The notes below the pieces were generated by a model that was given only the letters and a program-made list of their open reading frames with translations, made no database searches and was not told the origin of the DNA. Below, piece after piece: positions 1-38,465 of a DNA stretch of 38,465 bases. Source of the DNA: a virus; IMG/VR virus record IMGVR_UViG_3300009174_000001, positions 1-38,465 of that record; one strand, given 5' to 3'. Both the position numbers and the translations under genes were made by a program. Each line of letters opens with the position of its first letter. Within the stretch, counting starts at the first letter, position 1.

Positions 1-123
1 CGATCGCTGCACCCCACGCAAGGACTCGGTCTCAGTCTTCTGATCACTGCAATCGAGGCAGAGCCCTTGCTCGTTACTCGCGTCTTCGGTCCCGCCTTCC
101 GCGATCGGGATGATGTGATCGCG
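1..123. repeat. Terminal direct repeat, left copy (circular overlap)
   Basis: These 123 bases are identical to 38343-38465. An exact end-to-end repeat of this size is the usual sign of a circular or circularly permuted molecule assembled once around. A coding sequence reads straight through the join, which supports a real circle rather than true phage terminal repeats. Confidence 0.9.
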
Positions 124-345
124 GATGGTCGGGCGGGTTTGTAGTCCTCGCGACACGCACGCCTCGCCGACACACCGGTACTGCTGCTTCGCGAAGAGGA
201 CCCGACGTCGCCGTTGCAACTCACGCCCGCGTATGCGCGTGACGATCGGCCGGTCGCGCGTGCGCCAGGCCTCGACCTGGTGCGCGGTGCAATTCAGGGC
301 GGCGCAGTTCGGATAGGTGCAGGGACGCGGCGGCGCGTACCCCAT
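1..345 (-). CDS. HNH endonuclease of the packaging module, N-terminal 115 codons
   Basis: Reading leftward from the ATG at 345, the protein has cysteine pairs (CTYPNC and CVGEAC) and an HNH core with RDHIIPIAEGG, an Asn in ASNEQGL, and LCLDC. It continues across the circle join and ends at 38265, giving about 140 residues. HNH proteins encoded beside terminase are a known part of cos-type packaging machines and help TerL cut DNA. The last residue of the classic motif is unusual: after LCLDC comes S-D-Q-K-T where many relatives have His. The start touches the stop of the upstream gene (TGA then ATG), so translation is probably coupled. Next downstream on the circle are TerS and TerL. Confidence 0.85.
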   Translation of the reverse strand, partial: MGYAPPRPCTYPNCAALNCTAHQVEAWRTRDRPIVTRIRGRELQRRRRVLFAKQQYRCVGEACVSRGLQTRPTIRDHIIPIAEGGTEDASNEQGLCLDCSDQKTETESLRGVQRS

Positions 346-588
346 TCAGGCCGCGCTCCGCCGCTGTGTCGCGGCGAGCTGCGCGGTGAGCAACTCCACG
401 GTGAGCCGACCGATCTCCTGCTCGAGGCGGGCGTCGAGCCGGCGCACGCGCGCGTCGAACATGTCGAGATGCGCGACGGCGGGACGGGACGCATATGCAT
501 CGAGGCGGGCCGCGCCTTCGACGCAGCGTTCGAGCGCGAGGATCAGGGTCGAGAGGGTGGCCCAGCGATCGGCGGAGGTGCGCGTCAT
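346..588 (-). CDS. Small hypothetical protein upstream of the HNH gene
   Basis: An 80-residue protein with long predicted helices rich in Arg, Leu and Ala (for example MFDARVRRLDARLEQEIGRL), probably a short coiled coil. Its stop is directly followed by the HNH start, and its own ATG overlaps the stop of the next upstream gene by four bases (ATGA), so it belongs to the same leftward operon. I do not recognise a family. A helical partner of HNH or terminase is possible, but this is inferred only from position. Confidence 0.6.
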   Translation of the reverse strand: MTRTSADRWATLSTLILALERCVEGAARLDAYASRPAVAHLDMFDARVRRLDARLEQEIGRLTVELLTAQLAATQRRSAA

Positions 589-821
589 TCCCAGATCCCG
601 TTGGCTTCATCGCGCCAGGGGACGTAATCGTCGGCGGGTGGGGTGTCAATAGATATGGACTGGCGCGTCGGACGCGTCGGCGGATCGATCGCCTGCTCGA
701 GCGCGGTCTGGATCTTGTGCAGGCCCGATAAGCTGGCCGTCTGCGGATCGAGGGCGAAGCGCGTGAGCAGCGCGGCGGCTTCGTCGAGCGTGAGCGTCAC
801 GACGAGACGCGCCCTCCGCAT
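585..821 (-). CDS. Small hypothetical protein, first gene of the HNH-terminase operon
   Basis: 78 residues, starting with a TLDEAAALLTRFALD segment that looks helical and ending with an acidic, tryptophan-containing tail (DDYVPWRDEANGIWE). A ribosome-binding GAGG lies about nine bases before the ATG at 821. The gene is divergent from the zinc-ribbon gene at 933, so a late-operon promoter may lie in 822-932, but I see no clear -35/-10 pair there. No family recognised. Confidence 0.6.
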   Translation of the reverse strand: MRRARLVVTLTLDEAAALLTRFALDPQTASLSGLHKIQTALEQAIDPPTRPTRQSISIDTPPADDYVPWRDEANGIWE

Positions 822-894
822 GGCAGGGGATCCTCAGGTTGTCCGGGAAACGAGCGACGCGATCAGGGACGACCGACGCCGATACGTGTAGTGT

Positions 895-908
895 CCGGCT
901 GAAGCCGG
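895..908. repeat. Perfect 6-bp inverted repeat in divergent intergenic region
   Basis: CCGGCT-GA-AGCCGG sits between the leftward gene starting at 821 and the rightward gene starting at 933. It could be a protein-binding dyad or a small hairpin. There is no T-run on either side, so it is not a convincing terminator. Confidence 0.35.
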
Positions 909-932
909 GGGCAGGTGTTCTAGATGTAGATC

Positions 933-1178
933 GTGGCGGCGCACGTCCGGCGTTACCCTGTCGGTCTGACAGGGGCTAAGTCACTGACGACGGATAAGTT
1001 CTGCTGCCCGTTTTGCGGGGTCTGGAAGTCGAAAGTCGTCGACTCCCGGCCCGATACGCAGGGCACGCGGTACCTGCGCTGGCGGCACTGCGCGGGCTGT
1101 CATCAACTGTTCGAAACCGCCGAGCAGGCGACGGGTAAGAAGGTGCCGCTCCGCGCCGACGAGGCGACGCCGGGCTAG
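933..1178 (+). CDS. NrdR-like zinc-ribbon protein
   Basis: An 81-residue protein from a GTG start, with one zinc ribbon: CCPFCG near residue 25, SKVVDSRP, a basic strand RYLRWR, then CAGC and FETAEQ. The spacing and the VDSR element match the N-terminal zinc ribbon of NrdR, the repressor of ribonucleotide reductase genes. The ATP-cone domain of NrdR is absent. Phage Ogr/Delta-type activators are also small zinc ribbons, so a transcription regulator is the best general guess. It is the only plus-strand gene within the leftward early and late blocks. The true start could lie a few codons downstream, since no strong ribosome site precedes the GTG. Confidence 0.6.
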   Translation: MAAHVRRYPVGLTGAKSLTTDKFCCPFCGVWKSKVVDSRPDTQGTRYLRWRHCAGCHQLFETAEQATGKKVPLRADEATPG

Positions 1179-1300
1179 GACCTTGGGCTGAGAGACTTCA
1201 GGGTAACTCGTTGGGAACTGGCGCCGAGAGCGCGTGGGGAATCAGATCAACAGACGACTCCAGGCGGATGTGACGGCGACAGATTGCAACGACCCAAGGA

Positions 1301-1528
1301 TCACCAGACGCGGGTCAATCGTGCCCGCCCCTGGTTGGCGACGTAGCATTTCCGGGACGGGTCGTACCGCACGGCCGACGGGTGCGCGCGGGTGAACGCG
1401 GCCAAATCCTTGGAGGCCTGCGGCGTCGAGATCCCGAACTTCCGCTGCAGATGCTCGCGGTTGATGAACCCGTAGACGTGGAGCATGTCCGCGATCCAGT
1501 CGAGCCGCTGCCGCGCGAACCAGTTCAG
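1301..1528 (-). CDS. HTH (WYL/DeoR-type N-domain) DNA-binding protein
   Basis: The protein reads RLDWIADMLHVYGFINREHL then a KFGISTPQASKDL recognition helix and a strand ending RKCYVANQ. This is the winged-helix type found at the N-terminus of WYL-domain regulators, here without the WYL domain. The start is uncertain. The open frame reaches a CTG at 1528 that overlaps the previous stop and sits four bases after GGAGG (75 residues). The first ATG is at 1486 (61 residues) but would cut off the first helix. Last gene of the early leftward operon. Confidence 0.6.
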   Translation of the reverse strand: MNWFARQRLDWIADMLHVYGFINREHLQRKFGISTPQASKDLAAFTRAHPSAVRYDPSRKCYVANQGRARLTRVW

Positions 1529-1559
1529 AGCGCCTCCAGATCCTTCCGTCGACTCCGCC
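1524..1559. repeat. Imperfect direct repeat, copy B (gene end plus RBS)
   Basis: 36 bases matching 1731-1766 with three mismatches. On the minus strand the unit holds codons for RRKDLE-x-L, a GGAGG ribosome site, and the stop codon. In this copy one extra base changes the ATG seen after copy A into ACTG, so the next gene lacks the matching ATG. Confidence 0.75.
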
Positions 1560-1731
1560 CGCCCCGATCCTCGGGAGGATGGCGACGAATGTCCGCGACT
1601 CGTCGTCCGTGTCGCGCGGCGGCCAAACACGCGGTGTGCGCACGGCGCGGATCGTCGTCCGCCATCGGCCGGCGGCAGACGTAGCAGATCCCGCGCGCCC
1701 GGATCCGATCGAACCATTCGGCGTTGGCCAT
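1525..1731 (-). CDS. Small cysteine-containing hypothetical protein with an HTH-like tail
   Basis: 68 residues. CYVCRRP near residue 16 followed by a His and a further Cys about 15 residues on suggests one zinc site. The C-terminus RRKDLEAL is nearly the same as the end of the preceding HTH protein (RRKDLEVL), because the gene ends share a duplicated 36-bp segment. The ATG at 1731 directly follows the TGA of the upstream gene, with GGAGG eight bases before it. Function unknown. The tail was probably acquired by recombination and may no longer serve as HTH. Confidence 0.6.
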   Translation of the reverse strand: MANAEWFDRIRARGICYVCRRPMADDDPRRAHTACLAAARHGRRVADIRRHPPEDRGGRSRRKDLEAL

Positions 1732-1766
1732 TCAGAGCACCTCCAGATCCTTCCGCCGAATCCGCC
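1731..1766. repeat. Imperfect direct repeat, copy A (gene end plus RBS)
   Basis: Partner of 1524-1559. This copy is the native 3' end of the two-HTH protein gene and provides the ribosome site for the gene starting at 1731. Confidence 0.75.
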
Positions 1767-2277
1767 AGCCCCGCGTCCGGACCGCGGGCAACGTCCCTTT
1801 CTTGATCTGGACCCGCAGATACCACGTCGACAACCCGGTGTAGGCCGCCGCCTCGGCGAGGGTCAGGAACAAGCGGGTCTCCGCCACCTTCTCCGACACT
1901 GGCGGCAATGGCGGCGACTGGAGGGCGTGCAGGACGAGGGCGGCGAGCTGCCGGATCGGGTCGTCGGCGGCGCGCAACAAATCGTTGCGTTTACGCAACA
2001 GGTCGTTGCCGACCCGCGCGGTCCCCTGCCCGTTCCCGTTCCCGGTGGCCCGCCCAGCCTCCAAAACGAACGGCGGAGGCGCAGGATGGCGCTCAGCCGC
2101 GATCCGATCGACGTCGTCAGGGTTGAAGACGGCCACGGCCGGCGAGCCCGCCTGGGGCCGCAGGCGCTGTTCCAGCTGCTTCTTCGCGGCGAGGCGTTCG
2201 ACGGTCCGGGTCGAGCACCCGATCCGTGCGGCCGCCTCCGCGATCGGGAGCCAGTCCGTCAGGGTGGTCTCCGTCAC
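1732..2277 (-). CDS. Protein with two HTH domains (excisionase/HTH_17-like)
   Basis: 181 residues. An N-terminal HTH (PIAEAAARIGCSTRTVERL, residues 11-29) and a C-terminal MerR/excisionase-like HTH (LTLAEAAAYTGLSTWYL, then GWRIRRKDLEVL) are joined by a Pro/Gly-rich linker. Such proteins usually bind DNA as regulators or as recombination directionality factors. It lies far from the integrase, so a transcription role is at least as likely as excision. It is part of the early leftward operon, and the following gene starts directly at its stop codon. Confidence 0.75.
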   Translation of the reverse strand: MTETTLTDWLPIAEAAARIGCSTRTVERLAAKKQLEQRLRPQAGSPAVAVFNPDDVDRIAAERHPAPPPFVLEAGRATGNGNGQGTARVGNDLLRKRNDLLRAADDPIRQLAALVLHALQSPPLPPVSEKVAETRLFLTLAEAAAYTGLSTWYLRVQIKKGTLPAVRTRGWRIRRKDLEVL

Positions 2278-2335
2278 CGGTCGCCGCCTGTCGGAGACGC
2301 GGCTGTCGGAGACGTTTCACGTTCCACGCAGCGCA

Positions 2336-2575
2336 TCAATTGAGTCGGCTCCGATCTCTGAACCTTGATCCCTGTTCGCGCAGCCGTCGCTGCGCATCCT
2401 CGGCCGCGAGTTTCTTAATCGCGTCGAGTTCGCGCACGCGGGCCGCCTCCGCGGTTTGCTCGCGCGCCGCGCGCTGCTGCGTCCGCCACTCCCGCCACCA
2501 CACGAGGGTCCACACACTGATCGCGACTAGACACAAGAGCCCGACGACGAACACGAGCGCGACGTCCAGGCTCAT
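2336..2575 (-). CDS. Small single-pass membrane protein with a coiled-coil tail
   Basis: 79 residues. Residues 5-27 form one hydrophobic helix (ALVFVVGLLCLVAISVWTLV) followed by WWREWR and a long charged helix rich in Arg, Glu, Ala and Gln. The design (short N-terminus outside, basic coiled coil inside) resembles small phage membrane proteins of unknown role, and Rz-like or superinfection-exclusion functions are possible but unsupported. It sits between the DUF3820 protein and the two-HTH protein in the early operon. Confidence 0.6.
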   Translation of the reverse strand: MSLDVALVFVVGLLCLVAISVWTLVWWREWRTQQRAAREQTAEAARVRELDAIKKLAAEDAQRRLREQGSRFRDRSRLN

Positions 2576-2600
2576 ACCGTCGGCTTCGAATTGATGGTGG

Positions 2601-2984
2601 TCATCCGGAATGTCTCCCGGCGAAGTCGTTGAGGGCGATCCGTAACAACTCCGCGGCGTTGTTGACCTCGGCCATTGCCTGCGTGGAGCCGCCGGCGTCG
2701 GGGTGACGCGTGCGCGTCAGGACCCGCGCGCCCTGTTTGATGATTTCAGTCGCCGCCGTGATCACGGCCTCGGTGACCAGGGCGGCCGCCTGTTGCGCCT
2801 CACGCACGCGATCGCGCCGTGCGGCTTCCTCCGCGACGAACTGTTTCAACGGTTCCCGGAGTTCGATTCCGGGACTCTGCAGCCACGCCACGTATTGGTC
2901 GCTCAACTCGGTCAATAGCACGCCTTTGTATTTCCCGAACGGCATCGTCACGTTGGTCGCCACGGCAGGCTTCCTGTCGGCCAC
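2601..2984 (-). CDS. DUF3820-like protein fused to a J-domain-like segment
   Basis: 127 residues. Residues 13-45 carry MPFGKYKG, LLTELSDQYVAWL and a following helix, the signature of DUF3820-type proteins, which occur alone or attached to exonucleases. The second half has TRHPDAGGSTQAMAEVNNA, which reads like the HPD motif and helix III of a DnaJ J-domain (HPD-x-GG...M..iN.A). Known phage relatives recruit or modulate DnaK during replication, as lambda P does by another route. Placed directly after the replication initiator gene, so a role in replication-complex assembly is a reasonable inference. Confidence 0.65.
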   Translation of the reverse strand: MADRKPAVATNVTMPFGKYKGVLLTELSDQYVAWLQSPGIELREPLKQFVAEEAARRDRVREAQQAAALVTEAVITAATEIIKQGARVLTRTRHPDAGGSTQAMAEVNNAAELLRIALNDFAGRHSG

Positions 2985-3068
2985 ATCGCCTGAAAGGGTT
3001 TCGGCGGGCAGTGCGTCAGGTGCGCACGCTTCGGGCTGCAGACCCTAGCCCGCCGAATTCATCGGACC

Positions 3069-4289
3069 TTATCCGGATCCTGCTTTCCGTTCCCCGACAA
3101 ACGCGACGCGTGCGCCCGCTCGCACCTCGCGCAGCGCCTCGGCCACCACGTCGTGATGATGTTTCTGGATCCACTCGCCGTGCAGCGCGGACGGGACGGC
3201 CACCTCGATGACGTCGCCGGCGTCGTCGAGCAACGACGAGTGCGCGAACCAAGTGTGGAACGTGTGCCGGTCCAACTTCTCCGCGAGCCGGTCGAGCACC
3301 TGGCCCCACACGTCGCCGGCGGCGGCCGCCTCTTGCGTGCGCAGGCTGACTTCGCGCGCGAGGTAGGTCGCTTTGTGCCGCAATGCGAACAGCCCGCGGT
3401 CGGGGCACCGTTCCGCGATCCACCAGCGGTGACTCCCGCGAATGCCATCCGTCGTGGTCGTCCAGAGCAGCACGGCCATCGCCTGGAGGAGGTCGAACGG
3501 ATACTGGTCGAGCAGCGCGCGTACGATCGGCCCGTCACGCGCGCGATCGACGAACGCGGCGGCGCCGCCGTTGTGTGTCGGGAACGTCGCGCGCCACCAG
3601 GTCAGGAACGCGTCGCCGTCGCGCGCGCGCGCGGCTTCTTCTACTTCTGTAGATCTTTCTACTACGATAGCGCGCGCGGATATTAAGTCGGCGTCGTTGT
3701 GCGCGCCAACGTCGGCAGAAGTTGCCGACGTTTCCTTGACGCTTTCGAAAAGGTCGGCAGAAGTTGCCGACGTTGATCGCTCTTTGATCGTACGCATCCA
3801 CCAACGTCGGCAGAAGTTGCCGACGTTTGCCCACCAACGTCGGCAATAGTTGCCGATGTCGTACGCCCTAACCTCGCCAACGTCGGCAGAAGTTGCCGAC
3901 GTTTCGTTGACGCTTTCGAAAAGGTCGGCAGAAGTTGCCGACGTTTCCTTGACGCTTGTCTTCGTCCGCACCGGCTTCGCGCGCCCGAGAAGCGGCAACG
4001 GCGCCGCGGTCAGCGGCCGCGCGCCCTCCACGAGCCGGAGCATTTCATACCGCGCCACTTTGCCGCGGCCGCCGTCATGCACTTTGATCTCGCCGTCCCG
4101 TTCCAGCACGTCCCGGTTGCTCCGCGCCGTCCGATCCACACACCGCGCGTAGTTCGCCAGGTCCTCGATCGTCAGCGGCGGTGTCGTCGTTTCCCCTTCG
4201 GGAATGAGATCCGCGATCGCCTTTAAGAGCGCCAGCGCGCCGCCCTTCGCGGTGCAGGTGTCGACGTAGCGCTTCGCCGCGTCGCTCAT
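3069..4289 (-). CDS. Replication initiation protein with DnaA-N-like C-terminal domain
   Basis: 406 residues. The N-terminal 85 residues look like a winged-helix DNA-binding domain (LTIEDLANYARCVDRTARSN). The middle (about 105-190) is encoded by the iteron repeats and shows repeated peptides in two frames: ETSATSAD and GNFCRRWW. Residues 225-330 form a helical domain with FLTWWRATFP. The C-terminus (about 330-395) matches DnaA domain I: WGQVLDRLAEKL, FHTWF, IEVAVPSALHGEWI. It should bind the iterons and recruit the host helicase, like lambda O. The ATG at 4289 has only a weak ribosome site. Confidence 0.75.
   Translation of the reverse strand: MSDAAKRYVDTCTAKGGALALLKAIADLIPEGETTTPPLTIEDLANYARCVDRTARSNRDVLERDGEIKVHDGGRGKVARYEMLRLVEGARPLTAAPLPLLGRAKPVRTKTSVKETSATSADLFESVNETSATSADVGEVRAYDIGNYCRRWWANVGNFCRRWWMRTIKERSTSATSADLFESVKETSATSADVGAHNDADLISARAIVVERSTEVEEAARARDGDAFLTWWRATFPTHNGGAAAFVDRARDGPIVRALLDQYPFDLLQAMAVLLWTTTTDGIRGSHRWWIAERCPDRGLFALRHKATYLAREVSLRTQEAAAAGDVWGQVLDRLAEKLDRHTFHTWFAHSSLLDDAGDVIEVAVPSALHGEWIQKHHHDVVAEALREVRAGARVAFVGERKAGSG
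3634..3690. other. A+T-richer stretch beside the iterons (possible DNA-unwinding element)
   Basis: This part of the initiator gene is clearly richer in A and T than the surrounding GC-rich DNA (TTCTACTTCTGTAGATC and later GATATTAAG) and lies directly next to the first iteron. Iteron origins usually melt at such a side region. The role is inferred from position and composition. Confidence 0.45.
3708..3944. repeat. Six palindromic iterons: probable replication origin inside the initiator gene
   Basis: Six copies of the 19-bp dyad GTCGGCA-GAAGT-TGCCGAC start at 3711, 3753, 3806, 3839, 3882 and 3924. The 3839 copy is a variant (AATAG core, one arm base changed). Start-to-start distances are 42, 53, 33, 43 and 42 bp, all near whole helical turns (4, 5, 3, 4, 4), so the sites lie on one face of the DNA. 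The 61-bp block 3711-3771 recurs at 3882-3942 with one mismatch. Distances of 53 and 43 change reading frame, so the DNA rather than the peptide is what is conserved. Lambda carries its origin within gene O in the same way. Confidence 0.85.
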
Positions 4290-4410
4290 CGCCGCCCGCG
4301 CCGCGCGCGGCCGCGCACCCGCATCTCCCGCAGTCTTGCGTCATGAAAAAAAACTTGGTACGTTGATGGAGCTCCAGCGCCTCGCATCACTTCCTTTCGA
4401 TCCCCTCCGG

Positions 4411-4444
4411 ACGCGGCTTCCGCCTCACAAACGAAAGGCCGCGT
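4411..4444. repeat. 7-bp inverted repeat in the gap upstream of the initiator gene
   Basis: ACGCGGC and GCCGCGT flank a 20-base loop in the 283-bp gap between the genes at 4289 and 4573. It could mark the end of the upstream transcript or a regulatory hairpin. No T-run follows on the minus strand. The rest of this gap, including an A8 run at 4344-4351, shows no gene or clear promoter. Confidence 0.3.
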
Positions 4445-4572
4445 TTGGGGGGTTACTTCCCCTCCGACGATGCGCGCTGGAATCGCGCACCTAATTCCGA
4501 GTCTCTAACCCTGCGCCGTCGATCGCGTGGTGGCCCCGCACGGGATCGATCGGTCGTGCTCCTTACCCTGCC

Positions 4573-4764
4573 TTACACGCCGTCGCCGATGGTGTCCTCC
4601 TCCTCGTCGTCGGTCGCCCGCTTGGCTAACTCCGCTTCGAGCCGCGCGATTTGCTTGTGCGAGCGATCCTGTCGCTCCTGACTCGTGCTCCGTGACGCGA
4701 TCTCGCGTTCGTAGCGCAGCATGGCCTGCAGGTCGGCGACGGTGCGCGTGTCGAGTCTCGCCAT
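4573..4764 (-). CDS. Small coiled-coil hypothetical protein
   Basis: 63 residues that are almost entirely helical: RTVADLQAMLRYEREIASR, then KQIARLEAELAKRA, ending in an acidic DDEEEDTIGDGV tail. Likely a short coiled coil. It closely follows the small membrane protein gene at 4768 and is the last gene before the gap ahead of the replication initiator. No family recognised. Confidence 0.6.
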   Translation of the reverse strand: MARLDTRTVADLQAMLRYEREIASRSTSQERQDRSHKQIARLEAELAKRATDDEEEDTIGDGV

Positions 4765-4767
4765 TCG

Positions 4768-4914
4768 TCAGTGCCGTTCGTCGTCCAACAGTTCCGCCTG
4801 GCGCTTCGCGGTCATCCGGATCTTTTGTTCTACGGGTCGCTGCCGGCGTCGCCAGATCCAGAGGAGCACCAGGCCCGTCGCGCCGCCGAGCGCCGCCGCG
4901 GTGAACTCGCCCAT
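4768..4914 (-). CDS. 48-residue single-pass membrane protein
   Basis: Starts at the ATG at 4914 and runs to the TGA at 4768-4770. The product MGEFTAAALGGATGLVLLWI is followed by WRRRQRP and a charged helix ending LLDDERH. The first 21 residues form one membrane helix followed by positive charges, so the tail should face the cytoplasm. The start lies directly against the stop of the neighbouring gene at 4915, and a further gene starts four bases after its stop. The tight packing is the main evidence that it is real. Function unknown. Confidence 0.55.
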   Translation of the reverse strand: MGEFTAAALGGATGLVLLWIWRRRQRPVEQKIRMTAKRQAELLDDERH

Positions 4915-5100
4915 TCAGTGCCGCACAAACGGCTCCGCTGCGCGCATCCAGTCCCGCAGGTCGACGCGGGTCTGCGAATTGGTCAGCAGGTCGTAGGCCT
5001 CGCGCAGCAACTGCTGCACGACGTCGAACTTCCGCGCGTCGGCGAGGCGCTCGTCGGCGTGCGCCTGTTTGAGCGTGGCCAGTTCGACGGGGTCGGGCAT
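4915..5100 (-). CDS. Small helical hypothetical protein
   Basis: 61 residues starting MPDPVELATLKQAHADERLA and continuing with LLREAYDLLTNS and a WMRAAEPFVRH end. Predicted all-helical. Its ATG overlaps the upstream stop by one base (TGATG) and its stop touches the next ATG, so the set is translationally coupled. No family recognised. Confidence 0.6.
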   Translation of the reverse strand: MPDPVELATLKQAHADERLADARKFDVVQQLLREAYDLLTNSQTRVDLRDWMRAAEPFVRH

Positions 5101-5288
5101 CACGACGCCTCCTCCAGGATCGGGGCCTGCAGTTCGCGCCGGCCGGCTGCGGTGACATAGAACCGGGGCGGCGCGTCCGGATCGTCGTACGTCCGGTGCA
5201 CGAGGCCTTCCCGGAGCAAGCGGCACACGTCGTCGACGAGCTCAGCTTCCGTCAGTCGCGCCGGTTTGGTATCCTCAGCTTCGCGCAT
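5100..5288 (-). CDS. Small winged-helix-like protein
   Basis: 62 residues. TEAELVDDVCRLLREGLVHR followed by a turn and RFYVTAAGRREL has the helix-then-wing pattern of small MarR/PadR-like winged helices, with the final VTaaGr strand typical of the wing and following helix. Probably binds DNA or another small operon protein. Gene starts at 5288 after a 134-bp gap. Confidence 0.55.
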   Translation of the reverse strand: MREAEDTKPARLTEAELVDDVCRLLREGLVHRTYDDPDAPPRFYVTAAGRRELQAPILEEAS

Positions 5289-5422
5289 GGCGGAACGGGT
5301 CCTCCGAGCCTGTTCTTTCCGTGCTGCCCCAGGGGCCGCGGGTGCGAGACTGTGGTGCGCTTCGCGCTCGCGGCCTCTGCCCTGCCGATAACTCCCCGAT
5401 CACAACCCCCTAACAACCGTGT

Positions 5423-5842
5423 TCATGCGTCGGCACCGTTCGTCGCCCGCCGCTGAAATTCTTCCCGCGTCAACCCAATCCACCACGACGTCGTCGGCGC
5501 CGGCGGCTTGGCGGCGTGCGAGTGCGCGATCACGGTCTGCGCATCCGGGATCCGCGGCGGTTGCCACTCCACGAGCGCCCACTGCCGATCCGTCAACCGC
5601 TTCCCGACGACCTTGACCACCCCGCGCGTCCGCAACGCTTGGAGCTCGCGATAGATCACAGTCTCGGGGATGTGGAGGGCTTCGCGGAGCTGCCACTTCT
5701 GGAGCGGGGCCGGTTGGAGCGCGAGGAGGATCGCGTTCTGGACGGCCACGTGATCGAGGACCACGAGCTGATCGGCGGGATCGCGGTACGTGTCGCCGCG
5801 GCGGACCGCGCCGGGGAGTCGCGGGGATCGGAGGGGCTTCAT
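5423..5842 (-). CDS. Winged-helix DNA-binding protein
   Basis: 139 residues. The centre (about 38-90) reads LQPAPLQKWQLREALHIPET, VIYRELQALRTRGVVKV and WALVEW, a typical winged HTH with the recognition helix at VIYREL. The C-terminal part holds TREEFQRRA and looks unstructured. Within the early leftward operon it may be a transcription regulator or a replication accessory factor. Ribosome site GGAGGGG lies just before the ATG at 5842. Confidence 0.6.
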   Translation of the reverse strand: MKPLRSPRLPGAVRRGDTYRDPADQLVVLDHVAVQNAILLALQPAPLQKWQLREALHIPETVIYRELQALRTRGVVKVVGKRLTDRQWALVEWQPPRIPDAQTVIAHSHAAKPPAPTTSWWIGLTREEFQRRATNGADA

Positions 5843-5849
5843 GCCTTAG

Positions 5850-5972
5850 TTACTCCGCCTCGAACTTCTTGTGTCGCCCGAAGAGGGCCAGGAGCCGGAT
5901 CTTCTCGCCGAGCGTGGCCGTCCGAAACTTGGCCCGCCGCTTCGCCCACTTCCGATTGCGTGCCCGGCCCAT
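5850..5972 (-). CDS. 40-residue basic protein
   Basis: MGRARNRKWAKRRAKFRTAT continues with LGEKIRLLALFGRHKKFEAE. Very basic at the N-terminus, with a short amphipathic helix behind. Its ATG overlaps the stop of the upstream zinc-binding gene (TGATG). Small size makes this a tentative gene, supported by coupling and position within an unbroken operon. Confidence 0.5.
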   Translation of the reverse strand: MGRARNRKWAKRRAKFRTATLGEKIRLLALFGRHKKFEAE

Positions 5973-6295
5973 CACGCCGCCTCCGTGTGCCACGCACAGA
6001 GCCGACGGCCTTTCACGCGCGGGCGCTGACAGCCGGGCCGCGTGCAGGCCTGCCCGCGTGTGACGAGCGCGTGCCGGACCCCGCCACTCAGAAAGCCGTG
6101 CTCCTGGAGAAACTCCGCGAGCTCGCGGCGCCCCGGCGCGTTCTTCATCGCGCGATCGAGCGGCACGCATTCCGTGCAGAGCGTCTGTTCTCGGTTCGCC
6201 CAGCCGCAGCCGTTCGCACAAGGCTCGAACTCCGTGCAGCGACACCAGCGGCAGCGCCCCGGCGTTTGCGTCAAGTAGATCGCGTGGGACTTCAT
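5972..6295 (-). CDS. Cysteine-rich zinc-binding phage protein
   Basis: 107 residues. Residues 15-43 have CRWCRCTEFEPC, CGW and LCTEC, the pattern of a conserved small phage zinc protein (CxxC...C..GC.W....C..C). A second cluster near the C-terminus, CTRPGCQRPRVKGRRLCAWH, has CxxxxC and CxxH. The gene overlaps both neighbours by one to four bases. A nucleic-acid or protein adaptor role is likely, but the family has no settled function that I can name. Confidence 0.65.
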   Translation of the reverse strand: MKSHAIYLTQTPGRCRWCRCTEFEPCANGCGWANREQTLCTECVPLDRAMKNAPGRRELAEFLQEHGFLSGGVRHALVTRGQACTRPGCQRPRVKGRRLCAWHTEAA

Positions 6296-6426
6296 GCGGC
6301 CTCCCCGATCCGCAACACCACCGGCGACCGAGCCAGATAGATCATCGTCAAGGCGCGGGCGAAGGCCGTCGGGAACGTCACGACCTGGACATAGCCGGCG
6401 GCGTCCGTCACGTAAAGGATGAACAT
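6292..6426 (-). CDS. 44-residue hypothetical protein
   Basis: MFILYVTDAAGYVQVVTFPT continues AFARALTMIYLARSPVVLRIGEAA. Looks like a small beta-alpha fold with two beta strands and one helix. The ATG at 6426 lies two bases before the upstream stop, and its stop overlaps the next ATG (ATGA). No family recognised. Confidence 0.5.
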   Translation of the reverse strand: MFILYVTDAAGYVQVVTFPTAFARALTMIYLARSPVVLRIGEAA

Positions 6427-6428
6427 GG

Positions 6429-6692
6429 TCAGGCGCTCTTGGCGGCGATCGCGGCCTTCGCCATGCGGACCGGGATCCGGCGCGTGACGGGCACCCGCCA
6501 CTGGCCGGCGAGATAGCGATCGACCAGGTCCGCGCGAAAGCGCATACAACGGCCAACCCGCGGTTGGAGTTCTTCGAGGAACGGCAACTCACCGGCCTTC
6601 TTCAAGGTGAAGAACGTCCGGCGCGGCATGTTGAGCAGCTCGGGGCTGAGGAGCTGCTTGAGGGTGTAACAGCGCGGGGGGTGGCCGGTCAT
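6429..6692 (-). CDS. Small HTH (excisionase/AlpA-like) protein
   Basis: 87 residues. TLKQLLSPELLNMPRRTFF then KKAGELP, RVGRCMRFRADLVDRYLAG gives the helix-turn-helix plus wing order of excisionase and AlpA-type proteins. Second gene after the main early promoter, overlapping the Xre gene by four bases (ATGA). The position beside the immunity genes makes excisionase or early regulator the likeliest roles. The basic C-terminus would help DNA binding. Confidence 0.65.
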   Translation of the reverse strand: MTGHPPRCYTLKQLLSPELLNMPRRTFFTLKKAGELPFLEELQPRVGRCMRFRADLVDRYLAGQWRVPVTRRIPVRMAKAAIAAKSA

Positions 6693-6889
6693 GCGACCTT
6701 CAGGAACAACTGGCCGATCTTCCGCTTCAGGACGCGGGCCAGGGCTCTCTGTTCGTCCTCGCTCGCCTCTCGGTGCCCGTTGATGATGTGACTGAGCCGG
6801 GTGTGGTGGATGCCGGCGGCCGCGGCCACTTCGAACTGGGTCAGGCCGCTCTCGACGATCGCGATCTTTAGGGCCAGATTCTTGGGCAT
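6689..6889 (-). CDS. Xre/Cro-family HTH regulator
   Basis: 66 residues holding one Xre HTH: IAIVESGLTQFEVAAAAGIH with HHTRLSHIINGHR as recognition helix, followed by DEQRALARVLKRKIGQLF. It is first in the early leftward operon, 17 bases after the -10 box of a strong promoter, and divergent from the HTH gene at 6959. By position it is the Cro-like partner of the lysis-lysogeny switch. It has no peptidase or dimerisation domain. Confidence 0.8.
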   Translation of the reverse strand: MPKNLALKIAIVESGLTQFEVAAAAGIHHTRLSHIINGHREASEDEQRALARVLKRKIGQLFLKVA

Positions 6890-6906
6890 ATGCGTTGTAG
6901 GAGGGA

Positions 6907-6935
6907 AATATATATTGCTGTATAGTAACTGTCAA
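6907..6935 (-). promoter_or_regulatory. Strong sigma70-type early leftward promoter
   Basis: On the minus strand TTGACA (6930-6935) and TATATT (6907-6912) are separated by exactly 17 bases. This is a near-consensus promoter driving the Xre gene at 6889 and the early operon. The expected transcript start near 6900 leaves a leader of only about 10 bases. Confidence 0.8.
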
Positions 6936-6944
6936 CATTATGTT
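6915..6944 (+). promoter_or_regulatory. Candidate rightward promoter of the lysogeny module
   Basis: TTGCTG (6915-6920) and TATGTT (6939-6944) are separated by 18 bases and point towards the HTH gene at 6959. It overlaps the leftward promoter, so the two cannot be used together, as expected in a switch. Weaker than the leftward one. Confidence 0.45.
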
Positions 6945-6945
6945 G
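6933..6945. promoter_or_regulatory. Candidate operator palindrome in the switch region
   Basis: CAACAT-T-ATGTTG is a perfect 6-bp inverted repeat around one central base. It overlaps the -35 box of the leftward promoter by three bases and covers the -10 of the rightward one, an ideal place for a repressor dimer. Confidence 0.6.
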
Positions 6946-6958
6946 TACGAAGTGATTC

Positions 6959-7267
6959 ATGAGCGTAATTCAAGTTGAATTCCCGCCTGGCGACGTCGGT
7001 CCCTTGCTACCGTCGTTCTCGGTGGACACGAATTCTTCCTTACGGCAACGGGCGTTGCGGCTCGTCAAGCATGGGGTCAGCCAGAAAGTGTTGGCGGGCA
7101 AGATGGGGATGCAACCCGGCACGTTCAGCCGATGGCTGCGCGAGAAGGACGGGATCGGCCCCGCGTCCACCGTGGCGCTCGACGGGTTCAACGCGTACGT
7201 CCGGGAATTGGCGGACGCGCTCTCGGATGAACCCGAACAGCGCGCCCCGAAGCGATCGGTCGGCTAA
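6959..7267 (+). CDS. HTH regulator of the lysogeny module (probable repressor)
   Basis: 102 residues. RQRALRLVKHGVSQKVLAGK with MQPGTFSRWLREKDG forms a lambda-type HTH, followed by a short helical end (FNAYVRELADAL) that may dimerise. First gene of the rightward lysogeny module and divergent from the Xre gene, so it is the best candidate for the prophage repressor. It lacks a LexA/CI-type autocleavage domain, so induction would need another mechanism. Confidence 0.65.
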   Translation: MSVIQVEFPPGDVGPLLPSFSVDTNSSLRQRALRLVKHGVSQKVLAGKMGMQPGTFSRWLREKDGIGPASTVALDGFNAYVRELADALSDEPEQRAPKRSVG

Positions 7268-7389
7268 TCCTCCTGAGCGATCATTTTCCCTTCTGGGCGC
7301 CGTGTAGTTACGAACTGCACCGGCGTCGGTGTTACCTGCGGCTCTGTCTTCTGTTCTCGGTCACCCATCGGCCGGCGTGAAAGTCTCAG

Positions 7390-7980
7390 ATGAAGATCCT
7401 GTTCTCGGCCCTCGCGATCGTCGTCGGCCTGCTGCCCTCCCTCCGCGCCGCACAAGCGCCCGCCGCGGTCCCGCCGGGTCCCACGATGGAGGAAACCAAA
7501 ACCTGGCTGGAATCGGAGGGTCGTGCGTTGATGCGCGCACGCGGGATCCAGCAGGATCGTCCGCGCTTGAGAGTGTCCACGGGCGAGGAGCACGTCGACA
7601 CGCTGACCCTCACCGATTGCCGCCTCACGTGGCACGCGCTGCGGACGATTGAGACGATCACCGTCACCGCGCGCGGATCGGTCACCACCGGCGCGGCGAA
7701 CTGGACGGACGTCCGCCTAGACCTGCAGGACCTGAACCCGAGCAGCAGTGGGGTCCAACCGGAAACCTTGTTCACCGACGCGCCGATTTACGCGGTGCGG
7801 CTCGTCATTCGCGATCCCCGCACGGCCACCAGCACCGCCTCCATCGACAACGGCAATCCGCAGGTGCTGCCGGCGGTCATCGTGCGCGCGCAGACGGCCG
7901 AAGACGGCCAGCGCATCGCGAACGCCATCAAACGCGCCGCGGTCTTGTGCGGGGCCACAACGGGCGGCACCGTCTTCTAG
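7390..7980 (+). CDS. Secreted protein, probable lysogenic cargo gene
   Basis: 196 residues. MKILFSALAIVVGLLPSLRA is a clear signal peptide with a likely cut after the Ala residues near position 20-23. The mature part is mixed alpha/beta with two cysteines (TDCRLTW and AVLCGA) and ends GQRIANAIKRAAVLCGATTG, a pattern I associate loosely with secreted proteins of Acidobacteriota and related bacteria. It lies between the repressor and the integrase on the lysogeny strand, so it may be expressed from the prophage and alter the host envelope. No enzymatic motif seen. Confidence 0.6.
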   Translation: MKILFSALAIVVGLLPSLRAAQAPAAVPPGPTMEETKTWLESEGRALMRARGIQQDRPRLRVSTGEEHVDTLTLTDCRLTWHALRTIETITVTARGSVTTGAANWTDVRLDLQDLNPSSSGVQPETLFTDAPIYAVRLVIRDPRTATSTASIDNGNPQVLPAVIVRAQTAEDGQRIANAIKRAAVLCGATTGGTVF

Positions 7981-7982
7981 TC

Positions 7983-9053
7983 ATGCCCCGCCGCAAACTG
8001 ATCGGCATTCATCGGCGCCGCAAAGGCTGGCGCGTGGAGGTCCGCGTCCACCGGACGCTGTACACCAAACAGTTCCCGCTCGACACGCCGATCAGTGAGA
8101 TGCGCGCGTGGCGGGAGGACCAGGTCGACCGGTTCAGCCGCACGCGGACGAGCGCCGGATCCTTCAGCGCCGACATCGACACGTATCTCGGGCGCGTCGC
8201 CGCGATGCCGACCTACCACCAGCGCGCGGCGCACCTGGAGCTCTGGGCCCACGAGCTCGGGCGCGATCGCCCGCGGCGCTCGATCACCGCGGAGGAAATC
8301 GACGTCGTCCTCCAAGGCTGGCTCGAGACGTGCGCGCCGGCGACCGTCCGCAAGCGGCGCACCGCGCTGCAATCGTTCTTCCAGAAAATGAACGGGAAGA
8401 AATCGACGGATCCGAATCCCGTGAAGGCGACCGACAATCCGGCCGCGCCGAAAGCCGAAGCGCGCGCGCTCGACTACCATCGGATCGCCGCCGCGATCGC
8501 CGCGATGCCGACGCACCGCGCCACCAAGAAAGGCCGGCCGCCCCGCCTGAGCCTCGCGCCGATCCGCGTGCGCGTCCTGGCCTACACCGGGATCCCGCCA
8601 GGGATTCTCAAGCGCGTCGGGCCGACCGATCTGCAGCTCACGGCCGGGACCGTGCGCGTCGTGCCGCGCCACAAAGGCGCCGGCGTCGAAGCGCGGACCC
8701 TGACCCTCACCGCCGAAGGCCTCGCTGCCTTCAAAGCGTTCCACGCGGCGCACGCCTACGGCCCGTTCGTGACCGAGTCGCTCAACCGCGCCTTCAAACG
8801 CGGCTGCAAAACCGCGGGGCTCGATCCGGCCACGGTCCACCTCTACGATCTGCGGCACAGCTTCCTGACGGCGCTCTATCAGGTGACGCGCGATCTGGCG
8901 ACCGTCGGGCGGCTGGGGCTGCACGCCGAAGGCTCCCGCGTGACGGCGCGGTATGCGAAGGGCGCCGACCAGGCCGTCGATGCGGCGGCCGCCGCGGCCC
9001 TCAGTCAGTTCCTCGCGACGTCGCGGCAGTTGTCGCTGAAGCTGGCGACCTGA
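7983..9053 (+). CDS. int: Tyrosine recombinase integrase (atypical active site)
   Basis: 356 residues. An N-terminal arm-binding part rich in basic residues (MPRRKLIGIHRRRKGWRVEV), a core-binding SAM-like domain (about 55-135) and a C-terminal catalytic domain. YDLRHSF (about 288) holds the HxxR-type box with Tyr for His, and GLHAEGSRVTARYAKGA holds the second His and the nucleophile Tyr. The first catalytic Arg, normally in TGxR, appears as TGIPPGILKRVGP. The gene starts three bases after the cargo gene stop. The attP region with a tRNA-Glu fragment follows directly. Confidence 0.85.
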   Translation: MPRRKLIGIHRRRKGWRVEVRVHRTLYTKQFPLDTPISEMRAWREDQVDRFSRTRTSAGSFSADIDTYLGRVAAMPTYHQRAAHLELWAHELGRDRPRRSITAEEIDVVLQGWLETCAPATVRKRRTALQSFFQKMNGKKSTDPNPVKATDNPAAPKAEARALDYHRIAAAIAAMPTHRATKKGRPPRLSLAPIRVRVLAYTGIPPGILKRVGPTDLQLTAGTVRVVPRHKGAGVEARTLTLTAEGLAAFKAFHAAHAYGPFVTESLNRAFKRGCKTAGLDPATVHLYDLRHSFLTALYQVTRDLATVGRLGLHAEGSRVTARYAKGADQAVDAAAAAALSQFLATSRQLSLKLAT

Positions 9054-9054
9054 T

Positions 9055-9310
9055 CGCGGTGGACTGCGCGGGTGACTTTCACGTCGACAACGGCTCTTTT
9101 TCGCATCGAACGGCACTCATCGCCGCGCCGACTCGCGACGCGGCGGCGGCGGCAATTGCGGCACATGTGGGGGTTACTGGCGCGCGACGGCGGCACGGGT
9201 GGGGTACGTCCCCAGCGGGATTCGAACCCGCGTTTTGGCCTTGAAAGGGCCACACCCTTCCCTCGTGTACCGCAGTAGACGAGCGGCGCGGTGGACTGCG
9301 GCGGGTGACC
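9055..9310. other. attP: attP region: tRNA core flanked by repeated arm sites
   Basis: Between int and the gene at 9397 lie 343 bp without a gene. A repeat CGCGGTGGACTGC-(G)-GCGGGTGAC occurs at 9055-9077 and again at 9287-9310 in the same direction, on either side of a tRNA-Glu fragment (9207-9252). Two like repeats on both sides of a tRNA-derived core, directly after int, is the usual form of an attachment site with integrase arm-binding sites. The remaining sequence shows no other gene. Confidence 0.7.
9207..9252 (-). tRNA. 3' half of tRNA-Glu(UUC), attP core (partial, not a functional tRNA)
   Basis: On the minus strand TGGCC-CTTTCAA-GGCCA forms a perfect anticodon arm with anticodon TTC. 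It is followed by AAAC, a perfect T-arm (GCGGG-TTCGAAT-CCCGC), the acceptor strand TGGGGAC and discriminator G. No D-arm or matching 5' acceptor strand exists upstream, so it is a 3' fragment. Such fragments in phages restore the host tRNA after integration. Confidence 0.8.
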
Positions 9311-9396
9311 TACTTGGCGGGATCCGCGTCGAGGCGTAGACTCTCCAGCCGTACCGCGCGCGTCCTGCCGCGGTCCCCTCCAGGAGGCTGATCCCC

Positions 9397-9684
9397 ATGA
9401 GTCTCAAGGCCCGCCAGAAAGCCGCCCAGCGTACTGAGGACACCATCGCCGCCGCCGCCGCGTCGTCGCCCAGCCGCGCCTCGTGGGCGCCGCCCTTCAG
9501 CGATCCGATTCACGGCGAGGTCGATGGCGACGCGGTGCGGTTGATTATGATCGGCGACCAGCCCGGCAGCTCGCCGGTGTACCTGTGCGTCGACGGCGAC
9601 GGCAACTCGGCGATCGTGCCGCTGGTCGATGTGACGATCACCGACGGCGCGTTTTTGCCGCTGCGGAAAGCGAAGACGAAGTAA
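9397..9684 (+). CDS. Small hypothetical protein after attP
   Basis: 95 residues. A helical N-terminus (KARQKAAQRTEDTIAAAAAS) is followed by a beta-rich part with DGDAVRLIMIGD, YLCVDGDGNSAIVPLVD and VTITDGAFLPL. An AGGAGG ribosome site lies nine bases before the ATG. It converges on the minus-strand gene ending at 9689. Function unknown. Confidence 0.65.
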   Translation: MSLKARQKAAQRTEDTIAAAAASSPSRASWAPPFSDPIHGEVDGDAVRLIMIGDQPGSSPVYLCVDGDGNSAIVPLVDVTITDGAFLPLRKAKTK

Positions 9685-9688
9685 GCAC

Positions 9689-10018
9689 TCAGAGCGGCTC
9701 GAGCGCGGCAATCTCCGCACGACTGAGCAACTGCAGACGCGGATAGCGCGCGCTGTAGCTCGCGAAGTCGGGGTGGTCGTCGAGCCGCCACGAGGCGACG
9801 GCCCCGCCGGGATTGACGCCCGCGCGCCAACACGCCCGCATCGCCGCGGCGATCCACGGGCCGTCGATCCGATCGCCCATCGGCTGGTCGTGCGTCTGGT
9901 TCCACGTCGCGAGCGCCTCGGCGCGGTCGGCCTCGGAGACGTCCACCACGACGACGCCGAGGAATTGCTGGCCGCGTGGCCGATCGCGGTCGGTGAAACT
10001 CAACCAGTAGGTCCGCAC
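9689..10018 (-). CDS. Hypothetical phage protein
   Basis: 109 residues. MRTYWLSFTDRDRP and FLGVVVVDVSEADRAEALAT suggest a beta strand, a loop and a helix at the start. The middle has GPWIAAAMRACWRAGVNPGG and a tail YPRLQLLSRAEIAALEPL. Conserved-looking and compact, similar in style to small proteins in phage accessory regions, but I cannot name a function. Last gene of the leftward 9689-11523 cluster. Confidence 0.6.
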   Translation of the reverse strand: MRTYWLSFTDRDRPRGQQFLGVVVVDVSEADRAEALATWNQTHDQPMGDRIDGPWIAAAMRACWRAGVNPGGAVASWRLDDHPDFASYSARYPRLQLLSRAEIAALEPL

Positions 10019-10027
10019 GGCAGGATC

Positions 10028-10462
10028 CTACAGCCGCACGAAGATCACCGGATAGGTGCCGTCGATGTAGCGGCACCCGTGCGTCGTGAACCAGGCCGTG
10101 CCCTCGATCCGGTACTTGAATGTCGTCACCAGAAAATGGCTCGAGAAACTGAGACAGATCCCGTTGCGCACGTCGTAGCGGGTCGCTTTGTTTTCCTTCG
10201 GTTCGAGGTGATGGGCTTCAGCGCGGAGCGGATCGAGCTGCCGAGTACTTCTCACGGTCGCGCCGGTGCGTCGGTCCTTCCACTGATCGCGGGTCTTCAC
10301 GTTGTGAGCCCATTCTCGGAGGAGCTTGGCGTCGAGGAGGCGTTTCGCTTTGTTCGCGATCGCGCGCTCGAGCTTCGTCGCGGGCTTCGGGATCGCGCGG
10401 GGCTTCGCGGAGAGCTCGGCGAGCGTGCGGAGCCGATCGAGACGTCCTGTAGGCGCGCTCAA
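10028..10462 (-). CDS. HNH-like endonuclease
   Basis: 144 residues. A basic N-terminal half is followed by an HNH-like core without zinc cysteines: RDQWKDRRTGATVRST, then AEAHHLEPKENKATRYDVRN, GICLSFSSHF. The His-His pair, the Asn and the last His are in the right order for the fold. It overlaps the upstream gene by four bases. Since that neighbour resembles a recombination-associated phage protein, DNA repair or recombination is a plausible setting. Distinct from the packaging HNH at the circle join. Confidence 0.65.
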   Translation of the reverse strand: MSAPTGRLDRLRTLAELSAKPRAIPKPATKLERAIANKAKRLLDAKLLREWAHNVKTRDQWKDRRTGATVRSTRQLDPLRAEAHHLEPKENKATRYDVRNGICLSFSSHFLVTTFKYRIEGTAWFTTHGCRYIDGTYPVIFVRL

Positions 10463-10869
10463 AACGGAATCTCGTCCGTGCTGATCGCGCCGGTCGATCG
10501 CGCGGCGGCCGGCGCCGGCGTCGGGGCGACCGGCTGCGGACGCAGACGCGGCTGACTCGGCGCCGCCTTCACCCGAATGCAGTCGACCGTCTCGCCGCCG
10601 AATTCCGTCTCGGTCGGATAGAGCGCGATCGTCAACCCGGTCCAGTCTTCGGTCAACGCCGAGCCACTGATCTCGATGATCTTCTTCGCGTTGGTTTTAT
10701 TCAGGACGACGCCTTTGGTTTTGCCGACGAAGTACAGGACGGCTTTCTGCTCGCGCTCGCGGCCGACTGCTTCGAAGGCGACCTTATCGATCGTGACGAC
10801 GGCGGTCTGATTCTGGAGGTCGGCGGCTTTCAGGTAGTTCGACGGAAACGCGTCATGGATGTTGGGCAC
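10459..10869 (-). CDS. Conserved phage protein, possibly recombination- or ssDNA-associated
   Basis: 136 residues from a GTG at 10869 preceded by a good GGAGAAGA ribosome site. FPSNYLKAADLQNQTAVVTI, LYFVGKTKGVVLNKTNAKKI and ALYPTETEFGGETVDCIRV match a conserved phage family usually found near recombination and single-strand DNA genes. The C-terminus is a Pro/Ala linker ending STDEIPF, an acidic-hydrophobic tip similar to that of SSB proteins. A role as DNA-binding adaptor is inferred from the tail and context. Confidence 0.65.
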   Translation of the reverse strand: MPNIHDAFPSNYLKAADLQNQTAVVTIDKVAFEAVGREREQKAVLYFVGKTKGVVLNKTNAKKIIEISGSALTEDWTGLTIALYPTETEFGGETVDCIRVKAAPSQPRLRPQPVAPTPAPAAARSTGAISTDEIPF

Positions 10870-10895
10870 GGGACTCTTCTCCACCGTCACGAGGG

Positions 10896-11111
10896 TTAAC
10901 GATCGGCGCGTTTGAGCGCGCCGCATTTCTGACACCGCAGCGTGTAGGGCCGGGCCCAGTACCACCGGTGCGTCCCGCACGGCGCCGGCGCTTTCGGCGT
11001 CAGCGTCACGTCGATGACGGGGCCGCGATCGGCGTCGGGCGCCGGCGTGATCTCGACGTCGACGACGGGCGCGATCTCGGGGTCGGGGTCGTGGTTCCAG
11101 GCGTAGCTCAC
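10896..11111 (-). CDS. Small zinc-ribbon-like protein
   Basis: 71 residues. An acidic, proline-rich repeat region (DPDPEIAPVVDVEITPAPDA, then PVIDVTLTPKAP) is followed by a compact end with CGTHRWYWARPYTLRCQKCG, where Cys, His and CxxC could bind zinc. It overlaps the upstream gene by four bases (ATGA). Unknown function. Confidence 0.6.
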   Translation of the reverse strand: MSYAWNHDPDPEIAPVVDVEITPAPDADRGPVIDVTLTPKAPAPCGTHRWYWARPYTLRCQKCGALKRADR

Positions 11112-11311
11112 TGCCCGCCGTCGCGTTTCGGAAACAGCGCGGCGTTGGAGGTGCGTCGGCGGAAGCCGTCGATCGCCTGGTCGAGGCGGGCGGCCTGCTG
11201 CTCGGCGGCGAATTCCGCATCCCAGCGATCGAGGTCCTCCTGACTCACGGTGACCGAGACGCCGAACGTGTTCACCAAGCCGTAGAGATACCGGGTGCTC
11301 GGGCGCTTCAT
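11108..11311 (-). CDS. Small helical hypothetical protein
   Basis: 67 residues starting MKRPSTRYLYGLVNTFGVSV followed by TVSQEDLDRWDAEFAAEQQA and a basic C-terminus. The start overlaps the stop of the upstream gene. Predicted mixed N-terminus and long helix. No family recognised. Confidence 0.55.
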   Translation of the reverse strand: MKRPSTRYLYGLVNTFGVSVTVSQEDLDRWDAEFAAEQQAARLDQAIDGFRRRTSNAALFPKRDGGQ

Positions 11312-11523
11312 GATCGATCCTCGAGGGCGAGCATGCGATCGACGCACGGCGCGCAGATCCCGTGACTGATGCGGCCCGGCGCCTGGCGGTGGAGCTGCTC
11401 GAGCGTCACGCGGGGCGTGCACCAGGCACAGACGAGGGTGAGAGACGGCGCCGCGGGCGGCAACCCGGCTAGCAAGATCTCGGCGTAGCGGAGGACGTCG
11501 GGGGTGAGGACCTTCGGGATCAT
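11308..11523 (-). CDS. Small zinc-binding protein with two CxxC motifs
   Basis: 71 residues. CAWCTPRV and HGICAPC are spaced about 25 residues apart, a treble-clef or ribbon-like pattern seen in short phage proteins (sHGiC..C). The leading part, LTPDVLRYAEILLAGL, is helical. A weak AAAGG ribosome site precedes the ATG. First gene of a tightly overlapping cluster that runs to 10896. The upstream region 11524-11651 has no gene. Confidence 0.6.
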   Translation of the reverse strand: MIPKVLTPDVLRYAEILLAGLPPAAPSLTLVCAWCTPRVTLEQLHRQAPGRISHGICAPCVDRMLALEDRS

Positions 11524-11651
11524 GACTGAGAACCTTTCTGTTCAGGCTCCCAGTAGAATCTGGCAGCCCGCTCGACTGTTACCGCAGTGGACGGGTTAGG
11601 CGCTGTTCCGATGCTGATCACACCGGGCAGCGCCGCTTCTTTCTCGACGAC

Positions 11652-11876
11652 TTACTTCGAATCGCGGTAGTCGGTCTCCCACACGCGGAGCAAGCCCAGC
11701 GCGGCCCGGTTCGCGGCGAGGGCCTCGGCGTTCGCCGCCCCGTGCGCCGTCATCGCGATCCCGAACTGGGTCGCCGCCTCGGCCAGCGCCGTGTTCGCGG
11801 TATTGATCGACAGAATGGCTTTGTCGTGCGCGTCGAGGACGTCGCGGAAGAGGCGGGGCACGTTCGGGGTTTCCAT
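11652..11876 (-). CDS. Small helical protein read from the symmetric divergent promoter
   Basis: 74 residues, helical and Ala-rich: VPRLFRDVLDAHDKAILSIN, TALAEAATQFGIAM, AEALAANRAALGLLRVWETD. The ATG at 11876 lies only seven bases after the -10 box of a near-perfect promoter, so the mRNA would be almost leaderless. It is divergent from the basic protein gene at 11925. The pairing of a helical protein with a Lys/Arg-rich partner gene could suggest a regulatory or toxin-antitoxin-like pair, but nothing in either sequence proves it. Confidence 0.55.
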   Translation of the reverse strand: METPNVPRLFRDVLDAHDKAILSINTANTALAEAATQFGIAMTAHGAANAEALAANRAALGLLRVWETDYRDSK

Positions 11877-11883
11877 AGTCCGT

Positions 11884-11915
11884 ATCTTGACAGCTTACCC
11901 CCTTAGTGTCAAGAT
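11884..11915. promoter_or_regulatory. Symmetric face-to-face promoter pair
   Basis: ATCTTGACA (11884-11892) and TGTCAAGAT (11907-11915) form a perfect 9-bp inverted repeat with a 14-base spacer. On each strand this creates TTGACA, 17 bases, CAAGAT. Both promoters occupy the same DNA and point to genes at 11876 (minus) and 11925 (plus). The palindrome could also be a repressor site. Confidence 0.7.
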
Positions 11916-11924
11916 GAATCGCGC

Positions 11925-12173
11925 ATGAAAAAATCCGCCCTGTCGGCCGACGCCCTCGCCTACTTCCGCCAGCAAGGCGCCCGCGGCGGGACGGTCGGCA
12001 GTCAGTCACTGACCGCGGCCCAACGGAAGGCGCGCGCCTCAAAAGCCGGGCAGGCGTCCGCCCGCGCGAAGAAGAAGAAGCAGGCGACGATCGATTATTC
12101 CGACATGCCCGAGCTGTCAGCCGTGCAGCTCGCGTCCATGCGGCGTGTCGGCCAGAAGAAGAAGCGCGCATGA
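11925..12173 (+). CDS. Small basic protein
   Basis: 82 residues, strongly basic. ADALAYFRQQGARGGTVGSQ is followed by TAAQRKARASKAGQASARAK and a Lys/Arg-rich stretch, then DYSDMPELSAVQLASMRRVG. The GARGG..T..QRKARASKA pattern is common in small phage and bacterial nucleic-acid-binding proteins. Read from the symmetric promoter with a leader of about two to three bases. The next gene overlaps by four bases. Confidence 0.6.
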   Translation: MKKSALSADALAYFRQQGARGGTVGSQSLTAAQRKARASKAGQASARAKKKKQATIDYSDMPELSAVQLASMRRVGQKKKRA

Positions 12174-12382
12174 TGGATGACGACGATCGCCCGCTCGAGT
12201 CCCCCGACTTCGTGATCCGGTACGAGGCGGCCGACGCCACCGCCGGCGGGGTCTTCGGGGCGCGTCCGGACGTGAACCGGCAGATGGTCCGCGGCATCGC
12301 TCACTACTACGTGGACGGCCGCGAGGTGACGCAGGCCGAGTACGAACAGCTCCTGAAAAGGGCGACAGGGATCCGAGCGTGA
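12170..12382 (+). CDS. Small acidic hypothetical protein
   Basis: 70 residues. MMDDDDRPLESPDFVIRYEA is acidic, and HYYVDGREVTQAEYEQLLKR is probably a beta strand and helix. Coupled to the basic protein gene upstream by ATGA, so the two products may pair. Its end is 30 bases from the end of the converging late operon. No terminator is obvious between them. Confidence 0.6.
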   Translation: MMDDDDRPLESPDFVIRYEAADATAGGVFGARPDVNRQMVRGIAHYYVDGREVTQAEYEQLLKRATGIRA

Positions 12383-12412
12383 CCGGTCCTGTCAGCCCGA
12401 CGTGCTAGAGCA

Positions 12413-13369
12413 TCAGGGCAGCTCCAGCAGATACACGGTGCCTCGGACCATGTAGCAGGCGACGCGGCCGGACGGATCCAGGGAGGCTTTCACGCGCTGG
12501 TCGTACTCGTTCCCCGCGTGCGCGCCATGTTCCACAAGCGGCGTCACCCCGGAGCCGTCGAGCGCCACCAGGCTGATGTGCGTGTCGCTGCTCCAGAGGC
12601 ACCGTTCGCCACGCACCGACACGTAGCCCATGTTCCAGGTCGAGAACAAGGGGACGCGATCGAAGGTGTCCAGGTCCAGCCGCACGCACGCCCCGGCCTG
12701 ATCGTCCTCACCGACCACGAACCCGGCCCCCATGTCGGCGTGCCCGATCGCGCCGTCTTCATCGCGGAGCCAGCGATCCGTGCCGCGTTCGAAGTCGAGG
12801 ATGCGATTGTCGAGGCGGGGCTTGTCGCGCTGAAACGTTTCTTTGATGAGCAGGAACCGCCCCGAGGCATCAATCGCCGACTCGTCGAGCTCGCCCTCGG
12901 CCCGGTAGAAGCGCTGCGCCTGCATGCTGCCCACGACGGTGCCGATCGGCTGATACGGCCCCTCCGTGGTGAGCTGCCGCACCGTGGCCGAGTAGAACGA
13001 GCCATCCTCGCTCGCGTGCGGCTGCCACAGATCGCAGCCGGGATGGGTCTCGCTGATGTCGAGCACCACCTCGTCTTGATCGGGCGAGAACGGCCCCACG
13101 CGGCGCAGTCGCGGCCCGTCGAGCACGATCAACCGGCCCTCACGGTCCCAGAACCAGCCTTCCCCTTCGCCCGTGTACGTCAGCAGCGCGCCGAGGCGGT
13201 CCACCTGTCGCGACGCGATGTCCACGCGCCAGAAATGCACCGTGCCGTCCGCATGGCCGTTGAACACCAAGACGGCGCCGTCCCGGATCACGGCGTTCGA
13301 CCAGTAGCTATACATGCGCGGCACGAGCTCGCCGTCGCGCGCGTCGGTCACTCGGAAGGGGGTCAGCAT
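12413..13369 (-). CDS. Beta-propeller protein at the end of the late operon
   Basis: 318 residues built of repeating blade-like segments: DGTVHFWRVDIASRQVDRLG, LIVLDGPRLRRVG, ILDFERGTDRWLRDEDGAIG, HISLVALDGSGVTPLVEHGA, GRVACYMVRGTVYLLELP. The strand spacing and H/W content resemble TolB/YVTN or oligogalacturonate-lyase-type propellers. Phage propellers are rare. Here it follows the endolysin, so it may be a virion decoration, a polysaccharide lyase, or a host-modifying protein. No catalytic residue can be assigned by eye. Confidence 0.6.
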   Translation of the reverse strand: MLTPFRVTDARDGELVPRMYSYWSNAVIRDGAVLVFNGHADGTVHFWRVDIASRQVDRLGALLTYTGEGEGWFWDREGRLIVLDGPRLRRVGPFSPDQDEVVLDISETHPGCDLWQPHASEDGSFYSATVRQLTTEGPYQPIGTVVGSMQAQRFYRAEGELDESAIDASGRFLLIKETFQRDKPRLDNRILDFERGTDRWLRDEDGAIGHADMGAGFVVGEDDQAGACVRLDLDTFDRVPLFSTWNMGYVSVRGERCLWSSDTHISLVALDGSGVTPLVEHGAHAGNEYDQRVKASLDPSGRVACYMVRGTVYLLELP

Positions 13370-13381
13370 CGAGGGGGCCCT

Positions 13382-13861
13382 CTACGAATCGTCGGCGCCG
13401 TACAGCAGGTTCTGTGCGATCCGCCGCGCCCAGCCCTTCCCGGCGGTCGGCCAGTTCTGCAACCGCGTCATGAAGGCGAGCCGTTCCCCGTTGAGTCGCA
13501 GAATGAGATCCGTTTCACTCAGCGCCGCGGCCGCCGCGCGACTGACGGGTCCCCAGTGGCCATCGTCCGCCACGCCGATCGCACGCTGGAGATACCGCAC
13601 GGCCGTGTCAATGCCGGAGTTCACGGCGAAGTCGAACACCTGAAACGCGACGCCGTCGTACAACTCGTCGGCGTGGATCCGCTGCCAGAAGTCGGCGAAG
13701 TAGATCCGCTTGGCGTCGAGGCGGGTCAGGCCTTTGATGTCGACGAGCGGGTACGATCGTTTCGAGATTCCCCAGTGCGTCTCGCCGCCCGGATCGCCCT
13801 GGCCGTCGGTGTAGCCGCCCTCGTGGCCCAGCAGCCGATCGAAGGCGATGTCCAACGTCAT
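13382..13861 (-). CDS. Endolysin, GH108 N-acetylmuramidase
   Basis: 159 residues. The N-terminus has LLGHEGGYTDGQGDPGG followed by HWGISKRSYP, the hallmark of glycoside hydrolase family 108, with catalytic Glu in HEGGY. FQVFDFAVNSG and AVRYLQRAIGVADDGHWGP (peptidoglycan-binding-like second half) fit the known two-part design. Cuts the glycan strands of the host wall at lysis. No signal peptide, so it needs the holin-like partner encoded just upstream. Overlaps that gene by four bases. Confidence 0.9.
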   Translation of the reverse strand: MTLDIAFDRLLGHEGGYTDGQGDPGGETHWGISKRSYPLVDIKGLTRLDAKRIYFADFWQRIHADELYDGVAFQVFDFAVNSGIDTAVRYLQRAIGVADDGHWGPVSRAAAAALSETDLILRLNGERLAFMTRLQNWPTAGKGWARRIAQNLLYGADDS

Positions 13862-14220
13862 GCCGCCGGCGGCGTCGCGATCAGCGCCGGCACCGCGGGC
13901 AGCGCCGCCTGCGCGGTCTCCACGGCGTGAATGCTCGTGATCACCGCGTCGATCCCATGGCCGGCAGCCTCGACCGCGAGCGCCGGATCGATCGTGCCGG
14001 GCTTGAGCGAGTTCAGTACGAGCGCGCCCTGCTCGACTTCGTGGAGGACGATCGCTTTCTTCTCGGGCCCGGTCTTGCCGGGCATCTGCTGCGCCTCGGC
14101 AATGCCTTTGATCATCACCGGAATCAACGGCGCCAGGACCGCGCCGCCCGGAACAACCATGAGCACGACGGGTGCTACGGCGCCGAGAATCGCCAAGAAT
14201 TTCCCGAAATCAAATCCCAT
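13858..14220 (-). CDS. Holin-like small membrane protein
   Basis: 120 residues from the ATG at 14220. Residues 6-44 hold FGKFLAILGAVAPVVLMVVP and AVLAPLIPVMIKGI, one or two membrane segments, then GKTGPEKKAIVLHEVEQGAL and Ala-rich helices. Proteins of this type are common near phage lysis genes, but the function is not settled. Position beside the endolysin favours a lysis role. The frame stays open upstream to a GTG at 14391, but the last codons before 14220 look like a leader with GAGAGAGA. Confidence 0.6.
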   Translation of the reverse strand: MGFDFGKFLAILGAVAPVVLMVVPGGAVLAPLIPVMIKGIAEAQQMPGKTGPEKKAIVLHEVEQGALVLNSLKPGTIDPALAVEAAGHGIDAVITSIHAVETAQAALPAVPALIATPPAA

Positions 14221-14391
14221 GTGGTGTCTCTCTCTTCCTCTGTGTACTGGGTGCTCCTCGCGCCATTCTTCCCGCCGGACGATCTGCGCCAACGTGTCGA
14301 GCGTGATCGTCTGGCCGCCGTGCCGTTGCCAGTCGGCGATCATCTGCAGGAGTCGCTGCGTCGGGCGCTCGTCGACGGGGCCGCGTCTCAC
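14221..14391 (-). other. In-frame open stretch upstream of the holin-like gene
   Basis: From a GTG directly after the previous stop (TGAGTG) the frame reads 57 codons with typical GC-rich codon use (RPTQRLLQMIADWQRHGGQT), then switches to AGA, GTA and CCA codons just before the ATG at 14220. It could be a true N-terminal extension, or a small separate gene that lost its stop codon. Confidence 0.35.
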
Positions 14392-15360
14392 TCAGAGCGG
14401 ATCCCCGGACGGCATTCTCGATCCATTGCCGAACCCGGACATCCCCTTGCCGTTGTAACTCGTCGTACACGTCAGCAGGTACCCGACGAGATCGCCTTCG
14501 TCTTCCGAGCAACGGCCGTCGAATTGATCCTGCGCCGTGGATTCGAACGCGACGAGCGCGAAGTCTTTCTCCACGCCGCCGCGCCGCGAGCGCCCCATGT
14601 TCCCCTTCCCGGTGTGCCCGGAGAACGGATCGAGCGTGTCTTTCATCTTGTCCTGATAGAGCTGCGGGTCGCGTCGCGCTTCGGTCGTATTGCCTTGATG
14701 GTGCGCGCCGGTCAGGTACGGCTGCATCGCCGCCCACCAGGTGAAGCGATCGACGACGTCGATCGATCCGTACCGATCGGTCCAGACTTCCCCGCCCGTC
14801 TTCCACCAGGCCAGCGCGTGATTCATCCAGTGGGTGAACAGCGGCACGTCCTGGGGAATCCGCTCCGCGACGTACCGGATGATCGCGATGAGCGTGTTGC
14901 CGGGCGCGTTGTATTTGTCGAGTTGCCAGCCGACGCAGGCGTGGTCGACGACGTCCGCCTCGAGCAGCTCGTCGAGGATCGGGTCCATGATCGGTGTCCA
15001 CTGATCGACGGTCGCCCGGAAGAACCCCCACTCTTCACAGAGGAACCATTCATCACAGAACAACCCGACCGCCTGCGCGCGCTGGGACAACTCGATGTGC
15101 TCAGCGATCGAATGCCCGTAGTGGAGCGCATGCCCGATCGAGCGCTGCAGATGTGAATAGCCGCGCTCGGCGTACGCCAGGAGAAACCGGTCCTGCCAGT
15201 CGCGCGGGTAGTTGTCGAGCAGCGCGGCCATCATCACGTCCGAGCTGCCGCCGGGCACGAGCGGCGCGCCTGGGATCTGCAGGCCGCAGAAGTTCCCCCG
15301 GTAGAACTCGAGCGTCCGCGGCGGCGGCGGCGTGAACGGCAGCACGTGGTCGTACGTCAC
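14392..15360 (-). CDS. Putative tail-associated hydrolase (TIM-barrel-like)
   Basis: 322 residues from a GTG at 15360. LEFYRGNFCGLQIPGAPLVP, DWQDRFLLAYAERGYSHLQ and VDHACVGWQLDKYNAPGNTL show aromatic-rich strand-helix alternation as in glycoside hydrolases, and EVWTDRYGSIDVVDRFTWW supports a sugar-binding cleft. The C-terminus turns glycine-rich. Not assigned to a named family. Located after the fibre and esterase genes, so a receptor-polysaccharide role is likely. The frame is open and proline-rich for about 30 codons upstream of the GTG without another start. Confidence 0.5.
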   Translation of the reverse strand: MTYDHVLPFTPPPPRTLEFYRGNFCGLQIPGAPLVPGGSSDVMMAALLDNYPRDWQDRFLLAYAERGYSHLQRSIGHALHYGHSIAEHIELSQRAQAVGLFCDEWFLCEEWGFFRATVDQWTPIMDPILDELLEADVVDHACVGWQLDKYNAPGNTLIAIIRYVAERIPQDVPLFTHWMNHALAWWKTGGEVWTDRYGSIDVVDRFTWWAAMQPYLTGAHHQGNTTEARRDPQLYQDKMKDTLDPFSGHTGKGNMGRSRRGGVEKDFALVAFESTAQDQFDGRCSEDEGDLVGYLLTCTTSYNGKGMSGFGNGSRMPSGDPL

Positions 15361-15436
15361 GGGCGCCGGGAACGGCCCGAGCGGCGCGCGGCGGATCGGC
15401 GGCGGGAACGTAGCCGGGGGCTGCTCCGGCGGTCCG

Positions 15437-15718
15437 TCAGCGACGCCGAAGACTCACCGGGAGTGGCGGGCCTTGCAGATTCGGGCGGGAGTAGACGCCC
15501 GCGTACGGATGAAAGCCGTCCGCTTCCACGCGCACCGTGACGGCGTCGATCGTCGCGATCCCGTCGGCGCCACTGATCGCCGGCGTGGTGGTCGAGTCGT
15601 CGACCTTGGTGCCGCCACTGCCGATTGCGACGCGCGCGCCCGCGATCGGGGGCCAGGTGTCTTCCGCGGTCCCGTCGTCCTGATGGGCGCGCACGACGAT
15701 GCGCAGGCCGAGATCCAT
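15437..15718 (-). CDS. Small Ig-like/carboxypeptidase-regulatory-like tail protein
   Basis: 93 residues. DLGLRIVVRAHQDD, PIAGARVAIGSGG, GADGIATIDAVTVRVEADGF has the strand pattern of a CarboxypepD_reg or Ig-like fold, the typical sugar-binding or spacer domain in phage tails. It is flanked by the SGNH esterase and the putative hydrolase. It could be the spacer of the downstream protein if frames were joined. See findings. Confidence 0.6.
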   Translation of the reverse strand: MDLGLRIVVRAHQDDGTAEDTWPPIAGARVAIGSGGTKVDDSTTTPAISGADGIATIDAVTVRVEADGFHPYAGVYSRPNLQGPPLPVSLRRR

Positions 15719-15723
15719 TGAGG

Positions 15724-16599
15724 TTACGCCTCCTCCTCGATGCCGAGCGCGCCGGTCGCGTCCACGATCAGCCGCCCGCCTCGCAAGAGCACGCCGTTGG
15801 AGTAGAGGAACAGCGGCACGCCCGCCTTCGTCCCGCCGATCCGGAACCCCTCGGGCCCGGCCTGGAGGAAGGCGTACCGTTGGCCGCCGCGGTTCGGGCC
15901 GAAGTTCACGCAGGAGGCCGAATCGCCCGCCCGTCCTCGAATCTGCCACGCCACGGCGGAGCTCGGGACACAGACGTCCTCGGTCACGCCGACGTACCAC
16001 TGGGCGGCCGTCCACGTCACGCGGTCGTAGATGGCATTCCCGAGCGCGATCATCCCCTCGGGATTGGGATGCAGATGATCGAACGTGCCATCGCCGTAGC
16101 GCGTGTACGCGGGCGACTGCAGCGCGCGCGCGTCACTCGGATCGCCGAGCGCGCCGTAGCCGTCGACGACGTAATCAACATCTACGGCGTCCGTCGTGAT
16201 CCAGCGGTTGACGGCGTCGGTCGCGGCCTGGCGATCCGGGGTCCATGCCCAGCTTTCATTCCCCAGGAACGGCAGGATCGTCACGGCGACGACGCGCGTC
16301 TTGACGGCGTGCGCGGCGCTGTACATCGCCTGCAGGTGGGCGATCGTCTCCGCCGCGGGCCAGTCCGCCGCGCGGTCATTGATGCCGCCGAGGATCACGA
16401 CGTAGTCCGCGTCGCCCGCGTCGAGGACCGCGCCCGGGAATTGCGCGCGCAGGTCCGCGGTGGTCCCGCCACTGAGGCCGGTCCCGAGCCGCACGACCGA
16501 GCCGGACCCGAAGTCGGCGGTCAGCCGCGCGAGGACCTGCGCCTGCCACTGCTGCCGCAGCGTGATCGAATCGCCGATCGTGACGACGGTGACGGTCAT
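15724..16599 (-). CDS. SGNH/GDSL-type esterase tail protein
   Basis: 291 residues. Block I is TVVTIGDSITLRQQW, with the Ser nucleophile in GDS. LGTGLSGGT gives the oxyanion Gly. GGINDR is the GxND block. FDHLHPNPEGM carries the catalytic Asp and His. Such enzymes deacetylate or de-esterify surface glycans and occur in many phage tail tips. After about 215 residues the protein continues as a small beta-rich domain (GGQRYAFLQAGPEGFRIGG) likely for attachment or trimerisation. Overlaps the fibre gene by four bases. Confidence 0.8.
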   Translation of the reverse strand: MTVTVVTIGDSITLRQQWQAQVLARLTADFGSGSVVRLGTGLSGGTTADLRAQFPGAVLDAGDADYVVILGGINDRAADWPAAETIAHLQAMYSAAHAVKTRVVAVTILPFLGNESWAWTPDRQAATDAVNRWITTDAVDVDYVVDGYGALGDPSDARALQSPAYTRYGDGTFDHLHPNPEGMIALGNAIYDRVTWTAAQWYVGVTEDVCVPSSAVAWQIRGRAGDSASCVNFGPNRGGQRYAFLQAGPEGFRIGGTKAGVPLFLYSNGVLLRGGRLIVDATGALGIEEEA

Positions 16600-17603
16600 C
16601 CTGGGATCACCCCCGTGATGCCACTCAAGGTGCCCACGCCCTGCAACCCGTACCACGTGGTCGTCCCCGTGGCCTGCGCGTACTCGAGCCAACTGTAGTA
16701 ATGGAACCCCACGGCGGGCAGGGTCCGCAGGGCCGCGGTCACCGCCATCGCCAGGTTCGCCGAGGGACAGGTTTGTAACGCGTGTACGGAGGCGGCGTGC
16801 GCGGCGGTGATCGAGTCTTCCCCGATCGCGACATACGCGTACCCCGTCCCGGAGTTGTCGAACTGCCCGACGACGCTGACGGCGATCGCGACCTCCGCCA
16901 CGCCCACCACGACGGCGAGCTGGTTCCCCGCCGCGGCCCGGGCCTGCCGCAGGGTGGCGAGGGTGTAGGTCCACGAGTTCGCCCCGCCCTGCGTCACGCG
17001 CAGCGGCCGGTCGACCCGGTTGGCGTAATTCCAGAGGAGCCGCTTCGCGACGCTGTCTTCGGTCGTCGTCGTCGAGGTCGTGTGGAACGTGCCGAGATAG
17101 CGGCGCGTCAACGCGCCCGTCTTGCAGTAGACGCCGTCTTGCCGCACGATCGCCGTCGCCCGCGCCGTCTTACTCGTCCAGGCCAGGAGTTCGAGCGCCA
17201 CGGCCCCCGCGTTGTCGTACGCGAACACGTCGTAGGGCAGATCGGTGGTCAGGGTCCCGAGGGCGAGCGTCTTCTCGGTGAACGTGCGACTCACCCACGC
17301 GCTCCCGCTGTAGAGCGAGATCCGATCGCCGGTGTAGGGCGTGAAGTACAGGGTCGTGGCGGCGGTCACATCGGCCGTCGTCACGGGGACGCCTGTCGTC
17401 AGGGTGAGGCGACCGTCACACACCCGCGGATCGACCACGGCCGCCACGGTCGCGGCATCGCCCGCTGTGATCGCCGCGACCGTGTCGGCCTCGGCCACAT
17501 CGATCGCGTCGAGCAGTGCGTCCATGTAGGCCAGGTTGACGACGGTGCCGGTTTCCCCGCTCCCGTCGTCGTCGGTGCCAACCCAGGATCGATCGATCGC
17601 CAT
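16596..17603 (-). CDS. Tail fibre / appendage protein
   Basis: 335 residues. The beginning has a helical segment (YMDALLDAIDVAEADTVAAI), then CDGRLTLTTGVPVTTADVTA, LYFTPYTGDRISLYSG, the pattern of phage tail-appendage proteins that recur at fibre genes. The rest is beta-rich with Thr/Ala content and ends GTGTTTWYGLQGVGTLSG. Follows the hub gene and precedes the esterase, so it is probably part of the adsorption tip. Confidence 0.7.
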   Translation of the reverse strand: MAIDRSWVGTDDDGSGETGTVVNLAYMDALLDAIDVAEADTVAAITAGDAATVAAVVDPRVCDGRLTLTTGVPVTTADVTAATTLYFTPYTGDRISLYSGSAWVSRTFTEKTLALGTLTTDLPYDVFAYDNAGAVALELLAWTSKTARATAIVRQDGVYCKTGALTRRYLGTFHTTSTTTTEDSVAKRLLWNYANRVDRPLRVTQGGANSWTYTLATLRQARAAAGNQLAVVVGVAEVAIAVSVVGQFDNSGTGYAYVAIGEDSITAAHAASVHALQTCPSANLAMAVTAALRTLPAVGFHYYSWLEYAQATGTTTWYGLQGVGTLSGITGVIPG

Positions 17604-17616
17604 GGGAGTCCTACCT

Positions 17617-20600
17617 TCAGTCGTTCGAGACCGTCACGGCGAAATCCGGATGGATCGCCGGGGTGAAGTGCGAGATCGTGACTTCCTTAATCGGGAGGTC
17701 CGCGATCAGGTTCGTCGCGCCGCCGAGATTGAACGAGGCTAAGCCGCCCGCGTAGGCGTTCTGGTCCTTGCACGTGTAGGTCGCGCTCACGGACTGGTGG
17801 CCCTTCTTGGCCAGGTGCGCCACGCCGCGCGCGGTCGCTTCCGTGAACGAGAGCCGGCGATCTTGAATGACGTCTTCCTTGATGCCGTCGTGCGTGACTT
17901 CGGCCGTCGTGAGTAAGGCCGACAAGGCCGCTTGCCCCGGGAGATCGTCGACCTGCACCCGCAGATTGACGTCGTCGCCTTTCAGGATCGTGAACCGGAT
18001 CGATCCGGCGCCCGTCGCGGGAATCCCGGTGAGTTGCGGCGCCGCCGTGATGTTCGAGTTGTAGCCGATGGCCGCGACGATCGCGCCCGCGCCGCTCGCG
18101 GGAATCCCCGTCAACGTGCTCCCGGTTTTCCCCGTGTAGCGGATGACCTGCGTCCCGTTGCCGATGACGGCCCAGCCGCCGCCGGTCGCGAACGCGCCCG
18201 TGCCCGCGACGATCAGGGACGTCTCCCCGGCTTTGACCTGGCCGGCCGGTTGGGTGAGGCCCGACCCATCGGTGATCGGCACGTTGGCCCCGAGGCTGCC
18301 GTCGGCCATCGTGATCGTATAGGTGCTGTCGGTGTTGTTCGCAATCGTGGTGACGAGCTTCAACTGCGATCCCGCCGCGGCCGTCATGTAGACCTTGCGA
18401 GCCGTGACACTGGCCGCGCCGATCGGGATGCCGGTGAGCGCGATCTGATTCGCCGTCGCCGTGTTGACGCTGGGGGCGTTCGCGCCGAGACTCGCGTTCG
18501 TCACCGTGTCCGTAAACGTCGTGTCGGTCGCGTTGAGTGTGGTCACGAGCTTGTACGTGCCCGTGCTGTTGAAGCGCCGATAGAGCTTCCGCCCCGTGAC
18601 GAGCGCGCCGCCCAGCGGGATCGCGGTCAACGGGATCCGTTGCAGGTAGGCGGTGTTCGTGACCGGCGCCGCCGCGCCGAGACTCGCGTTGGCGGTCGTG
18701 TCGCTGTAGGTGGATCCCGAGCTGCTCGTGACGAGCTTCAAGCCCGCGCCGCCGGAGCGTCGATAGAGCTTCCAATTCCCAGAGGGGAGGCCGGTCAAGG
18801 GAATGACATGCGGCCCCGGCGCTGACGTCAGTGGCGCGCCCGTGTGCGTGAAATACACGAAGTCGGAATACCCCGTGTCGAACTGGTTGTCATTCGCGAA
18901 CGCGGTCGTCGTGTTGTCGGCGATGTCTTCGTAGTGGCTGGTCGCCCAGTTGTCGACGGTCTGATAGATGCGCCGCCCGATGACAGACACATCGCCCACT
19001 GAGACCGTCGCGTCCCAGCCGCGATTGTTCGCATTCAAGGTCGCCGACGCTTCCACCGACGGCAACGACACGTACCCGCCCGCATACAGAAAGGCGTACT
19101 TGATCCTGATCGTGACCGGCGCTGTGTGAGTGCCACTGGGCCACACCGCCCCTTCGGCGATGGTCGGCGCGACGGCGGGCGCCGCGAGATCCCCCACCGT
19201 GACCTGTCCACTGATCGGACTGGGCGTCGTCTCGCCGATCGCGGTCACGGTCGTCACGGCGTAGTCGTGCGCGCCGACATCCACGCCGCCGAAGGTCGTC
19301 GGCGTGCCCGGCGTCGGCGCACTCGACGGCGCGGCCGTCACCGTCGTCGCTTTCAACACGGACGGTCCCGGCGTGGTCTCGCCCGCGGCCGTCACGAACG
19401 TCACCGCGTAGTCATGATCGCCGGGATTGGGCCCGGTCCCGATCGTGGGCGTGCCGGCCGTCGGCGCGTCGACCGGCGCCGCCACCACGCCGACCGTGAT
19501 CGCCGCGATCGGACTCGGCAACGATTCGCCCGCCGCGGTGACGAAGGTGATCGCGACCGTGTGGGCGCCATCCGTCACGCCGGCCCCGCCCGCGAGCGTC
19601 GCCACCGGTGCACTCGTCGGCGACGCGCCCGGCCCGACCAACCCCCCGCCGCCGCCCAGCGTGCGCCCGGTATACGTGATGTGCTTGGGCCCTTGCGGGC
19701 CACTCTTCACCGTGCCGCCGGTCTCCTGGTACCACTCGGCGTTGGTGACCGGCAGGATCGTTTCGCCCGCCGCGACGTCGGTGCTGGCGTTGCTGCCGCC
19801 GCCTTCCACATACACGCGCGTGATCCATTGGCTCGGGTCGCGCTGAATGACCAGATCCCGCAGCGACCGCCCATAGACCGCGTTGATCAGCGTCGGCGGC
19901 GTGCGGCTCGTGTCGGCATCGACGAAACACCGCACGACTTTGTGATAGTCACAGGTCCAGTCGCCCGTGGGTGATCCGCGCTGACAGAGCCGCGTCAACA
20001 CACTCGGCAGGGGTTCCTCCGTCGCCGTGAATTCCTCGACGTCGGCGAAGCCGTCCTGCACCTCGACCGTGTAGCCGGGCGCGTAGGTCGCGATCAGCTC
20101 GGCGGCGATCAGCGCGACGGTCGTGTACCAGCGGCCCGTCACGATCAGCTTCTGGAGGCCCCACGTGTAATCGATACACGAACAGTCGAACTCCTGATTG
20201 GACGGGATGCCGACGTACCGCTGCGTCGTCGGGAGCACCGTGCCGCCGAAGCGCCGCTGTCGATTGTTGAGCGAGCCGAGCGTGACAATCACGTCCATGC
20301 CGCCCGTGAGCGTGAAGCCTTTCGCGGTGAAGCTCGCGCGGCTGGGGTCGTGGCCCGTGATCTCGCGGATGACGAGGTCGCGAATCTTGTAGCTGTCGTC
20401 GGTCTTCTGGTACGCGCGCGGGACGCCGTCGACCTGCACGAAGACTTTCGGCGAGTGATAGTTCAGGCGCGTGGCGCCGAGCCGCGCGACATTCAACAGG
20501 CTGTAGAGCGGGACCTGCACGCCCGCGAGGACCGGGAAGTTCAGCCGCCCGGCCCCGAGACGCAGGATATTGAGGCGGGAGACCGTGCGCGCGTGATCCG

Positions 20601-20619
20601 ATCCGCTGAGGCCCGCCAT
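17617..20619 (-). CDS. Large tail hub / central tail-tip protein with inserted Ig-like repeats
   Basis: 1000 residues. Residues 1-300 form a hub-like part (VFVQVDGVPRAYQKTDDSYK, DCSCIDYTWGLQKLIVTGR). About 330-780 hold repeats of two kinds: HDYAVTFVTAAGETTP-like strands (three or more) and KLVTT...NASLGAxAP units (three to four). The C-terminus (about 810-1000) returns to hub-type sequence and ends ASFNLGGATNLIADLPIKEV. The repeats therefore look inserted into the hub. Located after the tape measure, the standard place for hub and tail-tip proteins. Confidence 0.75.
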   Translation of the reverse strand: MAGLSGSDHARTVSRLNILRLGAGRLNFPVLAGVQVPLYSLLNVARLGATRLNYHSPKVFVQVDGVPRAYQKTDDSYKIRDLVIREITGHDPSRASFTAKGFTLTGGMDVIVTLGSLNNRQRRFGGTVLPTTQRYVGIPSNQEFDCSCIDYTWGLQKLIVTGRWYTTVALIAAELIATYAPGYTVEVQDGFADVEEFTATEEPLPSVLTRLCQRGSPTGDWTCDYHKVVRCFVDADTSRTPPTLINAVYGRSLRDLVIQRDPSQWITRVYVEGGGSNASTDVAAGETILPVTNAEWYQETGGTVKSGPQGPKHITYTGRTLGGGGGLVGPGASPTSAPVATLAGGAGVTDGAHTVAITFVTAAGESLPSPIAAITVGVVAAPVDAPTAGTPTIGTGPNPGDHDYAVTFVTAAGETTPGPSVLKATTVTAAPSSAPTPGTPTTFGGVDVGAHDYAVTTVTAIGETTPSPISGQVTVGDLAAPAVAPTIAEGAVWPSGTHTAPVTIRIKYAFLYAGGYVSLPSVEASATLNANNRGWDATVSVGDVSVIGRRIYQTVDNWATSHYEDIADNTTTAFANDNQFDTGYSDFVYFTHTGAPLTSAPGPHVIPLTGLPSGNWKLYRRSGGAGLKLVTSSSGSTYSDTTANASLGAAAPVTNTAYLQRIPLTAIPLGGALVTGRKLYRRFNSTGTYKLVTTLNATDTTFTDTVTNASLGANAPSVNTATANQIALTGIPIGAASVTARKVYMTAAAGSQLKLVTTIANNTDSTYTITMADGSLGANVPITDGSGLTQPAGQVKAGETSLIVAGTGAFATGGGWAVIGNGTQVIRYTGKTGSTLTGIPASGAGAIVAAIGYNSNITAAPQLTGIPATGAGSIRFTILKGDDVNLRVQVDDLPGQAALSALLTTAEVTHDGIKEDVIQDRRLSFTEATARGVAHLAKKGHQSVSATYTCKDQNAYAGGLASFNLGGATNLIADLPIKEVTISHFTPAIHPDFAVTVSND

Positions 20620-22245
20620 CTACCCCACCCGTCCGCGGCTGCGATCGTCGGCCTTGATCGCCGCCTTCACCAGCTGCGCGAGTTCGTACTGCGTCCCGAG
20701 AATGTTCCCGCCGACGTGGACGTGGACGTCGCGGATCCCGCCGCCGCTGCTCGAGCCGCTCGGATAGATGTCCGCGCCCGGCGGCACGTACATGGTTTCG
20801 GCGCCGCGCTCGCCCACCGTCGACCAGCCGCCCGGCGCGTTCCGCACGCCCTCCGCGTAGTGGAAGAAGGTGGTGGGCGGCCCCCCATACAACCCGGGGT
20901 TAGGGTTGTGGGCGGGCCCGGCGCCCATGTAGGCGGGCGTCGGAGTGCCCCCCACGCCGAACGGCCCCGACACGGGCTGGGCATACCAACTGGGCACCTG
21001 GCCGGCCGGCGCCGCGGCGGCGTCGATCGGCGCGAGGCCGGCGATGATGCGCTGGATGTTGTCTTCGAGGCGCTGGGCCTCCACCGAGATCTGCTGCATC
21101 GAGGTGGTCGCGGCGTAGGTGACGTGGCTGGCCTCCAGGTCCGCGAGATCCATGACGGCTTTCGTAAATCGCGCCCGCTCCTCTTCGCTGCCTTTGAAGG
21201 CCCTGACCGTGGCGTCCGCTGTTTCGTAAATCTTCACGATCTGATAGGACGACTCGTCGAGCGAGGCCTTCATGGTGAAGTCGCGCAGCTTCCCCACGGC
21301 GTCCTCGATCTGCTGGTGCCCGGCGAGCACGGTCGCGTTGACCTCCGCGGTTTTTTTCTTTTTGTCGTCCGCCTCGGCCTGGCGGTGCGCCTGCCCCAGG
21401 TGGCGCAGCCGTTCTTCCAGCTCGAACGCCGCGTCCTGGGCTTTCATCTCGTCGTCGAGCCAGACTTTCAGCGCGGCCGCGCGCTCCTTCTCGGCCTGCT
21501 CGCGATCCTTCGTCGCTTTGGTCGCGCGCCCCGTCGCGGCGACATACATATCCACGATCGCCACGGTGGTGTGCGTGGACACGGCGATCAAGGCGTGGCT
21601 CGTGCCGAGCGCGAGGCCTGCGTCAATCTGTTTGCGCTGCTCGGCGGTGAGCTTCGCGACCGCGGCTTCGGCGGCGGCGAGCTGCTCGCTGAGCGGCCCC
21701 CGCAGGAACGTGGTCATCAACGCGAGGGCTTCCGTCGCGTTCTGCGCGTGGACGCCGGTTTTCACAAACGCCAACTGGATCGCATCGAACTTGGCGCCGG
21801 CCGCCTCTTCCGCGGCATTCCCCAGGCCGAGCAGGCTGGCCCAGGTTTTCTCGACGGCCTGGTCCAGCCCGAAAAACTCCATCGCGGCGCGGCCGAGATT
21901 CCAGCCGGCCATCGCGGCGCCCACGACGAGGCCCGCCGAGGCGACCATCCCCAGCCCGCCCGCGCCCTGCTTCGCCGCCTCGCCCAACTCGCCCAGCCCG
22001 CGAATCTGCGGCCCCATGTGAATCCCGACCGACGCGAGGATCCCGTCGAAGGACTCCATCGCGCCCTTCAGGCCCGTCACGTGCGTGCCCGCGGTCTGCA
22101 CGGTCGTCGCCATCGGCGCGACCGCGGCCGTGACGGACTTGGCCGCGCCTTCGACGCGCGCGATCTCGACGGCGCCCTCTTTCATCTTGGCCGTGAGGTC
22201 GTCGATGTTCCCTTTGACGGCGACGATCAGCGCGGGATTCGCCAT
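20620..22245 (-). CDS. Tape measure protein
   Basis: 541 residues from the ATG at 22245. Long helical stretches (LTAKMKEGAVEIARVEGAA), a hydrophobic segment near 145-165 (GMVASAGLVVGAAMAGW), a charged coiled coil (KDREQAEKERAAALKVWLDD) and a Gly/Pro-rich end. These fit a tape measure, which sets tail length and leads DNA exit. At about 1.5 Angstrom per residue the tail would be roughly 80 nm. It follows the frameshifted chaperones as expected. An in-frame extension to 22401 exists but would overlap the neighbour deeply, so the ATG is preferred. Confidence 0.85.
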   Translation of the reverse strand: MANPALIVAVKGNIDDLTAKMKEGAVEIARVEGAAKSVTAAVAPMATTVQTAGTHVTGLKGAMESFDGILASVGIHMGPQIRGLGELGEAAKQGAGGLGMVASAGLVVGAAMAGWNLGRAAMEFFGLDQAVEKTWASLLGLGNAAEEAAGAKFDAIQLAFVKTGVHAQNATEALALMTTFLRGPLSEQLAAAEAAVAKLTAEQRKQIDAGLALGTSHALIAVSTHTTVAIVDMYVAATGRATKATKDREQAEKERAAALKVWLDDEMKAQDAAFELEERLRHLGQAHRQAEADDKKKKTAEVNATVLAGHQQIEDAVGKLRDFTMKASLDESSYQIVKIYETADATVRAFKGSEEERARFTKAVMDLADLEASHVTYAATTSMQQISVEAQRLEDNIQRIIAGLAPIDAAAAPAGQVPSWYAQPVSGPFGVGGTPTPAYMGAGPAHNPNPGLYGGPPTTFFHYAEGVRNAPGGWSTVGERGAETMYVPPGADIYPSGSSSGGGIRDVHVHVGGNILGTQYELAQLVKAAIKADDRSRGRVG

Positions 22246-22661
22246 CAGGCGGCCTTGTCTCCGAGGCCGATTTCCTCGATCGCGGCCTGCAGGGCTTCTT
22301 CCGCGCGCCGCACGCCCGGGCCTTCCTCGAGCTGCGCCGAAATAAACAGGAACGGTTTCGCGGCCATGCGGAGCGAGCCGTTGTCGTTCACGGTCCCCCA
22401 TTCAAGCCAGCGGCCGATGTGCGTCCGCGGCGCGGCGACCACGACCACGTAGCCTTTTTTGTCGTAGGACTCTTGGACCTCGATGGCATCCCCCGTTTTG
22501 CCCGTGCGGCGGCGGATGCGGCCTTGCGCTTCGCGCTGGATCGCGTCGGCCGTCTCTTTGAACGACACTTTCAGGTGCGCCTCGACCACGGCCGGGAACC
22601 GCTGCAGCGCGCCGAGCACCGCGGCCGCGTCGACGTGGACGATCAGCGCGGGGTTAGGCAT
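22245..22661 (-). CDS. HK97 gp10-like minor tail/head-tail protein
   Basis: 138 residues starting MPNPALIVHVDAAAVLGALQ. Contains the gp10-type pattern: AQGRIRRRTGKTGDAIEV, GTVNDNGSLRMAAKPFLF, with GRWLEWGT before the KPF box. This family joins tail and head in HK97-like phages. It usually sits before the tail tube gene, whereas here it lies between the tail chaperones and the tape measure. A TTG two codons upstream is possible, but the ATG at 22661 has GGAGA seven bases before it. The tape measure begins with a similar NPALIV.V peptide. Confidence 0.75.
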   Translation of the reverse strand: MPNPALIVHVDAAAVLGALQRFPAVVEAHLKVSFKETADAIQREAQGRIRRRTGKTGDAIEVQESYDKKGYVVVVAAPRTHIGRWLEWGTVNDNGSLRMAAKPFLFISAQLEEGPGVRRAEEALQAAIEEIGLGDKAA

Positions 22662-23414
22662 GCTCAATCTCCTCGGCCGCCAGTTCGTGTTCGATCGTTT
22701 TCGCCATGATGCGCAACTCTGAGGACTGCCAGCCTTTCGGATCCGCTTGGTTCGCGAAGTACGCCGACGCGTAGCGCCGATATTCGATGACCTGCTGGAG
22801 AAACCCGACCGGGAGCCGCTGGAGTTCCGCCCACGCCTGCGACGGGAGACAGGAAAACTCGTCGCACAGAATCCCGAGGAACTGCTCGAAGGGTTGCGGC
22901 CCGTCCCCGTCTAAGGACCGGTGGAGGGCCGTCAGTCGCTTTTTTTTTCGACCTCCACGTCCTGGACGGTGGTAAGAAACAGCGCGGGTTTTGTTTGTCG
23001 CAGTGCCGCTTTCGCGACGAACTCCAGTGGCTCATCGCGCAGATCGGCGATGTGTTTATCGCGCTCCTTCTGTTCAGCCTGCCGCAAGAGTAGGTCCCCG
23101 CCCTCAGGACGCACCGCGATCTTGTGCGGGTAACTCCAGGCGACGAGTCCCGCCCGCACGAGTGCCACGCGGTCATAGCCCAGTAAGGGATCGGCGACGG
23201 CTTTCAGCACGTCCGGATCGCTGGCGCCGAATTCCAACATCCGCCGCAACGTCGCCGGCCACGCGCGCGCGCTGCCGCTCTGGACCTGGCCCCGGTTGGC
23301 CTCGGCCGCGGCTTCGAGTTCCTGCCCAGTCAGCGCGCGCACAACAACCCAATTCGGTTCGTCGCCGGGGATCGGGATCGGATCGCTCGTGGTCTCCGAA
23401 GCGAAGATCGACAC
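22654..23414 (-). CDS. Tail assembly chaperone, -1 frameshift product (GT-type)
   Basis: About 253 residues. After the slip on the A9 run, the -1 frame reads KRLTALHRSLDGDGP, PFEQFLGILCDEFSCLPSQ, VGFLQQVIEYRRYASAYF and ends EHELAAEEIEHA just before the next gene. The QQVIEYRRYA segment is the classic T-domain signature. The frame arithmetic agrees with -1: the G stop lies at 22932 and the T stop at 22654. A T-only start is not seen, so frameshifting is needed. Confidence 0.8.
22932..23414 (-). CDS. Tail assembly chaperone, short (G-type) product
   Basis: 160 residues from a GTG directly after the HNH gene stop. EPNWVVVRALTGQELEAAAE and LRRMLEFGASDPDVLK are typical of G-type chaperones that bind the tape measure during tail assembly. 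The final codons contain A9 followed by GCGAC and a stop, so a fraction of ribosomes should slip -1 into the frame that continues to 22654. Confidence 0.75.
   Translation of the reverse strand: MSIFASETTSDPIPIPGDEPNWVVVRALTGQELEAAAEANRGQVQSGSARAWPATLRRMLEFGASDPDVLKAVADPLLGYDRVALVRAGLVAWSYPHKIAVRPEGGDLLLRQAEQKERDKHIADLRDEPLEFVAKAALRQTKPALFLTTVQDVEVEKKSD
22940..22948 (-). promoter_or_regulatory. A9 slippery site for -1 ribosomal frameshift
   Basis: On the minus strand the message reads GTC GAA AAA AAA AGC. Nine consecutive A residues allow tandem slippage (A-AAA-AAA) three codons before the G stop. A downstream hairpin may add to it but was not folded here. Confidence 0.75.
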
Positions 23415-24329
23415 TCAGCCCGCCTTCTGGAATAACGTCCAGGTCTTCGGCATTTTCGTAGCTTTTGCCATATTGCAATGCGCGTGGGCGAGTTGGACGT
23501 TGTGGTAGGAATGCACGCCGCCTTTCGACAGCGGCACGATGTGATCGACGTGCCACTTCTGCCCGGCCGTGATCTGAAGTGAGCAAATCCCACACACGCC
23601 TCGGTCGCGTTCGTAGACGACAAGTGGATCGACCGCTTCAATGAACGCGCCGCGCTTCCGCGCCCGCCGAGTCTGCGCGCCGCGCTGACTCATCGCGCGG
23701 CGTTCCTTGGGATGGTCCTTGGCCCACCGTTTGGTCTTCGCCAACCGCTCCGCCCGCCGCGCCACGTAGGCCCGTCGCGCCCGTTCTCGGTCCCGGTGTC
23801 TATTCGCCGCGTGATACCGGCGCCGCCGTTCGCGATCACTCTCCTTGTTCGCAGCGTATCGCTGACGTCCACGTGTGCTCGTCAACTGGCGCTGACAGGT
23901 CGACGAACAACACGACGGCGCCGGCCCCATCTGGCCAGGGCGACGGAACGGCAGTGCCGCCTCACACACGACACAGAATCGCTGAATCGGATCGGCGACC
24001 GGAGGGCGCGCCTTCGCCGGCCGTCCACGGCCCTTGCGTGCCTTCGACAGATTGGCGCGATGTTCTACTGAACGGACGCGGCCCGTCAGCGCCGCTGAAA
24101 GCTTTGCGCGGGATTCTGGCGTCCAGACTCGACGGCGATTCGCATCCGCCAGCTTCACGCGTTGCTCAGCCGTCGGTGGCTTCCGTACGCGCACGCGCGG
24201 CGTATATGAGCACGACCGACACCGGCTGAGCCGACCGTCCTTGGAGCCGCGAGAGACGTAGAACTCTGTGACTGGCTTCGGCGTACCGCAACGTCGGCAC
24301 GTCTTCAACGTAGACTTCGGATCAGCCAT
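23415..24329 (-). CDS. HNH homing endonuclease with zinc and NUMOD-type repeats
   Basis: 304 residues from the ATG at 24329. The N-terminus has CRRCGTPKPVTEFYVSRG and CRSC (zinc). The middle has TPESRAKLSAALTGRVRSVE, NUMOD3-like DNA-contact repeats. Then CVVC and CQRQ clusters and a basic linker lead to the HNH core: YERDRGVCGICSLQITAGQ, HVDHIVPLSKGG, NVQLAHAHCNMAKAT. A free-standing mobile nuclease inserted between the tail tube and chaperone genes. It ends exactly where the chaperone GTG begins. Confidence 0.8.
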   Translation of the reverse strand: MADPKSTLKTCRRCGTPKPVTEFYVSRGSKDGRLSRCRSCSYTPRVRVRKPPTAEQRVKLADANRRRVWTPESRAKLSAALTGRVRSVEHRANLSKARKGRGRPAKARPPVADPIQRFCVVCEAALPFRRPGQMGPAPSCCSSTCQRQLTSTRGRQRYAANKESDRERRRRYHAANRHRDRERARRAYVARRAERLAKTKRWAKDHPKERRAMSQRGAQTRRARKRGAFIEAVDPLVVYERDRGVCGICSLQITAGQKWHVDHIVPLSKGGVHSYHNVQLAHAHCNMAKATKMPKTWTLFQKAG

Positions 24330-24363
24330 GCGGGCGCGACCTCCAATCGCGAGCGTGTGGTGA

Positions 24364-24398
24364 GGAGCCGGTGAGCGCTGCACGCGTCCACCGGCTCC
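24364..24398. terminator. Strong 10-bp stem-loop after the tail protein gene
   Basis: GGAGCCGGTG and CACCGGCTCC pair perfectly around a 15-base loop in the 101-bp gap between the tail protein stop and the HNH gene start. No T-run follows, so it may be an mRNA-stabilising or partial termination hairpin rather than a classic terminator. Confidence 0.45.
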
Positions 24399-24430
24399 GC
24401 TGATCGTACTCCGAAAGACGAGCAGACCCA

Positions 24431-24853
24431 TCAGCCCGACCACGCGCACGAGCCGCTCGGCTGCAGCTCCGCCTGGTAGGTGGCCAGGCCGATCTTCGGC
24501 TCGATCGATCCGCTTTCGAGGACGACTTCCGCCGTGAACGTCTTGCCGGCGCCCACGACGATCACGAGCGTCCGGGTGAAGCCGGGGACCGCGTCCGCGT
24601 CAGTCGGGATCATCGTCGCGAACGTGCCCGTGTCGGCCGTCGTGTCGACCAGGCCCGAGAGCGCGATCTTTTCGCCCTTGCGGATGCCCGTCACGAGCGT
24701 GCCGATCCAACTGTCGCCGTACGCGGTGTTGCCGACGGTCTCCTGACTGATCTTCAGGCCGCCGCACTGCAGCACGAAGCTCGTCACGATGCGCGCGACG
24801 CCGCCGGAATCATCGAGGGTGATCGTCACGCCTGACGAGGGAAGCTTGGCCAT
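24431..24853 (-). CDS. Tail tube-like protein
   Basis: 140 residues, beta-rich: VTITLDDSGGVARIVTSFVL, SWIGTLVTGIRKGEKIALSG, VIVVGAGKTFTAEVVLESGS. Length and strand order are typical of siphophage tail tube subunits. It follows a second, larger tail protein (24878-25846) that may also be a tube or tube-associated subunit. The operon position just before the chaperones is where the major tail protein normally lies. Confidence 0.65.
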   Translation of the reverse strand: MAKLPSSGVTITLDDSGGVARIVTSFVLQCGGLKISQETVGNTAYGDSWIGTLVTGIRKGEKIALSGLVDTTADTGTFATMIPTDADAVPGFTRTLVIVVGAGKTFTAEVVLESGSIEPKIGLATYQAELQPSGSCAWSG

Positions 24854-24877
24854 ACAGTCTGTCTCCTCTGGGCCGGA

Positions 24878-25846
24878 TTAGGCCGGCGGATTTCTCGTGA
24901 AGCCCGCGAACGGCGTCACGCTGCCGCTCCCGGTCACATTCCCGACGAATCTCAGATATCGCTTGACCGCCGTCGCCGTCGTTTTCCGCTCCGCGAACGG
25001 CGCGACCACGTTGTCCGCAAACGTCAGAAGGGTGCTGTAGCTGCTGTCGTCGTCGGAGTGTTCGATCGTCCCGACGAAGTTGGTAAACCCTGACGCGGCC
25101 GAGACCGCGAGATAGCCCACGCCGCCGGCATTCGACGACGCTCGGACAAACTTCCCGCCCGTCCCGCCTACCGTGACGTTCACCGGGACCGAGAACGATG
25201 TCGGGCTGATGACCGTGACGGTGTGTTCGCCGTTGATCGCGGGCGAGCTCGTGACCACGCCCGAGATCAGCACGATGTCGCCCGTCGTCAAGTGATGCGC
25301 GACCGGCGTCGTGATGACGGTCGGGTTCGCAATCGAGTTGCTCGTGATCGGGATCGAGAGGTTCCGCGGATCGAGCGTGAAGTCGACCGTGGTGCCGGTC
25401 CAGTCCGCGGTCTTGGCGACCCAGTCCTGGACAATCAGCCCGCGATCCACCTGGCCGGACACGGCATACGTCGCGTTGGCTTCCGTGAGCGCGCCGACCT
25501 TCGCGATCGCCTCGTAGCTGCCTTCGTACGCGCCGGACCAGCCGACGAAGATCCCGCCGACCGTGTTGCCGCTCAGGGTGTACATCACGATCCGGACGAC
25601 GTTCGTGAGCGCCTTCCACGCTTCGTGCATCGAATCGGCGGCCGTCTCGAAAAAGGCGCCGCTCTGCGACAGTTCGCCCCGGAGCTGCCCCGTCGCGGAG
25701 TGCTCGTCCCACTCGTCGCCGAGCCCGTGCGTGTTGTTCTGCAGGACGTTGACCGTGTTGTCCTTGACGGCCTTCGGCTTCGCGCCGAGCATGTTCACGC
25801 CCGACACGAGAAAAATTTTGAACGCCGCGGAGGAAATCTTGGCCAT
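24878..25846 (-). CDS. Major tail protein-like subunit with Ig-like module
   Basis: 322 residues from the ATG at 25846. The N-terminal domain has MAKISSAAFKIFLVSGVNML, ATGQLRGELSQSGAFFETAA and YEAIAKVGALTEANATYAVS, a beta-barrel of tail-tube type. Residues about 167-233 hold an Ig-like module (SIANPTVITTPVAHHLTTGD, FSVPVNVTVGGTGGKF) related to ones in the connector and head-closure proteins. The C-terminus is another beta domain (YSTLLTFADNVVAPFAERKT). The module may project from the tail surface. Confidence 0.65.
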   Translation of the reverse strand: MAKISSAAFKIFLVSGVNMLGAKPKAVKDNTVNVLQNNTHGLGDEWDEHSATGQLRGELSQSGAFFETAADSMHEAWKALTNVVRIVMYTLSGNTVGGIFVGWSGAYEGSYEAIAKVGALTEANATYAVSGQVDRGLIVQDWVAKTADWTGTTVDFTLDPRNLSIPITSNSIANPTVITTPVAHHLTTGDIVLISGVVTSSPAINGEHTVTVISPTSFSVPVNVTVGGTGGKFVRASSNAGGVGYLAVSAASGFTNFVGTIEHSDDDSSYSTLLTFADNVVAPFAERKTTATAVKRYLRFVGNVTGSGSVTPFAGFTRNPPA

Positions 25847-25859
25847 CAGACCGTCAACC

Positions 25860-26609
25860 TCATGCCACACCAGCTCGTGTCTTCGTGAGCGTGGCGATCT
25901 CGTTGTCTGTGAAGTGAACGACCTTGAGGCCGTAGAACTGAAGCAGATACTCGTCTCGGCGTGCGCCGCAGCCCGGCGTTTCCTTCTCAGCCCTCTTGTG
26001 CCAGTACGCCCCATCGGCCTCGTAGGCGATGTGATGTTCCCGGTCGTAGAGATCCACGGTGAACCGGCCGAAGCGCACTTCAGGCTCAAGCGTCAAGCCG
26101 GTTGACGTGAGATGCGCGTGGAGGGCCTGCGCGAGCTTCGTGTAGCGCACGGAAGGATTCAAGAGGTGCGGACGTCGGCCCGCCGCGACGGACTCCCGAG
26201 ATCCACGACTCATCTTGGCGCGAGTTTCCGCCGAACGAACCATCCCGACGTGGGCGGCGGATCGCTTGGCGACGTGTTCCGGCGACTGCTTTTTCCCTTT
26301 AAGCGCCGCCGACATCGCATCGAGGTGCTTCTGTTGCGCCGCGGACGGGGCGCAGTTTTTCCCAATCCCCATACGACTGGCGGAAATTCGAGCCTTCGTC
26401 TCAGGAGAAAGGCGCCGACCCTTGAACGCCAGGGACAACTTCGCTTTTTGCTCGGCCGAGATCGGACGCCCCTTGCCGAGCCGTCCGGCTGAGATTTTGG
26501 CCCTGGCTTCAGGCGTGTGTGGCGGGAGTCGAAAGCTATGTTTACCGAGGTTCGCCGCCGAGATTTTCGCGCGGTGTTCTGGAGATAGCGGTACGCCTTT
26601 GGCGCTCAT
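25860..26609 (-). CDS. EDxHD-type homing endonuclease with NUMOD3 repeats
   Basis: 249 residues from the ATG at 26609 with GGGAG before it. The first 150 residues are five to six NUMOD3 repeats such as SPEHRAKISAANLG, SAEQKAKLSLAFKGRRLS and SPETKARISASRMG. The end is a Vsr-like nuclease: RFTVDLYDREHHIAYEADGA directly followed by YWHK, then RRDEYLLQFYGLKVVHFTDNE. The Glu, Asp and His cluster in YEADG-x-YWH matches the EDxHD family of homing nucleases. Free-standing mobile gene between coiled-coil and tail tube genes. Confidence 0.8.
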   Translation of the reverse strand: MSAKGVPLSPEHRAKISAANLGKHSFRLPPHTPEARAKISAGRLGKGRPISAEQKAKLSLAFKGRRLSPETKARISASRMGIGKNCAPSAAQQKHLDAMSAALKGKKQSPEHVAKRSAAHVGMVRSAETRAKMSRGSRESVAAGRRPHLLNPSVRYTKLAQALHAHLTSTGLTLEPEVRFGRFTVDLYDREHHIAYEADGAYWHKRAEKETPGCGARRDEYLLQFYGLKVVHFTDNEIATLTKTRAGVA

Positions 26610-26836
26610 CTGGAGTCTCCCGTCAAAGGCAGTGTAAGAGTATTCCACTCGTACCCGCAGCGCACACACACGTCATGACACACGCCGAAGCCGCCCGATC
26701 GCACGCGCGCCGTCTCGTCGCCCTCGGGACAGATCGCGAAACAGCCGGGGCACGTCTGATCGCTCGCCTGCCGCGCCGGCTTGCCGGACGGATCCAGGAT
26801 CGGCGGCGCCGCGGGGACGGGGCGCGCGTCGGTCAT
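26606..26836 (-). CDS. Small zinc-binding protein
   Basis: 76 residues starting MTDARPVPAAPPILDPSGKP, then CPGCFAICP and a CHDVCVRCGYEWNTL box. The CxxC...CxxC arrangement is a zinc ribbon. It overlaps both neighbours by four bases (ATGA), tying it to the late operon in spite of the mobile gene that follows. Function unknown. Confidence 0.6.
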   Translation of the reverse strand: MTDARPVPAAPPILDPSGKPARQASDQTCPGCFAICPEGDETARVRSGGFGVCHDVCVRCGYEWNTLTLPLTGDSR

Positions 26837-27672
26837 GGCCGCACCCGGATCAGGAACGACGCGACGGCGATCAGGAGCATGACGCCCGCGGCGAGGTAGC
26901 CCCACAGCGCGCCCGCGCCTTGGCCGACGCCTTCGATGCGCGTGAGCCGCTCTTTCACGTCCATGACCTTGTCGTCGAACGCTTTCGTCATCTGGCCGAT
27001 CGACGCCGCGAGTTGATCGATCTGCTTCGTCGTCGAGGCTTCGCTCTTGGCAATCGCGAGCGCCGACGATTTGTTCTGCTCGCCGACGGCTTCCTTTGCG
27101 GCTTGGAGTGCGGCGTCGACCGCGACCTTACTGTCTTTGCTCGACTGCTCGGTGCGCACGTCGCGCTCCCGAAACTGCGTCTGGATACTGGAAAACTTTT
27201 CCAGATGCGTATCGATCAGCGCGATGAACCGCTGCTCATGGACTTCGCGGACGGCGGCGATCTTTTCGTCGATCCGCGCCGGAAACTTATCGGCCGTGTC
27301 TTGCAGCAGGCGGATCGCCTTGTCCATGCCGTCGAGGCGCGTCTGGAGGACGTCGCGCGTGAGCGTCGACGCGGCTTCCAGCGCCCCCACGGCCATGTGC
27401 AGGCGCTCGCTGAGCACCTGCCGCTCGCTGTCGCGTGACGCCTCGGCCGCGGAGATCCGCGTGTCGAGGATCTGGCGGTTCAGTGCCGTCGTCTCTTCCA
27501 GGCGATTGAGCTTGACCTCGAGCAGTTCACGCAGCGTGGAGACTTCCCGAATCAACTGCTTCGTCGTCATCAACGACGGGTCAGGGATCGGGACGTTCGA
27601 CGGGTCGCGGCCGGCCGGGAGTGGGTCGGCGAGCGTGGGCAGGCCCGCGGAGGACGAGGTTTGGGACCTCAC
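26833..27672 (-). CDS. Coiled-coil protein with C-terminal membrane anchor
   Basis: 279 residues from a GTG overlapping the previous stop (GTGA). After a Pro/Ser-rich start, residues 35-245 are nearly all coiled coil (STLRELLEVKLNRLEETTAL, KQIDQLAASIGQMTKAFDDK). The end GALWGYLAAGVMLLIAVASF is one membrane helix followed by Arg residues. Similar large coiled-coil membrane proteins occur in HK97-like late operons. A role in tail, injection or inner-membrane attachment is possible. Confidence 0.7.
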   Translation of the reverse strand: MRSQTSSSAGLPTLADPLPAGRDPSNVPIPDPSLMTTKQLIREVSTLRELLEVKLNRLEETTALNRQILDTRISAAEASRDSERQVLSERLHMAVGALEAASTLTRDVLQTRLDGMDKAIRLLQDTADKFPARIDEKIAAVREVHEQRFIALIDTHLEKFSSIQTQFRERDVRTEQSSKDSKVAVDAALQAAKEAVGEQNKSSALAIAKSEASTTKQIDQLAASIGQMTKAFDDKVMDVKERLTRIEGVGQGAGALWGYLAAGVMLLIAVASFLIRVRP

Positions 27673-28118
27673 GCCGCCACCTCACACGCGAAGAAATCCT
27701 CCCAGATCGTCACCAACTCCCGACAAATCACCCCGTTCAACTCCGAGAGTTCGATCATCACGACGTCGTCGGGGCGCCCCACCTTGGGAATCGTCCAGCC
27801 CGTCGCGGTCGGCTCGGCAAACTGGACGAGCCGGATCGCCTCCGCCGTAATGCGCTGCGCTTCCGCCGCACCGAGGTACTGACTGAAGACGTGGAGCCGG
27901 ACCTGGATCCGCTTCACACTCGGCCCGTCGCCCAGGCTGCTCAGGTCGCGCTCGGAGACTTCAAAAAAGAGGAACGGATAGACCGGCGCTTGCGGGACGT
28001 AGTCCTTCACGCCGCCCACGCAGCCCGCGCCGGTCCCTGGATACGCGCCCTTGAGCGACGCGACATTCAGCAGCGTGAAGAGGCCGACCGAGACGGGACC
28101 GAGGGCGGAGGACGGCAT
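27669..28118 (-). CDS. Tail completion protein (DUF3168-like)
   Basis: 149 residues from the ATG at 28118. GLFTLLNVASLKGAYPG, VYPFLFFEVSERDLSSLGDG, RIQVRLHVFSQYLGAAEAQR and EAIRLVQF follow the DUF3168/gpU-like tail terminator pattern. It caps the tail tube and joins it to the head. Located after head closure, before the tail tube genes, the standard order. Overlaps neighbours by one to four bases. Confidence 0.75.
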   Translation of the reverse strand: MPSSALGPVSVGLFTLLNVASLKGAYPGTGAGCVGGVKDYVPQAPVYPFLFFEVSERDLSSLGDGPSVKRIQVRLHVFSQYLGAAEAQRITAEAIRLVQFAEPTATGWTIPKVGRPDDVVMIELSELNGVICRELVTIWEDFFACEVAA

Positions 28119-28708
28119 CAGGCCGCCACTTCCCCGAGGTCTAAGAACAGCTTGCCGCGGAGGTCGTCCGGATCGTCGTGGATCCCGTGGATCTCCAGCG
28201 TGCGCGTGGTGGTCTCTTTGTATTTCGTCCAGAGACAGCGCATGGTGGTCTTCAGGTCGGCGCGGTAGTTCACCTTGGCGCGGTAATTCACGATCGCGGC
28301 GATCCCGCCCGCGGCGATCTGTTCGTTGGCGCTGAGCGGCAGGACCTGCGCCGCCACGACCGCGAACGTGAACCACCCGGATCCGCCGCCGCCTTGGGCA
28401 TCGGACGTCCAGACGACCGTGCCCGGGACCGTCGCCGGCGTCGCGGGTGAACCGGTCACGGCGAACGTGAACGTCGAGGCGCCCGTGACCGTGATCGGAA
28501 ATTCGCCAATGTAGCCGCTCGGCGTGACGCCGGCGAGCGTGACGTAGTCGCCTGAGGCGTAGCCGTGCGCCGCCGACGTCGTGACCGTCGCCGTCGTCCC
28601 CGACCGCGCGATCGACGTGATCGCGATCGCGACCGGCGTGGGCGACAAGATCGTGAGCTGCTCGGTGAGCTCGCCGGCGCCGGTCTTCGCGGTGGTCTTC
28701 TTGGCCAT
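28118..28708 (-). CDS. Head closure protein with inserted Ig-like module
   Basis: 196 residues from the ATG at 28708. A short N-terminus (GELTEQLTILSPTP) is followed by an inserted Ig-like module (about 27-97; ATVTTSAAHGYASGDYVTLA, FTFAVTG). It then resumes with the head-tail joining fold: FAVVAAQVLPLSANEQIAAG, VNYRADLKTTMRCLW, TLEIHGIHDDPDDLRGKLFL. The last part matches the SPP1 gp16/HK97 stopper type (phage head-tail joining). The module is placed in a loop of the stopper and would point outward at the neck. Confidence 0.75.
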   Translation of the reverse strand: MAKKTTAKTGAGELTEQLTILSPTPVAIAITSIARSGTTATVTTSAAHGYASGDYVTLAGVTPSGYIGEFPITVTGASTFTFAVTGSPATPATVPGTVVWTSDAQGGGGSGWFTFAVVAAQVLPLSANEQIAAGGIAAIVNYRAKVNYRADLKTTMRCLWTKYKETTTRTLEIHGIHDDPDDLRGKLFLDLGEVAA

Positions 28709-29523
28709 CAGGCGACCACCACAGGCCGGTACGGGTCGATCAGCCAGTCGTAGGAATCCCGCTCCATCGCGGTCGGTTCCCGGTTCGCGCTGTGCCACGC
28801 GATCGCGAGGCGCACGGCCTGCAGCAGCGGCTCGGGGATCGCCGCGATCGACGTGTAGCCGGCGACCACGCGCAGGATCGCCGGTTGAAAGTGCCGGAGG
28901 TCGGTCGGCCAGCTCGCCGCGTCGGCCAGCCCGATCCGGCCCTGCTGGCTCACGACGTCCGCGAGATAGTCCACCGCGGTCATCGTTTGCAGGACAGCCG
29001 CGCTGTCATAGGACTGGATGGACACCACGGAGGCGAGCGGGCCGAACGGCAGGACGATCGGGCTCGAGCCAGCCGGAAAGGCATCCCCCACCACGTCGAA
29101 CGTCTCGGTCAGGAGAATCTGCGCGACGTCGGTCTCGACTTGCTGCCGCGCGGCGTTGGTCCAGCCGGCCGCCGCCGCATCCTCCGCGGTGACGTCGGCG
29201 CCGATGCGCGCGTGGAGCTTCGCGTCGGCCAAGGCGATGACCGGGATCGGCGTCGTGCGCGTCACCGTCCCGCCGGCGCCGGCGACAGTCACGTTCAGCG
29301 GCACCGTGAACGTCAACGGCGTCAGGACCGTCACCGTCACGACGCCCGCGACCGCTGGGGTCGATCCGGTATGCCCCGCGATCGTCGCCGTGTCACCCGA
29401 GACCAGGCCGTGCGGCGTGGCCGTCGTGATCACGGTCGGATTGGCGATCGAGGAGGTCGCGATCGCGATCGCCGGCGTTACGCGGACCGCGCGCCAGCGC
29501 TCCCCGGTCGGCGTGCTGGTCAC
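28708..29523 (-). CDS. Head-tail connector (gp6-like) with N-terminal Ig-like module
   Basis: 271 residues from a GTG overlapping the previous stop (GTGA). Residues 20-85 hold the Ig-like module (SIANPTVITTATPHGLVSGD, FTVPLNVTVAGAGGTVT). The remaining part has the connector pattern: ALADAKLHARIGADVTAEDA, ILLTETFDVVGDAFPAGSSP, LPFGPLASVVSIQSYDSAAV and LLQAVRLAIAWHSANREP. Related to HK97 gp6/phiE125 gp8 adaptor proteins that sit below the portal. Confidence 0.8.
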   Translation of the reverse strand: MTSTPTGERWRAVRVTPAIAIATSSIANPTVITTATPHGLVSGDTATIAGHTGSTPAVAGVVTVTVLTPLTFTVPLNVTVAGAGGTVTRTTPIPVIALADAKLHARIGADVTAEDAAAAGWTNAARQQVETDVAQILLTETFDVVGDAFPAGSSPIVLPFGPLASVVSIQSYDSAAVLQTMTAVDYLADVVSQQGRIGLADAASWPTDLRHFQPAILRVVAGYTSIAAIPEPLLQAVRLAIAWHSANREPTAMERDSYDWLIDPYRPVVVA

Positions 29524-29678
29524 GGGAGGATCTGCCGTCCCTGCAGAATCTTGATAATCACGAGCACCAAGATCACGACGAGGAGCAAATGAATCGCCCC
29601 GCCGCCGATCGGCGCGATGACGAAGCCGAGCAGCCAGAGGACGAGCAGGACGACGATGATCAGTTCCAGGAGGCCCAT
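29520..29678 (-). CDS. Lmo0937-family (DUF5670-like) two-helix membrane protein
   Basis: 52 residues, MGLLELIIVVLLVLWLLGFV then IAPIGGGAIHLLLVVILVLV and IIKILQGRQILP. Two membrane helices around a Gly-rich turn with the His before the second helix, the exact plan of Lmo0937-family peptides that are widespread in bacteria and linked to stress responses. The ATG at 29678 adjoins the upstream stop, and its stop overlaps the connector GTG. Unexpected inside the head module. A lysis or membrane-stress role is possible. Confidence 0.7.
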   Translation of the reverse strand: MGLLELIIVVLLVLWLLGFVIAPIGGGAIHLLLVVILVLVIIKILQGRQILP

Positions 29679-29924
29679 CTACCGCTTCGCTTTCTGACGG
29701 CCGCGGTACGTCGCGGTCGTGAACGACGACGGCGCGGAGTCGATGGCACCAGCTTCTAAGGCCGGGGCAGCCTCAGTTCCCAGCAGCCGATCCGACGACG
29801 TCCGCGCCGAGGCGTGGTCCCGCGCCGGCAGTTGCACGACCGTGATCGGGCCGCTGGGGCCGCACGCACAATGCGCGGCGCCGCAGACCGGGCACTCCCC
29901 CGGGTCCGTGCGCCCGAACCTCAC
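29679..29924 (-). CDS. Small cysteine-motif head-module protein
   Basis: 81 residues from a GTG overlapping the previous stop (GTGA). MRFGRTDPGECPVCGAAHCA has the CPVCGxxHxxC motif common in small proteins between phage capsid and connector genes. The rest is probably disordered and ends in a basic tail RGRQKAKR. Zinc binding is likely, but the role is unknown. Confidence 0.65.
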   Translation of the reverse strand: MRFGRTDPGECPVCGAAHCACGPSGPITVVQLPARDHASARTSSDRLLGTEAAPALEAGAIDSAPSSFTTATYRGRQKAKR

Positions 29925-30328
29925 CGGGTCCTCACGAGCATCGTTAACACCTGCACCTGGTTCACGCGGAGATAGACATCGGCGTCCCACACGGATTCGG
30001 TGCGCCCGTCGTACACCTGGCCCCGCTTGAAGAACACCGCATGTTCGACCTGGTCTGGAAACTTCACGCCGAGGATCCCGCTCCCTTCCTCGAAGTCGTT
30101 GAGGTCGAACGTCGTTTTCTCGACGAGGACGACGCCCCGCCGTTTCGCCGCGGTTCGGAGCTGCTTCCACGTCGCGCCGTCCTCGAGCACCCGCGGCACG
30201 ACGGCCGCGATCGTGACCAGCGCCTCTGAATACCCGAGCCCGAGACACATCGCGAACGCGGCAATCGTGCAATCCCCGAGATGCTTCTCGCGCTGGGCGA
30301 CGAACCGGACGATCGGCGCGTCGTCCAT
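29921..30328 (-). CDS. Papain-like (C39-like) cysteine peptidase fold protein
   Basis: 135 residues from the ATG at 30328. GDCTIAAFAMCLGLGYSEAL places a Cys at the start of a long helix, as in papain and C39 folds. VEHAVFFKRGQVYDG supplies the His on a strand, followed by an Asp. Conserved in small proteins of head modules. May process a virion protein or be a pseudoenzyme. The HK97-type protease is encoded separately, so capsid maturation is not its only possible role. Confidence 0.6.
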   Translation of the reverse strand: MDDAPIVRFVAQREKHLGDCTIAAFAMCLGLGYSEALVTIAAVVPRVLEDGATWKQLRTAAKRRGVVLVEKTTFDLNDFEEGSGILGVKFPDQVEHAVFFKRGQVYDGRTESVWDADVYLRVNQVQVLTMLVRTR

Positions 30329-30338
30329 GTGGACGCGC

Positions 30339-30581
30339 TCAGCGCCGCGGCTTCGCCGGCTTCGCGCGCGTGGCCTTCGCCCGTCCGCGGGCCACCGGTG
30401 GTCTCGCGGCCGCGGTCTCCGGCGGCGTGACGGCGGCATGTTCCACGGGCCCCTCCCGCCACGGCTCGGCCCGGCCCGCCGCGATCAACCGCGCGCCGGC
30501 GACGTCGTCGCACTCGTAGCGATCGCCGGTGGACCACGAGCCGTCGGGCCCCGACATGCTGCCGAGAATTTTGAGGATCAC
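30339..30581 (-). CDS. Small conserved head-module protein
   Basis: 80 residues from a GTG overlapping the capsid-decoration gene stop (GTGA). ILKILGSMSGPDGSWSTGDR followed by CDDVAGARLIAAGRAEP is a short beta-hairpin and helix domain seen after phage capsid genes. The remaining half is basic and Pro/Ala-rich (ARGRAKATRAKPAKPRR) and probably disordered, perhaps contacting DNA or the capsid inner face. Confidence 0.65.
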   Translation of the reverse strand: MILKILGSMSGPDGSWSTGDRYECDDVAGARLIAAGRAEPWREGPVEHAAVTPPETAAARPPVARGRAKATRAKPAKPRR

Positions 30582-31012
30582 GCCGTCCCCGCCGCCGGAC
30601 TGACGTTCAGTTCCGCGCCCTGCGTCCCGGTCAGGATGTTGGCGGCCACGCTCGCATCGCCCCCGTAGAGCTGCGCCCAGATCGATTCGCACGTCGAGGA
30701 CGCGCCGCGCGACACGACGACCTGCAGATAGCGGAAGGCCGGCTTGTGGACTTCGACGATGAGATCCTCGTTGCTGGCGGTGCCGCTGGCGATGCTCGTG
30801 CCGGTCAGATCCGCCATCCCGGTCGTCTGGTTGGCGGTGTTGCCCTGCACCTTCAGGCTGTTGGTCGCGTCGGCCGTGCCGAGCGAGGCCAGGAAGACCA
30901 CGCCCTGATAGCCGGCGGTGTCGACGATGTCGGAGGTCACGGCGGCCGTCGACGCCGCGGAGTGGTCTTTGATCTTGATGTACTTACTGCGGTTCAGTTC
31001 ATTGCGCGGCAT
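30578..31012 (-). CDS. Capsid-associated (decoration-like) protein
   Basis: 144 residues, beta-rich. MPRNELNRSKYIKIKDHSAA, VVFLASLGTADATNSLKVQG and FRYLQVVVSRGASSTCESIW, ending with AQLYGG. Proteins of this type follow the major capsid gene in many HK97-like phages and may decorate or stabilise the shell. Sits 75 bp after the capsid gene. Family identified by position and general pattern only. Confidence 0.65.
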   Translation of the reverse strand: MPRNELNRSKYIKIKDHSAASTAAVTSDIVDTAGYQGVVFLASLGTADATNSLKVQGNTANQTTGMADLTGTSIASGTASNEDLIVEVHKPAFRYLQVVVSRGASSTCESIWAQLYGGDASVAANILTGTQGAELNVSPAAGTA

Positions 31013-31087
31013 CGGTCACTCCCCTGTCGTGTGTCAAAGGGCCACGCGCGCCGGATCCCTGCGGACAGGACCGGCGCGCGGTCATGT

Positions 31088-32287
31088 TTACGCCATGATC
31101 AGATGCTTGACCGCCGCCCCGAGCGACAGCTTGCCGTCGGTGCGCCGGAAGATCCGGAACCCGACCTGGCCGTTCGCGGCGTAGAGCTCCACCAGCCGCT
31201 GCATCCCGATCGCCTGGCGATCGGCGATGTAGTAGTAGCCGAAGTCCCCGAAGAGCGCGACCTTGTTGCCGGTCGCGACCGCCGCCATGTCGCCGGAGGC
31301 GTACACCGGCCGCCCCATCAGCGTGTCCGGCTCGCCCGCCGTCAGGCCCGGCGACCAGAGGTACGTGTTGTCGCTCGAGACGCCGGTCTTGAGCTTGCGG
31401 ATCGCCTTGATGGTCCCGTCGGCCAGGAGCCACGACGCCCGCGCGCGGTAGGCCCGGCCGAGCGAGTAGTACAGGTCCATCAACTCGTCCGCCGTGACGG
31501 CATTGGTCGCCGTCGCGGTCGCGCCGACCGTGGAGCTCCCGACGACGCCCGTGGGCTGCCCAGATCCACTGCCGACCGTGAACGCGGTCTCTTCGAGCGC
31601 CCCGAGCCCGAGCGTGAACTGTCGTTGCAGCAGCGCCGGCACGTCGAACGCGCTGTCCTGCAGGAGTTCCTCGCTGACCGCGGTCAGCATGGTCTCCTTG
31701 TAGGCGTTCAGCGTGACGGCCGAGAACACCGGCTCGGTCGTGCTGTAGGCGCCGTTTTCGAGCGTCCACACCGCGGCCGCGTTGGTCGCGATGGTGGGGA
31801 TCGTCATGACCCCGCTCGTCGAGGTGAACACCGTGGCGAGCTTCCGCATGACCTGCTCGGCCGCCAGCCCTTCGATCAGGGTCTTCCGGAATTCGTCGGG
31901 GACCATGAAGCCGCCCGCCGTGTCCGTGCCGACGGTGAGGGCGCGGAATTCCTCCGGCACCCCCGTCCGCATCGCCTGCCAGAACGCGGCGCGGTATTCC
32001 GGCGACGCCGTCGCGGTCTGGACGCTCCCTGGCACGGTCTGCGCCTGACGGCCCGCCTGCGTCCCCGGCGAGGCGATCGCCGCTTCCGCCGCGGCGAGTC
32101 GCTCGTCGCGCTGGATCTGCGCCCGCGTCGCGTCGAACTCGTCCATGAGGGCCTGGTATTTCGTGGTCTCCTCGGGGGTCCACGCTTTCCGCTCGTGCTT
32201 CGTGTCTGCGATCTCCGCGTCGATCGTCGTCATCAACGCCCGCGCGTCGTGCAGCAGCTTCGCCGCCTTCTCTCGTAGTTCTTTCAT
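31088..32287 (-). CDS. Major capsid protein, HK97 type
   Basis: 399 residues from the ATG at 32287, with GGAGA seven bases ahead. Residues 1-85 are a helical delta domain (KELREKAAKLLHDARALMTT) that acts as the internal scaffold and is removed by the protease. Then GGFMVPDEFRKTLIEGLAAE, the E-loop region and the A-domain (ASWLLADGTIKAIRKLKTG, GRPVYASGDMA, FGDFGYYYIADRQ) follow, ending LGAAVKHLIMA. This is a standard HK97-fold capsid subunit. A GTG one codon upstream is an alternative. Confidence 0.92.
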   Translation of the reverse strand: MKELREKAAKLLHDARALMTTIDAEIADTKHERKAWTPEETTKYQALMDEFDATRAQIQRDERLAAAEAAIASPGTQAGRQAQTVPGSVQTATASPEYRAAFWQAMRTGVPEEFRALTVGTDTAGGFMVPDEFRKTLIEGLAAEQVMRKLATVFTSTSGVMTIPTIATNAAAVWTLENGAYSTTEPVFSAVTLNAYKETMLTAVSEELLQDSAFDVPALLQRQFTLGLGALEETAFTVGSGSGQPTGVVGSSTVGATATATNAVTADELMDLYYSLGRAYRARASWLLADGTIKAIRKLKTGVSSDNTYLWSPGLTAGEPDTLMGRPVYASGDMAAVATGNKVALFGDFGYYYIADRQAIGMQRLVELYAANGQVGFRIFRRTDGKLSLGAAVKHLIMA

Positions 32288-32337
32288 CACTCTGTCTCCT
32301 GCGTCGTCGGGCGTGTCCCGAGACGGATCACCGACTC

Positions 32338-32985
32338 CTAGTGCAACTCCCGAAGACTCAGTTCCCGCGTGCGCAACGCCCGCCGCCGCGCCTCCGCCTC
32401 GTCCAGGGACGGCGGCACGACCGCCGCGGCCCGTAAGCCCCGCGCGGTGTCGATCGCGCGCGCGCTCACCGTCGTCGACGTGTAGGCCGGGTACGTGACT
32501 GGCGACACGTCGAAGAGCTCCACCTTCCGGATGTGCCGGATCGGTAGATCGGCGGACCCCTTCAGCGGCTCTTCCCAGGACTGCTCGAGCACGCGAAAGG
32601 CGAAACTGCTTTGCGTGACGTCGCCGCGCGTGACGCTGACGCGCAGGTCGCGCGCGTAGCTTGTGTCCGGCGGCGTGACGACGTAGTGCAGCCCCTTCGC
32701 GTCCACTGTGAGCGTGAGGGTGCCGGCGGTGTTGCGGCCGAGAATCAGACTCGGGTCGTGATTGAAGAGCGCCCGCACGTCGTCGCGCGGCAGCGCCTCG
32801 GTAAAGGCCGTCGGCTCGATCACTTCGCGGAAGTCGTACCAGCCGGCAATGATGGCCTCGTCGCCGAACACGGCCGCGTAGCCTTCGATCTGCTCGGGGG
32901 TCTCGCCCGCGGCAGCGCGCAGGGTCACGATCCCGGCGAAGGTGCGCCGTTCGATCTCGCGGGGCGGAGTCGGATCAGGAGTCAT
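32338..32985 (-). CDS. HK97-family prohead protease
   Basis: 215 residues. EQIEGYAAVFGDEAIIAGWY, FREVIEPTAFTEAL and ALFNHDPSLILGR (catalytic His) with a TQSSFAF Ser motif are the hallmarks of the U35/S78 capsid maturation protease. Ends in a basic helical tail (RRRALRTRELSLRELH). Lies directly between portal and capsid, the standard order. It would cut the capsid delta domain and itself. Confidence 0.92.
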   Translation of the reverse strand: MTPDPTPPREIERRTFAGIVTLRAAAGETPEQIEGYAAVFGDEAIIAGWYDFREVIEPTAFTEALPRDDVRALFNHDPSLILGRNTAGTLTLTVDAKGLHYVVTPPDTSYARDLRVSVTRGDVTQSSFAFRVLEQSWEEPLKGSADLPIRHIRKVELFDVSPVTYPAYTSTTVSARAIDTARGLRAAAVVPPSLDEAEARRRALRTRELSLRELH

Positions 32986-32995
32986 CGGGCGCCTC

Positions 32996-34300
32996 TCAAT
33001 TGATGGTCTCGGTCGGCAAGTCCTCGGGCGCGGGCTTCGGCGCCCCCACCGGCAGGAGGCCCGCTTGGGCGGCGTGCGCCGCGTCCTGCATGTTCAACGG
33101 CGTGAGGTAGGTCGCCCCTTGGCCGTTGGGCAGCGGGTTCATGTCCTCGAGCGCGCGGATGTCGTCGGCCGAGAGCCAGCCCCAGTTCCGCCCGATGGCA
33201 TACGCCGCGTAGCGACTCGCCAGATCGCCCCGCTGCAGCCCTTGTACGGTGAACTTCACCTGATGGGTGGCGAACGACTTGACGCTGAGGAGATCCCGCG
33301 CGATCGCCTGCTCCCAACAGACCAGCCAGGGCATCAGGGTGTGCACGACAAACGCGATCCCCTGGTGTTCGATGTTGGAAAAGGTCGCCCGCTCGAGGTC
33401 GCCGATCATGTGCGGCGGCACCCGAAACGCCCGCGCGATCTCGGTGGTTTGAAACTTCCGCGCTTCAATGAACTGCGCGTCGTCGGCATTCATCCCGACT
33501 TGGGCCCAGGTCAGCCCCTCTTCGAGCACGGCGACGCGGTGCGCCTGCGACAACCCTTGGTGCGCGGCTTCCCAGCGCTTCTTCAGGTCGTCGGCCGCCG
33601 CCTGCGACAGCTTGTTGGGCGTCTGGAGGACGCCGCGCGGCTGCGCGGAGTTACTGAACAGGCGCGCGCCGTACTCTTCGGCGGCGATCGTCAGGCCGAT
33701 GCTGTTCCGGAGGAGCGCCAGCGGCGAATAGCCGACCAGGCCGTCGCCCAGGCCGCGCAGATGCAGAATCGGTGAGGGCTGCCGCGTCGGATCGGCCCAC
33801 GTGAATTTGACCTTCTCGCCGTTCGGGAGTTCGTAGAGCCAGACCTTCTGGAGCTGCTCGTTCCGAATGACCTGGGTCTTGGACGGATTGAGCGGCCACA
33901 GCCCCACGACGCGCCCGAACCCGTCGCGCTCAATTTCCGCGTACGCGTTCCCCTGTAGAGCGAGATGGCTCTGCAGGATGTGCTTGCCTTCGTACGCCGT
34001 CATTTCGGGATTGAACAAATCGTGCAGGATCGACCAGAGCGGATGGCCGCGATCGTCTTGGTGGACGCCGTTGGTCACCCGCTGAATCTTGAGCGGCAAC
34101 TGCGCCACGCTGTCGGCCAGGACGCGCACGCACGCCCCGACGGCGACCGTGCTCAGGGCCGATCGCTCGTTGACGATCGCGCCGGTCGTGCTTTCGTTGC
34201 CGACGAACGCATCGCGGAGCCAGTACTGCGGCTCGCTGAGGCCGGACGTGCCGGAGTAGACGACGTCGCGCAGGCTCGCGAGCCAGCCCGGGAGCTTCAT
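32996..34300 (-). CDS. Portal protein, HK97 type
   Basis: 434 residues from the ATG at 34300. STVAVGACVRVLADSVAQLP, ILHDLFNPEMTAYEGKHILQ and LALQGNAYAEIERDGFGRVV, then ILHLRGLGDGLVGYSPLALL and FRVPPHMIGDLERATFSNIE, are classic HK97 portal segments. Forms the 12-fold DNA entry ring. The gene overlaps the mini membrane protein gene by four bases (ATGA). Confidence 0.92.
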   Translation of the reverse strand: MKLPGWLASLRDVVYSGTSGLSEPQYWLRDAFVGNESTTGAIVNERSALSTVAVGACVRVLADSVAQLPLKIQRVTNGVHQDDRGHPLWSILHDLFNPEMTAYEGKHILQSHLALQGNAYAEIERDGFGRVVGLWPLNPSKTQVIRNEQLQKVWLYELPNGEKVKFTWADPTRQPSPILHLRGLGDGLVGYSPLALLRNSIGLTIAAEEYGARLFSNSAQPRGVLQTPNKLSQAAADDLKKRWEAAHQGLSQAHRVAVLEEGLTWAQVGMNADDAQFIEARKFQTTEIARAFRVPPHMIGDLERATFSNIEHQGIAFVVHTLMPWLVCWEQAIARDLLSVKSFATHQVKFTVQGLQRGDLASRYAAYAIGRNWGWLSADDIRALEDMNPLPNGQGATYLTPLNMQDAAHAAQAGLLPVGAPKPAPEDLPTETIN

Positions 34301-34407
34301 CGCGTGATCCGACTCACGAGCCACGACGCCAGCGCCCAGCCGGCGCCCGTGAAGAACCCGACGCAGGTCCACACCCCGATCCCGTAGAGCGTGACGGTCT
34401 CCGGCAT
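34297..34407 (-). CDS. 36-residue membrane protein upstream of portal
   Basis: MPETVTLYGIGVWTCVGFFT continues GAGWALASWLVSRITR. One membrane helix with a basic end. The ATG directly follows the upstream stop (TAA then ATG) and its stop overlaps the portal ATG, so it is firmly embedded in the operon. Similar tiny membrane proteins sit between terminase and portal in many phages, with no known role. Confidence 0.6.
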   Translation of the reverse strand: MPETVTLYGIGVWTCVGFFTGAGWALASWLVSRITR

Positions 34408-35733
34408 TTAGGGCTCCACCAGCGACAGGCGCGGCGGCGGGATCGTCACCGGCGCCTCGTCGCGTTTCGTGATCCGTTGCCCGTTGGCGAGCATCACCAT
34501 TTCCACGGTCGCCCGGTCGTACCAGGCGGAGGTGATCGGCTGCTGACTGACGTGCCCACAGTCGACGGTGGGATCGAGCCAGATCGGGCAGCCGACCCGG
34601 GCGGCCTGCTGGCAGAAGTAGACGTCCTCGGTAATCGTCGCCATGCCGGCGGCGTTGACGGTGTAGTGGAACCACGGGCGCGCGAACCGGCGGAAGAGTT
34701 CGACCGGCACGATCGTGCAGCCCATGCCGACGAGCGACTCCGCGCGCAGGGCGTCGGTGTGCGGCGCCGGCTTGTCGTAGGTGTAATCGAATTGCTGATC
34801 GACGGCGTTCCAGACCGGCGTGCGCAGCGCGACGGGCCAGTGCGGCCACGCCTTCAGGTGATACAGGCCCGACACGAGGCCGTGCCCGTGGTGCGCGAGC
34901 ATCCGGTCGAGCACGTCCGTGGGCCAGATCATGTCCGCGTCGAGGTACAGGACGTGACTGCACCCGGTCGACAGCGCGACGTACGCCGCTTCGTCGCGTA
35001 AGTCCGCAACCGAGAGGTAGCGGCTGAACCAGGCGAACGACACGTCCGTGAACTGGTATTTCGTCGCCGCGTCCGTGACCCGCTGACCCCAGCCGATCCG
35101 ACAGAGGGACTCGGCGGTGTGCCGGGGAATCGTCCGCTCGTTGCAGCAGACGGCGACCAGGCATTTCCGCTGCCGCGGCGGCACGAGCCAGGTGTCCGCC
35201 GGCTGCGGCTTGGTGCAGGTCCACGACCTCGCGCTCGCGTTGGCGATCACCAGGCCCGTGCGCACGCCCCAGATCACGACGGCTTTCTGCACCGACGGCC
35301 AATCGAAATCGTGGCCGGCCAGCACGCCGCCGGGCTTCAGCTTCGGCCACCAGGCGTCGAGCTCGGCGCGCACGTGCGCTGTTTCGTGGTTGTCGTCGAG
35401 GTACACGAAGTCGAGCGACGCGTCCGCGTACGTCGCGGCCTGCGTGAGGGAGTCGCCGACGATCAGCTGCACCCGATCCAGGACGGGCGCCAGATACCGG
35501 CGTGCGGCCGTGACGAGTGAGCCGTCGCCGTCGCGCAAGGCTTCCTGATCGGCGAAGGTGAACCGGTCGGCCGGCGCGACGCTCCGGAGCCATTCCGCCT
35601 CGGGTACGCCGGTGAACGTGTCGATCGTGTCGAGCTGGATGCGCTTGCCAGAGCGGACGATCTCGACGGCCAGGCAGGCGGTCGACTTGCCGAGGAAGGC
35701 CCCGACTTCGACGACGTGCGCGCCGTCCCGCAA
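34408..35733 (-). CDS. SAM methyltransferase-glycosyltransferase fusion
   Basis: At least 441 residues. Part one (about 1-165): VVEVGAFLGKSTACLAVEIV (SAM-binding motif I), LDFVYLDDNHETAHVRAELD and GGVLAGHDFD, a Methyltransf_24-type fold. Part two (about 190-441): CLVAVCCNERTIP, HVLYLDADMIWP (DxD motif of GT-A enzymes) and FTITEDVYFCQQA-like end with TEDVYFC. The TTG at 35733 is the first normal start, but the frame upstream to about 35809 encodes conserved methyltransferase sequence (SIPGWCDFADLYAAQVARLR), so the true start is unclear. Probably modifies host or virion glycans or proteins. Confidence 0.7.
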   Translation of the reverse strand: MRDGAHVVEVGAFLGKSTACLAVEIVRSGKRIQLDTIDTFTGVPEAEWLRSVAPADRFTFADQEALRDGDGSLVTAARRYLAPVLDRVQLIVGDSLTQAATYADASLDFVYLDDNHETAHVRAELDAWWPKLKPGGVLAGHDFDWPSVQKAVVIWGVRTGLVIANASARSWTCTKPQPADTWLVPPRQRKCLVAVCCNERTIPRHTAESLCRIGWGQRVTDAATKYQFTDVSFAWFSRYLSVADLRDEAAYVALSTGCSHVLYLDADMIWPTDVLDRMLAHHGHGLVSGLYHLKAWPHWPVALRTPVWNAVDQQFDYTYDKPAPHTDALRAESLVGMGCTIVPVELFRRFARPWFHYTVNAAGMATITEDVYFCQQAARVGCPIWLDPTVDCGHVSQQPITSAWYDRATVEMVMLANGQRITKRDEAPVTIPPPRLSLVEP

Positions 35734-35828
35734 CCGCGCGACCTGCGCCGCATACAGATCGGCGAAGTCGCACCAGCCCGGGATCGACGAAGCAAAATGG
35801 TCCGTAGTCTCTGACGCTACCGGCCTTC

Positions 35829-35858
35829 GGCGCGCGCGCCTATTTCGGGTATCCGAAA
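35829..35858. repeat. Hairpin cluster between the RHH-like gene and the methyltransferase frame
   Basis: TTTCGG-GTAT-CCGAAA (35843-35858) is a perfect 6-bp stem with a 4-base loop directly after the stop of the RHH-like gene, and GGCGCGCGCGCC (35829-35840) is a 12-base palindrome next to it. These structures lie where the start of the methyltransferase gene should be. Confidence 0.5.
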
Positions 35859-35859
35859 C

Positions 35860-36048
35860 TCAGCGCGGCGGTTTCGGGAGATGGTCCCGCAGGAGGTCGC
35901 GAATCATGGCCGGCACCGACGCGACCCGCGCCGCGCCGGCGGCGTGATAGGCGCGATCGTAGAGCGTGTCGGACATCGACACGTGGACGTGCGCGGAGAG
36001 CTTCTGCCCCTTCGGCAACGTCGGGCGCCCGCGGGGTTTCTGGGCCAT
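35860..36048 (-). CDS. Small ribbon-helix-helix-like protein
   Basis: 62 residues. A basic start (MAQKPRGRPTLPKGQKLSAH), a strand VHVSMSDTLYDRAYHAAGA, then ARVASVPAMIRDLLRDHLPK. The strand-helix-helix order fits RHH DNA-binding proteins such as Arc and CopG. Overlaps the large terminase stop by one base (TGATG). Might regulate late transcription or bind terminase. Function is inferred only from fold. Confidence 0.65.
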   Translation of the reverse strand: MAQKPRGRPTLPKGQKLSAHVHVSMSDTLYDRAYHAAGAARVASVPAMIRDLLRDHLPKPPR

Positions 36049-37592
36049 CAGAGCACCAGGAGGCCGCGCGTTTCGTAGACCGACACCGACTCGCCGGCGC
36101 CGTGCCGGTCCATCCGGTCCACGGCATTCACGAGGGCCGAGGCGCCGTCGATGCGTTCGGTGGAGACCGCCTTCGACAGCTTGAGGTTGCCCGTCGCATC
36201 CTGCTCCGCCACCGCGTTGCCGATGCACCAGCGGAGGATCGGGTGCCCGTCGTGGCGGAGGCGGCGGGTGAGAATCGCCACCTCGAGGGATTTGGTCGGC
36301 GCCGAGAGTGAGCGGAAGCCCTGCCGGATCGGGACGCAGACGAACCCGTCCTGCTCCTGGAGCCGGGTCACGAGGTCGGTCGCGTTCCAGGGATCGAACG
36401 CCACCTCGCGAATCTGGAACTCGAGCGCCCAGGCGTTCAGGTGCGCGCGCACGACTTCGTAGTCGACGCGGTTGCCGGGCGTCGCGATCAGAAACCCGTC
36501 CCTCACCCACTGGTCATAGGGGACGCGGTCCCGCGTCACGCGCTCGAGGATGTTGTCCGTCGGGCAAAAGAACGCCGCCCGCACGTCGAAGCCGCCCCCG
36601 TCGTCGTCTGGAAACACGCCCACGAGCGCGGTCAGATCCTTCGTGGAGGAGAGGTCCAGCCCGACATAGCAACGTCGACCCGTCAGCGCCGCGGCGGCCG
36701 GCGGCAGGAGACAGGCGTCCCAGCTTGGCAACGACACCCAGCGCTCGGCGCTTTCGGTCCACTGGTTCCCGTACAGTCTGCGCCAGGCCATCTCTTGCGC
36801 GGGGATCTGCTGGGCGCGTTGGTTCGAGGTCCGCATTTCTTCGAGGCTGCGAAAGTCACCGAGCGCCGGGTTGGCTTTCTTCCACTCGCGCTCGTCGGTC
36901 CAGTCCGCGTCCGCGGGCATCTCGTAAATGATGGGGAGGAACGTCGGATCGAGCGACGGCGTCTCGAGCACGCGCTTCGCATGGCTGTAGAGTTCGAAGA
37001 GGATCGAGTGCTTGTCGTAGCCGGCGGTCGAGATCGCGATCATCAGCGGTTGCGCGCGGGCGCCCTGGCTTGTGGCGAGCACGTCCCACAGATCGCGCGT
37101 CGGCGCGCAGTGCAGCTCGTCATAGATCACGACGCTCGCGTTGAACGAATGCGCCGTATACGCCTCGGCCGAAATCACGCGACAGAAACTGCCACTCGCG
37201 CGATGCACGATCCGCAGCTGCGACCGGAGGATCTCGACCTGGGCATCCAGTTCGGGATCGTTCTCGATCATCGCGACCATCGCCTGATAGACCTTCGAGG
37301 CTTGCTCTTTGTCCGCGGCCGCCAAATAGATTTCGCCGCCGATTTCCGCCGGCTGGTCGAACAGCAAGCAGTAGATCGCGATGGCCGCGGCGAGCTCCGT
37401 TTTTCCGTTCTTCCGAGGCAAGAGGAGGAGACATTGGCGGTAGATCCGTAGGTCTGTCGCCGGGTTCGTGCTGAAGAGTTTTCGGATGATGCGCGCCTGC
37501 CAGGGCCGCAGATTGAACGGCTGGCGCGCGAACGGGCCGGACGTATGCGTCAGGTTGTTAATCGCGGCGACCGCGCGCGCCCCGCCATTCAT
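36048..37592 (-). CDS. terL: Large terminase subunit
   Basis: 514 residues from the ATG at 37592. PWQARIIRKLFSTNPATD, Walker A in LLPRKNGKTELAAAIAIY, Walker B in VVIYDELHC, and ISTAGYDKHSILFELY. The nuclease domain begins at YVGLDLSSTKDLTALVGVFP with the first Asp and includes AFDPWNATDLVTRLQEQ. Terminase_1 type (pfam03354-like). It pumps and cuts the DNA during head filling. The start overlaps the small terminase stop by four bases (ATGA). Confidence 0.95.
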   Translation of the reverse strand: MNGGARAVAAINNLTHTSGPFARQPFNLRPWQARIIRKLFSTNPATDLRIYRQCLLLLPRKNGKTELAAAIAIYCLLFDQPAEIGGEIYLAAADKEQASKVYQAMVAMIENDPELDAQVEILRSQLRIVHRASGSFCRVISAEAYTAHSFNASVVIYDELHCAPTRDLWDVLATSQGARAQPLMIAISTAGYDKHSILFELYSHAKRVLETPSLDPTFLPIIYEMPADADWTDEREWKKANPALGDFRSLEEMRTSNQRAQQIPAQEMAWRRLYGNQWTESAERWVSLPSWDACLLPPAAAALTGRRCYVGLDLSSTKDLTALVGVFPDDDGGGFDVRAAFFCPTDNILERVTRDRVPYDQWVRDGFLIATPGNRVDYEVVRAHLNAWALEFQIREVAFDPWNATDLVTRLQEQDGFVCVPIRQGFRSLSAPTKSLEVAILTRRLRHDGHPILRWCIGNAVAEQDATGNLKLSKAVSTERIDGASALVNAVDRMDRHGAGESVSVYETRGLLVL

Positions 37593-38137
37593 TTCAGGAT
37601 CGCCCACTTCGACGTGACGACCGCCGCGCCTTTCGCCGGCGCCGCGGCCATCGGCTTGCCGAGCGGGGCGAGCCCGAAGTCCTTCATCCACGTGGCGACC
37701 CGGTGCATGAGCCCGCGGTGGTTCGCCCCGTCCGCCTCGCTCGGCGACGCCGACAACGCGCGCTCGTGCACGACGGCCCGACACAGCATCGCGAACGCGC
37801 CGGCGGTCCCCGGCGTCAAGGTCTGCGCCTCCGACGCGTGCGGGGCGAGCTCGTGCCAGACCGCCAACGCGAAGGCGCGGGCCGTGAGCGCGTCGACCTT
37901 CGCCTGTAACTCGGCGATCTGCGGGTTGGGCTCGCCGGGCCCGGCGCCGCGCTCGAGAAACGCTAGATCCGCCGTGAGCGTCGCCAGTTGCCCGGGGGTC
38001 TCGGCCCACTCGGCCGGTGGGTCGACCCGCGCCGGGGCGACGACGACGCGCGCGCCATGCGGCACCACGAGGCCCATCGCCGCCTTCGGCTTTTCGCCGG
38101 ATCCAATGCGCCGCCCGCCACTCCCTCGACCACCCAT
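37589..38137 (-). CDS. terS: Small terminase subunit, P27-like
   Basis: 182 residues. MGGRGSGGRRIGSGEKPKAA followed by a DNA-binding and helical part (LATLTADLAFLERGAGPGEP, IAELQAKVDALTARAFALAV, HRVATWMKDFGLAPLGKPMA). The glycine- and arginine-rich start and the final helices match P27-family small terminases of HK97-like phages. Recognises the packaging site and brings in TerL. Between it and the HNH gene lie 127 bp that may hold the cos/pac site. Confidence 0.8.
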   Translation of the reverse strand: MGGRGSGGRRIGSGEKPKAAMGLVVPHGARVVVAPARVDPPAEWAETPGQLATLTADLAFLERGAGPGEPNPQIAELQAKVDALTARAFALAVWHELAPHASEAQTLTPGTAGAFAMLCRAVVHERALSASPSEADGANHRGLMHRVATWMKDFGLAPLGKPMAAAPAKGAAVVTSKWAILK

Positions 38138-38264
38138 TGCGCGGTTACCTCATCCGTTGAAAACGATCCCCAGCTCACAACTTTTGAACTGACGATTCCC
38201 TGCGCGACACCAGGGGGCGGTTTCCCGGCCGCCCAGTCTCCAGCGATTTCGATCCCCCCACCCC
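38138..38264. other. Non-coding gap between HNH and TerS (candidate packaging site)
   Basis: 127 bp without a gene in an otherwise packed late operon. It contains GGGCGG-TTTCCCGG-CCGCCC (38215-38234, 6-bp stem), a pyrimidine-rich run ending CCCCCCACCCC (38253-38263) and a locally A/T-richer stretch CAACTTTTGAACTGAC (38177 onward). Cos sites commonly lie beside the small terminase gene. This is a positional inference, and no cos end can be seen in an assembled circle. Confidence 0.4.
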
Positions 38265-38465
38265 TCATCGACGTCGACGCAACCGGAACTGTCCGCGCTG
38301 ATCGCGCGGTGTCGAGGATTTGCGAAAGCGATCGGTCATCTGCGATCGCTGCACCCCACGCAAGGACTCGGTCTCAGTCTTCTGATCACTGCAATCGAGG
38401 CAGAGCCCTTGCTCGTTACTCGCGTCTTCGGTCCCGCCTTCCGCGATCGGGATGATGTGATCGCG
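38265..38465 (-). CDS. HNH endonuclease of the packaging module, C-terminal part across the circle join
   Basis: Continuation of the gene that starts at 345. On the circle the frame passes from base 1 to 38342 without a break and ends at the TGA at 38265-38267. Bases 38343-38465 duplicate 1-123. The tail after the HNH core is short and strongly basic, ending in arginines (RGQFRLRRR), which suits DNA contact. A 127-bp non-coding stretch separates it from the small terminase gene. Confidence 0.8.
   Translation of the reverse strand, partial: RDHIIPIAEGGTEDASNEQGLCLDCSDQKTETESLRGVQRSQMTDRFRKSSTPRDQRGQFRLRRRR
38343..38465. repeat. Terminal direct repeat, right copy (circular overlap)
   Basis: Exact copy of bases 1-123. 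On the circular map these bases count only once, so the unique genome length is 38342 bp. Confidence 0.9.

Follow-up and report, generated by a model that had tools for sequence, protein, structure and literature searches.

A probable lambda-type replication origin embedded in the gene of a phage initiator with a DnaA domain I-like C-terminus

Introduction

Several replicons are known to carry their origin inside the gene of their own initiator. In phage lambda, the iterons are 19-bp inverted repeats within the O gene and are bound by O dimers (PMC5043065), and lambdoid phage origins with six iterons have been described and footprinted (PMC7466680). Origins inside rep genes have been reported for pLS32 (RepN), pAD1, pSK1, pSK41 and the repABC plasmid p42d (PMC3155836), and oriL of phage SPP1 lies inside gene 38 (PMC6316719); in these plasmid and SPP1 cases, iterons within the initiator gene serve as the origin (PMC3155836, PMC4490491, PMC6316719). 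In those reports the repeats are called direct repeats or iterons rather than dyads. The Rep families of pLS32 RepN, pAD1 and pSK1/pSK41 differ from the protein analysed here, and SPP1 pairs gp38 with a separate loader, gp39. This report describes a phage gene in which a dyad array of the lambda kind is combined with a different type of initiator protein.

Results

The phage and its initiator gene

The stretch of DNA analysed here (the window) is a linear IMG/VR virus record, IMGVR_UViG_3300009174_000001, of 38,465 bp, and may be incomplete. Because it codes for a terminase large subunit, a portal, a major head protein and an integrase, the phage is tailed and probably temperate; the integrase also makes an integrated prophage probable. 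At 6904-6964, between the Cro/C1-type HTH gene at 6689-6889 and the integrase side, the contig has its weakest duplex, probably a lysogeny control region. Two ORFs within the tail gene region (23415-24449 and 25860-26669), which are Endonuclease VII/HNH-like and homing-endonuclease-like and show atypical codon use, are candidate mobile insertions. The terminase large subunit gene (window 36048-38009) is unbroken, as in L007 and L008, whereas in seven terminase relatives (L009, L010, L011, L012, L013, L014 and L015) the match is split with a frame change at nearly the same place, around residues 433-442, possibly a frameshift, a split gene or an intron scar.

The initiator gene, P0001, has the following features:

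3069-4289, minus strand: initiator gene P0001, 406 aa; coding-like codon use (score 105.8) and a PF11638 match
4014-4289, minus strand: predicted N-terminal winged-helix DNA-binding region (aa 1-92); by-eye pattern and low-confidence model
3330-3647, minus strand: middle region (about aa 215-320) of no known family; no match in Pfam, PHROGs or NCBIfam
3129-3314, minus strand: DnaA domain I-like domain (aa 326-387); PF11638 DnaA_N, E 2.3e-10

DnaA_N is the sole Pfam match of the protein, and PHROGs returned none. The same residues also match domain I of Bacillus subtilis DnaA (4tps, E 2.9e-6). In the comparison with chromosomal DnaA, domain I alone matches; the AAA+ and DnaA-box-binding domains were not found, and for the DnaA equivalog TIGR00362 the score, 23 bits, is below the cut-off of 344. 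For the N-terminus, a comparison with the HTH_36-type winged helix gave no Pfam match and an hhalign probability of 0.2%. AlphaFold models built with no alignment (pLDDT 33.6 and 46.7) were too poor for fold searches. The N-terminal model, of low confidence (pLDDT 46.7), runs helix-helix-helix-strand-strand, a topology compatible with a winged helix. Residues 1-92 resemble a winged helix by eye and may bind DNA.

Set against E. coli DnaA, P0001 presumably retains Trp6, Trp25 and Trp50 but has Thr and Leu in place of Glu21 and Phe46, respectively. E. coli DnaA domain I contacts DnaB via Glu21 and Phe46, and no helicase contact is reported for B. subtilis DnaA domain I (PMC5448010). Domains of DnaB, DnaC/IstB and lambda P (PF06992) were not detected in this possibly incomplete contig. 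As no helicase or loader gene was found, the DnaA-like domain may recruit host DnaB directly.

A dyad array within the coding sequence

The array and the DNA beside it comprise the following elements, listed without strand:

3708-3732: dyad 1, AACGTCGGCAGAAGTTGCCGACGTT; frame 0 (SATSAD)
3750-3774: dyad 2, one outer arm base changed (AAGG); frame 0
3803-3827: dyad 3, 25-mer identical to dyad 1; frame 1 (VGNFCR)
3836-3860: dyad 4, spacer ATAGT with unaltered 6-bp arms; frame 1 (IGNYCR)
3879-3903: dyad 5, 25-mer identical to dyad 1; frame 0
3921-3945: dyad 6, like dyad 2; frame 0
3704-3774: first copy of a 71-bp block with dyads 1 and 2; 99% identity to 3875-3945
3875-3945: second copy of the 71-bp block with dyads 5 and 6, lying 171 bp (57 codons) from the first
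3635-3664: easily melted stretch gene-3' of the iterons, a candidate unwinding element; 67% A+T

A preliminary description of this DNA had reported six near-identical dyads inside the initiator coding sequence, and all six were located as described, as copies of TCGGCA-NNNNN-TGCCGA at 3708-3945 inside the 406-aa gene (3069-4289, minus strand). The units are indeed dyadic, but the 19 bp assigned to them needs revision: each has a 17-bp core of two 6-bp arms and a 5-bp spacer (cores beginning at 3712, 3754, 3807, 3840, 3883 and 3925), which lengthens to as much as 25 bp where the arms reach 10 bp, as in three of the six. The 6-bp arms are identical throughout (12 of 12), substitutions being confined to the spacer, the outer arm bases and the flanks. 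The core is absent from the rest of the 38,465-bp contig; counted on both strands, 12 matches were observed against 0.99 expected, a number never attained in shuffles. A scan for clusters of at least three dyads across 203 phage and prophage loci (2.7 Mb) returned this array and a three-copy cluster in a Brevundimonas prophage (L040) only, with no second six-copy cluster.

The dyads follow one another at 42, 53, 33, 43 and 42 bp, exactly the distances first reported, and two of these (53 and 43) are indeed not multiples of three. The same DNA is read in two frames, as SATSAD in copies 1, 2, 5 and 6 and as VGNFCR or IGNYCR in copies 3 and 4. That the arms are invariant while the spacer and flanks vary and the frame changes counts in favor of an origin. 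The duplicated block was also real, though larger than the 61 bp first given (71 bp). Given the 99% identity between 3704-3774 and 3875-3945, duplication produced part of the array. Copies 1, 2, 5 and 6 form a 42-bp sub-type and copies 3 and 4 a 33-bp sub-type, and the two have little in common beyond the dyad. The proposal that all distances lie near whole turns of B-DNA holds in a weaker form. Phasing is moderate, with 33 bp being 1.5 bp and 43 bp being 1 bp off whole turns, and the phase coherence against random spacings (p ~0.002 to 0.014) depends on how duplicates are counted.

The adjoining stretch at 3635-3664 ranks as the second-weakest 30-bp duplex in the whole contig, which bears out the A+T-richer DNA noted beside the units. 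The cumulative GC skew of the contig has no minimum at 3.7-3.9 kb, a feature that had been put forward as possible support, and DnaA boxes show no excess and are absent near the array.

Comparison with phage lambda

In the lambda O gene and ori-lambda (NC_001416), as in P0001, the iterons lie within the gene, starting at codon 117. The annotated lambda iterons are 20, 24 and 23 bp apart and read in three frames, and the 6-5-6 symmetry of the P0001 dyads is seen in the first of them. The dyadic units had been presented as a difference from lambda and the mixed reading frames as distinctive, but lambda iterons are dyads too (PMC5043065) and are likewise frame-mixed, so both features were already known. 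The parallel extends to the arrangement: A+T-rich, easily melted DNA lies on the gene-3' side of the lambda iterons, as at 3635-3664, and the two genes have in common the order of N-terminal region, iteron-coded linker, easily melted stretch and C-terminal region.

Lambda has four iterons 20-24 bp apart, whereas the P0001 gene has six dyads 33-53 bp apart. Furthermore, lambda O matches Phage_rep_O (PF04492, 5.7e-36) and P0001 does not; by profile, P0001 is not a member of the lambda O family. Lambda O works with P, whereas P0001 has a DnaA_N-like C-terminus and the contig gave no match to P. An origin within a gene, dyads and mixed frames were thus known from lambda, and fusions of an HTH domain with DnaA_N from Bacillales plasmids and the phage Jenst; what differs from lambda is the protein, with its DnaA domain I-like C-terminus and no lambda O profile match.

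Relatives and parallel cases

Searches for relatives of P0001 by tblastn and pattern scans (viral contigs, genome contigs, phages and plasmids) returned weak DnaA_N matches only. DnaA_N alignment scans of viral contigs gave Jenst as the one match and no P0001 relative, and a scan of viral contigs for the paired-dyad DNA pattern returned nothing. Among 61 viral records with a related TerL, many of them fragments, none matches P0001 or holds a DnaA_N domain.

The initiator of Brevibacillus phage Jenst / SecTim467 (NC_028805) resembles P0001 in having a repeat-coded linker and a C-terminal DnaA_N. It has an HTH_36 N-terminus, and its linker repeats, TCAAAATCTGAC, are read in more than one frame and are less regular than the P0001 dyads. 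Jenst is a large 126-kb phage, and no sequence similarity between the whole proteins was detectable. Bacillales plasmid Reps (e.g. pBS72 and pTHECO01) likewise have an N-terminal HTH followed by a C-terminal DnaA_N (9 of 9 checked); these Firmicutes plasmids have no comparable in-gene array, and their HTH_36 was not detected in P0001. P0001 has the C-terminal DnaA_N of this Rep group (PF11638), but as its N-terminal domain is unconfirmed, full membership is unproven. Similarly, a Rubrobacter tropicus plasmid Rep (NZ_CP045120) has DnaA_N fused to the C-terminus of a replication initiator but, unlike P0001, an RPA/Rep3-type N-terminus and repeats upstream of the gene. On a Rubrobacter plasmid (L019:1290-1720), AATACCGACC repeats about 22 bp apart, probable iterons, lie upstream of a Rep gene ending in DnaA_N.

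Frame-mixed linker repeats were found in HTH_36-type initiators of prophages fetched through their terminase (L040, L041, L057, L084 and L086), and also in L063 and L103, whose ORFs were not used as seeds of the winged-helix profile. The iterons of these seven prophage initiators begin at codons 99-142, and the L040 and L041 initiators match PHROGs "replication initiation" families. Among 600 control ORFs, loose three-copy clusters occurred in 16 and four-copy clusters in none. The winged-helix profile was built from six seeds, five picked for having repeats and the sixth being Jenst, so independent support is limited to L063 and L103 among ten non-seed matches, the other eight having no such cluster. 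Frame-mixed iterons in the linkers of winged-helix initiators are thus recurrent, not universal.

In L057 (6995-7130), L084 and L086, AACCNGTAA-type repeats coding for NPVREPV lie in A+T-richer DNA gene-3' of the iterons and are possibly an unwinding element. Frame-mixed clusters in the short or doubtful frames of L025, L068, L075 and L149 were discounted. So was one in L200, where three nearly exact 44-45-bp tandem repeats (L200:2837-2960) lie in the gene of a D12-class DNA adenine methylase (PF02086), with one spacing that is not a multiple of three.

Discussion

The DnaA domain I-like C-terminus, the dyad array, the adjoining weak duplex, the lambda-like order and the prophage parallels together make a phage replication origin of the lambda type, embedded in its own initiator gene, a probable identity for the array. 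That this functional-looking array works like ori-lambda is the best-supported reading. The interpretation originally proposed, an iteron origin in this gene, is thus supported in part, the differences from lambda claimed for it having failed. Several observations count against it: the N-terminal fold lacks statistical support, neither Pfam nor hhalign being significant; the spacings are wider than in lambda; the GC-skew minimum and nearby DnaA boxes are missing; and no P0001 relative was found, while plasmid Reps of the same domain order have no comparable array.

Other roles for the dyads were weighed. Dimeric regulators typically use dyads and HTH proteins are coded nearby (5423-5842, 6689-6889), so the dyads could be operators through which the initiator or a phage repressor regulates transcription through the gene or the prophage state, with the origin elsewhere. 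The six copies, however, lie deep in a coding region, with none at a promoter or elsewhere in the contig, the gene has a DnaA-like domain, and the parallel cases are replication initiators; we regard operators as unlikely. It is very unlikely that the array reflects recent, functionless tandem duplications or selection on the encoded peptide. The 71-bp repeat at 99% identity and the 42-bp and 33-bp sub-units, all of in-frame sizes, would fit such a history, but the sub-types have the dyad and not the flanks in common, the same 17-mer is retained in two frames that give unrelated peptides, and the arms are complementary in six of six copies.

A parS-like site for partition or incompatibility, or iterons serving copy control only, would be in keeping with repeat arrays beside rep genes that can be parS, such as the parS repeats of Miko and Rachaly, which adjoin repA (PMC7157519). 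No ParA or ParB family was found among the scanned window proteins, however, and with an integrase present and the prophage probably integrated, this role is highly improbable. Least credible, and extremely improbable, is a role as RNA hairpins by which the initiator mRNA would have its translation or decay controlled. Each 25-mer can fold into a 10-bp stem (-15.6 kcal/mol), but the dyad is just as symmetric as DNA, strong in-frame hairpins would hinder translation, and the parallel in lambda is a DNA site.

On the origin reading, the N-terminal region of the initiator would bind each 6-5-6 dyad as dimers, and the roughly phased complexes would bend or wrap the DNA and melt the weak duplex at 3635-3664. 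Displayed in many copies, the C-terminal DnaA domain I-like domain would then bring in the host replicative helicase or its loader, a step that would replace the lambda O-P step. Helicase recruitment by this domain is plausible but unproven: the presumed Thr and Leu at the positions of Glu21 and Phe46, and the lack of reported recruitment by B. subtilis domain I, count against it. The iteron-coded linker would tolerate different peptides, so the dyads could be kept as DNA in any reading frame. A more far-reaching and doubtful proposal is a one-gene replicon, in which about 1.2 kb would hold origin, initiator and a DnaA-like helicase-docking domain with no phage loader needed, as one case of a rule by which the origin of phages with winged-helix initiators would often lie within the DNA coding for the initiator's linker, whatever the frame.

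If right, the origin reading would place a DnaA domain I module in a lambda-style origin-in-gene system, pointing to a direct path between phage initiator and host helicase. The survey also yields a simple sequence test for phage origins in uncharacterised genomes, namely frame-mixed repeats in an initiator gene's linker.
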